Source of the DNA: Acidobacteriaceae bacterium
Lineage (GTDB): Bacteria > Acidobacteriota > Terriglobia > Terriglobales > Acidobacteriaceae
Length of the DNA stretch: 49,613 nucleotides
Assembly: GCA_025355505.1 (NCBI GenBank)
Contig: JANXZM010000108.1
Location: forward strand, 1-49,613
Reading direction: 5' to 3'
The notes under the pieces were generated by a model. The model saw nothing but the letters and a program-made list of their open reading frames with translations. It was not told the origin of the DNA and searched no databases. Each line of letters begins with the position of its first letter. Within the stretch, counting starts at the first letter, position 1. Below are positions 1 to 49,613 of this stretch, one piece after another. The translations under genes and the position numbers were made by a program.

Positions 1-117
1 ACGACAGGGCAGTACCGAAGGCCGTTGTTGGTTCTTACTCGCCTGGTGAGGGTGACTTGTCTGTTCACTTGGGCTACCTCTTCCGGTATCACTGCATCCC
101 AAGGTGTACAAAAAATA
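1..117. other. Structured non-coding stretch beside tRNA-Ser
   Basis: No gene is seen here. Positions 9-20 can pair with 80-95 (GCAGT with ACTGC, then ACCGAAG with CTTCCGGT) to give about 12 base pairs with a 1-nt and a 3-nt bulge. Inside this stem, 39-47 (GCCTGGTGA) can pair with 64-73 using several G-U pairs. Nested stems suggest a structured RNA, possibly co-transcribed with the minus-strand tRNA just upstream. The conserved SRP apical sequence is not visible, so it was not called as ffs. Family unknown; it may continue beyond the window. Confidence 0.3.
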
Positions 118-207
118 TGGCGGAGAGGGTGGGATTTGAACCCACGATACCCGTTAAGGTATGTCCGCTTTCGAGGCGGATCGTTTCAACCACTCACGCA
201 CCTCTCC
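118..207 (-). tRNA. tRNA-Ser (anticodon CGA), CCA encoded
   Basis: Read on the minus strand this is a class II tRNA. The 7-bp acceptor stem pairs GGAGAGG (201-207) with CCTCTCC (122-128), followed by discriminator G at 121 and a genome-encoded CCA at 118-120. The anticodon stem-loop contains CTCGAAA, giving anticodon CGA, which reads UCG serine codons. A long variable arm (CATACC...GGTATC region) and a T-loop GTTCAAATC are present. Serine identity agrees with the long variable arm and the G discriminator. It lies downstream of tadA on the same strand. Confidence 0.97.
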
Positions 208-309
208 GAAAATTACTTGGCATTGGCCAGTTGCCAGTAGAAGCGCTTAGCCCGAGGTTGGCGGTTACTAATTGCTCGTCCCAAAGCACGAACCGCCGCC
301 GACCAATCG

Positions 310-807
310 CTACCGACGCTTCCGAAAAAACTCCTGCACCATTTCCGCTGAACGGGCTGCGAGCACCCCGCCCCGGATCTCCATCCGATGATTCAGACTG
401 GGGTGATTCACCACCTGCAGAGCCGAATGGACGGCACCTGCCTTGGGGTCATCGGCACCGTATACCAAGCGGCGGAGGCGGGCATGAACTGCCGCTCCCG
501 CGCACATCGCGCACGGTTCAATTGTAGCAAACAGTTCGCAGTCGGCGAGCCGGTGATTACCGATGTTTCGTCCGGCCTCGCGTAGCGCCACGATTTCAGC
601 ATGAGCCGTTGGATCGCAGTCGGTGAGGTTGCGATTCCACCCTCGTCCAACCGGGCGCCCTTCGCACACAACAACCGCCCCCACCGGCACCTCATCGGCT
701 TCCAGTGCGCGCTGGGCGCAGCGGAGGGCTTCTTCCATCCAAAGTTCGTCGGACGAAAGCTGGTTCGATGAAAGTTCGTTAGCTGAGAGCAGTGGGTCCG
801 TCACCAA
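310..807 (-). CDS. tadA: tRNA-specific adenosine deaminase TadA
   Basis: Zinc-dependent deaminase that converts the wobble adenosine of tRNA-Arg(ACG) to inosine in the cytosol. The cytidine/deoxycytidylate-deaminase fold is clear: a PVGAVVV strand, the zinc-ligand/catalytic HAE motif, and the PCAMC zinc motif, followed by the RLVYGADDPKAGA stretch typical of TadA. The length (about 142-165 aa) is normal. The start is uncertain: the longest frame begins with TTG at 807, GTG lies at 804 and ATG at 738. The extra N-terminus is low-complexity, with a repeated five-residue unit (NELSS, NQLSS, DEL), so the ATG at 738 is a serious alternative. It precedes tRNA-Ser on the same strand. Confidence 0.93.
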   Translation of the reverse strand: MVTDPLLSANELSSNQLSSDELWMEEALRCAQRALEADEVPVGAVVVCEGRPVGRGWNRNLTDCDPTAHAEIVALREAGRNIGNHRLADCELFATIEPCAMCAGAAVHARLRRLVYGADDPKAGAVHSALQVVNHPSLNHRMEIRGGVLAARSAEMVQEFFRKRR

Positions 808-829
808 GTGGCGAGTTGCCAGAAGCTAG

Positions 830-857
830 TTCTCAGTTCCCGGTTCTCAGTTCTCGG
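830..857. repeat. Heptanucleotide tandem repeat (4 units)
   Basis: Four consecutive 7-mers read TTCTCAG, TTCCCGG, TTCTCAG, TTCTCGG. They lie in the non-coding gap (808-1181) upstream of tadA. A similar heptamer array occurs at 28903-28930. No protein-coding signal is seen in the rest of this gap apart from the inverted repeat at 1064-1116. Confidence 0.7.
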
Positions 858-1063
858 GTGAGAATCTGGGCCTGCAGACTGACCAGCCCATTCTAGCGGG
901 TAACTGGTTACGCTTGGTGTAGGAAGTTCGCTTCCCATTCGATGTCGGCGATTCTGCGCAGACGTCACGCGCGGGAGTCCAGTTTATATACAGGTCAGCA
1001 GAAACAACTATTTCACTTGTAGTCAGCCCCACTTCTTGAATGAACGTAAGGAGTCTGCTCACG

Positions 1064-1116
1064 GGTAGAGACGCGACTTGGGGCGTCTCCGGAGGCTCGG
1101 CAATCTCCGTCTCTAC
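1064..1116. repeat. Inverted repeat GTAGAGACG / CGTCTCTAC
   Basis: A perfect 9-bp inverted repeat (1064-1072 and 1108-1116) encloses a 35-base interior that itself contains GGCGTCTCC and GGAGG. It lies upstream of the NuoI-like gene. The same GTAGAGACG/CGTCTCTAC motif recurs near 27250, 31290 and 47593-47620, so it is a dispersed non-coding repeat. Confidence 0.55.
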
Positions 1117-1181
1117 TCCGGAATTTTCTGTGATTCATCTCACGCCGTCCTGTTTCCCGTCAGTGTTATCCTTGGAGGGCT

Positions 1182-1643
1182 ATGGGGATCACCGAGATCT
1201 TGCGGAAAGTGTTTTTGGTGGACCTGATCCAGGGACTGGGCGTGACCTTCCGATATCAGGATCCCAAGGAAATCTATACGGAGCAGTATCCGTTGGAGCG
1301 GCCGCAGGTAGCCGAGCGCTACCGGGGAGCGCCGCGGCTGAACGTCAACCCAGACACGGACGAAACGCTCTGCATTTCCTGTGACCTGTGCGCTCTGGCT
1401 TGTCCGGAAAACCTCATCGTGGTCACCAGCAAGCGCAACGAAAAGACCCGCCGCAAAGAGCTCACGAACTTCACCTACGATTTAAGCCGCTGCATGTTCT
1501 GCGGCCTGTGCGAAGATGCTTGCCCTACCGATGCGCTGGAACTCACACAGGATTTCGAACTCGCGAACTATACCAGAGACGGCATGATCTGGGATCTCGA
1601 GACGCTCGAGAAGGGTCCGCAGCCCACCGTGTACAGGAAGTAG
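1182..1643 (+). CDS. nuoI: NuoI-like 2x[4Fe-4S] ferredoxin subunit of complex I
   Basis: Electron-transfer subunit of the NADH-quinone oxidoreductase peripheral arm, which carries clusters N6a and N6b. Two full ferredoxin motifs are visible: CISCDLCALACP around residues 66-77 and CMFCGLCEDACP around 106-117, each of CxxCxxCxxxCP form. The N-terminal part (LVDLIQGLGVTFRYQ) and the length (153 aa) match NuoI rather than a free ferredoxin. The ATG follows a GGAGG only four bases upstream, which is tight. No other nuo gene is adjacent on either side, so it is an orphan here; it could serve an incomplete complex I or another membrane oxidoreductase. Confidence 0.85.
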   Translation: MGITEILRKVFLVDLIQGLGVTFRYQDPKEIYTEQYPLERPQVAERYRGAPRLNVNPDTDETLCISCDLCALACPENLIVVTSKRNEKTRRKELTNFTYDLSRCMFCGLCEDACPTDALELTQDFELANYTRDGMIWDLETLEKGPQPTVYRK

Positions 1644-2085
1644 CAGCCCTCCCCAAAGCGGAGCTGACTCCCAGGCTCGTTCCCCCGCGAAGCGCGGCGC
1701 CCGCGTATGCTGCTCGACCGATCAACGGGATGACACCCTGACAAATCCGGTTTCCAGTTCATCCTTCCTGGAAGCGTGGTAGCTGCACTTTCCCAAGTAC
1801 GTCCATACGGACATGGCTGAATAGAAGGTCCCCATGTGTTTTCTTGCAAGAAATGTGTTGTCTTTAGGGTGTCAAGCCCATATGGGTGGTGCCGATAACT
1901 ATGACCATGTAGGGATGTGCGCAGTGCAACGAAGTTGGCCTGACAATCTGCCAGCCGTTTCTCGAACATTTGTTGAGTGAAGATTGGGTAGCAGGATACA
2001 GGTGAGATTTGAGGATGGCTGCCGTAGGGCTTTTAGGTGTAGTGTGCTTGCCGGTCGTAACGATGAGAAGGGGGGAGCTTGAGCG
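1644..2085. other. Intergenic, no gene recognised
   Basis: This 442-base gap separates the NuoI-like gene from the signalling operon. Open frames on the minus strand here have no recognisable content. It probably holds the promoter of the downstream operon. An imperfect palindrome (GTCCATACGGAC, about 1801-1812) is the only structure noticed. Confidence 0.5.
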
Positions 2086-2523
2086 ATGAAACCATTGCCT
2101 CAGGTCCTTCTTGTGGATGACAACCCGGCCGACGTCGGTCTAGCGCGGGAGGCGTTAGCCGGGGGCAGGCATCGAAGCGGCATCCGCCATGTAGCGGACG
2201 GGGAGGAGGCTATGGCCTATCTGCATCGCGTAGGCCAGTATGGGAATGCAACTCGTCCGGACTTGCTGATCCTGGACCTAAATCTGCCGAAGAAAGACGG
2301 AAGAGCGGTGTTGGCGGAGGCGAAAGCAGACACAAGTCTGCGCACCATCCCAATCGTGGTGTTCAGTACCTCGCGCTCGATGTTGGATATAGCGCGCAGT
2401 TACGAACTGGGGGCAAACTGCTATGTCAGCAAGCCCGGAAATTTGAAAGATTATTTGTTGGCGGTGCAATCGATCGAAGAATTCTGGTTCGGGTCCGTGA
2501 GCCTGCCCCGAGAGGAAAAATGA
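2086..2523 (+). CDS. Single-domain response regulator (Rcp1-like)
   Basis: A stand-alone receiver domain of 145 aa with no output domain. The acidic pair D11-D12, phospho-acceptor D64 (in LILDLNLP), a conserved Ser/Thr in VVFSTS and the Lys of SKPG are all present. The insertion between helix 2 and strand 3 (YLHRVGQYGNATRPD) is typical of Rcp1-type regulators that shuttle phosphate from hybrid or phytochrome-like kinases. The last codon overlaps the kinase start by ATGA, implying translational coupling and a functional pair. It probably acts as a phosphotransfer intermediate in the cytosol. Confidence 0.9.
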   Translation: MKPLPQVLLVDDNPADVGLAREALAGGRHRSGIRHVADGEEAMAYLHRVGQYGNATRPDLLILDLNLPKKDGRAVLAEAKADTSLRTIPIVVFSTSRSMLDIARSYELGANCYVSKPGNLKDYLLAVQSIEEFWFGSVSLPREEK

Positions 2524-4130
2524 AAATAATGAAACACGAGCCTGCAAATATCTTGCTGATCGAGGACAACCCCGGAGACGCGGACCTGGTTCGCCTGCGC
2601 CTTGTGGAAAGTAAATCCGAGGTCCATGTGAACTGCGTCCCCCGGCTTTCCGACGCGCTCGCGTGTCTAGATGCGGAGATCCCCTCGCTGGTGCTGCTCG
2701 ACCTGAACCTTCCCGACAGCCCCGGCGCGGAAACCTTTCGCCGGATCATGCAGAAGGCTCCGAACGTGCCGGTGGTGATCCTTTCAGGGCAGGACGATGA
2801 GGCGCTGGCGATCAAGGCGGTCCACATGGGCGTTCAGGACTACCTGGTGAAGGGCGACATCACCAGCAAACATCTGGAGCGAGCGCTGCGCTATGCGGTG
2901 GAACGGCAGGGGCTGTTGCGCGCTCTGGAAGTCACCCGCAAGCAGCAAATTGAATTCAAGAACCAGTTTCTGTCGCACGTTTCGCACGAATTGCGGACGC
3001 CGCTGACTTGCATTCACCAGTACGTAACGCTGCTTTTGGACGGGTTGGCCGGTCCCATGGCACCCAACCAAAGTGACTACCTGAAGACAGTCCTCAAGAG
3101 TGTGAATCAGTTGCATGCCATGATCCGCGACCTGCTCGAAGCCACCCGCGCCGATAGCGGCAAGCTGCGTATCGAACCGCGCTGCATCGATATCGGAGAA
3201 CTGATTCGGCAGGCGGTCGCGATGATGCGGCCCACTGCCGCCGAAAAACACGTCGGCCTCGAAGCTGGGCCGGAGCAGACCATCCCCCTCGTCTACGCGG
3301 ATCCCGACCGCACGCTCGAAGTCCTCATCAACCTGATCGACAATGGAATCAAGTTCACACCGCCCGATGGGTCGGTGGTCGTGAACGCCTCGATGGTGGA
3401 GACCGACCCGAGCGCCGTCTATCTTTCGGTCAGCGACAGCGGCCGCGGCATTCCCCAAGAGTCGCTTCCGTTGGTTTTTGAGCGTCTCTACCAGGACCCC
3501 AACGCGGCGGACGGTAACCGGACCGGCCTCGGTCTGGGGCTCTACATTGCCAAAGAAATCGTTACTCTCCAAGGCGGCAGGATGTGGGTCGCAAGCCAGC
3601 CCGGAAGCGGCAGCACGTTCTCCTTCACCCTGCCCCTGTATTCCCTGGCCAAGCTTCTGTTCCCGGTGATTACTCACCAGGGACGTTTGCGGGAGGCCAT
3701 TGTGCTGGTGCGCGTGGATTTGACCCCGCTCTCGAAATCACTACGCGGAAGCTGGAAGGAAACCTGTCAGAAGTGTCTGGAACTCCTGCGCCAGTGCATC
3801 TACGTGGATAAGGATCTGGTTCTTCCACCCATGGGAACCAGCGGCCCCGTCGAAACATTTTTTGTGGTCACTTCCACCAACATGGAGCGAGTCAGCATCA
3901 TGATGGATCGCATTCGCGACCAGGTTGGCGCGCTGCCTAAGTTGAAGGCCAGCGGTACCCTGCGGGTGACGGCCGAGCCGATCGTTACCCCCGGGCCGCC
4001 CGCCGCCGACCCGAGGACCGTGGAACAGCAAGTCTGGGGCGCTGCCGATTATGTCACCGCAATCATTCAGCAGGGCCTTTGGAGCAGACCTAACTTTACC
4101 GAAAAGGAGAACCAGGAAAATGCGCACTGA
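2520..4130 (+). CDS. Receiver-histidine kinase hybrid protein
   Basis: Cytosolic sensor kinase of 536 aa with an N-terminal receiver domain (phospho-acceptor D61, K111), a HisKA dimerisation domain with H156 in the SHVSHELRTPL H-box, and a HATPase_c domain (N-box LIDNGIKF, G1 DSGRGI, G2 GLGLGLYIAKE) ending near residue 380. The last 150 residues form a separate region that I do not recognise. No transmembrane segment or PAS sensor is present, so input probably arrives by phosphotransfer to the receiver. It overlaps the upstream regulator by 4 bases and the downstream one by 11 bases, indicating one operon. Confidence 0.92.
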   Translation: MKIMKHEPANILLIEDNPGDADLVRLRLVESKSEVHVNCVPRLSDALACLDAEIPSLVLLDLNLPDSPGAETFRRIMQKAPNVPVVILSGQDDEALAIKAVHMGVQDYLVKGDITSKHLERALRYAVERQGLLRALEVTRKQQIEFKNQFLSHVSHELRTPLTCIHQYVTLLLDGLAGPMAPNQSDYLKTVLKSVNQLHAMIRDLLEATRADSGKLRIEPRCIDIGELIRQAVAMMRPTAAEKHVGLEAGPEQTIPLVYADPDRTLEVLINLIDNGIKFTPPDGSVVVNASMVETDPSAVYLSVSDSGRGIPQESLPLVFERLYQDPNAADGNRTGLGLGLYIAKEIVTLQGGRMWVASQPGSGSTFSFTLPLYSLAKLLFPVITHQGRLREAIVLVRVDLTPLSKSLRGSWKETCQKCLELLRQCIYVDKDLVLPPMGTSGPVETFFVVTSTNMERVSIMMDRIRDQVGALPKLKASGTLRVTAEPIVTPGPPAADPRTVEQQVWGAADYVTAIIQQGLWSRPNFTEKENQENAH

Positions 4131-4554
4131 GAGTTACACCGACGGGCAGCCCATGAATCGAGCAAAGATTATGGTCGTGGATGATGATCCCGATCTCAGG
4201 CAGGCTCTGAGTTTGCGTCTACGGGCCAATAACTTCGATACCGTGAATGTTTGCGACGGCTATTCCGCCATCGCTATGGCTCAACGGGAACACCCCCACT
4301 TGATCATCCTCGATCTCGGGCTGCCTGCGGGCGACGGATTTGCGGTGCTGAAAAACCTGCAACAGTATCCGGCGCTTTCGGTCATCCCGGTGATCGTGCT
4401 TACGGCTCGCGATCCCGAGACCAATGAAAAACGCACCCTCGAATCCGGCGCCGTTGCCTTTTTCCAGAAGCCAGCCGACAACGAGGAGCTGCTGGGAGTG
4501 ATTCGCGCTTGCCTTCAGACTGGCTGGGGACCGGGCGGCGACTTGCCATCGTAG
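4120..4554 (+). CDS. Response regulator, receiver domain only
   Basis: A 144-aa receiver protein. D21-D23 form the acidic pocket, the phospho-acceptor Asp lies in LIILDLGLP, the conserved Thr is in VIVLTARD and the Lys is in FFQKP. No DNA-binding output follows. The ATG at 4120 is preferred over the longer frame because GGAG sits nine bases upstream (AAAAGGAGAACC) and because the upstream 23 codons lie inside the kinase gene. It overlaps the kinase stop by 11 bases, and is a likely target of the kinase encoded before it. Confidence 0.88.
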   Translation: MRTESYTDGQPMNRAKIMVVDDDPDLRQALSLRLRANNFDTVNVCDGYSAIAMAQREHPHLIILDLGLPAGDGFAVLKNLQQYPALSVIPVIVLTARDPETNEKRTLESGAVAFFQKPADNEELLGVIRACLQTGWGPGGDLPS

Positions 4555-4595
4555 CGGTTCCTGGTTCAGGGGTCTGGCCAAGGAAGGATGGCGAT

Positions 4596-5009
4596 ATGTA
4601 TTTGAACAGCCTGGGAGCGCTGGTCCGCTCCCGGGAGTACCACGTCCGCCGGCGGGAACCACGCTATGTTTCCAGCATCCCCGTCGCGTTGCAGCGCTTC
4701 TTGCGATTCGGACCGTTCGTCACTCGCGGTGTAACCCTCGATATCAGTATGCGAGGAATGTCGGCGCTTGTCTGTGGCGCTCCGCGGGTGGGCGAAACAG
4801 TTGTGATCGCATTGTCATGGTCAGGCGCTCCGTTCGAGATGCTCGCGACTGTCCGCCACAGCACTGATGCCAAATCTGGATTTGAGTTCTACCCTTTGTC
4901 TTCCATCGCCCAAAAGGGAATTGAGGATTGGATGCGGGATCTGAGAAAACACGAAGAAACGCTGTTCCCCTATCCGTACGTGTACGGGTCCAAGGTTGGC
5001 AGCGACTAA
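4596..5009 (+). CDS. PilZ-domain c-di-GMP-binding protein
   Basis: A 137-aa cytosolic protein. The N-terminal RxxxR motif (R19-R23, in RRREPR) and the DISMRG motif of the (D/N)xSxxG type are the two c-di-GMP contacts of PilZ domains, so binding ability looks intact. The start is placed at ATG 4596 because AAGGA lies 11-12 bases upstream; the longer frame begins inside the previous gene. It is the last gene of the signalling operon and may be its c-di-GMP effector, but its target cannot be seen from sequence. Confidence 0.85.
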   Translation: MYLNSLGALVRSREYHVRRREPRYVSSIPVALQRFLRFGPFVTRGVTLDISMRGMSALVCGAPRVGETVVIALSWSGAPFEMLATVRHSTDAKSGFEFYPLSSIAQKGIEDWMRDLRKHEETLFPYPYVYGSKVGSD

Positions 5010-5041
5010 AAATGAGGAGGGGGGGTGAGACTGAAACCCAA

Positions 5042-6100
5042 TCACTCCGCCAGCAGCGGCAGTCCCTGAATGTTCCACGAGATGTGGTGAACGGCACTGT
5101 TGGTGGCCAGGATGGCCGACTTACCGGAAGCGAACGCTAGTCCGACCAAACCCTGGCCGGAGACTTCGAGGTTAGCTTTGCCTTGGGGAGTAATCTTCAC
5201 GATGCCGCGTTTTCCAGCAAGAGAGGCGGCGACATAGACATTGCCCTCGACATCCAGAGCCAGGCCCTGCGGACGTCCCAGGCCGCGGTAGAACACGGAC
5301 ACGGTGCCGTGCGGGTCGACTTTGTAGACACAGTCGAAACTGGAAGTGCTGGGCGCGGTGATAAACATATCGCCGAGAGGACCGAACGCGATGTGATAGG
5401 CGGAAACGCTCGGCTCCAGCGTCGCGAACACAAAAATCTGCCGGTCGCGAGCGATCTTGAAAATGGTTCCGCTACGGTCGCCGACGTAGAGATTCTCCGC
5501 TGCATCGAAGGCAATCCCGGTCGCGATCCCCATGCCTTCGGCATAGGTTGACATGGAGCCATTGGGCGCTACCTTGTACACCGCCTCGTCATGCCGCGAA
5601 GAAACGTACATCTGACCTTCGCGGTCGAAGGCCATCGAGGTAGCGTTCATCAGGTCGCTGAGAAACGGCTTAGGGTTGTAATTCGTGTCGATCTTGAAGA
5701 TGGATACCGGAACTTTTTGCCCGCGCGATCCGGAGAAAGTCACATAGAGGTTGCCGTCGCGGTCGAGCGCGGGATTGGTCACCGGATGAAGGTTGTCGGC
5801 AACCGGGACCGCAACCTTAATAGAATGCGGATTGCTAACATGCCCGTTGGTGCCCACTACGACCGGCCCCGATGCGGCTCCCTCGGGTACGCGGGCCACC
5901 AGAAAATCGTCGGAACTGATTAGCACGGAGCCTTCGATCTCGCCGAAGCGCACGCTCGGGCGGCGCAATTCGTGCGGACGCAGATCCTTTCCGACGATAC
6001 GAATCTCGCCGCCAGGCAAAGCGAAACCGGGCGCGACCGCTTCGATGTGCGGCTTGCCGTTAACGTTCTTTTTTCCCAGTAGGCGGTCAGAGATGATCAT
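5042..6100 (-). CDS. IPT/TIG plus NHL-type beta-propeller protein
   Basis: A 352-aa protein. Residues about 17-95 look like an IPT/TIG immunoglobulin-like domain (PHIEAVAPGFALPGGEIRI, with GPVVVGTNGHVSN at its end). The remainder has five to six repeats of the NHL / SMP-30 type, each with a pattern such as GIAFDAAENLYVGD followed by a KI or KV strand, forming a propeller. No signal peptide is seen, which is unusual for this kind of protein. Function unknown; such propellers usually bind ligands or proteins. It is the last gene of the minus-strand run that includes rimO, yacG and pgpA. Confidence 0.75.
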   Translation of the reverse strand: MIISDRLLGKKNVNGKPHIEAVAPGFALPGGEIRIVGKDLRPHELRRPSVRFGEIEGSVLISSDDFLVARVPEGAASGPVVVGTNGHVSNPHSIKVAVPVADNLHPVTNPALDRDGNLYVTFSGSRGQKVPVSIFKIDTNYNPKPFLSDLMNATSMAFDREGQMYVSSRHDEAVYKVAPNGSMSTYAEGMGIATGIAFDAAENLYVGDRSGTIFKIARDRQIFVFATLEPSVSAYHIAFGPLGDMFITAPSTSSFDCVYKVDPHGTVSVFYRGLGRPQGLALDVEGNVYVAASLAGKRGIVKITPQGKANLEVSGQGLVGLAFASGKSAILATNSAVHHISWNIQGLPLLAE

Positions 6101-6128
6101 GAGTTTGTCCCGGCGGGAGCCAGCGCTA

Positions 6129-6632
6129 CTACGTTAGAAGTCCAAAGTGCAACAGAAGATGCATGACGGCGAGCGCATAAAGCCCCGCTCCCAGGTCGTC
6201 CACTACAATGCCGGTGCCCTCGCGCAGCCGCTCCAGTCGCCGAATCGGAAACGGCTTAAGAATATCGAAGACACGGAAGAGTATAAGGCCCGCGAGAAAA
6301 GTTTTCCAAGCGAGCGGGACGGCGATGAGTGTAACCAGTTGCCCGGCAACTTCATCGATAACGACGAATTGCGGATCTTTCAAGCCGGAGGAGCGTGCGA
6401 CGAGGGTGGCGGCGGGAATTCCAATGAGGGAAACGGCTGCGGCTGCGACGACGGTCGCCCACGTACGGCTCGCGGCCGGGATCTGCGAACTTGCCAACGC
6501 CCAAATAATAACCGTGGCCAGCGATCCCCATGTGCCGGGACCGGGTTTGAGGCGTCCCGCGCCGAACAACGTCGCGACCAGCGTCGCCCACAGCGGAGCG
6601 CGGCCAATGGCGACCTCCGGCGGGCGATTCAC
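6129..6632 (-). CDS. pgpA: Phosphatidylglycerophosphatase A
   Basis: Membrane lipid phosphatase that removes the phosphate from phosphatidylglycerol phosphate, the last step of phosphatidylglycerol synthesis. The PgpA signature is clear: FGAGRLKPGPGTWGS at the N-terminus, VIDEVAGQ in the middle and FRVFDILKPFPIRRLE with GIVVDDLGAG at the end, which hold the acidic catalytic residues. Several hydrophobic segments fit the multi-pass topology. Its length of 167 aa is normal. The start overlaps the yacG stop by four bases (ATGA), so the two are translationally coupled. Confidence 0.95.
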   Translation of the reverse strand: MNRPPEVAIGRAPLWATLVATLFGAGRLKPGPGTWGSLATVIIWALASSQIPAASRTWATVVAAAAVSLIGIPAATLVARSSGLKDPQFVVIDEVAGQLVTLIAVPLAWKTFLAGLILFRVFDILKPFPIRRLERLREGTGIVVDDLGAGLYALAVMHLLLHFGLLT

Positions 6633-6835
6633 TCTCCGTCCTCGTCGCGACTGTCTTGCCGGACCGCTTCCTCAGCGTCGGTGACCGGCGACGAAATTAC
6701 ATACGCGCCGCTCGCCCACTTGCCGAGATCGATCAATCGGCAGCGCTCGCTGCAAAAAGGGAAGTCCGAGTCCGCGGTCTTAGCCGGCTTCTTGCAGATG
6801 GGGCAGCGGAGTTTGATGGGGCGCTTGCTCGGCAT
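6629..6835 (-). CDS. yacG: DNA gyrase inhibitor YacG (zinc protein)
   Basis: A 68-aa zinc-binding protein of the YacG family, which in E. coli binds GyrB and blocks gyrase. The CPICKK and FCSERCRLIDLGKWA motifs give the four zinc cysteines (CxxC...CxxxC) and the family hallmark RLIDLGKWASG. The acidic C-terminal tail (EEAVRQDSRDEDGE) is typical. The gene overlaps pgpA by four bases and follows rimO after 34 bases, so the three are probably one transcript. Confidence 0.92.
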   Translation of the reverse strand: MPSKRPIKLRCPICKKPAKTADSDFPFCSERCRLIDLGKWASGAYVISSPVTDAEEAVRQDSRDEDGE

Positions 6836-6869
6836 ATGGGGATGACGGCGGTTCCTCTAGCTTCCGACC

Positions 6870-8411
6870 TCAAACGATTTCCGCCACCAAATCATAATCG
6901 TGCGCCGCCGTGATCCGGCAGCGGTAAAACTCTCCTTCTTTGGGTTCGTTTCCGCCGGGATAATCGTTGACGAACACTTTACCGTCAATCTCCGGCGCGT
7001 GCATGGCGGTGCGGCCTTCGAGCAGGAGGTCGGACTCCGTCGAAGTGCCTTCCAGGAGCAGATCGAATTCGCGTCCGATCAGCGATTTCTTCTTGGTCCG
7101 GCTGATCTTCTTCTGGATCGACATCAGCGACTTGCGGCGGCTCTCGATCTCGCGCGGAGAAAGTTTCTTGTCCTGATCGAAGGCGCTCGCGCCTTCCTGG
7201 TCCGAGTAGCCGAAGGCGCCCATCCAGTCGAAGGCCGCTTCTTTCACGAAGCTGCAAAGCTCCTCGAATTCTTTTTCGTTTTCGCCCGGGAAGCCGACAA
7301 TGAACGAAGTCCGTAAAGTAACGCCGGGAATTACGCGGCGCATTTTCTCGATTGAGCGTAAGAACAGGTCGGCGCCGCCCCCACGCTTCATGCGCTTCAG
7401 AACCGTCGCCGAGGCGTGCTGCAGGGGTACATCAATGTACGAACAAATATTGTCGTGGGCTGCAATTGTCGCCAGCAATCGCCCGGTGATTTTGTTGGGA
7501 TAAGCGTAAAGGAAGCGAATCCACTGAACGCCTTCGACGCCCGCGAGCTTCTCCAGCAGCAGGGCCAGACCATCCTTGAGTCCAAGGTCTTCGCCGTAGC
7601 AGGTGGTGTCCTGTCCGATGAGCGTGATTTCGCGCACGCCGGATTGCGCCAGCCGTTCAGCTTCGGCGATGACGGACTCGAAACGCCGCGAGCGGAACTG
7701 TCCCCGCAGCTGGGGAATGATGCAGAAGGTGCAGGGATGATCGCAGCCTTCGGCGATTTTGATATAGGCCGAATATCCAGGCGTGGTCAGCACGCGCGGC
7801 GTGTGCTCGTCGTAAAGGTAGTTGGGCAGGTCGGCGACGGCGCCGTCCCAGGAATCGCGCGCGAACCGCCCCTGTCCGCGGCGACGGTCGCCCTCGGCCC
7901 GCGAAGTGGGGAAGTTCGAAGCTAAGGTATTGGAAGTTAAAATATTAAACGGACTGGGGGCGCGGGGCTTCTGCGCCACTCCGGCAGCGGCAAGAATTTT
8001 CGCTAATTCGCCGGTGCCGACGACTGCGTCCACTTCAGGAATGTTCTTGCGGATCTCATCGTGAAAACGCTCGACCAGGCAACCGGCAACCACCAGTCTC
8101 TTTGCCTTGCCGCCCGTCTTGTGGCGGGCCATTTCGAGGATCGTATCGATGGATTCCTGTTGGGCGCTGCCGATAAATGAGCAGGTATTCACCACGATGA
8201 CGTCGGCGTCCTCCGCATGGGGAGTAAGCTCGGCGCCAGCCTCGACCAGCAGGCCCATCATCACCTCGCTATCGACGAGGTTCTTGGGGCAGCCGAGGCT
8301 CACAAAACCAACCTTGGCCGGGGCAACCGGCCCGGAAGTCGCGGATATGCTTTTTTTTATTGGCACTGGAAAATAATCAGCGGGAAACAAACCCTGTAAC
8401 AATTCTAGCAT
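6870..8411 (-). CDS. rimO: Ribosomal protein uS12 methylthiotransferase RimO
   Basis: Radical SAM enzyme that adds a methylthio group to the conserved Asp of ribosomal protein S12. It has the N-terminal MTTase domain (SLGCPKNLVDSE, NTCSFI, GCLVER cysteines for one [4Fe-4S] cluster), the radical SAM CxxxCxxC motif in GCDHPCTFCIIPQ, and a C-terminal TRAM domain. At 513 aa it is longer than usual. An insert of roughly 45 residues (about 150-195, low-complexity, then Arg-rich) separates the MTTase domain from the YLYDEHTPRV start of the radical SAM domain. A DLLLEG element is also duplicated in the TRAM part. The first 33 residues may be overlong; a GTG near 8363 is an alternative start. Confidence 0.95.
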   Translation of the reverse strand: MLELLQGLFPADYFPVPIKKSISATSGPVAPAKVGFVSLGCPKNLVDSEVMMGLLVEAGAELTPHAEDADVIVVNTCSFIGSAQQESIDTILEMARHKTGGKAKRLVVAGCLVERFHDEIRKNIPEVDAVVGTGELAKILAAAGVAQKPRAPSPFNILTSNTLASNFPTSRAEGDRRRGQGRFARDSWDGAVADLPNYLYDEHTPRVLTTPGYSAYIKIAEGCDHPCTFCIIPQLRGQFRSRRFESVIAEAERLAQSGVREITLIGQDTTCYGEDLGLKDGLALLLEKLAGVEGVQWIRFLYAYPNKITGRLLATIAAHDNICSYIDVPLQHASATVLKRMKRGGGADLFLRSIEKMRRVIPGVTLRTSFIVGFPGENEKEFEELCSFVKEAAFDWMGAFGYSDQEGASAFDQDKKLSPREIESRRKSLMSIQKKISRTKKKSLIGREFDLLLEGTSTESDLLLEGRTAMHAPEIDGKVFVNDYPGGNEPKEGEFYRCRITAAHDYDLVAEIV

Positions 8412-8550
8412 CCCGCACTATTACATTCGCCCCCGCGGGATGCCGGTACCCGGGCACCAAAGAGGGTACCCTATGTTTTCCGCCAATTCGGGCGGCCCAT
8501 GCTAATCTTATTTGAAACAAAAATACATCCCTCAATACTCCGGAGGAGAG

Positions 8551-9174
8551 ATGTCGGCTAAACGCTTCTTAGTTTCAGTTGTGCCAGTCTTAGTTCTCGT
8601 GACCAGTGGTTTCGCGCAAGTGAATGAGCTGTCGATCACGGCGGGGCGGGTTTTCGTCAGCACCCAGACGATCGTGAATTCGAGTTCGCCCGAGCCCCAC
8701 ATTCATTTCGGAAACGAGGAAATGGTCGAGTTTAATTACGGTCGCCTGCTCAAGAGCCACAAGATTTTCGGACTCTATGCGGAGTTGCCCGTAGCGATTT
8801 ATCCGCGGATAGACCTTCACACCTTCCAGAACACGATTCCCAAGGACATCGGAGCGCTGTTCGTGACCCCATCCGTGCGGTTGAACATTTTTTCCGGCGA
8901 CTCAGTCACCCCGTGGGTTAGCGCGGGCGGGGGCTATGGCCGCTTCCGGGAAGCCCCGGTTCTCAATTTCTTCGGACCGAACCCCGGGGCAACCGGCACC
9001 AATACCGGCGTAATCCAGTTCGGAGCTGGGTTGGATACGTGGTTTTGGCAGCGGTGGGGTGCGCGGTTCGAAGCGCGAGATTTCTACTCCGGAGTTCCCG
9101 CACTGAACGTTACCACCGGGAAAAGTCGTCAACACAACTACTACGTAGGTGTCGGCGTGGTCCACCGCTTCTAG
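8551..9174 (+). CDS. Outer-membrane beta-barrel protein (OmpA/OmpW-like size)
   Basis: A 207-aa secreted protein with an N-terminal signal peptide (KRFLVSVVPVLVLVTSGFAQ) and alternating hydrophobic strands rich in Gly and aromatics. It ends in a strand with terminal Phe (VGVGVVHRF), the usual signature for BAM-dependent barrel insertion. The ATG at 8551 follows a strong GGAGGAGAG site directly upstream, so it is preferred to the longer frame from 8512. The exact family is not recognised. Its stop overlaps the stop of the converging transglutaminase gene within a CTAG. Confidence 0.75.
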   Translation: MSAKRFLVSVVPVLVLVTSGFAQVNELSITAGRVFVSTQTIVNSSSPEPHIHFGNEEMVEFNYGRLLKSHKIFGLYAELPVAIYPRIDLHTFQNTIPKDIGALFVTPSVRLNIFSGDSVTPWVSAGGGYGRFREAPVLNFFGPNPGATGTNTGVIQFGAGLDTWFWQRWGARFEARDFYSGVPALNVTTGKSRQHNYYVGVGVVHRF

Positions 9175-11384
9175 CTGGCGGCTGCGCGGTTGGGCGTTTT
9201 TCCGGAATCCGCACTGTCGGTGGCAGTGATGTCATTGAAAAGCTCGGGCAGGCTTTGGGCGTCGTCCACTGACTTGCCGAAACGCGCGGATTCGTAAGCG
9301 CGCGTAAACCTTGCAACCTTGCTCTGCAGTGCCGCTTCCTGAATGGCCGCGACGAAATCAAACGGTGTTTGCGACGGCGACTTACGCCAGCCAAGCCGCG
9401 CCATGCGGCCCACCATCCGGCCATACCAAAGGGCAGCCGACTCGCGCGGGGCACGTTCCGGATGCGCTCGCAGGCGACGGTCACGCAGTCCCCTGACCAC
9501 GCGCCCCAGATTCAGCAGCGTAATCAGGACTGCCGCGAAGCCAATGCTGCCGGCCAACCATCGCACTGGAAAATTGGTGAAGTGCGCGTGCGCGCGCCGC
9601 GCCGACCGTAGCAGGGCCCGATGCCGCCGCCCAATCCACCGGCGAGCCTCATCAAAGAAACGCCGGCTGCTGGTAGCCGCATCCTTCCCTAAAGTGCGTT
9701 GGTGGCTGACATCGTAGTTGACAATCCATTCCCGCCAAAAAGATGCGGCCGCATCCACATAGAGCTGCATCCGCGACCAACCGGTTCGCGTCGGCACGCT
9801 TCCCGCTGGAGTTGGATCGAACGCGACCCAACCAGAACCGGGAAAGTAAGCTTCAACCCACGAATGGGCGTCGCTGGCTCGCACAACATACTGGCCGGTG
9901 AGGTCATTGAATTCACCCCCGTGGAACCCCATCACAATTCGCGAGGGGATGTGCAACAAGCGCAGCATCGCTGCCATCGAACTGGCGAAATACTCGCAGT
10001 GACCTCTCTTCCTCTCGAACAGGAAATTGGCCAGTGGATCCAGGGGCAAGATGCGGGGCAGCTCCAGCGTGTACCCGAAGTGTGTTGATAGGTACCGTTC
10101 CAGCGCGAGTGCCTTGTCATAGTTGCTGGGAGCCGACGCGGTAATTTCCTCCGCCAACTTCAAAATGCGAATATCGAGCGGCGGGAGTTTTAGGTATTTG
10201 TCCATACCTCCCGGCGCGGTGTTGGCCGCCAGACGAAGCTCGTCGCTGTCGGTCTCGGCCAATTGCGACTCGGCTTCGTACCGATTGATCGGGTGGTCGG
10301 TATCGAGGTTGTAGACCGATCCCCCGTCGTCGGTACCCACCTGCCGGAAATCTCCCATGAGACTCTGCGGTTTATCCGCCAGAAAAAAGACGCTGGTTCC
10401 CAGGGGCTCCATCAGGACTCGATAACGGATGGATCGGCCCGCGACCGTCGCTAAGCCACGCGGGTCCGCCAAAGGTGCCAGCCGATAGCTTCCATCTCCC
10501 GCGGGTCGCAGACGGGTCTGCTCAAACGAATTCGACCAGACCTTGCCATCAAAAGCGCTCAGCGCTACCCCACGCCACTTCAAATCGTAAACGCCTTGCA
10601 GATCGTTCTGGATCTCTATGTGCATGACGACAGCGCTGGACTGCTGAATCTCACCGATGCGGCCCAGTTGCACACGATCTGTAAAGCCGGTCGAGACATC
10701 ACTGGTGGGAGTGTAGGCGCTCAGGTAGTGCGACGAAATGCGCGGAAGAAGAAAGAAGACGAGGAAACCGCCGGCCAGGATCATCAGCATGAGCACGGGA
10801 GCGATGGCCAAAAGTCCGTAGGCCATGCGCCGGGGGGGAGATGCAACCCGTGGATCCAGTGCGTGGGTTTGCTCGGTGGCGACCGAGTGCCGCATCTCCA
10901 TCAGCACAAAAGTGATGACTGCAACCAGCAGGAAGCCCGCAAAGGAAAACAGGAACACACTGCCGGCAGTCAGCACAGCGGCCGCCAGCACCATGAGAAA
11001 CGAAAGTATCGCGAGCATGTAATGATCGCGCGTCCGCTGCAACGAGAATAGCCGGACGACCATGGCGAAGAGCACAAGATGAACGCTTGCGGCCAGAAAA
11101 CCGCGCGAAAGAAAGAAATAATCGGCAAAGTAGATGAAGACGTAAATCAGCGTCAGGAAAGTCGTCCAGCGTTCCGGGATCACAAACTCGCGCCGCGTCA
11201 GAAGTTGATATCCGCGAAGCGCCAGCGCAAGCCCCACCGCAACCACCGCCGGCAGGTCCAGCCCGCCGGTCGATGCCAGAGCGCCGAAGCCGGTGAGCAC
11301 GAGCACATAAAGCGCCACATTAAAGTAGCGCTCGATGGCCTTGGCCATGGTGATCCCACTCGAGTTGATGGAGGCTTCGGCCAC
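9171..11384 (-). CDS. Membrane-anchored transglutaminase-like protein (DUF3488-TGc-DUF4129)
   Basis: A 737-aa inner-membrane protein. The N-terminal 200 residues contain about six transmembrane helices (DUF3488 type). They are followed by a periplasmic transglutaminase-like domain with the triad visible as Cys in KRGHCEYFASS, His in DAHSWVEAY and Asp in AFDPTPAG, then a further helix and a DUF4129-like tail. In many bacteria this protein sits with MoxR ATPase and DUF58 genes, none of which is adjacent here. Its substrate is unknown. An internal ATG at 11348 (MAKAIERYF) is a plausible alternative start. Confidence 0.9.
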   Translation of the reverse strand: MAEASINSSGITMAKAIERYFNVALYVLVLTGFGALASTGGLDLPAVVAVGLALALRGYQLLTRREFVIPERWTTFLTLIYVFIYFADYFFLSRGFLAASVHLVLFAMVVRLFSLQRTRDHYMLAILSFLMVLAAAVLTAGSVFLFSFAGFLLVAVITFVLMEMRHSVATEQTHALDPRVASPPRRMAYGLLAIAPVLMLMILAGGFLVFFLLPRISSHYLSAYTPTSDVSTGFTDRVQLGRIGEIQQSSAVVMHIEIQNDLQGVYDLKWRGVALSAFDGKVWSNSFEQTRLRPAGDGSYRLAPLADPRGLATVAGRSIRYRVLMEPLGTSVFFLADKPQSLMGDFRQVGTDDGGSVYNLDTDHPINRYEAESQLAETDSDELRLAANTAPGGMDKYLKLPPLDIRILKLAEEITASAPSNYDKALALERYLSTHFGYTLELPRILPLDPLANFLFERKRGHCEYFASSMAAMLRLLHIPSRIVMGFHGGEFNDLTGQYVVRASDAHSWVEAYFPGSGWVAFDPTPAGSVPTRTGWSRMQLYVDAAASFWREWIVNYDVSHQRTLGKDAATSSRRFFDEARRWIGRRHRALLRSARRAHAHFTNFPVRWLAGSIGFAAVLITLLNLGRVVRGLRDRRLRAHPERAPRESAALWYGRMVGRMARLGWRKSPSQTPFDFVAAIQEAALQSKVARFTRAYESARFGKSVDDAQSLPELFNDITATDSADSGKTPNRAAAS

Positions 11385-11455
11385 GATCAGGTTCTATTGT
11401 TGGCGAAACCGGCGCGGAAGGGAAGTGTCCGCAGTAACAACGATGATCTTTGGGC

Positions 11456-11488
11456 CGAAGGAGCACCCCGGGCGGTGCTCCTCCTTCG
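11456..11488. repeat. Strong intergenic hairpin
   Basis: GGAGCACC (11460-11467) pairs perfectly with GGTGCTCC (11474-11481) around a six-base loop. The stem extends by CGAA/TTCG after a three-base bulge. It lies between the small secreted protein gene and the transglutaminase gene, both on the minus strand. No T-run follows, so it is more likely a REP-like element or processing signal than a simple terminator. Confidence 0.5.
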
Positions 11489-11524
11489 AGAACGTGAGTA
11501 AAGACCACGGGCCGGGTATTGGAT

Positions 11525-11908
11525 CTACTTCTTGTCCGATAGGGGCTCAATCTTCTCGATGATTAGAGCGCTCGAACCTCCTCGTGGAAAGACCTTCCTG
11601 CTGGCAGTGACTCTCTGTCCTGCGAACGGCAATAGCTTTTCGGTTTGCCCGGCCGACGCAGTGGTGCCGGCAATCGGCCAGTTAATGGTGCCGTTTTCGG
11701 CCAGGATCACCAAGGGAGAGCCTGCCTTCGCACAGGCGGTGGCGCACTTTCCGTTGATCGGCCTCTTCAGGCCTTTGATGAATGCGCATGCTGAATCGAG
11801 GACACAGACCTTAACGGTAATTGGTTGGCCGGCATCGTTACTTGCCGCTAGCGAGGCGGCAACAACTGCGAATGCAAGCAAGAGTCTTAACGCGCTTCGA
11901 AGACTCAT
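11525..11908 (-). CDS. Small secreted protein, unknown function
   Basis: A 127-aa protein with a signal peptide (about residues 1-22, LRLLLAFAVVAASLAAS). The mature part is compact and has four cysteines (VCVLDSACAF and KCATACAKAG) and a GTINWPI segment. The pattern KCATACAKAGSPLVIL recalls small periplasmic proteins of unknown function in soil bacteria, but I cannot name a family. It is followed after 140 bases by the transglutaminase gene on the same strand, with a hairpin between. Confidence 0.65.
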   Translation of the reverse strand: MSLRSALRLLLAFAVVAASLAASNDAGQPITVKVCVLDSACAFIKGLKRPINGKCATACAKAGSPLVILAENGTINWPIAGTTASAGQTEKLLPFAGQRVTASRKVFPRGGSSALIIEKIEPLSDKK

Positions 11909-12124
11909 CGGTCATATTCTTCGTAACAGCAGACCGCTTTGAGCAAGCGGTACAGCGATTGCGGCAGGCTGGCCGAACCGGTGCCGCAGTGCAGTCGTGC
12001 GGAACTACTGGAAAACTGTTCTCGCCGACTCCAAGGTTTTGCTGCCTGGAGCACAACGCTGCTGACGCTGCGGCGGCTGATTTCCCTCTGCTGCAATTTG
12101 CTTTTGTGTTTACAATACCTGCCC

Positions 12125-12505
12125 ATGGACTATCTTCTGAAAACTGAACCGACTGTGTATTCATTCGCCGATCTTCAGCGGGAGAAGACGACAATTTGGG
12201 ATGGCGTGACGAACCCTGCGGCGGTGAAGCACCTGCGCGAGATGAAGCCCGGAGAGCGGCTGGTGATTTACCACACCGGGGACGAGAAGAGCGCGGTAGG
12301 GACGGCGTCGGTGGTGGCGGTGGATGCGAGCGATCCCAAGACTCCGAAGGTGAAGATCGAAGTTCGCAAGCCGGTCGCGAAGCCGAAGACGCTGGCGGAA
12401 ATCAAGACGCGGGCCTCTTTTGCGGATTCTCCGCTGGTGCGGCAGGGACGATTGAGCGTGGTCCCGCTGACGGCGGCGCAATATGGCTGGCTGGTGGGGG
12501 ACTGA
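12125..12505 (+). CDS. EVE-domain protein (short form)
   Basis: A PUA-superfamily EVE domain of 126 aa. The start (MDYLLKTEP), the WDGVTNPAA segment and VIYHTGDEKSAVGTA match EVE proteins, which bind modified bases in nucleic acids and are often linked to restriction or RNA modification. It is about 20 residues shorter than the usual 145-155. The frame extends upstream to 11939 but lacks sense there. ATG 12125 is preceded by a TACAAT box (12111-12116) eight bases upstream and no ribosome site, suggesting a leaderless transcript. Confidence 0.88.
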   Translation: MDYLLKTEPTVYSFADLQREKTTIWDGVTNPAAVKHLREMKPGERLVIYHTGDEKSAVGTASVVAVDASDPKTPKVKIEVRKPVAKPKTLAEIKTRASFADSPLVRQGRLSVVPLTAAQYGWLVGD

Positions 12506-12551
12506 GAGAGATCGCCAGCTTTTGCGGACAGCAGTGTCCGCGCCACACGAT

Positions 12552-12878
12552 TTACGTCCGGACTACGCGCCCGGTGCAATCGGATTCGGGGCAGGCGTAG
12601 GTCACGTGATTGCGCTGGCGGTCGAGGCTGATGATGAACATGGGTCGTCCGTGGCGATCGCAGGTGGGCTGGTTGGGGGTGAGGATGGGCGCTTCTCCGC
12701 GCTTGGGCGTAATGTAGCCGCTGCGCTCGCCGAAACAGCGATGGCAAAACTTGTCGGTACAGCGAAAAAATTCGATGGAATAGTCGGCGTTGTACGGAGC
12801 CAGTGCGGGCTCCATGGTGCGGTAGTCCTGGTCGCAAAGGGGCAGGATGTCCGTCCGCATGCGCAGTGAGTTTAGCAC
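12552..12878 (-). CDS. Cysteine-rich zinc-binding-like protein, unknown
   Basis: A 108-aa protein of unknown function. Six cysteines in the second half (FFRCTDKFCHRCF, then PTCDRHG, then YACPESDCTG) are spaced as in zinc ribbons or a treble-clef fold, with a His next to two of them. No signal peptide is present. The listed start is GTG 12878; ATG 12860 (MRTDILPLC) is equally possible and no clear ribosome site marks either. It converges with the EVE gene. Confidence 0.6.
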   Translation of the reverse strand: MLNSLRMRTDILPLCDQDYRTMEPALAPYNADYSIEFFRCTDKFCHRCFGERSGYITPKRGEAPILTPNQPTCDRHGRPMFIISLDRQRNHVTYACPESDCTGRVVRT

Positions 12879-12997
12879 TTAAATCAGGGAGCCATTGAGA
12901 TACTGCATCATCGATTCAATGATTCAATTTCCTTGGTGTGGAAGTAGAGGTTACTAGCATATGACTCATCGTGCGGTCACGGTACCACCCGCCCGGA

Positions 12998-14584
12998 TCA
13001 AGCGAAAGTCTTACGCAGCTCGCGACGCAGGATCTTGCCCGATGGTGTCCGCGGGATGGCATCCACGAAGTGAATTTCGCGGGGCTGCTTGTGGTGAGCC
13101 AGGCGGTCGGCTACGAAGTCGCGGAGTTCTTTGTCAAGCGCGTCAGAGGGTGCAAAGCCTTCACGGAGGACGACAAACGCGCAGGGAATTTCTCCGGCGG
13201 CAAGGTCTGGTTTGGCGACAACACCGCAGTCGCGGACGGCGGGATGTTCGAGTAGAAGAGATTCCACTTCCGCGGGGGCGACGGGAAATCCTTTGTACTT
13301 GATCATCTCTTTGATGCGGTCGAGAATGTAATAGAAGCCGTCGGCGTCGGCGCGCACGATATCGCCGGAGAAGTACCAGCCATCGCGCAGGACGGCGGCG
13401 GTGGCTTGCGGATCCTTCCAGTATCCGAGCATGAATTGGGGTCCGCGCATGACGAGTTCGCCGGGTTTGCCCGGGGCGACTTCGTTCCCGCTGAGGTCCA
13501 GAACGCGGCATTCGGTAAGCGCCAGCGCCTGACCGATCGAGGCGGGGCGGCTCATTTCAGGGGGAGCGATGTAGCCGACATGGGTGACGGGTGAAGCTTC
13601 GGTCATGCCGTATCCCTGGGTGACGCTGATGCCGGTGAGGTCAGTCAAGCGCCGGGCGAGTTCAGGAGCGAGCGGGGCGGCGCCGGATTTCATCCACCGG
13701 ACTTTGTGGTTCTTGGGGAAGATGCCGGCTTCGGCCGCCTGGCAGAGTGCATTGATGGCGGGCGGAACAATCGGCATCATGGTGACGCCCTCCTGAATCA
13801 GAAGAGCGCACAACTTTTGCACGTCGAAGCGCGGCATAAGAACCAGGGTCGAGCCGAGTGTTAGGGAAAGAGTCAGCCCCACGGTGAGTCCGTAGATATG
13901 GTAGAGGGGAAGGAAGCAGAGCACGACGTCATCGGTTACGAACGGCGCGGCATTCGGGCCTAGTGTCTGATAGATATTCGCAACCAGGTTGTAGTGCGAG
14001 AGCATGACCCCCTTGGGTAGTCCGGTGGTGCCGCTCGAGTAGGGAAGGGCGGCGATGGTTTGTTGCGAGTTCTGGCGAGGTTCCGGAAATTTGGCGGAAG
14101 TGGAGCGCAGCAGACTGGCGAAGTCTTCGCAGACTGCGCGCTCGCTGTGCGTGTTGAAGGTGCGCGTGGTGAAGACGCGGCGCAGTGCCGCAAGTCCCGC
14201 GAGGTTCACGTTTTCCAGAAGAGGCGCGTCCGTAATGAGGAAAACTGCGCCGGAGTTTTCCAGTTGATAGCGGATCTCGCGTTCGCGGTAGGAGGGATTG
14301 AGGAGTGTCGGAATGCCCCCGGCGAGCGTGGCCGCGTGATAGGCGATAGCGAATTCCCAGGAGTTGGGGAGGAAGATAGCAACGACTTCTCCGGGAGCCA
14401 GTCCGGCGGAGATCAGGCCGCGGGCAAGGGATTCGACGAGGTTGCCATATTCGGTGAAAGTGAAGCGGCGATCGCAAGAAGTGTCAATGAGTGCTGTCTT
14501 GCCCCGGTTCCGTTGGCAGCTCTGGAGGACAACATCGTGGACGAAGCGACCGGTCGGATCGGCGTAGAGTTGGGTGCGAAGCAT
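12998..14584 (-). CDS. 4-coumarate-CoA ligase-like acyl-CoA synthetase
   Basis: ANL-superfamily enzyme of 528 aa that adenylates a carboxylic acid with ATP and transfers it to CoA. The P-loop YSSGTTGLPKGVM, the GYGMTEAS motif, the hinge region with SGDIVRADADGF and the catalytic Lys near the end (PRTPSGKILRREL) are all intact. The arrangement resembles plant and bacterial 4-coumarate-CoA ligases, but the substrate cannot be fixed from sequence. A TACAAT box lies seven bases upstream of the ATG (minus strand, 14592-14597), so the mRNA may be leaderless. Confidence 0.93.
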   Translation of the reverse strand: MLRTQLYADPTGRFVHDVVLQSCQRNRGKTALIDTSCDRRFTFTEYGNLVESLARGLISAGLAPGEVVAIFLPNSWEFAIAYHAATLAGGIPTLLNPSYREREIRYQLENSGAVFLITDAPLLENVNLAGLAALRRVFTTRTFNTHSERAVCEDFASLLRSTSAKFPEPRQNSQQTIAALPYSSGTTGLPKGVMLSHYNLVANIYQTLGPNAAPFVTDDVVLCFLPLYHIYGLTVGLTLSLTLGSTLVLMPRFDVQKLCALLIQEGVTMMPIVPPAINALCQAAEAGIFPKNHKVRWMKSGAAPLAPELARRLTDLTGISVTQGYGMTEASPVTHVGYIAPPEMSRPASIGQALALTECRVLDLSGNEVAPGKPGELVMRGPQFMLGYWKDPQATAAVLRDGWYFSGDIVRADADGFYYILDRIKEMIKYKGFPVAPAEVESLLLEHPAVRDCGVVAKPDLAAGEIPCAFVVLREGFAPSDALDKELRDFVADRLAHHKQPREIHFVDAIPRTPSGKILRRELRKTFA

Positions 14585-14663
14585 CGGGGTGATTGTAGTG
14601 CGAGATTGCAGAAGTTAAAAGTCGGATGCAGAAGTTACGGCAGCAGATGGGAGAGAGCGAAAC

Positions 14664-14909
14664 TCAAGCGCTCAGCTTGCGCAGGAATTCCTGTTCATCC
14701 ATGCGGTACTTGAACGCTTTGCGGCCGCTGATGAACACTACCGGCACTTCGTCGTTGTAGAGGCGTCGGATCTCGGCGTCGGAGTCGACATCGATTTCAC
14801 GCCAGGTAAAGCCCCCGCGCTTGTGGAGCTTGACGAGGCTCTCTTTGACGATTTCACAGAGATGACATCCCTTGCGGGAATAAACGACGACTTCCCGGGG
14901 TTGTGTCAT
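14664..14909 (-). CDS. Glutaredoxin-like thiol protein
   Basis: An 81-aa thioredoxin-fold protein with an N-terminal CxxC redox site (KGCHLC), a cis-Pro loop (VPVVFISG) and a short C-terminal helix. This matches the glutaredoxin-like DUF836 group. It likely carries out dithiol exchange in the cytosol. It is upstream of the acyl-CoA ligase on the same strand and divergent from the SDR gene. A TACACT box lies seven bases before the ATG (14917-14922, minus strand), consistent with leaderless transcription. Confidence 0.85.
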   Translation of the reverse strand: MTQPREVVVYSRKGCHLCEIVKESLVKLHKRGGFTWREIDVDSDAEIRRLYNDEVPVVFISGRKAFKYRMDEQEFLRKLSA

Positions 14910-14986
14910 GCGAGGGAGTGTAGCAGTTTCGGTGCAGGGTTTCCAAGACCCGGATGGGCGTGGAAAGAGGGGCGTAGAATCTCGAA

Positions 14987-15730
14987 ATGACGATCAACGG
15001 ACGAGCACTTTCTGGACGGACGATGCTGGTAACGGGAGCTGCGAAACGACTGGGGCGCGCGATTGCTTTGGCTGCGGCGGAAAACGGCGCCGATGTTGCG
15101 ATTACTTATAGAGAGTCGGCGCGCGAGGCGCGGGCGGTGGTGGCGGAGCTGGCACAGCATGGCGTGGAGGCGCTGGCGGTGCGGTGCGATGTTACCGATG
15201 AGAAAAGCGTTCGGGAGATGGTGAAAGAAGTGGCCAGAGAACTGGGCGGGATCGACGTGCTGGTAAATAACGCAGCGAATTATGAGGACGTAGAGTTTGA
15301 GAAGATTACCGTAGCGCAGTGGGATGCGATTTTTGCGTCGAACACGCGCGGACCGTTTCTGGTGTCGCGTGAGGCGCTGCCGCATTTGAGAAAGCGCAGT
15401 GGGCGCATCGTTATTATGGGGTCGCTGGGCGGGCTGCGTCCCTGGGCGACGCATGCCCACTATTGCTGCTCGAAGTCGGCGGTACACATGCTCACCAAAG
15501 TGATGGCGAAGGCGCTGGCGCCGGAGATCGCGGTGAATGCGGTGGCTCCGGGTGTGATTGACTTGGGAGAAAAATCGGCGGCCGCGTTCATGAAGAAGAT
15601 GGCGAAACAAGCGCCTATGCAGCGTAACGGGGTGGCAGCGGACATTGCCGCGGCAGTGATGTTCTTTGCCGCGGCTCCGCAATTTATTACCGGGCAGGTG
15701 CTGGCGGTGGATGGCGGGCTGGGCTTGTAG
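14987..15730 (+). CDS. Short-chain dehydrogenase/reductase
   Basis: Classical SDR of 247 aa with the NADP(H)-binding TGAAKRLGR loop, the NNAA motif (VLVNNAANY), the catalytic Ser in IVIMGSLGG and the YxxxK motif (YCCSK). The C-terminal GQVLAVDGGLGL is standard. The TGAAKRLG form is common in pteridine-reductase-like members and also in 3-oxoacyl-ACP reductases; which one applies cannot be settled here. TAGAAT at 14975-14980 ends six bases before the ATG, and no ribosome site is seen. Confidence 0.9.
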   Translation: MTINGRALSGRTMLVTGAAKRLGRAIALAAAENGADVAITYRESAREARAVVAELAQHGVEALAVRCDVTDEKSVREMVKEVARELGGIDVLVNNAANYEDVEFEKITVAQWDAIFASNTRGPFLVSREALPHLRKRSGRIVIMGSLGGLRPWATHAHYCCSKSAVHMLTKVMAKALAPEIAVNAVAPGVIDLGEKSAAAFMKKMAKQAPMQRNGVAADIAAAVMFFAAAPQFITGQVLAVDGGLGL

Positions 15731-15797
15731 GGGCGGGATTTGTTTCCTGGCGCGGGTTCGCGTATCGTTCGTTTTCGCGTAAGGTTCTGCTTCGACT

Positions 15798-16424
15798 GTG
15801 GCCATACTTATGACACGATCCATTCCGCGTGCAAGCTTTTGTTTCCCGACATTTCTTCTGACACTCTTTCTGGCAATGTCTCTGCCAGTTTCTCTTGCTG
15901 TTGCCCAGGATCGCCCGGAAGAGGGCGGTCATGAGCTCCAGGTGTGGACTGGCGGTGGGCGCTCGGTTCCGGGCGGCACCAAGGATACGAGCGTGTGGAA
16001 CGCTGGAGTTCGCTATGGGTGGATCCTGACCGCACCGCACGGGCCGGGTTTTCTCAACGGACGGTTCGAGCTTGCGGTGGAAGCTGTGCCGGCGTTTGTT
16101 GTGTTCCAGCCAGCAAACATTGCGTATGGGGCAGGAGTGAACCCGGTGGGGCTGAGATGGATTTTTGCCACGCGTGGACACATTGCTCCGTACATCGAGT
16201 TGAACGGAGGAACGCTCTTCACGACGCACGAAGTGCCGACGGGAACTTCGACCATAAATTTCACCTCGGGCGCGGCCTTCGGGATGTATTTTCTGAAGGA
16301 ACGTACGTGGTCGGTGGATGTCCGGTACATGCATATTTCGAATGCCGGGCTAACCGTGCCGAATCCGGGGGTGAATACAGTGCAGCTGCGGCTGGGGTTC
16401 GGGAAGTTTTTTGGGAAGAAGTAG
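15798..16424 (+). CDS. PagL-like lipid A 3-O-deacylase (acyloxyacyl hydrolase family)
   Basis: An outer-membrane barrel protein of about 208 aa with a signal peptide (TFLLTLFLAMSLPVSLAVAQ). The key evidence is the C-terminal segment YMHISNAGLTVPNPGVN, which carries the His-x-Ser pair followed by NA and PNPG, the active-site signature of PagL enzymes that remove the 3-O acyl chain from lipid A. The final strand (LRLGFGKFF) fits barrel insertion. The listed start is GTG 15798; ATG 15810 is an alternative. This enzyme implies a lipopolysaccharide-containing outer membrane. Confidence 0.8.
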   Translation: MAILMTRSIPRASFCFPTFLLTLFLAMSLPVSLAVAQDRPEEGGHELQVWTGGGRSVPGGTKDTSVWNAGVRYGWILTAPHGPGFLNGRFELAVEAVPAFVVFQPANIAYGAGVNPVGLRWIFATRGHIAPYIELNGGTLFTTHEVPTGTSTINFTSGAAFGMYFLKERTWSVDVRYMHISNAGLTVPNPGVNTVQLRLGFGKFFGKK

Positions 16425-16496
16425 ATTTCATTTTGTAAGGTTTCACGGTTGCTCATTTCTTTTCCTATTGTCGATCTCCTCTTGAGGTTTGGGCTT

Positions 16497-18212
16497 ATGC
16501 GTACGTGCAGTGTGTTGCTTTGTTCTTTTCTGCTGGTTTTCGCCGGCTGTCAAAAAGAGAGGAGAACTTCATCGCAAGACGCGGATCTAGTGATCCGGAA
16601 TGCGCGCGTTTACACGGTCGACGCGCAGCGGCCCTGGGCGCAGGCGGTGGCGATCAAGGGAGATCGCATTGCCTGGGTGGGTGATGAGAAAGCGGCGTCG
16701 TCGTATGTGGGACCGTCCACCAAAGTGGTGGATGCAGGCGGGCGACTGCTGATGCCGGGATTTATTGACAGTCACTTTCATGTGCTGCTGGGCGGGAATC
16801 CGGATGTGTTGCGGATTGAGAATGCGAACTCGCTGGCAGAGATCCAGCGGCAGGTGCGGGAGTTCGCGCGGAAACGGCCGGAGCTGGCTTGGGTTGAAGT
16901 AGAAGGTTGGAACTATTCGGCGTTTCCGAATGGAACGCTGCCGACTTGGAAAGATTTACAGGGGCTAACAGGCGGGCGTCCGGCGTTTCTGGTGGCCTAT
17001 GACTACCACACGATCTGGATGAATCGCGAGGCGCTGCAGGCATTCGGCATCACGCGGAAGACCGGGAAAGTGATCTTCGCTGAGAAGTTGGAGAAAAATC
17101 CGAAGACGGGGGAGCCGACCGGGATTGTGACCGGGTTCGGAAGCACGGGACTGTCAGAGGAAGCGGAGGCGGAGTTGCGCAAACATCTGCCCTCGCATGC
17201 GGTGGACGCTATTAGTCGCGACGTTGCAAGCAATGTGGCGGCGGCGGTGAAGGCAGGGATCACCACGGTCGTAGATCCGCAGTCCTATCTGGAAGACCTG
17301 GATGTTTATGCACGGTTGCGCAGTGAGGGAAAACTTCCAGCGCGGTTGCAGGTGGCGTTGTTTCACCGTCGCGGAACCACGGAAGAGACGCTGAAGCTGT
17401 TCGATGACGCGCGCCGGAAGTACAACAATGACTGGCTGCGCGTGTCGGCGGTGAAGCTGTATATCGATGATGTGATTGAGCCGCACACGGCGGCGCTGCT
17501 CGAACCGTATGCGGATCGGCCGCAAACTCGTGGTGAGTTGGACTATCCGCCGGAGGAATTCAAGGAAGTGGTGGCGCGGCTGGATCGGATGAAGTTTCAA
17601 GTGTTTATTCATTCCATCGGGGATCGGGGAATTCGCACCGCGCTCGATGCGATCGAGTACGCAGAGAAGCAGAACGGCCCGCGTGACCGGCGGGATGAGT
17701 TGATCCACATCGAATGTTTGAATGGGCAGGATCTTCCACGATTCAAACAACTGGGCGTGATTGCCTGCATGCAGCCCCGGCATTGTGCGCCGGATATCAC
17801 GGGACAATGGGCGAAGGCGGTGGGTCCGGCGCGCTGGAAATATGCCTGGGCGTTCCGCAGCCTGCGGGATTCGGGAGCGACTTTGGCGTTTGCCTCCGAC
17901 TGGAATGTTGCGGAAATGGAGCCGCTGATCGGGATCTACACCGCGCTCACGCGCAAAGGCCTCGACGGAAAACCTGAAGGCGGATGGGTGCCGGAGCAGA
18001 CAATCGATCTGGAGACCGCGATTCGCGGGTACACAATCAACGGCGCGTACGCAAACTTCGTGGAGCAGAACCGAGGGTCGATTACGCCAGGAAAGTACGC
18101 GGATCTGGTGATGGTGTCGGACGATCTGTTCAAGATTCCAGCCGATAAGATTAAAGATGCCAAGGTGGTTTGGACGATGGTAGATGGGAAAGAAGTATGG
18201 AAGGCAGAGTGA
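16497..18212 (+). CDS. Amidohydrolase lipoprotein (YtcJ-like)
   Basis: Metal-dependent amidohydrolase of about 571 aa. A lipoprotein signal ends in LVFAGC, so it is likely anchored in the envelope. The imidazolonepropionase/YtcJ-type fold is shown by ADLVIRNARVYTVD at the start, the metal motif FIDSHFHVLLGG, later His residues (FIHSIGDRG, HIECLNG), the catalytic ASDWNV, and the GKYADLVMVSDD end. ATG 16497 is chosen because GAGG lies upstream and a lipobox follows; the longer frame begins at 16449. Substrate unknown. Confidence 0.9.
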   Translation: MRTCSVLLCSFLLVFAGCQKERRTSSQDADLVIRNARVYTVDAQRPWAQAVAIKGDRIAWVGDEKAASSYVGPSTKVVDAGGRLLMPGFIDSHFHVLLGGNPDVLRIENANSLAEIQRQVREFARKRPELAWVEVEGWNYSAFPNGTLPTWKDLQGLTGGRPAFLVAYDYHTIWMNREALQAFGITRKTGKVIFAEKLEKNPKTGEPTGIVTGFGSTGLSEEAEAELRKHLPSHAVDAISRDVASNVAAAVKAGITTVVDPQSYLEDLDVYARLRSEGKLPARLQVALFHRRGTTEETLKLFDDARRKYNNDWLRVSAVKLYIDDVIEPHTAALLEPYADRPQTRGELDYPPEEFKEVVARLDRMKFQVFIHSIGDRGIRTALDAIEYAEKQNGPRDRRDELIHIECLNGQDLPRFKQLGVIACMQPRHCAPDITGQWAKAVGPARWKYAWAFRSLRDSGATLAFASDWNVAEMEPLIGIYTALTRKGLDGKPEGGWVPEQTIDLETAIRGYTINGAYANFVEQNRGSITPGKYADLVMVSDDLFKIPADKIKDAKVVWTMVDGKEVWKAE

Positions 18213-18329
18213 GAGTGAAGGCAGCGGACGGATTGTTTGCGCTTTTCTGTCCTGCCCAAACTGTATAAAAGCCGGATCACATTGATTGGCGGGTGCCTCC
18301 TTCGGGCCGTCTGTGGGGAGGTTTCAGCC

Positions 18330-18488
18330 ATGAGCTCACCTGCCAACCTGCGCTCTTTCCTGTTGGAGTTTCGTCTGCCGCCGCTGCTTTTACTGGTTGG
18401 CATGTTCCCGTTGTCGTCGAAAGTTGTGCTGGAGCAGATGCTGGACTTCATGAACGCGATGTACAAGGGTTGGCAGCAGGCACAGTAG
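18330..18488 (+). CDS. Small one-helix membrane protein, unknown
   Basis: A 52-residue frame starting at ATG 18330, preceded by GGGAGG about eight bases upstream. It has one hydrophobic helix (LPPLLLLVGMFPLSS) and a short polar tail. The ribosome site and the helix argue for a real small protein, but there is no recognised family and the gap upstream is only 117 bases. It converges with the iron operon. Confidence 0.4.
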   Translation: MSSPANLRSFLLEFRLPPLLLLVGMFPLSSKVVLEQMLDFMNAMYKGWQQAQ

Positions 18489-18600
18489 GGAAGGCAGTGC
18501 GCTGCCCTCAGCGGATAAAGCCCGCATTCTCTCGCGGTAGGTGGCGCGGCTGAAGCCGGCCCCTTCCCAAAACTTCACCAGAGCGATTTCTAATGAAAGC

Positions 18601-19833
18601 TCAACGTTGATGGAACAATGCGGCAGCGATTTGCCTGGGTTCGGCGTGGCGTCCGCAACAGGGCCCCGGGGGAATGGGTGCGCCGTGGGGGCAGGTGAGC
18701 GGGTGGTTGAGGAAGGTGCAGATCTTGTCGGTGGCTTCGGGGGAAAGTATGTGCTCAAACTTGCAGGCCTGTTGCTCGATTTCGGTCTCGCTATCCATGG
18801 CGAGCGAGTCGGTGAAGAGGCGCTCCGCCAGGCGGTGGCGGCGGATGATGTCGGCAGCGCGCTGGCGTCCACGCGGGGTGAGTTCGACGATCAATTGACC
18901 GTCGCCGGTTGAGAAGCCAGCCGGCTTCAGCGCGTCATGGCAGGGATTGACGAAGGGCTTGTGATCGTGCGATTCGGGCGGGTGTGGGCGGGTTGTTACC
19001 AGTCCCATGGCGGCCATTTTTTCGACGGCGATGGATACGGGCAGAGCGCCGTGGACTTCCATCCGGCCAATCTCAGCGATTTCGCCGTTTTCTTCCAGGG
19101 CAAATAATTCTTCCAGGACTTCGTCGAACTGCTCGTCGTCGGCCATCGCAAAAACTTCCTGGGCGGCGATTTGACCGTGATGCAATTCAAGGCGGCGGTC
19201 GGCCAGACGGGCGACTACGGGATCGTGCGTCACCATGACGATGGTGCGTCCTTGCTGATGAAGTTCGCGAAGCAGGCGCAGGACGATTTCTTCGTTGATG
19301 GCGTCCAGGTTGCCGGTGGGTTCGTCGGCCAGCACGATTTTCGGATCGTTGATGAGGGCGCGGGCGATGCAGACCCGCTGCTGCTCGCCTCCGGAAAGCT
19401 GTGAGGGCAAATGGCCGGCGCGGTCTTTCAGACCAACGCGATCGAGTGCGTCGAGCGCTTCCCGTTCGTCGGTCATGCTATGGAAGTACTGGGCGAGCAT
19501 AACGTTCTCGACGGCGGTGAGATACGGGATCATGTGGAACTGCTGAAAGACGAAGCCGATGGTTTCGGCGCGAACGTGGTTCAGTTCAGAGGCGCTGAGG
19601 TTGGCGACGTTTTGTCCGTCAAGCCAGATTTCGCCGCTAGTGGGGCGGTCGAGGCATCCGATGAGATTGACCATGGTGCTCTTGCCGGAGCCGGAGGGGC
19701 CCATCATCGCGACCCACTCGCCGGGCGCGATGGAGAGAGAGATGTCGTCGAGCGCATTGATGAGGTTGAGCCCGCCATTGTTTTCTTCCGCTCTAGCGGG
19801 ATAACTTTTGGTGACGTTCTTAAGTTGAATCAT
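18601..19833 (-). CDS. ABC ATPase fused to a DtxR/MntR-like metal-sensor repressor
   Basis: A 410-aa fusion. Residues 1-228 are a LolD/MacB-type ATPase with Walker [10 protein letters not shown] (45-53), signature LSGGEQQR (146-153), Walker B (166-171) and switch His 202. Residues from about 232 match DtxR/MntR: a winged-helix-like segment (232-320), then the dimer/metal domain with H333, E337, C357, E360 and H361 placed as DtxR H79, E83, C102, E105 and H106. The DtxR H98 position is Glu here. The family-typical [10 protein letters not shown] follows (381-390). An unusual His/Cys loop ([12 protein letters not shown]) lies inside the winged region, and the SH3-like third domain is missing. It is the last gene of the Ftr1 operon, so the sensor may gate transport or act on DNA. 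Confidence 0.93.
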
Positions 19834-19865
19834 CTTTCCAGCTTCTCCAATCTTGCTGGTGGAGC

Positions 19866-19903
19866 GCCGGGCGTCGCCGCCCGGCAGGAAGGGCGAGACG
19901 CCC
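19866..19903. repeat. REP-like double hairpin inside the iron operon
   Basis: GCCGGGCG (19866-19873) and CGCCCGGC (19878-19885) form a perfect 8-bp stem with a TCGC loop. GGGCG AGA CGCCC (19891-19903) forms a second small stem. It sits in the 107-base gap between the second permease gene and the ATPase-DtxR gene, whereas the other junctions in the operon overlap. The core resembles repeats at 26101-26122 and 35098-35140. Confidence 0.6.
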
Positions 19904-19940
19904 GTCGCTCGACCGCATAACTCGTCACGCGCTCACGATA

Positions 19941-21113
19941 CTACTCTCCCCTCAGAATAACAGCGGGTTGAACACGGCGCAGCAGTTCAATAGGGAGGAT
20001 GGCGGAGATGAGGGCCACGGCAACACTGCCCGCAAGCACGTACGGGAAGACGCTGAAGCGTGGGACGACGGGCGCGTGGAAGTTGACTCGTCCGATCCAG
20101 ATGGCGACACCGATGCCGATGAAAAAGCCGAGAATGGCGCCGACTGCGCCCAGGGCCGCAGCTTCGGCCGCGAAGAATCCGTTGATTAAACGTTCGGAAG
20201 CGCCGAGAGCTTTCATGATGGCGAAGTCGCGGCGGCGGTCGAAGACCCATCCAATGAGCGTCGCGAGCACGCAGAGAGCGGAAGTAAAAACGACCAGAGT
20301 GGCGGAGGCGTAGAGAGTGGCGCGGGTTTTATTCAGCACGTTGGCTTCGCCTTCCATGATCTGGCGGACGGGTCGGACGTGGACCGAGGGCAGAAGCTGC
20401 GCGAGTTGGCGAATCGATGTTTCAACTTCCGCAGCGGTTCCGTTGACGGCAACTTCGATGGTGGAGGGTGCGATGCCCGTCCAATTCTGGAATTCAGATT
20501 GATCGAGATAAATACGGCTGTCTTCGCCCGCGCCCGTCTGCAGCATGCCCGCGGGCGCGAGTTGGATTGCCTTGCCCTGAAACGTAAGTTCGAAGGGCTG
20601 GCGATTCGGGGCAGCTTTGGGATTAACTACGGCGGCGGCGCGCATGCCGATGAGAGCTTCGTTTGGCGCGTCGGGCCAATGACTCACTTTCCACCAGTGG
20701 TTTAGCAGGCGGGCGCGTGTGAAGTCGGTGCCGACGACGACTACCGATTGTCCGTCATGGGTGCGGGCGACAGCGTAGGAAAAAGGAACAGCCATCGTTT
20801 TTTCGCCGAGAACGGATTCGACTTTGGCCAATGCGCCGGCGGGCAGGGACTGTCCGTCTTTTGCGACGATCACTAGGTTGGCGCCATAATTTCGGAACTC
20901 GGTGCGGAGCTTGGCTTGCACGTCGACGTAGAGGTTCGTCATGGCGGTGGCGACGGCGGCGGCAACAATCATGGCGAGCAGGGCGGAGGCGGCGCGTCTG
21001 CGGCGGAGGACAGCGGCGCGGAAAAGCATGCGCGCGAACATGGAAATGTGCGGCGCCTGAGCGCGGCGAGCGGCCACTTGCTTCGGAGTAAGGAGCGTGC
21101 CGGGAGTGCTCAT
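19941..21113 (-). CDS. FtsX/MacB-type ABC permease (second)
   Basis: A 390-aa inner-membrane protein with one N-terminal helix (about residues 37-60), a large periplasmic domain and three C-terminal helices, the MacB/FtsX layout. The cytoplasmic coupling motif FAIMKALGASERLI and the closing RRVQPAVILRGE are typical. It starts four bases inside the first permease gene (ATGA overlap), so the two are coupled and likely form a heterodimer powered by the ATPase that follows. Paired permeases of this kind accompany Ftr1/P19 iron systems, for example in Campylobacter. Confidence 0.9.
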   Translation of the reverse strand: MSTPGTLLTPKQVAARRAQAPHISMFARMLFRAAVLRRRRAASALLAMIVAAAVATAMTNLYVDVQAKLRTEFRNYGANLVIVAKDGQSLPAGALAKVESVLGEKTMAVPFSYAVARTHDGQSVVVVGTDFTRARLLNHWWKVSHWPDAPNEALIGMRAAAVVNPKAAPNRQPFELTFQGKAIQLAPAGMLQTGAGEDSRIYLDQSEFQNWTGIAPSTIEVAVNGTAAEVETSIRQLAQLLPSVHVRPVRQIMEGEANVLNKTRATLYASATLVVFTSALCVLATLIGWVFDRRRDFAIMKALGASERLINGFFAAEAAALGAVGAILGFFIGIGVAIWIGRVNFHAPVVPRFSVFPYVLAGSVAVALISAILPIELLRRVQPAVILRGE

Positions 21114-22435
21114 CCTTCACCTCGCAGTGCGAACACAGGATCGAACTTCACGGCGCGGCGGATAGCAGCAGCGCTTCCGGCAAAGGTCACGAAGACGGCG
21201 ATGGCCAGGATGATCGGGAAAAGCACGGGCTCGATGGAAATCTGCGAGTTAAAAATGGAGCGGCCGATCTGGTGCGCCAGCAGCGCTCCGGCGGAGAATC
21301 CAGCAACGCCGCCGACGAGCGCGAGCAGCAGTGCCTCCGCAAAAAAAATGGCAGAGACCGCGAGACTGCTCGCGCCGAGGGCTTTCATCAAACCGACTTC
21401 GACGCGGCGCTCATAGATGGCGGTGGCCATGGCGGCGGAAACGGCGAGAGCGGATGCGAACAGGGCGGCGAACGTGATCAGCAGCATCAGTCCCTTGATG
21501 CGCGAGAGGACGGTGCCTTCGTTTTGCGCGACCTGCCGAATCTGCTCCGCGTGCGAATGCGGGATCGCTTCCTCTAACTGGAAGGCGATTGACTGCACGT
21601 AGGGGGAACAGTACCAGCGGTCGTAAACCTCGGGAGTCATCGTCTTGGGATCGCGAATGGCGAGCGCGTCCTGAGGCTTGGTCAGGGCACTGACGTAAAC
21701 GCGGCGTACGGCACCGAGTTTACCGAGAATTTGCTGCGCGAGGGCTAGGGGTGCGACGATCTGGTCGTCTTCCTGGGCACCGGTGGAGAGAATGCCGGAA
21801 ATTGTGAGTTCGCGGCCGGAGACCTGGATTGTGTCGCCGGGTCGCTTGGCTAGCTTGGCGGCCAAGCGCTCGCCTAGCAGAATATTTTGCGAGTTGTCAT
21901 CTGGCCAAGCGCAGGAGGCCGGCAAGTCTTGGACTCGCCCTGGACGGGGCGCAGCCCCGTCCCCACACTTGCCTTCCACTTTCCACCAGGGGTGTGTAAT
22001 CTTCACGCCGGTGGTGAAGTCTTCATTTCCGAAGCGTAGTGGCTTATTGAAGTAGGTGCCGACCAGCGTGACATCTTTCGCGCCGCTGCCGCTCCCTAAT
22101 TTTACGGTGACGGGCAGCATGGGCGAGAAGCCGACGATGTTGTGGTGCCAGAAGGTGCCGCGAATTTTCGGAAGGTCGGCTTCGTTTAGGAACGCGCCGT
22201 CGCTGGGCGGCTTAAGGTTAACGCCACCTACTTCCACGTCGAGTGTGTCTTCCTGCGGCGTGACGACCAAATTAGCGCCGTAGCTGCGCAGTTCGCGGTT
22301 GATTTTATCGCCGATGTCGGTGGCCACGGCGATCATGGCAGTCGCGACCGCTACTCCCAGGGTGATCGCGATGCCCGCCAGAAGCTTGCGGCGCGCCTGG
22401 TGGCGAAACGATTCGTAGACCATGCGAGGAAACAT
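21110..22435 (-). CDS. FtsX/MacB-type ABC permease (first), with in-frame palindrome
   Basis: A 441-aa permease of the same layout as its partner: N-terminal helix (about 18-38), periplasmic domain, three C-terminal helices, the coupling motif VGLMKALGASSLA and the closing VKFDPVFALRGEG. It begins one base inside the Ftr1 stop codon (TAATG). Within the periplasmic domain, after WWKVEG, a stretch of about 20 residues (CGDGAAPRPGRVQ and onward to SCAWP) is encoded by a perfect GC-rich palindrome at 21942-21962 and looks like an in-frame repeat insertion. The frame remains open, so the gene is probably functional. Confidence 0.9.
   Translation of the reverse strand: MFPRMVYESFRHQARRKLLAGIAITLGVAVATAMIAVATDIGDKINRELRSYGANLVVTPQEDTLDVEVGGVNLKPPSDGAFLNEADLPKIRGTFWHHNIVGFSPMLPVTVKLGSGSGAKDVTLVGTYFNKPLRFGNEDFTTGVKITHPWWKVEGKCGDGAAPRPGRVQDLPASCAWPDDNSQNILLGERLAAKLAKRPGDTIQVSGRELTISGILSTGAQEDDQIVAPLALAQQILGKLGAVRRVYVSALTKPQDALAIRDPKTMTPEVYDRWYCSPYVQSIAFQLEEAIPHSHAEQIRQVAQNEGTVLSRIKGLMLLITFAALFASALAVSAAMATAIYERRVEVGLMKALGASSLAVSAIFFAEALLLALVGGVAGFSAGALLAHQIGRSIFNSQISIEPVLFPIILAIAVFVTFAGSAAAIRRAVKFDPVFALRGEG
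21942..21962. repeat. REP-like palindrome inside a coding gene
   Basis: GGACGGGGC, loop GCA, GCCCCGTCC: a perfect 9-bp stem. The flank CCCAC after the right arm matches the flank of the intergenic hairpin at 26101-26122. It is translated in frame as part of the first permease of the iron operon. Confidence 0.75.
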
Positions 22436-23685
22436 TATTTCTGCTCGAAGTAGCGTCGGCCCGCTGCGACGTCGGCTTCGGAAACGATGACCGCGTCGTT
22501 CGTGACCTGCGCTTTCAGCGGGATCGGATTGCAGCCGCCGGGCATGCCGACCGACTGCGGGTTGATGGGCGCGGCGCAGTTTTTGCAGATCACTCCCTGC
22601 GCTCCTTTATAGAAGCCGACCGGGCCGCAGATTTCGCAGGCGTCGAAGAGCGTGGCGATTTTTCCGTCGGGCTTCTGGTAAAGCCAGAAACGGACTTCGA
22701 CGCCGCCTTCTTTGGCTTCAAAGCGGTGAAGTTCGCCATCGTAAATCTGCTGCAGTGGAATGGAGATTTTGCCGTCGACAAAGCTGACTTCCGCAGCCGG
22801 CGAAAGCGCGCTCGCGCCCTTCTCGTAGATGAAGCTGGCGGTGACCATGACGATGAAGACGAACGAGCAGATGTAAACCGATGCCATCCAGAGACGCTCG
22901 CGACGGGCCGTCCAGAGCGCTTTGCGGCGGCTGGCACCGCTGGCCGGCAGTTCGACAGGCTGGCGGCTCTTCATTTCAAACAGCACCATCAGTGCGGCCA
23001 GCACGAAAATCGTGATGAAGAAAAAAAGATCATTGCGGACGATCGGCCCGATGATGGCCATCTCCTGGCGAGAAGAGGGAAGCACGCCGTTCTCGGAGAG
23101 TTCGTGAAGGCCGGCGACCACAAGTTGCGCGGCTACCAGGAAAAGAATCGCGGTGGTGACCTTGAAGAATTTCTGCAGATTGATTTTGACGCTGCCCTTG
23201 ACGAACATCACGCCGAACAGCACGGCGACGGCCACGCCCAGGAGCGTGCCGATAAAGCTCATCAGCTCGTTGGAGTTCAGGGTTACGGCGGAGAGGATCA
23301 GAACCGTTTCGACGCCCTCCCGCAGCACCATGAGGAACACGAAAAGGAAGAGGCCGATCCAGGCGTCACCGCGGGCGAACAAGCCAATCTTTGTTTCGAT
23401 CTCACCTTTGAGCTTGCGGCCAGTCTTCATCATGAAGACGATCATGGTGACGACGAACACGGCAGCGACCAGCATGACCCAGCCTTCGAAGATGTCCTGG
23501 TTCCACTTGAGGCGGGAGAGCACAACGGCCACGGCGATCGATCCGGCAAACGCTGTGGCCAGAGCGGTATAGACGGATTTGCGTAGATCATTGCGGCCGA
23601 TCTTGGCAAGATAGGCCAGCGTGATGCCGACGATGAGAGCCGCTTCGACGCCTTCGCGGAGCGTAATGATGAATGCTTGGAGCAT
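22435..23685 (-). CDS. Ftr1-family iron permease fused to DUF2318
   Basis: A 416-aa membrane protein. The N-terminal part (about 1-270) is an Ftr1/EfeU permease of about seven helices with two REGxE iron motifs (REGVEAALIVG at 10-20 and REGVETVLIL near 121). The C-terminal 130 residues are a DUF2318 domain with FDACEICG, VICKNCAAPIN and GGCNPIP, a cysteine-rich domain found beside Ftr1 systems and thought to bind metal, Fe-S or heme. In Campylobacter the related functions are on separate genes with a P19 protein, which is absent here. It is the first gene of the operon; a Fur-box-like dyad lies 22 bases upstream. Confidence 0.92.
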   Translation of the reverse strand: MLQAFIITLREGVEAALIVGITLAYLAKIGRNDLRKSVYTALATAFAGSIAVAVVLSRLKWNQDIFEGWVMLVAAVFVVTMIVFMMKTGRKLKGEIETKIGLFARGDAWIGLFLFVFLMVLREGVETVLILSAVTLNSNELMSFIGTLLGVAVAVLFGVMFVKGSVKINLQKFFKVTTAILFLVAAQLVVAGLHELSENGVLPSSRQEMAIIGPIVRNDLFFFITIFVLAALMVLFEMKSRQPVELPASGASRRKALWTARRERLWMASVYICSFVFIVMVTASFIYEKGASALSPAAEVSFVDGKISIPLQQIYDGELHRFEAKEGGVEVRFWLYQKPDGKIATLFDACEICGPVGFYKGAQGVICKNCAAPINPQSVGMPGGCNPIPLKAQVTNDAVIVSEADVAAGRRYFEQK

Positions 23686-23707
23686 TGAAAAAAGTATCGC
23701 TTTCTAA

Positions 23708-23736
23708 TTGAAAATGAAATTCAATTTCAATATCAA
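23708..23736 (-). promoter_or_regulatory. Fur-box-like 29-bp dyad upstream of Ftr1 gene
   Basis: A 29-bp inverted repeat centred on C23722 has 12 of 14 arm positions paired. Its inner 15 bases (23715-23729, TGAAATTCAATTTCA) form a perfect 7-1-7 palindrome, the layout of a Fur-family box. It is far more AT-rich than its surroundings and ends 22 bases before the Ftr1 start codon, where a repressor would block transcription. Fur, or the DtxR-like domain encoded at the end of the same operon, are both candidate binders. Confidence 0.7.
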
Positions 23737-23837
23737 CAGGATACGGTTTCGAGAGGGCCTCGGTCAACGCAGTGAATCACGGATGGTTGTGACTTGCATC
23801 ACACGGGGAAACTGGGCATTGAACGGCGTTCGTTGTT

Positions 23838-24560
23838 CTACACCATGCGAAGGAAGTTGCGTGCCTGCTCCAGTTCTGGAAACATTTTCTCTTCAGCGTG
23901 GAATTCGCGCGAGTGCACGCATCGCCGGCTGCCTCTGAGCTTGACGGGGTGCTTCAGGTGGAGCATTTCGTGGAAGAGGATGTATTCGACAGCATAGAGC
24001 GGGACGCGTGGGTGGTCGAATATGCGGCTGATGACGATGGTGTTGTGTGCGGGGTCGTAATGGCCGAGGCTGCTGCGGGCGTGGTTCTGGCTCCAGGTGA
24101 GTTGCGGGCGTCCCAGGAGTCCGTGGAAGAAGCGGCGGTTCAGGTCGTCGAAGATTTCTTCCAGGTGGTAGTGGTGGCCTTGGGCGGAGCGGATGTGCTT
24201 GCGTCCGCGCATCTGGCGGACGAGGCGGGCTTTGGCGGCAACGTCGTGGCCGGCGAGATAGCGCCGATAACGGGCGCCGTGCGTGCGATCGACCGGCTTG
24301 CGATAAAGCTTGGCCAACAGGATATGGGCGATCGAATGCAGTACGGTTTCGGGAGCGCCTTCGAGCAGGTCGGAGAGGCGCATGTAGATCTCTCCCTGGC
24401 GCAGGCGAATAGTATTGTTGATGGAGACGAACGGATAGAAACGAATGTGCAGGGGCGGCGCCGACGTGTGGGGGCGTAGTTCGCGATAGGCTTCCTGAAA
24501 GATTTCGGCGAGCTTTGGGGACACGTTGAGGGAAGAGTAGCACGCCGCAGCCGTCAGCAT
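23838..24560 (-). CDS. SprT-like zinc metalloprotein
   Basis: A protein of about 241 aa with a HExxH zinc site (HEMLHLKHP) and a downstream HSREFH that supplies the third ligand, as in SprT/WLM-type metallopeptidases. The segment before it (LTWSQNHARSSLGHYDPAHNTIVIS) also matches SprT-like domains. An earlier HSIAHILLAKL element in the N-terminal half resembles a degenerate copy of the zinc helix. The start at ATG 24560 (MLTAAACYSS) is chosen because the longer frame would overlap the Hint-domain gene by 40 bases. No signal peptide; the substrate is unknown. Confidence 0.8.
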   Translation of the reverse strand: MLTAAACYSSLNVSPKLAEIFQEAYRELRPHTSAPPLHIRFYPFVSINNTIRLRQGEIYMRLSDLLEGAPETVLHSIAHILLAKLYRKPVDRTHGARYRRYLAGHDVAAKARLVRQMRGRKHIRSAQGHHYHLEEIFDDLNRRFFHGLLGRPQLTWSQNHARSSLGHYDPAHNTIVISRIFDHPRVPLYAVEYILFHEMLHLKHPVKLRGSRRCVHSREFHAEEKMFPELEQARNFLRMV

Positions 24561-24601
24561 TCCGCCGTCAGCAAAACATTTTCGTAATGAATGCGGCACC
24601 C

Positions 24602-25921
24602 CTACTTCAGTGTGCTTGCCAGGAGAACGCCATTTGCCCAATAAAAGCCAGACTCTCCCGCAGGAAGCAGGTCGAATGTTCTTGTGTCTCCATACGGGAC
24701 AGCATCTGCGGACTTGATTACCGCTCGGTCATACAGGTCGTTCTCCCGCAGATCCCCCAGCGTTCGTCCGTCCACCGTCGGGTGTCCCGGGGATGCCCAC
24801 AGCTCTCTTCCGTCGCTGAAAATCAAGTGGATCATCAGGTGCTCCACAGGAACGGAAGCCGCAGCAATTCTAAGTATGGGCATGGCCACTCGCTGGTTGT
24901 TGGCGTCGACTGTCCAAACCAACATACCCAGGCGAAGATCTCTTACCGCCACAGGTCCGAGCGGGGTGTCAATGCGCGCCGTCGCAGCCAGACAGATGGG
25001 ACAGCTGAGAATGACAGAGTCCTTCTTTAGAACAGAGACCTCGCCTTGTAGACTAATGATCCCCTCAATCTTCAGTCCGCTCCTGCCCGAGACCGAGCCT
25101 GGCGGGCCTGGCGCTGGAGCACTCAGCGTAAACCGGTATTTTTCCGCCAAGGGCGCAAGATCGATTGCCCGCAGTCTGGCGTATTCACGGTGCAGCAGCC
25201 TTTTCTGGTCGCGAGAAAAATCTGTGACTCCCACAAGACCCAGGTGGGTCACCATCGCACGCACGGTTTCTGTATCTTGCTGGATGTTTGGGAACGCCCT
25301 TTCTGCTTCGTCAGCGCGGGCGACGGGAGGGCCACAAACCCATACGTCGCCGAATTCCCGCAGTAGACGGTAGCGCAATTCGGGAACAAGAAGTTTGCCC
25401 GGGGAGGATAGAGATTTAGCTGAGTCCGCTCTCCGCCCGCGTTCGTTAACTGCCTTGCTGGTGGTCATCATCTGGCCTTGGCGGTCGATAAAGAAAGCGG
25501 TCGAAGGCTTGCCGAGCTGCTTACATGTGGAGTGGTTGCCTGGTCCGAAGGACACTTTGTATCTGTTTTCCCACGGCTCGAGCCGTATCATGCGTAGTTT
25601 TTCATATTCCCGATCGACCAGGACTTTCTCGTCATCTGAAAACTTTGCACGATCTTGAAGACCGAGATGTCGCGCGATTCCCCGGAAGGTGTCGCCATCC
25701 TTTTTAATAGCCGGGAATCTTTTGAGTGCTTTCCTGGTTTCGTCAGCCGGGGCACTTGCAGGCTCGACTTGGCAAGGCAGTTTTCCGCCCCATGCCTCTA
25801 GCAAACGGTAACGCAATCGAAGCGCAGTTGCTTGGTCGAGAGCAGCCGGTTCGGCGCAAAGAAGAGGTATGGGCAGCACCAACACCAAAATCGTCAGCAT
25901 AAACACGGACTTCATGCTCAT
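24602..25921 (-). CDS. Secreted protein with duplicated domain and C-terminal Hint domain
   Basis: A 439-residue secreted protein (a GTG at 25933 would add four residues). After a signal peptide (MLTILVLVLPIPLLCA) come two related modules of about 95 residues: RYRLLEAWGG...HLGLQD...REYEKLRMIRL and RYRLLREFGD...HLGLVG...REYARLRAIDL. The final 130 residues form a Hint fold, starting with a Cys (CLAATARIDTPLG, about residue 310), followed by VRDLRLGMLVWT, the SPGHP block and the terminal FDLLPAGESGFYWANGVLLAST. The usual C-terminal Asn and following extein are absent, so splicing is not expected; Cys-dependent self-cleavage or attachment is possible. The role of the repeated module is unknown. 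Confidence 0.85.
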   Translation of the reverse strand: MSMKSVFMLTILVLVLPIPLLCAEPAALDQATALRLRYRLLEAWGGKLPCQVEPASAPADETRKALKRFPAIKKDGDTFRGIARHLGLQDRAKFSDDEKVLVDREYEKLRMIRLEPWENRYKVSFGPGNHSTCKQLGKPSTAFFIDRQGQMMTTSKAVNERGRRADSAKSLSSPGKLLVPELRYRLLREFGDVWVCGPPVARADEAERAFPNIQQDTETVRAMVTHLGLVGVTDFSRDQKRLLHREYARLRAIDLAPLAEKYRFTLSAPAPGPPGSVSGRSGLKIEGIISLQGEVSVLKKDSVILSCPICLAATARIDTPLGPVAVRDLRLGMLVWTVDANNQRVAMPILRIAAASVPVEHLMIHLIFSDGRELWASPGHPTVDGRTLGDLRENDLYDRAVIKSADAVPYGDTRTFDLLPAGESGFYWANGVLLASTLK

Positions 25922-26100
25922 TTGCTTCGCCACTAAATACTACCGTAGTTGACTACTTCGGCGCCGACGCAGGTAGTCCGTGGAAAATCATAGGTTGGGT
26001 CAGGCTTCAATGGAAATGGTTCTCGCAGCGAGTTGCATTCGGCGATGACGTGCAGCCGAGACGAATATCCGCTGGCGCCGACAAATAGCGTTGCTTGGCT

Positions 26101-26122
26101 GGACGGGCGAGGGCGCCCGTCC
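26101..26122. repeat. REP-like hairpin after the Crp/Fnr gene
   Basis: GGACGGGCG (26101-26109) and CGCCCGTCC (26114-26122) form a perfect 9-bp stem with an AGGG loop, followed by CCAC. It is 21 bases past the stop of the minus-strand regulator and shares its core with repeats at 19891, 21942 and 35118. It may stabilise or end the regulator transcript, but no T-run is present. Confidence 0.6.
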
Positions 26123-26143
26123 CCACTCGATCAATGCTAGTCC

Positions 26144-26857
26144 CTAGGCGCCGACCATGTTTTTCAGGGCTGGGTGATTATGGATAATCAGCATCGAGCC
26201 CTTCAGTTCCGCCATGGCATTCTTCCTGAATTCGGATAACAGGCGGGTGATGGTTTCGCGGCTGGTGCCGACTAGCTGTGAGATTTCTTCATGGGTCATC
26301 GCCAGCCGAACGCGCACGGTTCCATTGCTGACCTCGCCATCGGCGGCGGTTTCGAGCAGGAATCTGGCAAACCTTTCCGACACCGAATGTGACAACCCGA
26401 TGGTGCGCGCCACGCCATAGGCATCGGAACAGTCGCGCGCAAGATGCTGGGTGGCGTGGAGAGCTGCGTCAGCGTGCCCTGCGAGGAAGCGCAGCATGTC
26501 TTCACGGCCTACGTAGTTCAGTTGGCAGGGCTGCATGGTTTCGACCGTCAACTCATAGCGCCCGCCCGTGACAACCGCGTGCAAGCCCAGAATTTCACCG
26601 GCTTCCGCGATACGGACGATTAACGTTTTGCCATCGCGCGAGGTGGTAGAGAGCTTGGCGCGTCCCTGGCAGAGCTCGAAAACTCCACAGGGATTTTGTC
26701 CCTCGACCAGAACCACCGCATGTTCAGGAAAAACAGCGGCATGTTTTATTTTGTTAAACGCCTCGATCGATGCCTGGGAGAGGTCGCAGAAAAAACTACC
26801 CGAACGCAGATTACAATTTAGACAGCTTTCAACGCAATTCAAACCGGACATGCTCAC
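26144..26857 (-). CDS. Crp/Fnr-family regulator with N-terminal cysteine cluster
   Basis: A 237-aa transcription factor with an N-terminal cyclic-nucleotide-binding-type beta-roll and a C-terminal winged helix (MTHEEISQLVGTSRETITRLLSEF, recognition helix TSRETITR). The first 24 residues carry four cysteines (CVESCLNC then FFC, at 8, 12, 15 and 24), recalling the [4Fe-4S] ligands of FNR, though the spacing differs. Oxygen, NO or redox sensing is therefore plausible. GTG 26857 is chosen because GGAGG lies seven bases upstream; ATG 26851 is the alternative. Its regulon is not visible here. Confidence 0.9.
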   Translation of the reverse strand: MSMSGLNCVESCLNCNLRSGSFFCDLSQASIEAFNKIKHAAVFPEHAVVLVEGQNPCGVFELCQGRAKLSTTSRDGKTLIVRIAEAGEILGLHAVVTGGRYELTVETMQPCQLNYVGREDMLRFLAGHADAALHATQHLARDCSDAYGVARTIGLSHSVSERFARFLLETAADGEVSNGTVRVRLAMTHEEISQLVGTSRETITRLLSEFRKNAMAELKGSMLIIHNHPALKNMVGA

Positions 26858-27472
26858 TCGCGCTCCTCCATCTCCCCGCAGAAAGACGCCTGCGCCGGGT
26901 TGGCTAGCAACGACTGAGAAGCTTTAGTGTGTAAATCTCGTGGCTGGCCAGACCGCCCTTGCGGGAGGTGATGGCAGGCTTTGTGCACGCTGACTGCCAC
27001 GTTGGACCGTTCCATTTCGGGTCTCAGACTGAATGCTTGCAGCATTCATTCCATCCGCGTGTAGCCAAGACTTGCCGCAGGTCTGGCAACTCTGCCGTCA
27101 GTTCGGCAGGTCGTCAGTCGCGGGGCAGCTTGGCGATAAGTACGAAAAACAGCCGATAGCCCGGGAAAACGCAGCCATAAGTGAGTCGGGAACGCACGGG
27201 TGCTCCGACGACCCCGTGATGATTACTGCTGTCGATCCAAGACTGCTGGTGTAGAGACGCCCGTTGCTTGATTGGGTGATTGATCACGCGGTCACGGGAC
27301 TAGCTGACCTGCGTGCTGACCATCGTTGGCTTATACTCTCTCCCGTGCTGAAGCCGGTCTTGAAAGGACTATGCAAAAATCCAGAAGAGGCGAGCAAGAA
27401 GTCATCAAGCTATGCCCTTCAAAAGTATCCTTGATCGAGCTTAATCGAGGTTTTATAAGGGTGAGATTGCAT
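26858..27472. other. Long intergenic region, no gene recognised
   Basis: These 615 bases separate the Crp/Fnr gene from a secreted protein gene and are read outward on both sides, so promoters are expected at both ends. A half copy of the dispersed GTAGAGACG repeat lies near 27251. Frames here show no recognisable protein, and the upstream extension of the next gene (from 27326) lacks sense. Confidence 0.5.
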
Positions 27473-27895
27473 ATGAAAAGTTTTTTGTCCATGGTGATGG
27501 CGGTGATGCTTGGGTTTGGCTTGGTTGGTTTGGCGCGGGCTCAGGATGATGAGGGGCCAACCTCGAGTTTGCGGTTTGTGGTGGTGCGCGACTTCGACGG
27601 TAAGCCGGTGAGAAATGCAGCGGTGGTGCTGCATCCGGTGAAACGCAAGGGAGCGCAGGCCAAGGGAGAGATGGAGTTGAAGACGGACGCAGACGGGAAG
27701 ACGAGTGTTGACGGGATTCCTTATGGTCCGCTGCGGGTGCAGGTGCTGGCGCCGCACTTCCAGACGTTTGGAGCAGACTACGAGATCAACCAGGCGGAGA
27801 TGGAGATCACGGTGAAGCTAAAGCATCCGGGCGGACAGTACTCGATTTACGAGAATCACGACGACAAAAAACCGGACGACAAGAAACCGCAGTAG
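27473..27895 (+). CDS. Secreted carboxypeptidase-regulatory-like domain protein
   Basis: A 140-aa exported protein. A signal peptide (MVMAVMLGFGLVGLARA) precedes one carboxypeptidase-regulatory-like/CNA-B-type beta-sandwich, seen in LRFVVVRDFDGKPVRNAAVVLHPV, then KTDADGKTSVDGIPYGPLRVQV. The tail is rich in Lys and Asp (DDKKPDDKKPQ). ATG 27473 is chosen because it starts the signal peptide and follows AAGGGTGAG. Such domains are common in cell-surface proteins of soil bacteria; the partner is unknown. Confidence 0.75.
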   Translation: MKSFLSMVMAVMLGFGLVGLARAQDDEGPTSSLRFVVVRDFDGKPVRNAAVVLHPVKRKGAQAKGEMELKTDADGKTSVDGIPYGPLRVQVLAPHFQTFGADYEINQAEMEITVKLKHPGGQYSIYENHDDKKPDDKKPQ

Positions 27896-28053
27896 ACCGT
27901 TTGTCGCAAATCAGGGTTGTGGGTTAATTTGCGAAACCGTTTACCGCAAAGGAAACGCGCGAGACCAAAAGCCTGCGTGATACTTCGTATCCTTAGTTAG
28001 TTCAGGGTTTTGTGGGTTGCATCGTAAAACCGGCCCACTACCAAAGTCAGGCT

Positions 28054-28773
28054 TCATTTCCGCGACCCGCCGAAGACTTCTTTCAGCAAAGATGTGGTTC
28101 GCGCCGCGGGATTTGTGCGGATCTGGCGTTCCTGTGCGGCTAGTTCATAGAACAATCCATCGAGCGCTTTTTCGACGACATACTTGTTCACGTCGAAGGT
28201 CTGGTTTTTTGCAAAAGGGATGGACTGGTATTGCTCGGTAAGCCCGTTGTACTGTTTCATCACGCCGTTTTCGCTCATGGTCTTCTCGACGAAGGGCCGG
28301 AACGCGGCGGTTAGGTGTTCCGTGGTTTTGGCCTTGAAGTAGTCGGTGGCGGCGGTGTCTCCTCCGGAAAGAATTTTCCGGGCGTCGTCAAAGGTCATGG
28401 CCAGGATCGCATCGGTGAAAATCGTTCTCGCGGCTGGGGCTGCCGCTTCCGCCGAACGGTTCATGCTGAGAATAAAGGTATCGATGTTTGGACCGAACCC
28501 CACGGCTCGCAATCCTTTCTCCAGCGGACGCAGGTTGCTGGGCATTAAAATCTTGATTGCCTCATTCTTGAAATACCCGTCGGTCTTGCCGGTTATCTTC
28601 ACGGAATTACTTGCGCCAACCTGGAGCGCTTCTTTTAACCCGGAAGCGACTTTCGAATCGCTCAAGCTGTTGGCATTCCCCATACCCAAGCGCTTCTCGA
28701 TCTGGTCAAGTTGGGCGTACGCCAGGCTAGAAGAAAGAAAGATGCTGAAGCAAACGACCAAAGAACGAACCAT
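28054..28773 (-). CDS. DUF4197 family secreted protein
   Basis: A 239-aa protein with a signal peptide (LVVCFSIFLSSSLAYAQ). The mature part matches DUF4197: SDSKVASGLKEALQVGASNSV, then GYFKNEAIKILMP, and FDDARKILSGGDTAATDYFKAKT. It is predicted to be periplasmic and helical. The function of this family is not established. GGAG lies nine bases before the ATG. It is divergent from the STAS gene. Confidence 0.88.
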   Translation of the reverse strand: MVRSLVVCFSIFLSSSLAYAQLDQIEKRLGMGNANSLSDSKVASGLKEALQVGASNSVKITGKTDGYFKNEAIKILMPSNLRPLEKGLRAVGFGPNIDTFILSMNRSAEAAAPAARTIFTDAILAMTFDDARKILSGGDTAATDYFKAKTTEHLTAAFRPFVEKTMSENGVMKQYNGLTEQYQSIPFAKNQTFDVNKYVVEKALDGLFYELAAQERQIRTNPAARTTSLLKEVFGGSRK

Positions 28774-28902
28774 GATCCTATGTCTCCGTTCGGAAGGCCC
28801 AATAAATCCTTCACACTCTCAAGAAAGCGCCAGCCTCAGCTTACACCGTTGTTTTGGAAATCGGTCATGCTTTGAAGCGCTTCGTTCTGCCTAGCGTATC
28901 TG

Positions 28903-28930
28903 GTGGAACGTGGAACGCTGAACGCTCGGA
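28903..28930. repeat. Heptanucleotide tandem repeat
   Basis: Consecutive 7-mers read GTGGAAC, GTGGAAC, GCTGAAC, GCTCGGA. They lie in the 222-base divergent gap between the DUF4197 and STAS genes. The 7-base periodicity is the same as in the array at 830-857. Confidence 0.6.
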
Positions 28931-28958
28931 GCGGAAAAGGGAAATGCATTTGTGGCAG

Positions 28959-28987
28959 GTGACAGGGACAGCCGGCTGGCCTACAAT
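28959..28987 (+). promoter_or_regulatory. Sigma-70-type promoter of the STAS gene
   Basis: GTGACA (28959-28964), 17-bp spacer, TACAAT (28982-28987). Each box differs from consensus by one base. The start codon follows eight bases after the -10 box, so transcription should begin at or next to the ATG, giving a leaderless mRNA. Confidence 0.6.
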
Positions 28988-28995
28988 CGCCTGCG

Positions 28996-29358
28996 ATGGG
29001 AACACAGGAACTAACTGTCGAGCGCTATGAAGGAGTGGCGGACGACCAGCGGATTCTGTTGCTGCGCGGGCCGATCACAATGGAGACGGCCCCGCAATTC
29101 GAGCGGGCGGTGCGCCACGAGAACGCGGAGACGATGATTCTGGATTTGACCGATGTGCCTTACATAGATTCGGTGGGATTGGGGTCGCTGGTGGCGGCCT
29201 ACGTGTCGCATCAGAAAACCGGACGATACCTGGTGTTGACTGGGATGAAGCCGCGGGTACGCAAGATCATGGAAATTACGAAGGTGAACGATTTCTTTGT
29301 GACCTTTGGCACGACGTGGGAAGCGGTGGAAGCGCTGGCTAACACCGGGTCGGCCTGA
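28996..29358 (+). CDS. STAS-domain anti-sigma-factor antagonist
   Basis: A 120-aa SpoIIAA-like protein. The segment MILDLTDVPYIDSVGLGSL contains the conserved Asp-Ser pair in which Ser is phosphorylated by an anti-sigma kinase. Unphosphorylated antagonists bind the anti-sigma factor and free the sigma factor. No anti-sigma kinase or PP2C phosphatase gene is next to it, so its partner is elsewhere. The gene has a good promoter and no ribosome site before its ATG. Confidence 0.9.
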   Translation: MGTQELTVERYEGVADDQRILLLRGPITMETAPQFERAVRHENAETMILDLTDVPYIDSVGLGSLVAAYVSHQKTGRYLVLTGMKPRVRKIMEITKVNDFFVTFGTTWEAVEALANTGSA

Positions 29359-29489
29359 GGGCCGGATAGACGCAGGAAAACCATTCCAAAGTATTGTCGC
29401 CGCGCGTCTTTCCGCCCGCATGGTTTCCTGAATCCAAAGCGCTGGCATACCATCTAAACGACATTGCTCGCGTAGTCGCGCTGACGCCT

Positions 29490-31250
29490 ATGAATCTTCT
29501 TTACCGATATTCCAGGCAGTACTGGAAACTGTTTGTGGTTGCGCTTTCACTGGCCGCGACCAATCAAATTTTTTCGTTGCTGGACCCGCTGATTTTTCGT
29601 CATGTAATCGACAGTTACGCCACCAAGCCTCACCAGTACACGCAGGCGCAGTTCGTCCGCGGGGCGGGTCTTTTGCTGCTGGCGGCGGTGGGCGTGGCCT
29701 TTGTGTCGCGGGTGGCTAAGAACTTCCAGGACTATTTCGTGAACGTGATCGTGCAACGGCTGGGCGCGAAGATGTACTCGGACGGGATTCGGCATTCGTT
29801 GGATTTGCCCTATCAGGTCTTCGAAGACCAGCGCAGCGGCGAAACCCTGGGCAAGCTCCAGAAAGTCCGTAGCGACGTGGAGCGATTCATTACCGCCGCC
29901 ATCAATATCCTTTTCATTTCCGTCGTTGGCATCGTCTTTGTGATGATCTACGCCTTTTACGTGCACTGGTCGATCGCTCCGGCGTTTTTGCTGACGGTTC
30001 CGCTGCTTGGAGTTATCAGCTCGGTGTTAAGCAAGCGGATCAAGAAGATGCAGAAGACGATTGTTGCGGAGACCACCGCGCTGGCGGGTTCGACAACCGA
30101 GTCGCTGCGCAATATTGAGTTGGTAAAGAGCCTCGGCCTGGCACATCAGGAAGTCGGGCGGCTGAACGGGATCACGGCGAAGATTCTGAAGCTCGAACTC
30201 AAAAAGGTGAAGTATCTGCGGAGCCTGAGTTTTATCCAGGGGACGGCTGTCAACGCGTTGCGCACCAGCATCTTGTTCCTGATGCTGTATTTGATCTTTC
30301 GCCAGCAGATTACGATTGGGCAATTCTTCTCGCTGTTGTTCTATTCGTTCTTCATTTTCGGCCCCCTTCAGGAGTTGGGGAACGTCATCAATATTTATCG
30401 CGAAACGGAAGTCTCGCTGCAAAACTTCCAGCTGATACTAGACACGCCGCGTGACCCCAAGCCCGCTGATCCGGAGCCGGTTGACGAGCTCATGACGCTC
30501 CAGTTTGAGCAAGTCGGTTTTCAGCACCAGAGTTCCTCCATGCTGGCGTTGGACGAGATCAGCTTCAGCGCTGCCCGCGGCGACACGATTGCGTTTGTGG
30601 GACCGTCGGGGGCAGGGAAGTCAACGCTGGTGAAGCTGCTCGTGGGCTTATACGCGCCGAAATCGGGACAGATTCTTTACAACGGGATTCCGTCGAGTCG
30701 TGTGGATCTGGACGTGCTTCGCGAGAAGATTGGATTTGTGACACAAGACACGCAGTTGTTTTCGGGTTCGATCCGCGAGAACCTGCTCTTTGTGAATCCG
30801 AAGGCGACCGACCAGGAATGCATGGAGGTTCTGAATCAAGCAGCGGCGCACAGCTTGCTTTCGCGTGCCGACCGCGGATTGGATACGCTGATCGGCGAAG
30901 GTGGCGTGAAGGTTTCGGGCGGCGAGAAGCAGCGGCTTTCGATTGGGCGCGCGCTGTTGCGGCATCCGCAGCTGCTGGTGTTCGATGAAGCTACGTCTTC
31001 GCTGGACTCGCTGACCGAAGAAGAAATCAGCCGCACGATCCGTGAAGTCGCAACCAATCAGGAGGCGATCACGATTCTGATTGCGCATCGGCTGTCCACG
31101 GTAATGCACGCCGACCGCATCTACGTGCTGGAGCGGGGACGCATCGTTGAATTTGGGCGGCATTCTGAGTTGCTCGACCAAAAAGGTCTCTACTACGCGA
31201 TGTGGCGCCAGCAGGTTGGCGAACGCGAGGCGGTCGCGCAGGGGAACTAG
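29490..31250 (+). CDS. ABC transporter, exporter-type half-transporter (TMD-NBD)
   Basis: A 586-aa half-transporter: an N-terminal six-helix ABC-1 membrane domain and a C-terminal ATPase with Walker A GPSGAGKST, signature VSGGEKQRLS, Walker B LLVFDEATSSLD and switch His in IAHRLST. It would act as a homodimer exporting a lipid, peptide or drug; the substrate cannot be assigned. ATG 29490 (MNLLYRYSRQYW) fits the usual N-terminus; the frame opens upstream with TTG 29394. No periplasmic adaptor gene is adjacent. Confidence 0.9.
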   Translation: MNLLYRYSRQYWKLFVVALSLAATNQIFSLLDPLIFRHVIDSYATKPHQYTQAQFVRGAGLLLLAAVGVAFVSRVAKNFQDYFVNVIVQRLGAKMYSDGIRHSLDLPYQVFEDQRSGETLGKLQKVRSDVERFITAAINILFISVVGIVFVMIYAFYVHWSIAPAFLLTVPLLGVISSVLSKRIKKMQKTIVAETTALAGSTTESLRNIELVKSLGLAHQEVGRLNGITAKILKLELKKVKYLRSLSFIQGTAVNALRTSILFLMLYLIFRQQITIGQFFSLLFYSFFIFGPLQELGNVINIYRETEVSLQNFQLILDTPRDPKPADPEPVDELMTLQFEQVGFQHQSSSMLALDEISFSAARGDTIAFVGPSGAGKSTLVKLLVGLYAPKSGQILYNGIPSSRVDLDVLREKIGFVTQDTQLFSGSIRENLLFVNPKATDQECMEVLNQAAAHSLLSRADRGLDTLIGEGGVKVSGGEKQRLSIGRALLRHPQLLVFDEATSSLDSLTEEEISRTIREVATNQEAITILIAHRLSTVMHADRIYVLERGRIVEFGRHSELLDQKGLYYAMWRQQVGEREAVAQGN

Positions 31251-31290
31251 CGGCGCAGCACGCGAGCGGACGGGGCAAGCCGCGTCTCTA

Positions 31291-32139
31291 TCAGCCGGCC
31301 AGAGACTCGATTGCTTGTACTGCTTCCGCCGGGAGCGTCAGGTCGCGACTCGCTAGATCCTGCTTCATGTGTTCGGCGTCGGAGGTCCCGGTCAGCGGCA
31401 GAATTCCGATGGCGTGCGCGAAACTGAATACGACTTGGGCCGGCGTGCCGTTGGCGCACGCGGCCAGACTGGCGATCAGAGGATGGTGTAGCACCTCCTG
31501 ATTCGCGGTGAGAAGCGAGAATCCCTGATAAATAATTTTGTGTTCCTGGCAGAACGCTCGCACGGTGCGGTCCCAGCCGAGGCGCGCGTAGCAGCGGTTC
31601 TGCACGAATGCAGGAAGTTCGGCGCGGGCGGCCGACATCTGCCGCAGGTGGCGCAGTGAAACATTGCTTACCCCGAGGAGACGGGTGCGGCCGCCATCGC
31701 GTTCTTTGCGCATCGCCTCCCAGGCTTCCGCGTCAGCATCGGTCCAGTCGTGGTTGGAGGACGGGCCGTGGAGCACGTAGCTGTCGACGTGGTCGGTGCC
31801 CAGATGTTCCAGCGAATTGGCGATAGACTGCGCGACTTGAACCGAAAGAACTGCGGCGGGATCGAAGGGGAGGCGGTGGTCCTGTCCGGGCTGATAGGTA
31901 AATTTCGTCTGCAGAAAAAGATCGTCGCGCGTGACCAGTCCGGTGCGATACGCGGCGGCCAATCCCTGACCGACTCCAGCCTCGAAGTAATGCCGCCGCT
32001 GGTTCGCCGTGTCGACGCCGCGAAAGCCCATGCGCAGCGCCAGTTCGGTGAGGGCCGGGGTGCGATCTTCCTTCCAGGCGGTGCCGTAGAGAAAATCGGG
32101 AATGGGTGAAGATGGCGGGGTTGGCATCGAGTTATTCAC
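31291..32139 (-). CDS. Aldo/keto reductase
   Basis: A 282-aa NAD(P)H-dependent oxidoreductase of the AKR TIM-barrel family. The catalytic tetrad is visible as Asp in GVDTANQ, Tyr in RRHYFEAG, Lys in LQTKFTY and His in YVLHGPS. The end (ILPLTGTSDAEHMKQDL) is the usual cofactor-phosphate-binding region. It overlaps the pncB stop by four bases (ATGA) and follows it in the transcript, though no metabolic link to NAD salvage is obvious beyond cofactor use. Confidence 0.9.
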   Translation of the reverse strand: MNNSMPTPPSSPIPDFLYGTAWKEDRTPALTELALRMGFRGVDTANQRRHYFEAGVGQGLAAAYRTGLVTRDDLFLQTKFTYQPGQDHRLPFDPAAVLSVQVAQSIANSLEHLGTDHVDSYVLHGPSSNHDWTDADAEAWEAMRKERDGGRTRLLGVSNVSLRHLRQMSAARAELPAFVQNRCYARLGWDRTVRAFCQEHKIIYQGFSLLTANQEVLHHPLIASLAACANGTPAQVVFSFAHAIGILPLTGTSDAEHMKQDLASRDLTLPAEAVQAIESLAG

Positions 32140-33533
32140 GTGATCACGGGAATGTTGCTGACTCCCGCGGTGCCGAACACGCGGCGGTAGCGTTCGATTT
32201 CTTCCGCTGTGCCGAGCGCCTTGGCGTAGTTGTCGGAGAGCTTGACCGCAGGCTTGCCATCGACAGTGGATATCTTGCAGATCAGGCTAATAGGGTCAAA
32301 ACCGCTGCCGCCGGCGGGATCACAGCCGCGGAAATCGTTGGTCAGCAAAGTGCCCCAACCGGCACTGAAGCGGATGCGGCGGCCCGGGGTCCACTTTTTG
32401 GAATCGTGAAAATCGGCGGCGCTGCGGAAGTCATTGGCCGCAGTGCTGGCCGTGATGCCGCTCCCAAGCGTCCCGCCAAAATAAGCGTGCAGGCCGAGAA
32501 TGTCATCGACGTCCAGCGCGTCGGAAGCGATGACGCGCTTGTCACGCGGGTCTCGACCGCGCCCCTTGAGCCATTGGATATATTCATCGCCGGCGGCGTA
32601 GGGATTCTTGCTGTCAACGCGCTGGCCCGTCCAGTCGGCCATCCAGTCGGGGGCATTGTCTAGAAATTGCGTGGTCCCGAAAGTATCCGGCAGCATGATG
32701 CGGAGAGCGCCTTCGTAAGTGCTCTGCCACAACTCCAGGACGCGGTACTGAGAAGCCTTCATGGCATCGTCATCGGCCGCGAGTGCGGCGAGGACCATGG
32801 GAATCTCATGCGCGTTGGTTCCAATGGATTCCAGATCGTGCTTATGGGCGAGGAAAGCATTCGAAGTTCCGGTAAAGGCGCTGCCGAGATTTGCTGCCAT
32901 GGCGTTGACCACGTATTCCTGCCAGAGAAAACTGTGGCGGCGGCGGGTTCCGAAGTCAGCCACGGCCAGATCGGGGACGCCGCGCAGCCGCTCGATCTTG
33001 CCCCACAGTTTCGTCTTCGCTCTGGCATACAGAATATCGAGACCGAACTCGCGCAGTTTTTTTAAAGCGGCTCGGGTCTTGAGCTCGTCAAGGATCGAAA
33101 GCGCATAAAGTTCCCACATCGTTGTCTCAATCCACAGGCCGTCGAACGAAAGATGGAACTGTCCATCCTTGACCGATAGTTCATAGTCCGACAATCGAAA
33201 ATCGCGCTCCATCCATTCCAGGAAGGCGGGCTCAAAGATTCCGCGGCGGCCGTAAAACGTGTTGCCAGCCAGCCAGACCAGTTCCGACCTTCGAAAGCGG
33301 AGTTTTCGAACGTGCTCCATCTGGTGAGTAAGTTCCTCGCGCGAGAACATGTCCGCGAGGCGCACGGAAGTGGCGCGGTTAAACAGAGAAAACGACACCT
33401 GGGTTTTCGGGTAATGCTTCCAGATGAACTGGAGCATCAGCAGTTTATAGAAATCGGTATCCAGCAAGGATCTGGTAACCGGGTCCAGTTCCCAGTTGTG
33501 GTTGTGCGCCCGTTCCGCGAAGTTCACGATCAT
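32136..33533 (-). CDS. pncB: Nicotinate phosphoribosyltransferase
   Basis: NAD salvage enzyme converting nicotinate and PRPP to nicotinate mononucleotide with ATP hydrolysis. At 465 aa it has the PncB features: LLDTDFYKLLMLQF at the N-terminus, VADFGTRRRHSF, the phospho-His in TNAHEIPMV and the TGQRVDSKNPYAAGDEY segment. It is cytosolic. AGAGGA precedes the ATG. It is translationally coupled to the aldo/keto reductase by a four-base overlap. Confidence 0.95.
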   Translation of the reverse strand: MIVNFAERAHNHNWELDPVTRSLLDTDFYKLLMLQFIWKHYPKTQVSFSLFNRATSVRLADMFSREELTHQMEHVRKLRFRRSELVWLAGNTFYGRRGIFEPAFLEWMERDFRLSDYELSVKDGQFHLSFDGLWIETTMWELYALSILDELKTRAALKKLREFGLDILYARAKTKLWGKIERLRGVPDLAVADFGTRRRHSFLWQEYVVNAMAANLGSAFTGTSNAFLAHKHDLESIGTNAHEIPMVLAALAADDDAMKASQYRVLELWQSTYEGALRIMLPDTFGTTQFLDNAPDWMADWTGQRVDSKNPYAAGDEYIQWLKGRGRDPRDKRVIASDALDVDDILGLHAYFGGTLGSGITASTAANDFRSAADFHDSKKWTPGRRIRFSAGWGTLLTNDFRGCDPAGGSGFDPISLICKISTVDGKPAVKLSDNYAKALGTAEEIERYRRVFGTAGVSNIPVIT

Positions 33534-33650
33534 TGCGTACTATCCTCTGCGACAGCGCCCAGAAAATCAACCGTAGGAACTAGTGAGAGTCCCCTTCTTG
33601 TGGTTTGGCTGACTTCGGGAAGGCAAACACGGTACTATCAGACTTCCTGC

Positions 33651-34034
33651 ATGAGACTGCTTGGGCCCTCTACATCTGCAACCCGGAGTTCGTCACTATT
33701 CCAGAGCTGCTCATCGCTACTGATTGCGAACGGGCAGCCCCACGGCTGGGCGGTGTTTGCCGGTTCACTGCACAGTCTGGCGGTCGTTGTTATGCCCGCG
33801 ATGTTCCTTCTGCGATCGGGCCGCGACGAAATTTATAACATTCTGTGGGCGCTCGTGTTTGGCTTTGCCACGCTGAACATTTTGAGCCTGGGGACGCGCC
33901 GTTTCGAGCAGGCCCGGGGCCTGAACTTTGGCGAAATATTGGCGATCTTGGTGGTGGTGGTGTCGATCGTCCTCCTGGGTTGGGAAATGCTGTATCTGTT
34001 CCACATTCTTCCGTTTCGCCTCGCACCGCGCTGA
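33651..34034 (+). CDS. Small multi-pass membrane protein, unknown
   Basis: A frame of about 127 aa with three hydrophobic helices (VFAGSLHSLAVVVMPAMFLL, ILWALVFGFATLNILSL, EILAILVVVVSIVLLGWEMLYLF). The start is uncertain: ATG 33651 is listed, but ATG 33792 (MFLLRSGRDE) is possible and no ribosome site is clear. The frame extends upstream to 33312 but overlaps pncB there. The regular helices and the gap otherwise lacking genes support a real gene. No family is recognised. Confidence 0.6.
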   Translation: MRLLGPSTSATRSSSLFQSCSSLLIANGQPHGWAVFAGSLHSLAVVVMPAMFLLRSGRDEIYNILWALVFGFATLNILSLGTRRFEQARGLNFGEILAILVVVVSIVLLGWEMLYLFHILPFRLAPR

Positions 34035-34060
34035 CCCGGGTTGCGGTATGATCGGGTCTG

Positions 34061-34366
34061 GTGAAACGCGAATCCAATTTTGACGTGACTTGCCCCTGCT
34101 GCAGCGCGGTCATGAAGATCGACGCCGCAACGCGCGGCATCATCGCGCACACAGCGGCGGTCAAGCCGAGAACCTTCAACGACATGGAAGAAGCGGCTCG
34201 CGCCATGAAAGAGCAGGACAGCCGGCGCGACTCCATCTTCCGCCAATCCATGGAAGCTCAAAAGCATGCCCCGGAACTGCTGGAGAAAAAATTCCAGGAG
34301 GCGGTCAAGAAGGCCAAAGAAACGCCGGACACGGGCAGGCCGATTCGGGATTTTGATTTGGACTGA
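34061..34366 (+). CDS. Small zinc-ribbon-start protein, unknown
   Basis: A 101-aa protein beginning at GTG 34061. It opens with a half zinc ribbon (CPCCSAVMKID) and continues as a charged helix (EEAARAMKEQDSRRDSIFRQ) with a Lys-rich second helix. Function unknown; the second pair of zinc ligands is missing or supplied by His. TATGAT (34047-34052) lies eight bases before the GTG, consistent with leaderless transcription. Confidence 0.65.
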   Translation: MKRESNFDVTCPCCSAVMKIDAATRGIIAHTAAVKPRTFNDMEEAARAMKEQDSRRDSIFRQSMEAQKHAPELLEKKFQEAVKKAKETPDTGRPIRDFDLD

Positions 34367-34423
34367 CCTGGCTCCTTGCTCACCGCCGGGACGCCGAGTC
34401 CGCCGAGAAAAGCAAAAACTTAA

Positions 34424-35068
34424 ATGACTGCACCTTTGCTTTTGGGGCATCGTGGGGCGCGGGCTTTCGGCCACATTCCTGAAAATACTTCGACTTCGTT
34501 TGAGCTTTGTTTACAGCATGGCTGTGACGGGTTTGAATTCGATGTGCGGCTTTCTGGCGATGGCCAGCCTGTGATCTGCCACGACGCGAAGATTGGCGGA
34601 ATGGAGATTGAGAACTCCGCTTCGAAAAGCCTGTCGTTGCCCTCGCTGGAAGATGTTCTGCGGCAATTTGCCCACCGGGCGTTCCTCGATATCGAGTTGA
34701 AGGTTGCGGGGTTGGTGCAGCAGACGCTTTCCGAGTTGCGCAAGCATCCGCCGCAAAAAGGATACGCAGTTTCGTCGTTTCTTCCCGACGTCCTCAAGAA
34801 AATCCACGATCTCGATCCGGCGATTCCGCTGGGATTGCTTTGCGACACGCGGGATCAACTTCGAGCCTGGCGTCAAACGCCGGCGGAGTGGCTGATTCCA
34901 CAGTGCGACCTGGCAGATGGAGAATTGGTCGAACTGGTTCATGCGGCAGGTAAGAAAATTATGGTCTGGACGGTGAATCGCGCCGAGCGCATGCGTGAGT
35001 TCGCTGCATGGGGCATGGACGCCATCATCTCCGATGAGACGGAATTACTCGTTCGCTCGCTGCGTTAG
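34424..35068 (+). CDS. Glycerophosphodiester phosphodiesterase family protein
   Basis: A 214-aa GDPD-family enzyme that hydrolyses glycerophosphodiesters to glycerol-3-phosphate and an alcohol. GHRGARA gives the first His-Arg, PENT and FEFDVRLSGDG give the metal-binding Glu and Asp, VICHDAKI holds the second catalytic His, and FLDIELKV and VWTVNRAERM are standard. No signal peptide is seen, so it is cytosolic. The family is known for broad substrate use. Confidence 0.92.
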   Translation: MTAPLLLGHRGARAFGHIPENTSTSFELCLQHGCDGFEFDVRLSGDGQPVICHDAKIGGMEIENSASKSLSLPSLEDVLRQFAHRAFLDIELKVAGLVQQTLSELRKHPPQKGYAVSSFLPDVLKKIHDLDPAIPLGLLCDTRDQLRAWRQTPAEWLIPQCDLADGELVELVHAAGKKIMVWTVNRAERMREFAAWGMDAIISDETELLVRSLR

Positions 35069-35097
35069 GTGCCAGAGACTCGGACGAATTGGTCCCG

Positions 35098-35140
35098 GTG
35101 GGGAGCCGGGGCGTCCCCGCCCGGACGGGCGAGACGTCGG
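35098..35140. repeat. REP-like double hairpin
   Basis: GGGG CGT CCCC (35108-35118) and CGCCCG GA CGGGCG (35118-35131) are adjoining small palindromes in the 291-base gap before the copper operon. The CGGGCGAGACG part matches the repeat at 19891-19903. Confidence 0.5.
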
Positions 35141-35359
35141 TCCAGCCACGGGCCGGCGGTAGTGTCCTAAGAGTGCGATGAAGTAGCGGCGGCTAAATTA
35201 AACCATGCCGTGCTTTTTGGCGCAGTTTACGATGTCGAAGCGCGAACCATTGTGCGGATATGGTCAAGTTCAATTTGCGCGTGCTTGGGTAAGTTTGAAA
35301 AGACTTTGCTTTTGCACGAGTTTGCGCATCTCATACAGTCTGAGGTAGAGTTCCCAAAC

Positions 35360-35782
35360 GTGGCCCGAAGAACCGGAACGTCGCTAGTTCTCCTGACTGT
35401 CCTGCTGGCCGGGATTATTACTCCGAGCGGGGTGTGCGCACTCATGTGTGAACGCCACTCCCGAGCGGCAAGTCAGCGTCACTGCAGTCAGCCTTCGGAC
35501 CCGATGGTGGGAATGGCCCACGGTTACTCCGCGATGAATCACTCAACTGTTGGGGACATGAGTCTGGTAATGGTGTCACCATCGTGCCAGACAAATTGTG
35601 TCACGGCTAAAGGTCTCAACGTTTCGAGAAAAGTTGTTCCTCAGGTGACGGTAGTCGAGAGCGGCGCCGTAGTTTTGGATATTACGGCCGAGTTTCTGGC
35701 GCCCGATCCAGTGGCCGTATGGATTTCGGACAGCGGTCCGCCCGCTGCATACGCTGCATTTTTCAGCATTCTTCGCATCTGA
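35360..35782 (+). CDS. Small secreted Met/His/Cys-rich protein at head of copper operon
   Basis: A 140-aa exported protein. GTG 35360 is chosen because GAGG lies upstream and a signal peptide starts there (SLVLLTVLLAGIITPSGVCA). The following region is rich in possible metal ligands: CALMCERHS, RHCSQPSDPMVGMAHGYSAMNHS and SCQTNCV. The rest is a beta-rich segment. It precedes a multicopper oxidase by 141 bases on the same strand, so a copper-handling role is a reasonable inference; no family is recognised. Confidence 0.6.
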   Translation: MARRTGTSLVLLTVLLAGIITPSGVCALMCERHSRAASQRHCSQPSDPMVGMAHGYSAMNHSTVGDMSLVMVSPSCQTNCVTAKGLNVSRKVVPQVTVVESGAVVLDITAEFLAPDPVAVWISDSGPPAAYAAFFSILRI

Positions 35783-35923
35783 GTCCCCCCCTCTCCTTCT
35801 AGCAGCGGTATAGCCAAAGCAGCGGCCTGATGTCCGTTGTCTGGCCGTGCATCTCTCTTCGATCCAATGTCGCTTGAATTTCCTGGGACAGTTGGGTCCG
35901 CCAACTATTGAAGGGGAAGAGCC

Positions 35924-37402
35924 ATGAAGAACAGACGTGATTTCCTGAGAAATACTTTTGGTCTGGGCGCCGGTTTGGCGGCCGCACCTCGCCTCTTTGC
36001 ATTTCCCACGGAGGCGCGCGGAGAAAACATGGACATGGACCACATGAGCTACGGAACGCAGCGCAGCAGTCGGATCGTTTCGGTGGAAACGCCGGACGTT
36101 CCGCAGCTTCCCTGGCGCATGGCCGGCGGGGCGAAGGAGTTTCACTTGATCGCCGAGCCGGTGAAGCAGGAATTGATCCCCGGCAAGATCGTGAACCTAT
36201 GGGGTTATAACGGCAGCGCTCCGGGACCAACGATTCAAGTGAACCAGGGTGATCGGGTGAGGATCGTCGTGGATAACCATCTTCCCGAAGCCACCTCGAT
36301 GCACTGGCACGGATTTGAGATCCCCATCGACATGGATGGGGCGCCGGGGAGTAGCCAAGATCCGATTCCGCCCGGCGGTCGTTTCGTTTATGAGTTTACG
36401 CTGCATCAGGCAGGGACCTTCTTCTACCACTCGCACATGGCGATGCAAGAGATGATGGGGATGATCGGGGCCTTCATCATGCACCCCAAGAAAGCCTATG
36501 ATCCGCCGGTCGACAAAGACTTCGCGCTCATCTTGCAAGAGTTCGCGATCCTTCCCAACAATCCCATTCCGAACTCCATGAACATGGAGTTCAACTGGCT
36601 GACGTTCAACGGCAAGGCTGGTCCTGCCACCACTCCTCTGATTGTCAGGCTGAACGATCGCGTCCGGCTGCGCTTAATCAACCTCGGAATGGACCACCAT
36701 CCCGTTCACCTGCACGGGCACACGTTTGTCGTGACGGGGACGGAGGGGGGGCGGCAGCCGAAGACCACTTGGGGGCCCAAGAACACGGTTCTGGTGGGAG
36801 TGGCCGAGGCCGCCGATGTCGAGTTCGTCGCCAACAATCCCGGAGACTGGATGCTGCACTGCCATCTGCCACACCACATGATGAACCAGATGTCGTCGGT
36901 GGCAGGCCCGATGACCCGAGGCAGCAATCGTATGCCCGCGGGCTTGGGTATGGGAGAAGGGATGGGCATCTTGCGGGAAGGCCACGCCACCTCCCAGGAC
37001 AAAGGTCCGAGTTTGGGTCGTGGAATGGGTGTGGGTTCCACACGCGACCAGACCGTTGGGAACGGACCTCTCTCAACAGCGCAGGCGAAGCACTCCATGG
37101 GCAACATGCCTGGCATGGAGCACGAAGGAATGCAGATGACAGCGCCGGAAGTGGCGAAAGACGCCAACTCGGTTCCCGGATTTCCGCAGGACGCCTTCAT
37201 GGAAGGGCCGGCGATGGCGATGGACAAGATGGTGGAGAAACCGGAGAACTTCGGGCTTCGTCCGGGCTGGAGTGGATTCATGCAAGGCATGATGACCTTT
37301 CTCCGGGTGCTGCCGCCCGAAATGTACGACAAGGTGATGGCTTTGCGCGACCAGCAGAAGGGTAAGCCCGAGCCCATGCCGGGAATGGAGCACCAGCAGT
37401 AG
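35924..37402 (+). CDS. Two-domain multicopper oxidase with Met-rich tail
   Basis: A 492-aa Tat-exported enzyme (RRDFLR signal). Copper ligands are complete: HWH 127-129, HSH 169-171, HPVHLH 259-264 and HCHLPHHMMNQM 312-323, which supplies the T1 His318 and Met323. Only about 185 residues separate the first and last motifs, so the core has two cupredoxin domains, as in small laccases, rather than three. The remaining 160 residues are rich in Met, His and Gly (MGEGMG, MPGMEHEGMQM) and probably bind Cu(I). Likely role: oxidation of toxic Cu(I) in the periplasm. AGGGGAAGAG precedes the ATG. Confidence 0.9.
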   Translation: MKNRRDFLRNTFGLGAGLAAAPRLFAFPTEARGENMDMDHMSYGTQRSSRIVSVETPDVPQLPWRMAGGAKEFHLIAEPVKQELIPGKIVNLWGYNGSAPGPTIQVNQGDRVRIVVDNHLPEATSMHWHGFEIPIDMDGAPGSSQDPIPPGGRFVYEFTLHQAGTFFYHSHMAMQEMMGMIGAFIMHPKKAYDPPVDKDFALILQEFAILPNNPIPNSMNMEFNWLTFNGKAGPATTPLIVRLNDRVRLRLINLGMDHHPVHLHGHTFVVTGTEGGRQPKTTWGPKNTVLVGVAEAADVEFVANNPGDWMLHCHLPHHMMNQMSSVAGPMTRGSNRMPAGLGMGEGMGILREGHATSQDKGPSLGRGMGVGSTRDQTVGNGPLSTAQAKHSMGNMPGMEHEGMQMTAPEVAKDANSVPGFPQDAFMEGPAMAMDKMVEKPENFGLRPGWSGFMQGMMTFLRVLPPEMYDKVMALRDQQKGKPEPMPGMEHQQ

Positions 37403-37434
37403 GGCTGAGCGGATTGATTGAATAGGAGAACGCA

Positions 37435-38856
37435 ATGAAGACACAAATTTATCCGGCAGTATGCACCGGGTTTTCGAGCGTATTGCTGGCTGTTCTGACG
37501 ATGTTGCCGTTGGGATTCGGTCAGGAACAGCCGATACCAGTCATGCCGTCACCGGCAACAACGACTTCGTCGCAGGAACAAGCAACCACTCAAAGCGGCC
37601 TCACGCTGGTTGAGTTGGAACAGATGGCCCTCAGTAACAATCCCACGCTGGCCCAGGCTGCTGCTGAGATTCGTGCTGCTACGGGTCGGAAACTCCAGAG
37701 TGGACTCTATCCGAATCCCACAGTCGGGTATCAGGGTGAGCAAATACGGGGTGGGATCCAAGGCGGAGGCGAACAAGGTTTCTTCGTCAGCCAGGACATC
37801 GTCCTCGGCGGCAAGCTCGGACTCAACCGCCGAGTTCTGGAGCAGGAGAAGAAGCAAGCGGAAGCAGAGGCCGAGGAGCAACGTCTCCGCGTCATCAACG
37901 GCGTGCGAATGTTCTATTACCAATCACTGGCTGCGCAAGAGATGGTTGATCTGCGTCACAAGCTTAGCAAGTTAGCCGAAGATGCCGTGCAAACCTCGCA
38001 CCAGCTTGGCAATGTTGGACAGGCGGACCAACCGGACGTGCTTCAAGCGGAAGTTGAAGGGGAGCAGGCGGAACTGGCGGTGGTGGCTGCGGAGCAGAAC
38101 CAACTCCGTGCCTGGCGGGCCTTGGCGGCTACGGTAGGAAAGCCGGAAACGCCGTTGACGCACCTCGCGGGCAATCTCGAAGACCTGCCCGAGGACAATC
38201 CCGATCAATGGTTGCAGGCGATCGTGCAGGAAAGTCCAGCCGTCAAGATTGCAGAGTTGGGAGTGCTCAAAACGGAGGCATCGCTGGCCCGGGCGAAGCG
38301 TGAGCCTATACCCGACCTGCAACTTCGCGGAGGTCTTCAGCAAAATCGGGGACTGGATCCGACCACAAACCGCCCTATCGGCTTGCAGGGGTTCGCCGAA
38401 GTTGGTGTGCAAATTCCCATCTTCAATCGTAATCAGGGAAACGTGCAGGCTTCCAGAGCGGACGTTGAGCGCGCACAGCGGGAAGTGCAACGGGTCCAAC
38501 TGGTCTTGCGTGAGCGTGCGGCGGCCTTGCTGCAGAGCTATATGACATCGCGTTCGACGGTGGAGAAGTACCGGAGCCGCATGATCCCGCGGGCGCGGAA
38601 GGCGTACGAGCTCTACTTGAAAAGTTACGGCGGGATGGCGGCTGCGTACCCGCAGGTGCTGATCTCGCAGAGAACTTTGTTCCAGCTCCAGACCGACTAC
38701 ATCGCCGCCCTGGAGAATCTCTGGGGCAATTCGATTGCCTTGAAAGGCTTTCTTCTGACCGATGGTCTGGAGGCGCCCAGTCGCGCTGGGGAAATGGACC
38801 AGCCGGTTCGCGAGCTCAACGTGCCATCGCCCACGATTTCCATGCAGCCGCAGTGA
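37435..38856 (+). CDS. TolC-family outer-membrane protein (CusC/CzcC-like)
   Basis: A 473-aa outer-membrane factor with a signal peptide (VLLAVLTMLPLGFGQ). Two TolC repeats of long helices are visible, each opening with a segment like LEQMALSNNPTLAQAAAEIRAATG, with a PIFNRNQGNVQASRADVERA hairpin in the second half. Such proteins form the exit duct of RND heavy-metal pumps. No RND pump or adaptor (CusAB) gene follows, so any partner is elsewhere. A GGAG site is nine bases before the ATG; it lies 32 bases after the oxidase gene. Confidence 0.92.
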   Translation: MKTQIYPAVCTGFSSVLLAVLTMLPLGFGQEQPIPVMPSPATTTSSQEQATTQSGLTLVELEQMALSNNPTLAQAAAEIRAATGRKLQSGLYPNPTVGYQGEQIRGGIQGGGEQGFFVSQDIVLGGKLGLNRRVLEQEKKQAEAEAEEQRLRVINGVRMFYYQSLAAQEMVDLRHKLSKLAEDAVQTSHQLGNVGQADQPDVLQAEVEGEQAELAVVAAEQNQLRAWRALAATVGKPETPLTHLAGNLEDLPEDNPDQWLQAIVQESPAVKIAELGVLKTEASLARAKREPIPDLQLRGGLQQNRGLDPTTNRPIGLQGFAEVGVQIPIFNRNQGNVQASRADVERAQREVQRVQLVLRERAAALLQSYMTSRSTVEKYRSRMIPRARKAYELYLKSYGGMAAAYPQVLISQRTLFQLQTDYIAALENLWGNSIALKGFLLTDGLEAPSRAGEMDQPVRELNVPSPTISMQPQ

Positions 38857-38870
38857 GAAGAGGAAGAGAC

Positions 38871-39485
38871 ATGCGAAAAACTAGAGTTCTATTGCTACTG
38901 GCGCTTGTCGTCGTGATCGTAGTGATTGCCGGATCCGTGGTTGCAGTGCACCACGGTTTCAGGGCCCGTGACCAGCCTTCAGCGCTGGAGACTTACGTGG
39001 CACGGATCGTCCGGGGGTTAGCCGTTCCTTCCAGGGCGAAGAACGAGAAAAACCAGTTCACGGCGTCACCCGAGCTGATGGCCGAGGCGAGAGCACACTT
39101 TGCCGACCACTGTGCCCTCTGCCACGCCAATAATGGAAGCGGAAATACCCAGATCGGACAGAACCTCTATCCGAAAGCTCCGGACATGCGCTTGCCGCCG
39201 ACCCAGAACCTGACCGATGGGGAGCTTTACTACACCATTCACAACGGCATCCGGCTTACCGGAATGCCTGCGTGGGGCCCGGAGAAGGAAGACGAGGATA
39301 GCTGGAAGCTGGTGCTTTTCATACGGCACCTGCCTCAGCTTACTGCGGCGGAGGAACGTGAAATGGAAGCTCTCAATCCGAAGGGGCCTGGAGAGAAACA
39401 GGAGGAACTAGAAGAAGAGCAATTCTTGAACGAAGGCCAACCCGGCAATCTGGTACCCAAACCGCCAACGCGCCACGATCATTGA
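38871..39485 (+). CDS. Membrane-anchored class I cytochrome c
   Basis: A 204-aa protein with an N-terminal membrane anchor (VLLLLALVVVIVVIAGSVV) and a periplasmic cytochrome c domain. The heme motif is C81ALCH85 and the axial Met is in LTGMPAWG. The Glu-rich tail is probably disordered. It could pass electrons from the multicopper oxidase reaction or to a terminal oxidase. ATG 38871 follows GAGGAAGAGAC, better than the frame start at 38853 that overlaps the TolC gene. Confidence 0.9.
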   Translation: MRKTRVLLLLALVVVIVVIAGSVVAVHHGFRARDQPSALETYVARIVRGLAVPSRAKNEKNQFTASPELMAEARAHFADHCALCHANNGSGNTQIGQNLYPKAPDMRLPPTQNLTDGELYYTIHNGIRLTGMPAWGPEKEDEDSWKLVLFIRHLPQLTAAEEREMEALNPKGPGEKQEELEEEQFLNEGQPGNLVPKPPTRHDH

Positions 39486-39495
39486 GGAGAAAATT

Positions 39496-39837
39496 ATGAA
39501 ACGCATTGTCGCAGTCGTTACTCTATTGTTCGCGCTTTCTCTCATGGCGCTTGCCCATGGAAAAGAAAAGCATGTCATGGGCACGGTCACCAGTATTTCC
39601 GGTAGTTCCATTACGGTTAAAACTACGGCCAGGGAATCCGTAACTGTAGAAGTGAATGACAAGACAAAGTTTGAAAAAAGCGGAGCTCCGGCCACGCGGA
39701 AGGACCTGAAGGTAGGCGACAAGGTAATCGTTCATGCAGATCTCTCCGGTGCCAAGCTCGTCGCAAACGAAGTCCACTTTGGCGTCCAAAAAAGCAAGCA
39801 GTCCATGGAGGGGATGAAGGGCATGGATCATAAGTAA
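39496..39837 (+). CDS. Secreted DUF5666-like small protein
   Basis: A 113-aa exported protein. After the signal peptide (VVTLLFALSLMALAHG) comes a beta-barrel-like domain (VMGTVTSISGSSITVKTTARES, then DKTKFEKSG and LKVGDKVIVHADLSG) typical of DUF5666. A short Met/His tail (SMEGMKGMDHK) could bind copper. AGGAG lies eight bases before the ATG, and the gene starts ten bases after the cytochrome gene. It is the last gene of the copper operon. Confidence 0.8.
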   Translation: MKRIVAVVTLLFALSLMALAHGKEKHVMGTVTSISGSSITVKTTARESVTVEVNDKTKFEKSGAPATRKDLKVGDKVIVHADLSGAKLVANEVHFGVQKSKQSMEGMKGMDHK

Positions 39838-39891
39838 AAGTGCGTTTAGGGAAACTCCGATCAAGTTGGTTCCCGGACAGTTGTGAAGGGG

Positions 39892-40012
39892 CATGGCTTT
39901 AGCCATGGCGTTAGAACCCGCCACACAAGCGGCTTTAGCCGCCGGAGTGCCTTTTTCCGCAGCCTGTTCAGTCGTGCCGCAAAGTCCTTTAAAACTTGCC
40001 GCGCTTTAGCGC
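39892..40012. repeat. Cluster of three TTTA-loop REP hairpins
   Basis: Three perfect palindromes share a TTTA loop: CATGGC-TTTA-GCCATG (39892-39907), GCGGC-TTTA-GCCGC (39929-39942) and GCGC-TTTA-GCGC (40001-40012). They differ in the stem but keep GGCTTTAGCC-like cores, the layout of REP/BIME elements. They lie between the copper operon and vapBC. Confidence 0.8.
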
Positions 40013-40078
40013 CTGAGGCCAGTTCTTCGCCCGCGCGCGATCGGGCCGGCAATGCAAACTGTAAAGCACGATAAATGA

Positions 40079-40097
40079 CATCAGTTGATGCTATAAT
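40079..40097 (+). promoter_or_regulatory. vapBC promoter and likely operator
   Basis: An extended -10 element, TG-C-TATAAT (40089-40097), matches consensus and ends seven bases before the vapB ATG, so the transcript should be leaderless. No good -35 box is seen, which an extended -10 can offset. A palindrome CATCA-GT-TGATG (40079-40090) overlaps the TG, a natural place for autorepression by VapBC. Confidence 0.6.
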
Positions 40098-40104
40098 CGG
40101 TGCC

Positions 40105-40302
40105 ATGAGGACAACGGTTGCGCTAGATGACGATCTCGTACGCATCGCCCAGGAGTTCACCGGGGTGGCGGAGAAAACGGCGTTGATTCGTGAGGCGCTC
40201 AAAGCCCTCATCGAGCGGGAGAGCGCCCGACGATTAGCATCCCTGGAGGGCACAATGCCGAAATTGAAGAATATTCCTCGCCGCAGGCCGGGGACGAATT
40301 GA
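40105..40302 (+). CDS. vapB: VapB-type antitoxin (ribbon-helix-helix)
   Basis: A 65-aa antitoxin. MRTTVALDDDLVRIAQEFTG is the DNA-binding ribbon-helix-helix of VapB/DUF2191 proteins, and the basic C-terminal tail (NIPRRRPGTN) would occupy the toxin active site. It should repress its own promoter together with the toxin. The ATG at 40105 is favoured over the frame start at 40075 because the -10 box ends at 40097. Its TGA overlaps the toxin start. Confidence 0.88.
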   Translation: MRTTVALDDDLVRIAQEFTGVAEKTALIREALKALIERESARRLASLEGTMPKLKNIPRRRPGTN

Positions 40303-40682
40303 TTCTCGCGGACACCTCGATTTGGATTGACCACCTTCGTTCGGGAAACCTTCGTTCCGGAAACAAAGAACTGCGTAAGCATCTGAACGAAGGGCAAATT
40401 GTGATCCATCCGTCGATCATTGCGGAACTTGCCCTGGGCTCGCTACAGGAGCGCACCAAGACGCTCGCACTGCTGGACCTTTTGCCCCAGGTCCGAGTGG
40501 CGCAACTGAGCGAAGTACGGCGAATGATTGAGGCTCGTCGTTTGTACAGCCTCGGCATCGGTCTGACCGACGCCCACCTGATAGCCTCAGTTTTTATCAA
40601 TCCGTCCACGCTTCTGTGGACAAGAGATAAGCGCCTCCGCAAAGCCGCGGAAGGTCTTGGCATTCACGCCAGTCTGGCTTAG
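40299..40682 (+). CDS. vapC: VapC-type PIN-domain RNase toxin
   Basis: A 127-aa PIN-domain endoribonuclease; VapC toxins cut tRNA or rRNA when freed from VapB. Active-site acids are visible: Asp in ILADTSIWID, Glu in IIAELALG, Asp in GLTDAHLIA and Asp in LWTRDKRL. It starts with TTG at 40299, overlapping the vapB TGA, so translation is coupled. A five-residue tandem duplication (LRSGN-LRSGN), encoded by two 15-bp copies at 40334-40363 with one mismatch, sits just after the first catalytic segment. Confidence 0.9.
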   Translation: MILADTSIWIDHLRSGNLRSGNKELRKHLNEGQIVIHPSIIAELALGSLQERTKTLALLDLLPQVRVAQLSEVRRMIEARRLYSLGIGLTDAHLIASVFINPSTLLWTRDKRLRKAAEGLGIHASLA

Positions 40683-40805
40683 AGAATTTGAAAAAACAGC
40701 CGGGGAACATGCCGTTTGTCTCCGGTTTGTTCCGCGGGCGGAGGCACCAGCGCCACATGTGTGAGCACCATCGTCTACTTCTCTACTAACAGAAAGAACT
40801 GAGCC

Positions 40806-40878
40806 GGCGGGTGGCCCAGCCCATTGCATTCTTCCGGACTCTCGAGGGTGCCCCGTCCAAGCTTTGCTTGGGCGGGCC
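40806..40878 (+). repeat. REP-like element, left copy of inverted pair
   Basis: GGCGGGTGGCCC is followed by GAGGGTGCCCCGTCCAAGC and a perfect hairpin CCAAGC-TTT-GCTTGG (40857-40871) ending in GCGGGCC. The same blocks occur inverted at 41132-41205 and in part at 49416-49445. Confidence 0.75.
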
Positions 40879-40984
40879 GTTTCATCGCAAACCAAGAATG
40901 CAGTCATCACAGACTGAGAAGCGGTCCAGGGGTATGTTGTCACCATGCCGTGGGGATTGCAGCGTTTCCAGGAAATTGGCCAGC

Positions 40985-41131
40985 TACACTTCCTTAGAAT
41001 GGGTCTGGAGCAGCTTCCGTCATTACGCGAATGGTGAGGTGGGTCGAGTAGAGGTCGAATCGCAGTGGACGGCGCGACGGAGAGAGCAGGCAGGTGTTTT
41101 TCCTCCCGTGCGGAAGTATCCACCCGCCTAA
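40985..41131 (+). pseudogene. RAYT (REP-associated tyrosine transposase) C-terminal remnant
   Basis: The frame reads SLEWVWSSFRHYANGEVG followed by RVEVESQWTARRRE, which matches the C-terminal end of Y1/REP-associated transposases (WSSYRHY...GEVGxVEIES pattern). The catalytic HUH and Tyr regions are missing, so only a decayed fragment is left. It lies between two inverted REP copies (40806-40878 and 41132-41205). The longer frame (from 40811) runs through the left REP and is not a real gene start. Confidence 0.65.
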
Positions 41132-41205
41132 CGGGCCCGCCCAAGCAGAGCTTGAACGGGGCACCCTCGGGGGTTTCAACGATTCCGATTGCACGGGCCA
41201 CCCGC
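41132..41205 (-). repeat. REP-like element, right copy of inverted pair
   Basis: Inverted relative to 40806-40878: GGCCCGCCCAAGC-AGA-GCTTG, then GGGGCACCCTCGGGG and the end GGGCCACCCGCC. The small hairpin CAAGC-AGA-GCTTG is at 41141-41153. It abuts the 3' end of the ftsK gene. Confidence 0.75.
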
Positions 41206-41224
41206 CGAAAATTTGGGGGGTACC

Positions 41225-43627
41225 CTACCGCATCGACTCTTCGGTTTCCGAGATCCAGTCCGGACGTTTCAGCACTTCGCGCGGCTTGGGCCCGTCGGGG
41301 GCACCGACGATGCCATCGCGTTCCATGAGGTCGATGAGATGCGCGGCGCGCCCATAGCCGACGCGCAGGCGGCGCTGCAACAGGGAAGTAGAAGCTTTGC
41401 CGAACTCGATCACCAGGCGCACCGCATCGTTGAAGAGCGGATCATTGTCGTCGGCGGAAACTGTTCTGGAATCGTCGCCGTCGTCGGATGAACCCTCGCG
41501 ATCTTCTTTGGGCGTTTCGAGAAATTTTTCCTGATAATGCGCCTGGCCCTGCGCTTTCCAGAATTCCACCACGCCCGCGATTTCTTTTTCGGTTACATAG
41601 GGAGCATGGAGGCGGTGGACGCGCGCCGAACCGGACGGCAGATAGAGCATGTCGCCGCGACCGAGCAGCGATTCGGCGCCGTTGGCGTCGAGAATGGTGC
41701 GCGAGTCAACTTTGGTTGCGACACGGAACGAAACGCGCGCGGGGAAGTTAGCCTTGATGAGTCCGGTAATTACATCCACCGACGGACGCTGTGTTGCCAG
41801 CACTAAGTGGATGCCTACGGCGCGTGCCATCTGCGCTAGCCGAGTTATCGACTCCTCTACGTTGTGGCCGTCGAGCATCATCAAGTCGGCCAACTCGTCG
41901 ATAATGATGACGATTTTTGGAAGAGGGCCGTCTTCGGGATTTATTTGATCGCTGAACAGGCTGGGCGTGTCGTCGAACAAGCGGTTGTAACTGTCAATGT
42001 TACGGACGCCTTTGGCGGCGAGCAACTTGAGGCGGCGCTCCATCTCGCGGACGGCGTTGCGCAGCGCGTTGGCGGCGAGTTTTGGTTCGGTGATAATGGG
42101 CGTATAGAGGTGCGGCACGCCTTCGTAATTGCCCAGTTCGAGGCGCTTCGGGTCCACCAGCACCAGCCGCACCTCATCGGGCGTCGATTTGTAGAGAATC
42201 GACATGATCATGGCGTTGATGGCCACGCTCTTGCCTGTGCCGGTCGAGCCGGCGATGAGCAGGTGCGGCATGCCGGCCAGATCGGCGGCGGCGATGCGTC
42301 CGTTGATATCTTTGCCCATCGCGATCGTGAGCTTCGATTTCGACCCTAGAAATTCCTGCGACTCGATGTTCTCGCGCAGCCAGATGATTTCGCGCTCGCG
42401 GTTCGGCACCTGGATTCCGACAGTGCTCTTGCCGGGCATGCGTTCGACCAGGATGCTCTCAGCCCGCAGGGCCAGACAGAGATCGTCGGTGAGTCCGATG
42501 ATGCGGCTGTACTTGATCCCTGCTTCGGGTTTGAATTCAAAAGTCGTGACGACCGGGCCGGGATTGATCTGAGTGACCTGACCGTGGACTTCGAATTCCG
42601 CGTACTTCGCGGTCAGAACCTGGGCGACGAGTTTGAGCTCCTCTTCGTGGACGGCTTGCTGTTCGTCGGGACGGTGCAGCAGGCTCGATGGCGGGAGCCT
42701 GTAGCTGCCCGCAATTCTGGGGAGGGTCGTCTTCGCCTGGTGCTCGGTATCGGCGCGCTCGGTGACTTCGATTGCAGCAGAGGCATGCAAAGTCTGCGGC
42801 GCCGGAATGGCGGCGGAGTTGTCCTTGCCTTCATCGGCCATCATGCGTTCGATGCCGGTGCGGGGCGCCGAAGCTGTGGACTGCACGCCCGCCATTTCCT
42901 GGCGCGGTATCTCGGGACGCATTGGCGCAGAACGCGCGGGCACGAGTTGTGCCGTGAGCACTGGCTTTTCCGCTCGGCGCTTCTCCAGGTCCTTGTGCTG
43001 ACGCTTACGTTCGCGCTCGTCCTGCCAGTCCTTAAAGCGATCTCGGAGGGCTAATACAAACGCGAATCGCGTGGGCGCCCAGAGTTCAATCGCCGCGAAC
43101 GAGAAAGCGGTGGTGAGGTAGAGCGCGACGGCCAGAACGGTCGTACAGACTATGTATGCGCCCGCAACGTTGAGGTAACGGATTAAGACGTCGCCAACGA
43201 TTCGCCCGGCCAGTCCTTCGATCGGGATCGCGCCCATCCAGCGGAGGTGTCCGGGCAGGATGGCGAGCAGCGCGGGCACGAACATGAGCAGCCATATTCC
43301 GCCAAGCGTTTTCGCAACCGGTGTCTGCACGGCTCGCGAACGGAACCAGCGCATGCCCAGCATGCCCATGAAGAGGGGCAGGAGAAACGATCCGACTCCC
43401 CAGAATTGCAGGATGAGGTCGGAAAGATAAGCTCCCAGGATGCCGATCCAGTTGCGGGCAGCGTGCGATCCCGTGAGGATGGAGGCGCTGTTCAGTGAGG
43501 GATCGAGCGGCGAATAGGACGCCAGCGCGAGGAAAAGGAGGAGTGCGGAGACACACAACAGGAATCCGGCGAGCTCGTTCAGACGCCGGTTCTTGGTTGG
43601 CGAAAAAATCTTCGAGAAAATTGTCAT
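41225..43627 (-). CDS. ftsK: DNA translocase FtsK/SpoIIIE
   Basis: Septal DNA pump that clears and resolves chromosomes at division. The 800-aa protein has four N-terminal helices, a short charged linker (about 220-300), the RecA-like motor with Walker A GSTGTGKSVA and Walker B IVIIIDELADLM, and a C-terminal gamma domain (STSLLQRRLRVGYGRAAHLID) that recognises polar DNA motifs. ATG 43627 (MTIFSKIFSP) is chosen; the frame opens at 43654. Downstream lies the inverted REP pair. Confidence 0.95.
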   Translation of the reverse strand: MTIFSKIFSPTKNRRLNELAGFLLCVSALLLFLALASYSPLDPSLNSASILTGSHAARNWIGILGAYLSDLILQFWGVGSFLLPLFMGMLGMRWFRSRAVQTPVAKTLGGIWLLMFVPALLAILPGHLRWMGAIPIEGLAGRIVGDVLIRYLNVAGAYIVCTTVLAVALYLTTAFSFAAIELWAPTRFAFVLALRDRFKDWQDERERKRQHKDLEKRRAEKPVLTAQLVPARSAPMRPEIPRQEMAGVQSTASAPRTGIERMMADEGKDNSAAIPAPQTLHASAAIEVTERADTEHQAKTTLPRIAGSYRLPPSSLLHRPDEQQAVHEEELKLVAQVLTAKYAEFEVHGQVTQINPGPVVTTFEFKPEAGIKYSRIIGLTDDLCLALRAESILVERMPGKSTVGIQVPNREREIIWLRENIESQEFLGSKSKLTIAMGKDINGRIAAADLAGMPHLLIAGSTGTGKSVAINAMIMSILYKSTPDEVRLVLVDPKRLELGNYEGVPHLYTPIITEPKLAANALRNAVREMERRLKLLAAKGVRNIDSYNRLFDDTPSLFSDQINPEDGPLPKIVIIIDELADLMMLDGHNVEESITRLAQMARAVGIHLVLATQRPSVDVITGLIKANFPARVSFRVATKVDSRTILDANGAESLLGRGDMLYLPSGSARVHRLHAPYVTEKEIAGVVEFWKAQGQAHYQEKFLETPKEDREGSSDDGDDSRTVSADDNDPLFNDAVRLVIEFGKASTSLLQRRLRVGYGRAAHLIDLMERDGIVGAPDGPKPREVLKRPDWISETEESMR

Positions 43628-43804
43628 GTGGCAGCGACGGCGTTGGGCAAACACTCACCCACAGCGCCGTAACAAGGCCAGAGCCTTATAATTATGCCAA
43701 GAAGCGACGCTTCCTACAATGCGGGAAACGGGGCGGGGTGGCGAGTTGGGTACGGGTGGGCGATCTCGCGCGAATCCTTCGGAATTGAGAACCACAGCCT
43801 TTCG

Positions 43805-43833
43805 TTGACTTGCCCTGCCATCCCGCCTACCAT
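43805..43833 (+). promoter_or_regulatory. Sigma-70-type promoter of the Ser/Thr kinase gene
   Basis: TTGACT (43805-43810), 17-bp spacer, TACCAT (43828-43833). The kinase ATG follows 11 bases after the -10 box, so the 5' leader should be only a few bases. It lies in the divergent gap between ftsK and the kinase. Confidence 0.6.
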
Positions 43834-43844
43834 GTTTCGATTCC

Positions 43845-46673
43845 ATGATCGGCCAAACTATGATCGGACAAACCATCTCGCACTACCGCATTGTCGAGAA
43901 GCTTGGGGGCGGCGGCATGGGCGTCGTCTACAAGGCCGAGGACACGCGCCTGCATCGCTTCGTCGCCCTCAAGTTCTTGCCCGAGGATGTTGCTGGTGAT
44001 CCGCAGGTACTTGCCCGCTTTCAACGCGAAGCCCAATCCGCGTCCGCTCTGAACCATCCCAACATCTGCACCATTTACGACATTGGCGAGCAGGCTGGGC
44101 AAGCATTTATCGCCATGGAATTTCTGGAAGGGGTGACGCTCAAGCATCGCATCGCCGCAAGGCCCATGGAGACCGATGTATTACTCGGGCTGGCAATCGA
44201 GATTGCCGATGCGCTCGACGCCGCGCACACGGAAGGCATTGTTCACCGCGACATCAAGCCCCCCAACATCTTCGTGACCAAGCGCGGACACGCTAAGATC
44301 CTCGATTTTGGGCTGGCGAAAGTGACCGCGACCGGGACCAAGACCGCATTCGACGCTACCGAAACCGGTACGGTGGAGACACACTTGACCAGCCCGGGTA
44401 TGGCCGTGGGCACGGTAGCTTATATGTCGCCCGAGCAGGTGCGGGCCAGGGAATTAGACGCCCGTACCGATCTGTTTTCATTCGGAACCGTGCTCTATGA
44501 GATGGCGACGGGCATGTTGCCTTTCCGAGGCGAGAGCTCGGGAGTGATCCAGCGGGAAATACTGGATTCCACTCCGGTGGCGGCGGTGCGCATGAATCCT
44601 GACTTGCCCGCCGAACTCGAACGCATCATCAATAAGAGCTTGGAGAAGGATCGCGACCTGCGCTACCAGCACGCTGCCGATTTGCGCGCGGATCTTAAGC
44701 GCCTCAAGCGGGAGACCGACTCAAGCCGTGCCGCCGCGCCCAGCCGAACGGATGCTGTTTCGATTTCCGGTTCGAGTGCGTCACTCAGCGAGTCGAACAC
44801 CCCTTCGCCTTTGAGCGGAGTTGCGCCTGTTGTCGGAAGCGACGTGGCGCAATCTGCGCATAGCAGTAGTTCGGCGGTGGTTGCCGCCGCGAAACAACAC
44901 AAATTCGGGGTTGCTGGAGGAGCGCTTCTCGCTCTGGCTGTGGTCGCGGCGGCTGGCTTTGGCGTTTACTCGATGCTTCATCGTGCCGCGCCCACTCCCT
45001 TCCAAAACTTCGCGATCACGCAGGTCACCAATTCCAGCCGGGCAGTTGTTGCCGCCATATCGCCCGACGCAAAATATGTGCTGACGGTGATGAACGACAA
45101 GGGGCTAAACAGCCTCTGGCTCCGTAATGTGGCGACTGGAAGCGACACTCAAATCGTCGCGCCTTCGGCCACCATTGCCAGCGTTGCGTTCTCGCCGGAC
45201 GGAAATTACATCTATTTCCGCAAGGCCGAGAATGCCATTGCCAGCGTTTTCAATATCTATCGCGCCCCGGTCTTAGGAGGTACGCCTAACGCCGTCGCCC
45301 AGGACGTAGATACGGCATTCACGTTTTCTCCCGACGGCCGCCGGATGGCCTACCTTCGCGCCAACAATCCCGAAATCGGCAAGTATCGCCTGCTCAGCGC
45401 CAACCTGGATGGCAGCGATGAAAAAGTACTGCACATTGCGCCCATGCGAGGGCTGGCGCGCTTTCTGAGTTGGTCTCCCGATGGCAAGAAAATAGCCTAT
45501 CCGGAACCCCAACCGCCTGGCGCGTTCGGCGGAGTCAACCTGTTCGATATCGACTCGGGAAAAATGCAGCTCCTCACCTTTCCCGACAAGGCGCCGGTCG
45601 AAGTCGTCTTTTCAGCGTCCGGGGATGGCCTATTCGTCATTTATCGACAGAAAGGCTCCAACTTCACCCGCGGTCAGATTGGCTATGTAACTCTGGCGGA
45701 CGGGCAGTTGCGTCCCATTTCGCGTGACACCAACAGCTATGCGACTTTGAGTCTCTCAGCCGATGGCAAAACTTTGGCCACGGTGCAACAGAAAGTCGCC
45801 AGCAACTTGTATATCTTGCCCGGCCAAGGCAGCGCGTCAGCCGACATCAGTCCCATCGCTTCGAACGGAGAACAAGTCCGGTTTTTCAATTGGGCTGCCG
45901 ATGGCGGCTTGCTCACGTCCGACCTGACGCAACTGGAACACATGGATGCCGACGGAAAAAATCGACGCCAGTTGGTCAGCGACCCGTCAGCGGGTATTTT
46001 CAGTTTGTGGCAGTGTGGAGCCTACATCGTTTTTCCCTGGATATTTCACGACAATGCGAACTCGGCCGTCGTTTACCGCGTCAATGCCGATGGTTCGCAT
46101 CCGCTGAAGCTGGCGGATGAGAATTCCGACTCGTTTCCGGTTTGTTCGGCCAACCAGAACTGGGTGTACTACTTTGCCGATACCAAACAGCTTTGGCGAG
46201 TCCCAGTGGATGGCTCAGGCAAACCGGAGCCAATTCCTGGCAGCAGCGTCCCTGGCGCATTTCTGGCCGGACGCGGAATCGGCATTTCGCCGGACGGGAA
46301 AACCCTGGCATATGTAATCGGAATCGTAACTTCATCGGACACGGCGCCCGAATCGGACACGGGGCCCTGGCAGAAAATCGCCCTGTTGAGCACTGCAACT
46401 CTCAGCTCGCCGCGTTTTCTTCCAGCCAATCCGCGAATTTCCAAAGGCGTGCAATTCACTGCGGACGGTGTCGCGGTTGCCTACCCCATTTCCGAGAACG
46501 GCGCCGACAATGTGTGGGTCCAGCCGATCGACGGCACTCCTGGGCGTCAGGTTACACAGTTCAATTCCGAGCAGATCCTATCGTTTCACTGGTCGCCGGA
46601 TGGGAAAAATCTTGGCGTGTTACGAGGCCACACCGACTCCGACGTTGTTCTGCTGCAGGAATCGAAACCCTAG
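43845..46673 (+). CDS. Ser/Thr protein kinase with periplasmic TolB/WD40-like propeller
   Basis: A 942-aa membrane kinase. The PknB-type catalytic domain (about 15-285) has [30 protein letters not shown] and [11 protein letters not shown], so all catalytic residues are intact. A low-complexity linker leads to one helix ([20 protein letters not shown], about 360-380). The C-terminal 560 residues form PD40/TolB-type propeller repeats ([33 protein letters not shown]), probably a periplasmic sensor. The start codon region is doubled: MIGQT is encoded twice by a 15-bp tandem copy, so ATG 43845 or 43860 may be used. Confidence 0.94.
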
Positions 46674-46684
46674 CCAGGTTTTCA

Positions 46685-47578
46685 TTAGCGCCCGATCATT
46701 CCCGCTGCCCAAGCCAGCACCGCAATTCCAATCACAATGCGATACATCGCAAACGGTGCGAAGCCGCGTTTGCGGACCCAGGCCATGAACCAGGCGACGG
46801 CTCCGTAGGCGACGATGAAGGAGACGACGAAGCCGATGGCGAGGATGACCCATTGGTGAGACGTGATTTCAGCGACGCCGATGGGATTTTCATCTTTGCC
46901 GGACAGCGATTTGAAGAGCGTGTAAAGCGTGGCCACCGTCATGGTCGGTATCGAGAGGAAAAATGAGAACTCGAGCGCGGCGGCGCGTGACATTCCCATC
47001 AGTTGTCCGGCGGCAATCGTGGACATGGAGCGCGAGGTGCCGGGAAATACAGCGGACAGAATCTGGCACGCGCCGATCCAGATGGCTTGGCCCCCGTGGA
47101 TGTCGTCCATTTTCCAGGTGTGGATGGGCGAGCCGGGCGCGGGCCCCGCTTTTTCCCAGGGCGCTTTCATAGCGTCGATGACCCACATGACGATGCCGCC
47201 GATCAGCAGCGATACACCCATAACGTAAAGGCTTTCCAGGTTCTTGCCGATCACTTTCGTCAGCAGAAAAGACGGGATCGCGGTTACGACGAAAGCGGTC
47301 AGCACGAGGCTGAGTGGATGCGTGAGTACGGTGCAGTCTTTCTTCTGGCCTTCGGGAAAAGTTGAAATAAGCTTGGCGATATGGCTCCGGAAATAAATTG
47401 GCAGAACCAGGATTGCACCTAGCTGGATGACGATCGAGTACATCTTCCAATAGCCGCTGGACAGTGGCACATGCATGAGTTGTTCGGCGATACGGAGATG
47501 AGCGGTGGAACTGACAGGCAGGAACTCAGTGAGGCCTTCGACAATTCCAAGTAGGACGGATAAAAGATACTCGTTCAA
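46685..47578 (-). CDS. uppP: Undecaprenyl-diphosphatase UppP
   Basis: Membrane enzyme that recycles undecaprenyl diphosphate to the monophosphate carrier for peptidoglycan and O-antigen. At 297 aa it has the two BacA/UppP motifs, EGLTEFLPVSSTAHL with the catalytic Glu residues and the FPGTSRSMSTI segment with the Arg and Ser, plus about eight helices. It starts with TTG 47578, preceded by GGAGA six bases upstream. It could also give bacitracin resistance. It follows the M28 peptidase gene on the same strand. Confidence 0.95.
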   Translation of the reverse strand: MNEYLLSVLLGIVEGLTEFLPVSSTAHLRIAEQLMHVPLSSGYWKMYSIVIQLGAILVLPIYFRSHIAKLISTFPEGQKKDCTVLTHPLSLVLTAFVVTAIPSFLLTKVIGKNLESLYVMGVSLLIGGIVMWVIDAMKAPWEKAGPAPGSPIHTWKMDDIHGGQAIWIGACQILSAVFPGTSRSMSTIAAGQLMGMSRAAALEFSFFLSIPTMTVATLYTLFKSLSGKDENPIGVAEITSHQWVILAIGFVVSFIVAYGAVAWFMAWVRKRGFAPFAMYRIVIGIAVLAWAAGMIGR

Positions 47579-47592
47579 GTGTTGTCTCCAAT

Positions 47593-47620
47593 GTAGGAAC
47601 GCGGCTTGCCGCGTCTCTAC
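47593..47620. repeat. Dispersed GTAGAGACG-type palindrome
   Basis: ACGCGGC-TT-GCCGCGT (47599-47614) is a perfect 7-bp stem, extended imperfectly by GTAGGA/TCTCTAC. It fills most of the 48-base gap between uppP and the M28 peptidase gene and belongs to the family seen at 1064-1116. Confidence 0.6.
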
Positions 47621-47626
47621 GGAAAT

Positions 47627-49237
47627 TTATTGTCCAATTTCCGCAGGTTCCGCGTAACGCCGGAAGAAGCTGTCTGGCTTCCACTGCGGGCGATGGCCGT
47701 CATTGGCGACGTTAATCAGCAAGGCTCTGACGATCTCTTCGTATTTTGCGGCGGCGGCGAGGTCCACCGGTTGGTTCACGTCGTCGGAGGGCGCGTGATA
47801 GCGCTCAGTTAGCCAGTCTTTGAAAAGTTTCTGTTCGGGCGAGCCGGGCTCGGGAGCCACGCCCATGATAACCGAGGGCACTCCGTGCCGGATGAAGTTG
47901 TACTGATCGCTCCGGACGAAAAGATTGCGCAGCGGTTCGGGGTCGGGCTGAACTTTTACACCTTGCCCACGTGCGATCTCTCTCGCGCGGTCGCCCAGAT
48001 CGGAGTCGTCGAGGCCGAGCACCGTAAGCAGCTTCAGGGGAACGATGGGTAGAAACATATCGACATTGACATCGGCGACAATGGACTTTGGAGCGACCGT
48101 GGGATGCGCGGCGAAGTACTTTGAACCGAGCAGCCCTTTTTCTTCGCCGGTGACTAAAACGAAGAGGATCGAACGCCGCAATTTTTCCGGATTCTTCTTA
48201 AAGTTTGCGGCCATGTCCAGGATCAGGGCGCTGCCCGAGCCATCGTCCATCGCTCCGTTGTATATGCGGTCGCCGTTGATGGGCTCGCCGATTCCGATGT
48301 GATCGAGGTGGGCGGAGAGTACTACGTATTCATCTTTCAGAGCGGGGTTGCTGCCGGGGAGTTTGGCCACGAGGTTGGCCGACTCTACTTTGGTGACTTC
48401 AACTTTCGTTTTCGCTGCGAGCGAAACCGCGAGCCGAAAGTGTGGCAGTGGCTTGCGATCTTTACCGAGCGCGGCGATTTCTTCGAAAGTGTGGCCGGAG
48501 CCGGCAAAGAATTTCTCGGCGTTGGCGGGATTCACGGTGACGGCAAGCTTTGCGCCTTCGGTTTCGTCGAACTCGGGATAGTCGAGATCCATGCTGGGAT
48601 GAGCGCGGTTGAGCGCGATGCGAGACCACGGGATGTCCATGGATGCGGGGTTCATCAGTGAAACGATGCCGGCGGCGCCGGCGGCGCGCAGAACCTTCCA
48701 GCGCTCGGCTGCGGTCTGGTAATGGGAAGCCAGTGCGCCGGGAATCTCGGCGGGCGATCCGGAAAAAATCACGATGATCTTGCCGCGAATGTCGACACCG
48801 GCGAAGTCGTCATAATTGTTCTCGGGGACTTTGAGACCATAGCCGACGAAAACCAGCGGCGCTTCGACCTCGGGCGCGGGCATGATGCGTGTGCCAATGA
48901 TGGCGTCTTCGCCGAGCGTAAGTGCTTCGCGTTTGCCGTCGCGGATCAGGGTAAGGCTGCAATCCTTTTCGACGATCTGGCGGGAGACGAACTTTACGGG
49001 CTGATAGAAACCGTTGACACCGGCGGGTTCCGCGCCCGCGTTCTTGAGTTGCTCGACGGCATAGACTTGCGCGGCGCGCTCGCCACGGCTTCCCGTATCG
49101 CGGCCCTCAAGTTTGTCGTCGGCAAGAACTTTGATGTGATTCCACCAGGTCTGCCCGTCGAAATGACCAGCGGTCTGGGCCGCCGCCGAAATCCCGAATA
49201 GCAGCGCGAGCAGTACAGTCGAAGATTTGATTTTCAT
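47627..49237 (-). CDS. M28-family zinc aminopeptidase with PA domain, secreted
   Basis: A 536-aa exported metallopeptidase. A signal peptide (TVLLALLFGISAAAQT) is followed by a protease-associated insert (about 110-280, with YGLKVPENNYDDFAGVDIRGKIIVI) inside the M28 fold. The zinc ligands are visible: His-Asp in LSAHLDHIG, Asp in GAMDDGSGSA, the catalytic Glu pair in VTGEEKGLLGS, Asp in VADVNVDM and His in YHAPSDD. It would remove N-terminal residues from peptides in the periplasm or medium. ATG 49237 (MKIKSSTV) fits the signal peptide and follows GAGGGAC; the frame opens at 49249. Confidence 0.92.
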   Translation of the reverse strand: MKIKSSTVLLALLFGISAAAQTAGHFDGQTWWNHIKVLADDKLEGRDTGSRGERAAQVYAVEQLKNAGAEPAGVNGFYQPVKFVSRQIVEKDCSLTLIRDGKREALTLGEDAIIGTRIMPAPEVEAPLVFVGYGLKVPENNYDDFAGVDIRGKIIVIFSGSPAEIPGALASHYQTAAERWKVLRAAGAAGIVSLMNPASMDIPWSRIALNRAHPSMDLDYPEFDETEGAKLAVTVNPANAEKFFAGSGHTFEEIAALGKDRKPLPHFRLAVSLAAKTKVEVTKVESANLVAKLPGSNPALKDEYVVLSAHLDHIGIGEPINGDRIYNGAMDDGSGSALILDMAANFKKNPEKLRRSILFVLVTGEEKGLLGSKYFAAHPTVAPKSIVADVNVDMFLPIVPLKLLTVLGLDDSDLGDRAREIARGQGVKVQPDPEPLRNLFVRSDQYNFIRHGVPSVIMGVAPEPGSPEQKLFKDWLTERYHAPSDDVNQPVDLAAAAKYEEIVRALLINVANDGHRPQWKPDSFFRRYAEPAEIGQ

Positions 49238-49307
49238 GGAGTCCCTCATGGAGCGGAGGTTTCTAGAATAGCAGGAAGCGGCGTGGAGGGCGGGCTTCTT
49301 CGCATCC

Positions 49308-49457
49308 GGGAGCAGCTTTCGTCGTTACGCAGATGGCGAAGAGGGGCGGATCGAATCCAGCGGACCGTACAACACAGGGAACAACATTGTTAGTGCGGCC
49401 AGCCAACCAAAATCCCCGCCCAAGCCGAGCTTGGACGGGCCACCCTTCAGAGTTTAA
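49308..49457 (+). pseudogene. Second RAYT transposase remnant
   Basis: The frame reads GSSFRRYADGEEGRIES, which parallels the remnant at 40985-41131 (WSSFRHYANGEVG) and then diverges into the REP sequence. Only the C-terminal end of a REP-associated transposase remains. The rest of this 364-base end region (49250-49613) shows no gene; the last 60 bases are a T/G/C-rich run with GTTCTT and GCTCTT units. Confidence 0.5.
49416..49445. repeat. REP-like element next to RAYT remnant
   Basis: CCAAGC-CGA-GCTTGG (49420-49434) is a perfect 6-bp hairpin flanked by CCGC and ACGGGCCACCC, the same blocks as the REP copies at 40806 and 41132. It directly follows the second RAYT remnant. Confidence 0.7.
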
Positions 49458-49613
49458 ATAATGGCGTAGGCCGGGCCACCCTCTATAACCTTGGCGGCGT
49501 TGTCAAGAGACACGTAGAGTGTCCGAGGCGGCTGCACCCTTGCGGTAGTGCTGGACCCCCAGGTTTTGTTCTTGCTTCTTAGGCAGCTTTTGGTGTTGCT
49601 CTTGCTCTTTGTG

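Follow-up and report, generated by a model that had tools for sequence, protein, structure and literature searches.

Iron uptake by an Ftr1-P19-DUF2318-ABC system has been shown in Campylobacter (PMC6083913, in part). Regulatory domains attached to the motor of an ABC transporter are known from MetN and ModC, whose C-terminal domains bind ligand at the dimer interface (PMC10710835, in part). In Chlamydia, YtgCR joins a subunit of an ABC transporter for iron to a DtxR-like domain; there it is the permease that is fused, and cleavage of the protein yields YtgR, which represses genes by binding DNA (PMC7755916, in part). Here we compare with these systems an operon in a stretch of 49,613 nucleotides of Acidobacteriaceae DNA (hereafter the window), in which an ABC ATPase and a DtxR-type sensor form one protein.

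An iron operon ending in an ATPase-sensor gene

The four coupled genes of the sequence-only reading were all recovered by ORF positions and Pfam domains at the places it gave, in the order Ftr1-FtrD, permease, permease, ATPase, with the ATPase-sensor gene last (Table 1). The ORF of permease 1 overlaps its two neighbours by 1 and 4 bases. Pfam finds FtsX and MacB_PCD in the permeases, the MacB_PCD match of the second being below cut-off. The Ftr1-FtrD protein carries two REGVE motifs and cysteines spaced CxxC-x13-CxxC-x14-C, a pattern that fits the one published for its Campylobacter counterpart (PMC6083913, in part). Ftr1, DUF2318, two permeases and an ATPase thus all lie within one operon and, judged by this gene content, probably make up an iron uptake system of the Ftr1-DUF2318-ABC type. 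It resembles C. jejuni Cj1658-Cj1663 (81-176 1649-1656) in having Ftr1, a DUF2318 domain with the same cysteine spacing, two permeases and one ATPase. It differs in that Ftr1 and DUF2318 form one protein, in that its ATPase carries a sensor, and in its scanned flanking genes, which encode an amidohydrolase and a SprT-like protein and not thioredoxin. P19 is a further difference, since PF10634 has no match in the window's genome (96% complete).

Table 1. Features of the operon, with positions in the window
Feature	Position	Strand	Basis or place
Ftr1 iron permease with FtrD-like (DUF2318) domain, one protein, 416 aa	22435..23685	-	Pfam
FtsX/MacB-type permease 1, 441 aa	21110..22435	-	Pfam
FtsX-type permease 2, 390 aa	19941..21113	-	Pfam
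ABC ATPase-DtxR-type sensor fusion, 410 aa	18601..19833	-	Pfam, single ORF
ABC ATPase domain, residues 1-225	19159..19833	-	Pfam, alignment with MJ0796, MacB, LolD
Degenerate winged-helix domain 1, residues 228-282	18988..19152	-	Domain model, alignments, charge
30-residue insertion replacing the wing, residues 283-312	18898..18987	-	Alignment, domain model (low confidence)
DtxR metal-binding/dimerisation domain 2 (PF02742), residues 319-388	18670..18879	-	Pfam, alignment, Foldseek
C372...C381-P-H383...C392-C393, four extra cysteines	18655..18720	-	Alignments
Overlapping Fur-like 7-1-7 dyads, TTGAAAATGAAATTCAA and TGAAATTCAATTTCA	23708..23736		Upstream of the operon

A single ORF of 410 residues carries both ABC_tran (residues 28-173, E 2.7e-36) and Fe_dep_repr_C (residues 319-388, E 1.2e-25) in Pfam. 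The alignment bears out the claim of an intact ATPase: Walker A, the LSGGE signature, Walker B and the H-loop are all present, and the catalytic motifs are invariant or nearly so across 42 aligned rows. The best matches of this half are MacB, LolD, FtsE and MJ0796, and all NCBIfam matches fall below equivalog cut-offs. By sequence kinship and catalytic motifs it is an ATPase of the MacB/LolD/FtsE type.

A putative metal sensor with an altered recognition helix

Modelled alone, the sensor domain gave a pLDDT of 82.9 and a pTM of 0.81. The full-length fusion modelled poorly (mean pLDDT 67, pTM 0.44), its ATPase part superposing on known ATPases with TM 0.25/0.41 and an rmsd of about 12. When the sensor model was searched with Foldseek, the first 40 matches were IdeR/DtxR (E 5.5e-8 to 1e-5; target TM <=0.80), in alignments of about 157-169 columns that cover the fold of winged-helix domain 1. 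Local profile-profile alignment (hhalign) against 25 canonical proteins spanned residues 238-390 with a probability of 99.2; a longer profile alignment comes from the global mode, which forces its reach. With other-family fusions, local hhalign does not start until close to the end of domain 1, and the Pfam DtxR DNA-binding model PF01325 fails to recognise the N-terminal part of the sensor. The DtxR/MntR match of residues 232-410, on which the sequence-only reading had staked its case, holds by Foldseek and local hhalign, and the SH3/FeoA third domain is indeed absent.

The metal site is strongly conserved. Besides the previously named ligands H333, E337, C357, E360 and H361, domain 2 contributes E353; together with E238 and E241 of domain 1, which sit at the MntR Asp8/Glu11 positions, these residues are invariant in 81/81 aligned sequences, and the CPHGAPIP stretch is present as noted earlier. 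Gln replaces H333 in 5 of the 15 other-family fusions, and in one fused sensor (L260) the metal site has decayed. The fusion is thus like DtxR, IdeR and MntR in the fold of domains 1 and 2 and in its metal ligands, and unlike them in having no domain 3, an altered recognition helix, an acidic domain 1, an insertion for the wing and an ATPase attached. The 30-residue insertion, with conserved H284, H289, H291, C298 and H299, was found only in Terriglobales-type fusions among the sets compared.

C372, C381, C392 and C393 are kept in 69-70 of 70 Terriglobales-type fusions (the trimming pattern missed 11 of 81 sequences, which dropped out of the cysteine and charge counts), in 15/15 other fusions and in 46-47 of 48 stand-alone kin, and in 0/26 canonical DtxR-family proteins (4 of 30 canonical loci were misparsed and dropped). 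Such conservation in transporter-linked sensors, set against absence from canonical proteins, would suit a redox switch built on an Fe-S cluster (or Zn) at the four cysteines, with oxygen setting stability or activity. There is a precedent for FeoB in FeoC, an Fe-S small-protein regulator of its stability, which would resemble the fused sensor in role only, in that it regulates an iron importer from the cytoplasm as a small protein and acts on protein, not on DNA (PMC10710835, in part). The cysteines could be structural Zn ligands, and we consider a redox switch improbable.

The surface with which DtxR-type proteins read DNA looks different here. Between two anchors, the region of the recognition helix measures 33 residues in 68/70 Terriglobales-type fusions versus 36-40 in the 26 canonical proteins; the gap falls at the start of the helix, and the residues differ from those of canonical members. 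Over the N-terminal ~56 residues of domain 1, net charge averages -11.0 in Terriglobales-type fusions (n=70, -14 to -7), the window protein having about -11, as compared with -1.0 in canonical proteins (n=21, -3 to 1, a further 5 being left out of this count). The means for other fusions (-4.7; n=14, -9 to -1) and stand-alone kin (-5.9; n=20, -10 to 0) are intermediate, with ranges that overlap the canonical one. These comparisons suggest that the fused sensor has lost its DNA-reading surface. Within the Terriglobales type the equivalent of the recognition helix is highly conserved and so does something, conceivably even DNA binding. One known case points the other way: PgMntR, which belongs to the DtxR family, has FeoA domains and is encoded with an FB2 transporter, does bind DNA (PMC4805248, in part).

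Spread of the fusion and its stand-alone kin

A scan of genome contigs found the fusion in 80/80 kept loci, the best 80 of 103 relatives, which by their titles are Acidobacteriota. The fusion ORF is complete in 77 of them; the other three (L011, L034 and L061) end at a contig edge. A frameshift or assembly artefact joining the two halves is thereby ruled out. An Ftr1-FtrD match, partial in some cases, lies upstream in 67/80 loci, and the remaining 13 are cut by a contig end. Sampling of 396 Acidobacteriota genomes showed it in at least 22 of them, a lower bound set by the PF02742 matches gone through, and in 22/22 it adjoins Ftr1-FtrD. As to whether the fusion always sits beside Ftr1, it lies in an iron operon wherever the contig reaches. 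A search for ATPase fusions elsewhere took in a further 36 regions, most of them picked because a PF02742 match falls in a long open frame; three (L319, L334 and L349, the last wrongly chosen) have no sensor ORF, and the other 33 PF02742 sensor ORFs showed no ATPase motifs, so that no ATPase fusion was seen outside the Ftr1-FtrD operon.

Related operons do without the sensor: among 40 further FtrD regions, 22 of 24 ATPases end at 221-258 residues, in a survey covering 61 of 74 FtrD-bearing genomes. This bears on the idea that the domain is an iron acceptor or chaperone, which would take over Fe(II) where Ftr1 opens into the cytoplasm and hand it on, with no control of the ATPase. The many conserved Cys and His residues, including those of the insertion, and the iron-operon setting wherever the contig reaches would fit such a role. 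The 22 ATPases that manage without the domain tell against it, as does a ligand set linking the two domains in the manner of metalloregulators, and the choice of the ATPase, not a permease, as fusion partner would better fit control. We regard an acceptor role as unlikely.

The closest relatives of the fused sensors are stand-alone proteins. In a tree of 88 columns, which took in 13 of the 81 Terriglobales-type sequences, the 28 fused sensors form one clade (95/81) nested within a clade that holds 18 stand-alone sensors (98/97), and this larger clade separates from 26 canonical proteins (99/98); one stand-alone row, L313, groups with the canonical proteins. A FeoB P-loop ORF adjoins 39/48 stand-alone kin, with 4 of the 9 misses at contig ends, and the FeoA domain is kept in the four that were scanned with Pfam. 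The PF01325 match of one of them (L150) is below cut-off (E 0.0027). Annotation calls these proteins 'metal-dependent transcriptional regulator' (e.g. WP_011733790.1), and the arrangement beside feoB is also annotated in Pelobacter propionicus. In a plasmid search the 25 listed of 61 records carry regulator annotations, and the best of them adjoins feoB. The feoB-linked proteins thus share with the fused sensors a tree clade, a domain 1 that is acidic on average and, with few exceptions, the metal ligands and the four cysteines; they differ in being stand-alone, keeping FeoA and being mostly encoded with feoB. By these sequence comparisons, the fused module and the stand-alone, DtxR-derived, FeoA-bearing feoB neighbours are of one origin. 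Since its members occur both beside feoB and fused to the ABC ATPase, the module accompanies the nucleotide-hydrolysing protein in two iron importers that are not related to each other. The FeoB GTPase is acted on by FeoA (PMC8980893, in part).

A single fusion event cannot be taken as settled. The sensors form one clade, but in the ATPase tree the Terriglobales-type fused ATPases group with unfused ATPases (100/94) and not with the remaining fusions, which calls for one fusion followed by loss of the sensor, or for two fusions.

The upstream dyad and a proposed mode of control

The dyad reported upstream of the operon exists and is conserved in relatives, and by its sequence it is a Fur-like box. 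The search pattern was derived from the site itself, and the shuffle control is therefore post hoc. A Fur-like 15-mer precedes 55/64 Terriglobales-type operons and is missing, at the threshold used, from 11/14 other-family fused operons; before 10 unfused operons of genus g4 it was not seen, save for a 10/14 match at L283. The window's genome has just three copies of the motif (<=1 mismatch), whereas a large Fur regulon would lead one to expect more, and neither of the two other copies lies at an obvious iron gene. Among relatives, inspection by eye placed the same 17-mer upstream of feoAB-like ORFs at 5 of 11 inspected Ftr1-less sites (L224, L228, L238, L241 and L243), and also, at L229, before a PepSY-like operon and, at L235 and L245, before porin-like ORFs; 23 of 29 sites were fetched, and neighbours were not placed at L225, L226 and L232. 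A 14/17 variant adjoins the unfused operon of a genome (G321) with 0 PF02742 matches. We therefore rejected the dyad as a private operator of the fused operon.

These data bear on whether the fused ATPase, or a fragment cleaved from it like YtgR from YtgCR, binds the dyad when loaded with metal and so shuts down the operon that encodes it. The IdeR-like fold of both domains, the YtgCR precedent (PMC7755916, in part), the scarcity of the motif in the window's genome and its bias towards fused operons over those of genus g4 would all suit such autorepression. Against it stand the acidity of domain 1 and its changed recognition helix, the 17-mer before feoAB-like ORFs, its variant in a genome free of PF02742 matches, and the 11/14 other-family fused operons without the motif at the threshold used. 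Release of a free sensor from an internal start at M230 was also discarded: this residue is Met in 70/81 aligned sequences, the other-family fusions lack it, and its ribosome-site signal is no higher than in synonymous codon draws (61/81 observed, 59.0 expected). Autorepression is accordingly a poor prospect. Of the two roles proposed in the sequence-only reading, comparison favours direct metal switching and disfavours self-repression at a dyad that also precedes other iron genes. Its remark that sensor and motor are normally separate proteins has to be qualified, given the regulatory domains of MetN and ModC and the YtgCR fusion.

With ligands in both domains that are invariant in the Terriglobales type, stand-alone kin mostly beside feoB and related operons that lack it, the module looks like an accessory regulator. 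On balance we favour the view that it is a DtxR-derived module that has kept its metal switch, lost DNA reading and modulates the NTPases of iron transporters directly. The module would retain a metal site coupling domain 1 to domain 2 and may sense Fe(II) in the cytoplasm; Mn(II), or an Fe-S cluster bound by the additional cysteines, would be alternatives. Domain 2 of DtxR is a dimerisation domain, and for this reason the sensor modules may pair across two ATPase subunits, where metal occupancy would alter the closing of the two ATP-binding domains. In its simplest version the ATPase would be slowed when iron is plentiful, a feedback transinhibition as in MetN and ModC. Transcription would presumably have its own control, through a repressor of the Fur type bound to the dyad; the window's genome encodes two Fur-family proteins (C30:37500-37865 and C13:50239-50598). 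MetN and ModC likewise carry a C-terminal regulatory domain of a ligand-binding family on an ABC ATPase; they differ in that this domain has another fold and senses methionine or molybdate instead of being a metal sensor, and in that their ATPase is of importer type and not MacB/LolD-type. MacB/FtsX-type transporters differ from MetN-type importers, so the geometry of transinhibition may not carry over.

A literature search found no ABC-ATPase-DtxR fusion named in titles or abstract openings, among the matches listed. More tentatively, a DtxR-derived lineage may have left transcription altogether, its members now being metal- or Fe-S-operated governors of iron-importer NTPases, tethered by FeoA to FeoB and acting in cis on the ABC ATPase. 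If so, many feoB-adjacent 'metal-dependent transcriptional regulator' genes would encode no transcription factors. The favoured reading already predicts that a set of these genes act on protein, and under it a classic repressor fold would have been transferred from DNA to machinery in the membrane. The transporter motor would itself read cytoplasmic metal, adding a second, immediate layer of iron control atop transcriptional control, and the role and gating of the ABC part in Ftr1-DUF2318 systems would become testable with one soluble protein.

An ATPase–sensor fusion in an iron operon

Four genes of the window's minus strand form an operon encoding Ftr1–FtrD, two permeases and an ABC ATPase carrying a DtxR-type sensor. 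One open reading frame holds Pfam matches to both ABC_tran (residues 28-173) and Fe_dep_repr_C (PF02742; residues 319-388), the latter being the metal-binding and dimerisation domain of DtxR. The ATPase part is nearest to MJ0796, MacB and LolD, and the sensor part is nearest by sequence to IdeR and DtxR. This domain is the sole PF02742 match in the window's genome assembly (4.16 Mb, 96% complete), which also contains two Fur-family matches.

Features of the operon and its surroundings in the window
Feature	Position	Strand	Remark
Ftr1 fused to FtrD-like/DUF2318 domain	22435-23685	-	first gene of operon
FtsX/MacB-type permease	21110-22435	-	operon
Second FtsX/MacB-type permease	19941-21113	-	operon
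ABC ATPase with sensor	18601-19833	-	operon; 410 residues
Overlapping Fur-like 7-1-7 dyads	23708-23736		upstream of operon
Protein whose N-terminal part holds two similar repeats (by eye)	24602-25933	-	weak Hint_2 (intein/hedgehog-like) match, E 1e-5, below cut-off
Multicopper oxidase, outer-membrane efflux protein and cytochrome c, consecutive	35924-39485	+	copper-handling in look

The sequence-only reading had taken the fusion to be genuine and linked to Ftr1, and both points held. A scan of GTDB genomes gave 103 relatives, and all 80 of those kept carry the same fusion, so that an artefact is excluded. Ftr1–FtrD matches lie upstream in 67 of the 80; in the remaining 13, the contig stops within or before the permease genes. 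In these proteins, the Terriglobales type, a 30-residue insertion (residues 283-312) replaces the wing. When a profile of the sensor was searched against 396 Acidobacteriota genomes, this type was found in seven. A version that lacks the wing insertion, with both parts in a single frame downstream of Ftr1–FtrD and permease genes, occurs in fourteen further genomes from other families. Together with one more fused genome (locus L259), this gives at least 22 fused genomes from eight families of the sample, a lower bound as PF02742 matches were inspected in part. A further 33 PF02742 ORFs, most of them within long open frames, showed no ATPase motifs. Two genomes (G132 and G377) hold a fused and a stand-alone sensor copy. 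In L260 (G200), a fused ATPase–sensor at 9281-10210 has decayed metal ligands but keeps CPHG. The fusion is real and occurs across several Acidobacteriota families; no description of an ABC ATPase–DtxR sensor fusion was found in the literature searched.

The sensor is an accessory to the system. Other genomes of the sample supplied 40 more FtrD regions. Such an ATPase was recognisable in 24 and not found in 16; 22 of the ATPases end without a sensor and two are fused (L259 and L260). Ftr1 matches accompany 13 of the 22 unfused ATPases (weakly in L258). The other nine (L250-L256, L261, L281) belong to FtrD–permease–ATPase sets with no Ftr1 match in the fetched stretch; their ATPases form a separate clade, and they are possibly another kind of FtrD system. 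In the ATPase tree, the fused ATPases are not one group: those of the Terriglobales type have unfused ATPases from their own family as sister group (100/94), and the unfused L257, on a long branch, joins the other fused ATPases (89/86). Because of this split, either the sensor would have been lost again in lineages with unfused ATPases, or two fusions would have occurred; a single fusion as a settled claim was given up on this tree.

Metal ligands, domain 1 and origin of the sensor

Residues E238, E241, H333, E337, E353, C357, E360 and H361 are invariant in an alignment of 81 sequences (window plus 80 relatives). Aligned to canonical members, E238, E241, H333, C357, E360 and H361 correspond to MntR Asp8, Glu11, His77, Glu99, Glu102 and His103 (numbered as in PMC4805248), with Cys thus at the Glu99 position. 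The E353 position is His in 26/26 canonical proteins. In five other-family fusions (L147, L152, L153, L154, L164) the H333 equivalent is Gln. The sensors retain the domain 2 ligands and the two helix 1 glutamates that couple domain 1 to domain 2 via metal. Extra cysteines (C372, C381, C392, C393) are found in 69-70/70 Terriglobales-type fusions, 15/15 other fusions, 46-47/48 stand-alone kin and 0/26 canonical proteins.

These stand-alone kin, the next-best profile scores, are 48 proteins of mostly 210-250 residues. All four scanned with Pfam (L145, L150, L157, L176) have PF02742 and FeoA. A FeoB P-loop ORF adjoins the sensor gene in 39/48, with four of the nine misses at contig ends; wherever its position was measured (15 cases) it lies upstream in the same orientation, and Pfam confirmed it in one locus (L157). 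Pelobacter propionicus has a feoB and sensor arrangement likewise annotated. By eye, L157 (4594-5070) and L179 (4983-5615) each have a Fur-like ORF immediately before feoB and the sensor–FeoA gene, which would place transcriptional and proposed protein-level control in one cluster. In L179 a second DtxR-like ORF (8595-9137) immediately follows the feoB-linked sensor (by eye). A tree of 103 sensors, built on 88 columns only with canonical rows taken as outgroup, unites its 28 fused sensors in one clade (95/81), which in turn sits within a larger clade that includes 18 stand-alone proteins (98/97). Fused and stand-alone sensors together are separated (99/98) from the canonical DtxR-family proteins, with which a single stand-alone row (L313) groups. 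By these clades, the fused sensors and the feoB-linked proteins have a common origin, the FeoA domain being missing from the fused ones.

The sensor appears to lack a DNA-reading surface. Pfam's DtxR DNA-binding model (PF01325) gives no match to the window protein. Two domain 1 anchors are 33 residues apart in 68/70 Terriglobales-type and 31-33 in 15/15 other fusions, compared with 36-40 in canonical proteins, and the gap is placed where the recognition helix begins. Spacing in stand-alone kin varies (26-37 residues, with one at 13; L179 has no gap). Mean domain 1 net charge is -11.0 in the Terriglobales type (-11.1 over all 81 sequences), -4.7 in other fusions, -5.9 in stand-alone kin and -1.0 in canonical proteins, the ranges of other fusions and stand-alone kin overlapping the canonical range. 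The domain model keeps the fold of IdeR's first two domains. Two points call for caution: the recognition-helix segment is conserved within the Terriglobales type, and PgMntR, likewise with FeoA domains, binds DNA (PMC4805248).

The upstream dyad

The dyad had been proposed as a binding site of the fused protein, through which the ATPase would repress its own operon. A 15-mer with at least 10/14 matches to the Fur consensus occurs in 58/78 upstream regions (55/64 Terriglobales-type, 3/14 others), a raw count without shuffles; in L021 the match is a different sequence from the rest. In five fused operons (L040, L057, L064, L067, L070) the TTGAAATTCATTTTCAA box gives way to another palindrome, of TTGCAACTNAGTTGCAA type, which lies some 26-44 bases before Ftr1; there the sensor was kept although the operator changed. 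The exact motif is present in 23/60 family genomes, and the reversed control pattern gave no matches. Of 29 motif sites, 23 were fetched: 12 lie at Ftr1 and 11 elsewhere, five of them at feoAB-like genes (by eye). A 14/17 variant stands at the unfused operon of G321, a genome without a PF02742 match. These sites fit a Fur-family operator and not one bound by the fused protein, and autorepression was rejected as the main reading; with the motif rare in the window's own genome, Fur is a candidate repressor only. The motif is absent or weak at 10 fetched unfused operons of genus g4. Since it is missing from most unfused operons, we rate autorepression marginally higher than before, but still as improbable.

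Proposed control of the transporter

FeoB and the Ftr1–ABC system, the two iron importers that the sensor module accompanies, are unrelated; what they share is a cytoplasmic NTPase. FeoA reportedly stabilises FeoB in its GTP-bound state (PMC8980893). FeoC is reported to bear an Fe-S cluster and to shield FeoB against FtsH, and the C-terminal domains of MetN and ModC to shut off their own transporters when substrate occupies the dimer interface (PMC10710835). From this association and these precedents, we infer that the fused domain would govern the ATPase directly, most likely through feedback inhibition at high cytoplasmic metal. The sensors might pair across subunits; like this pairing, the metal and the sign of control are proposals, and an AlphaFold model of the full-length fusion is too poor for sensor–ATPase contacts. 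The nearest known systems are regulatory domains at the C-terminus of ABC ATPases and the Chlamydia YtgCR permease–repressor fusion; the fused protein differs from both by its DtxR-derived metal sensor, apparently without a DNA-reading surface.

Taken as a whole, the data are somewhat better explained than not by a DtxR-derived module that would govern the iron transporter directly from its ATPase, our confidence being slightly reduced because the single-fusion claim was given up. Since neither FeoB_C nor P19, the two families checked, has a match in the window's genome, the Ftr1–ABC operon may be its main ferrous iron importer.
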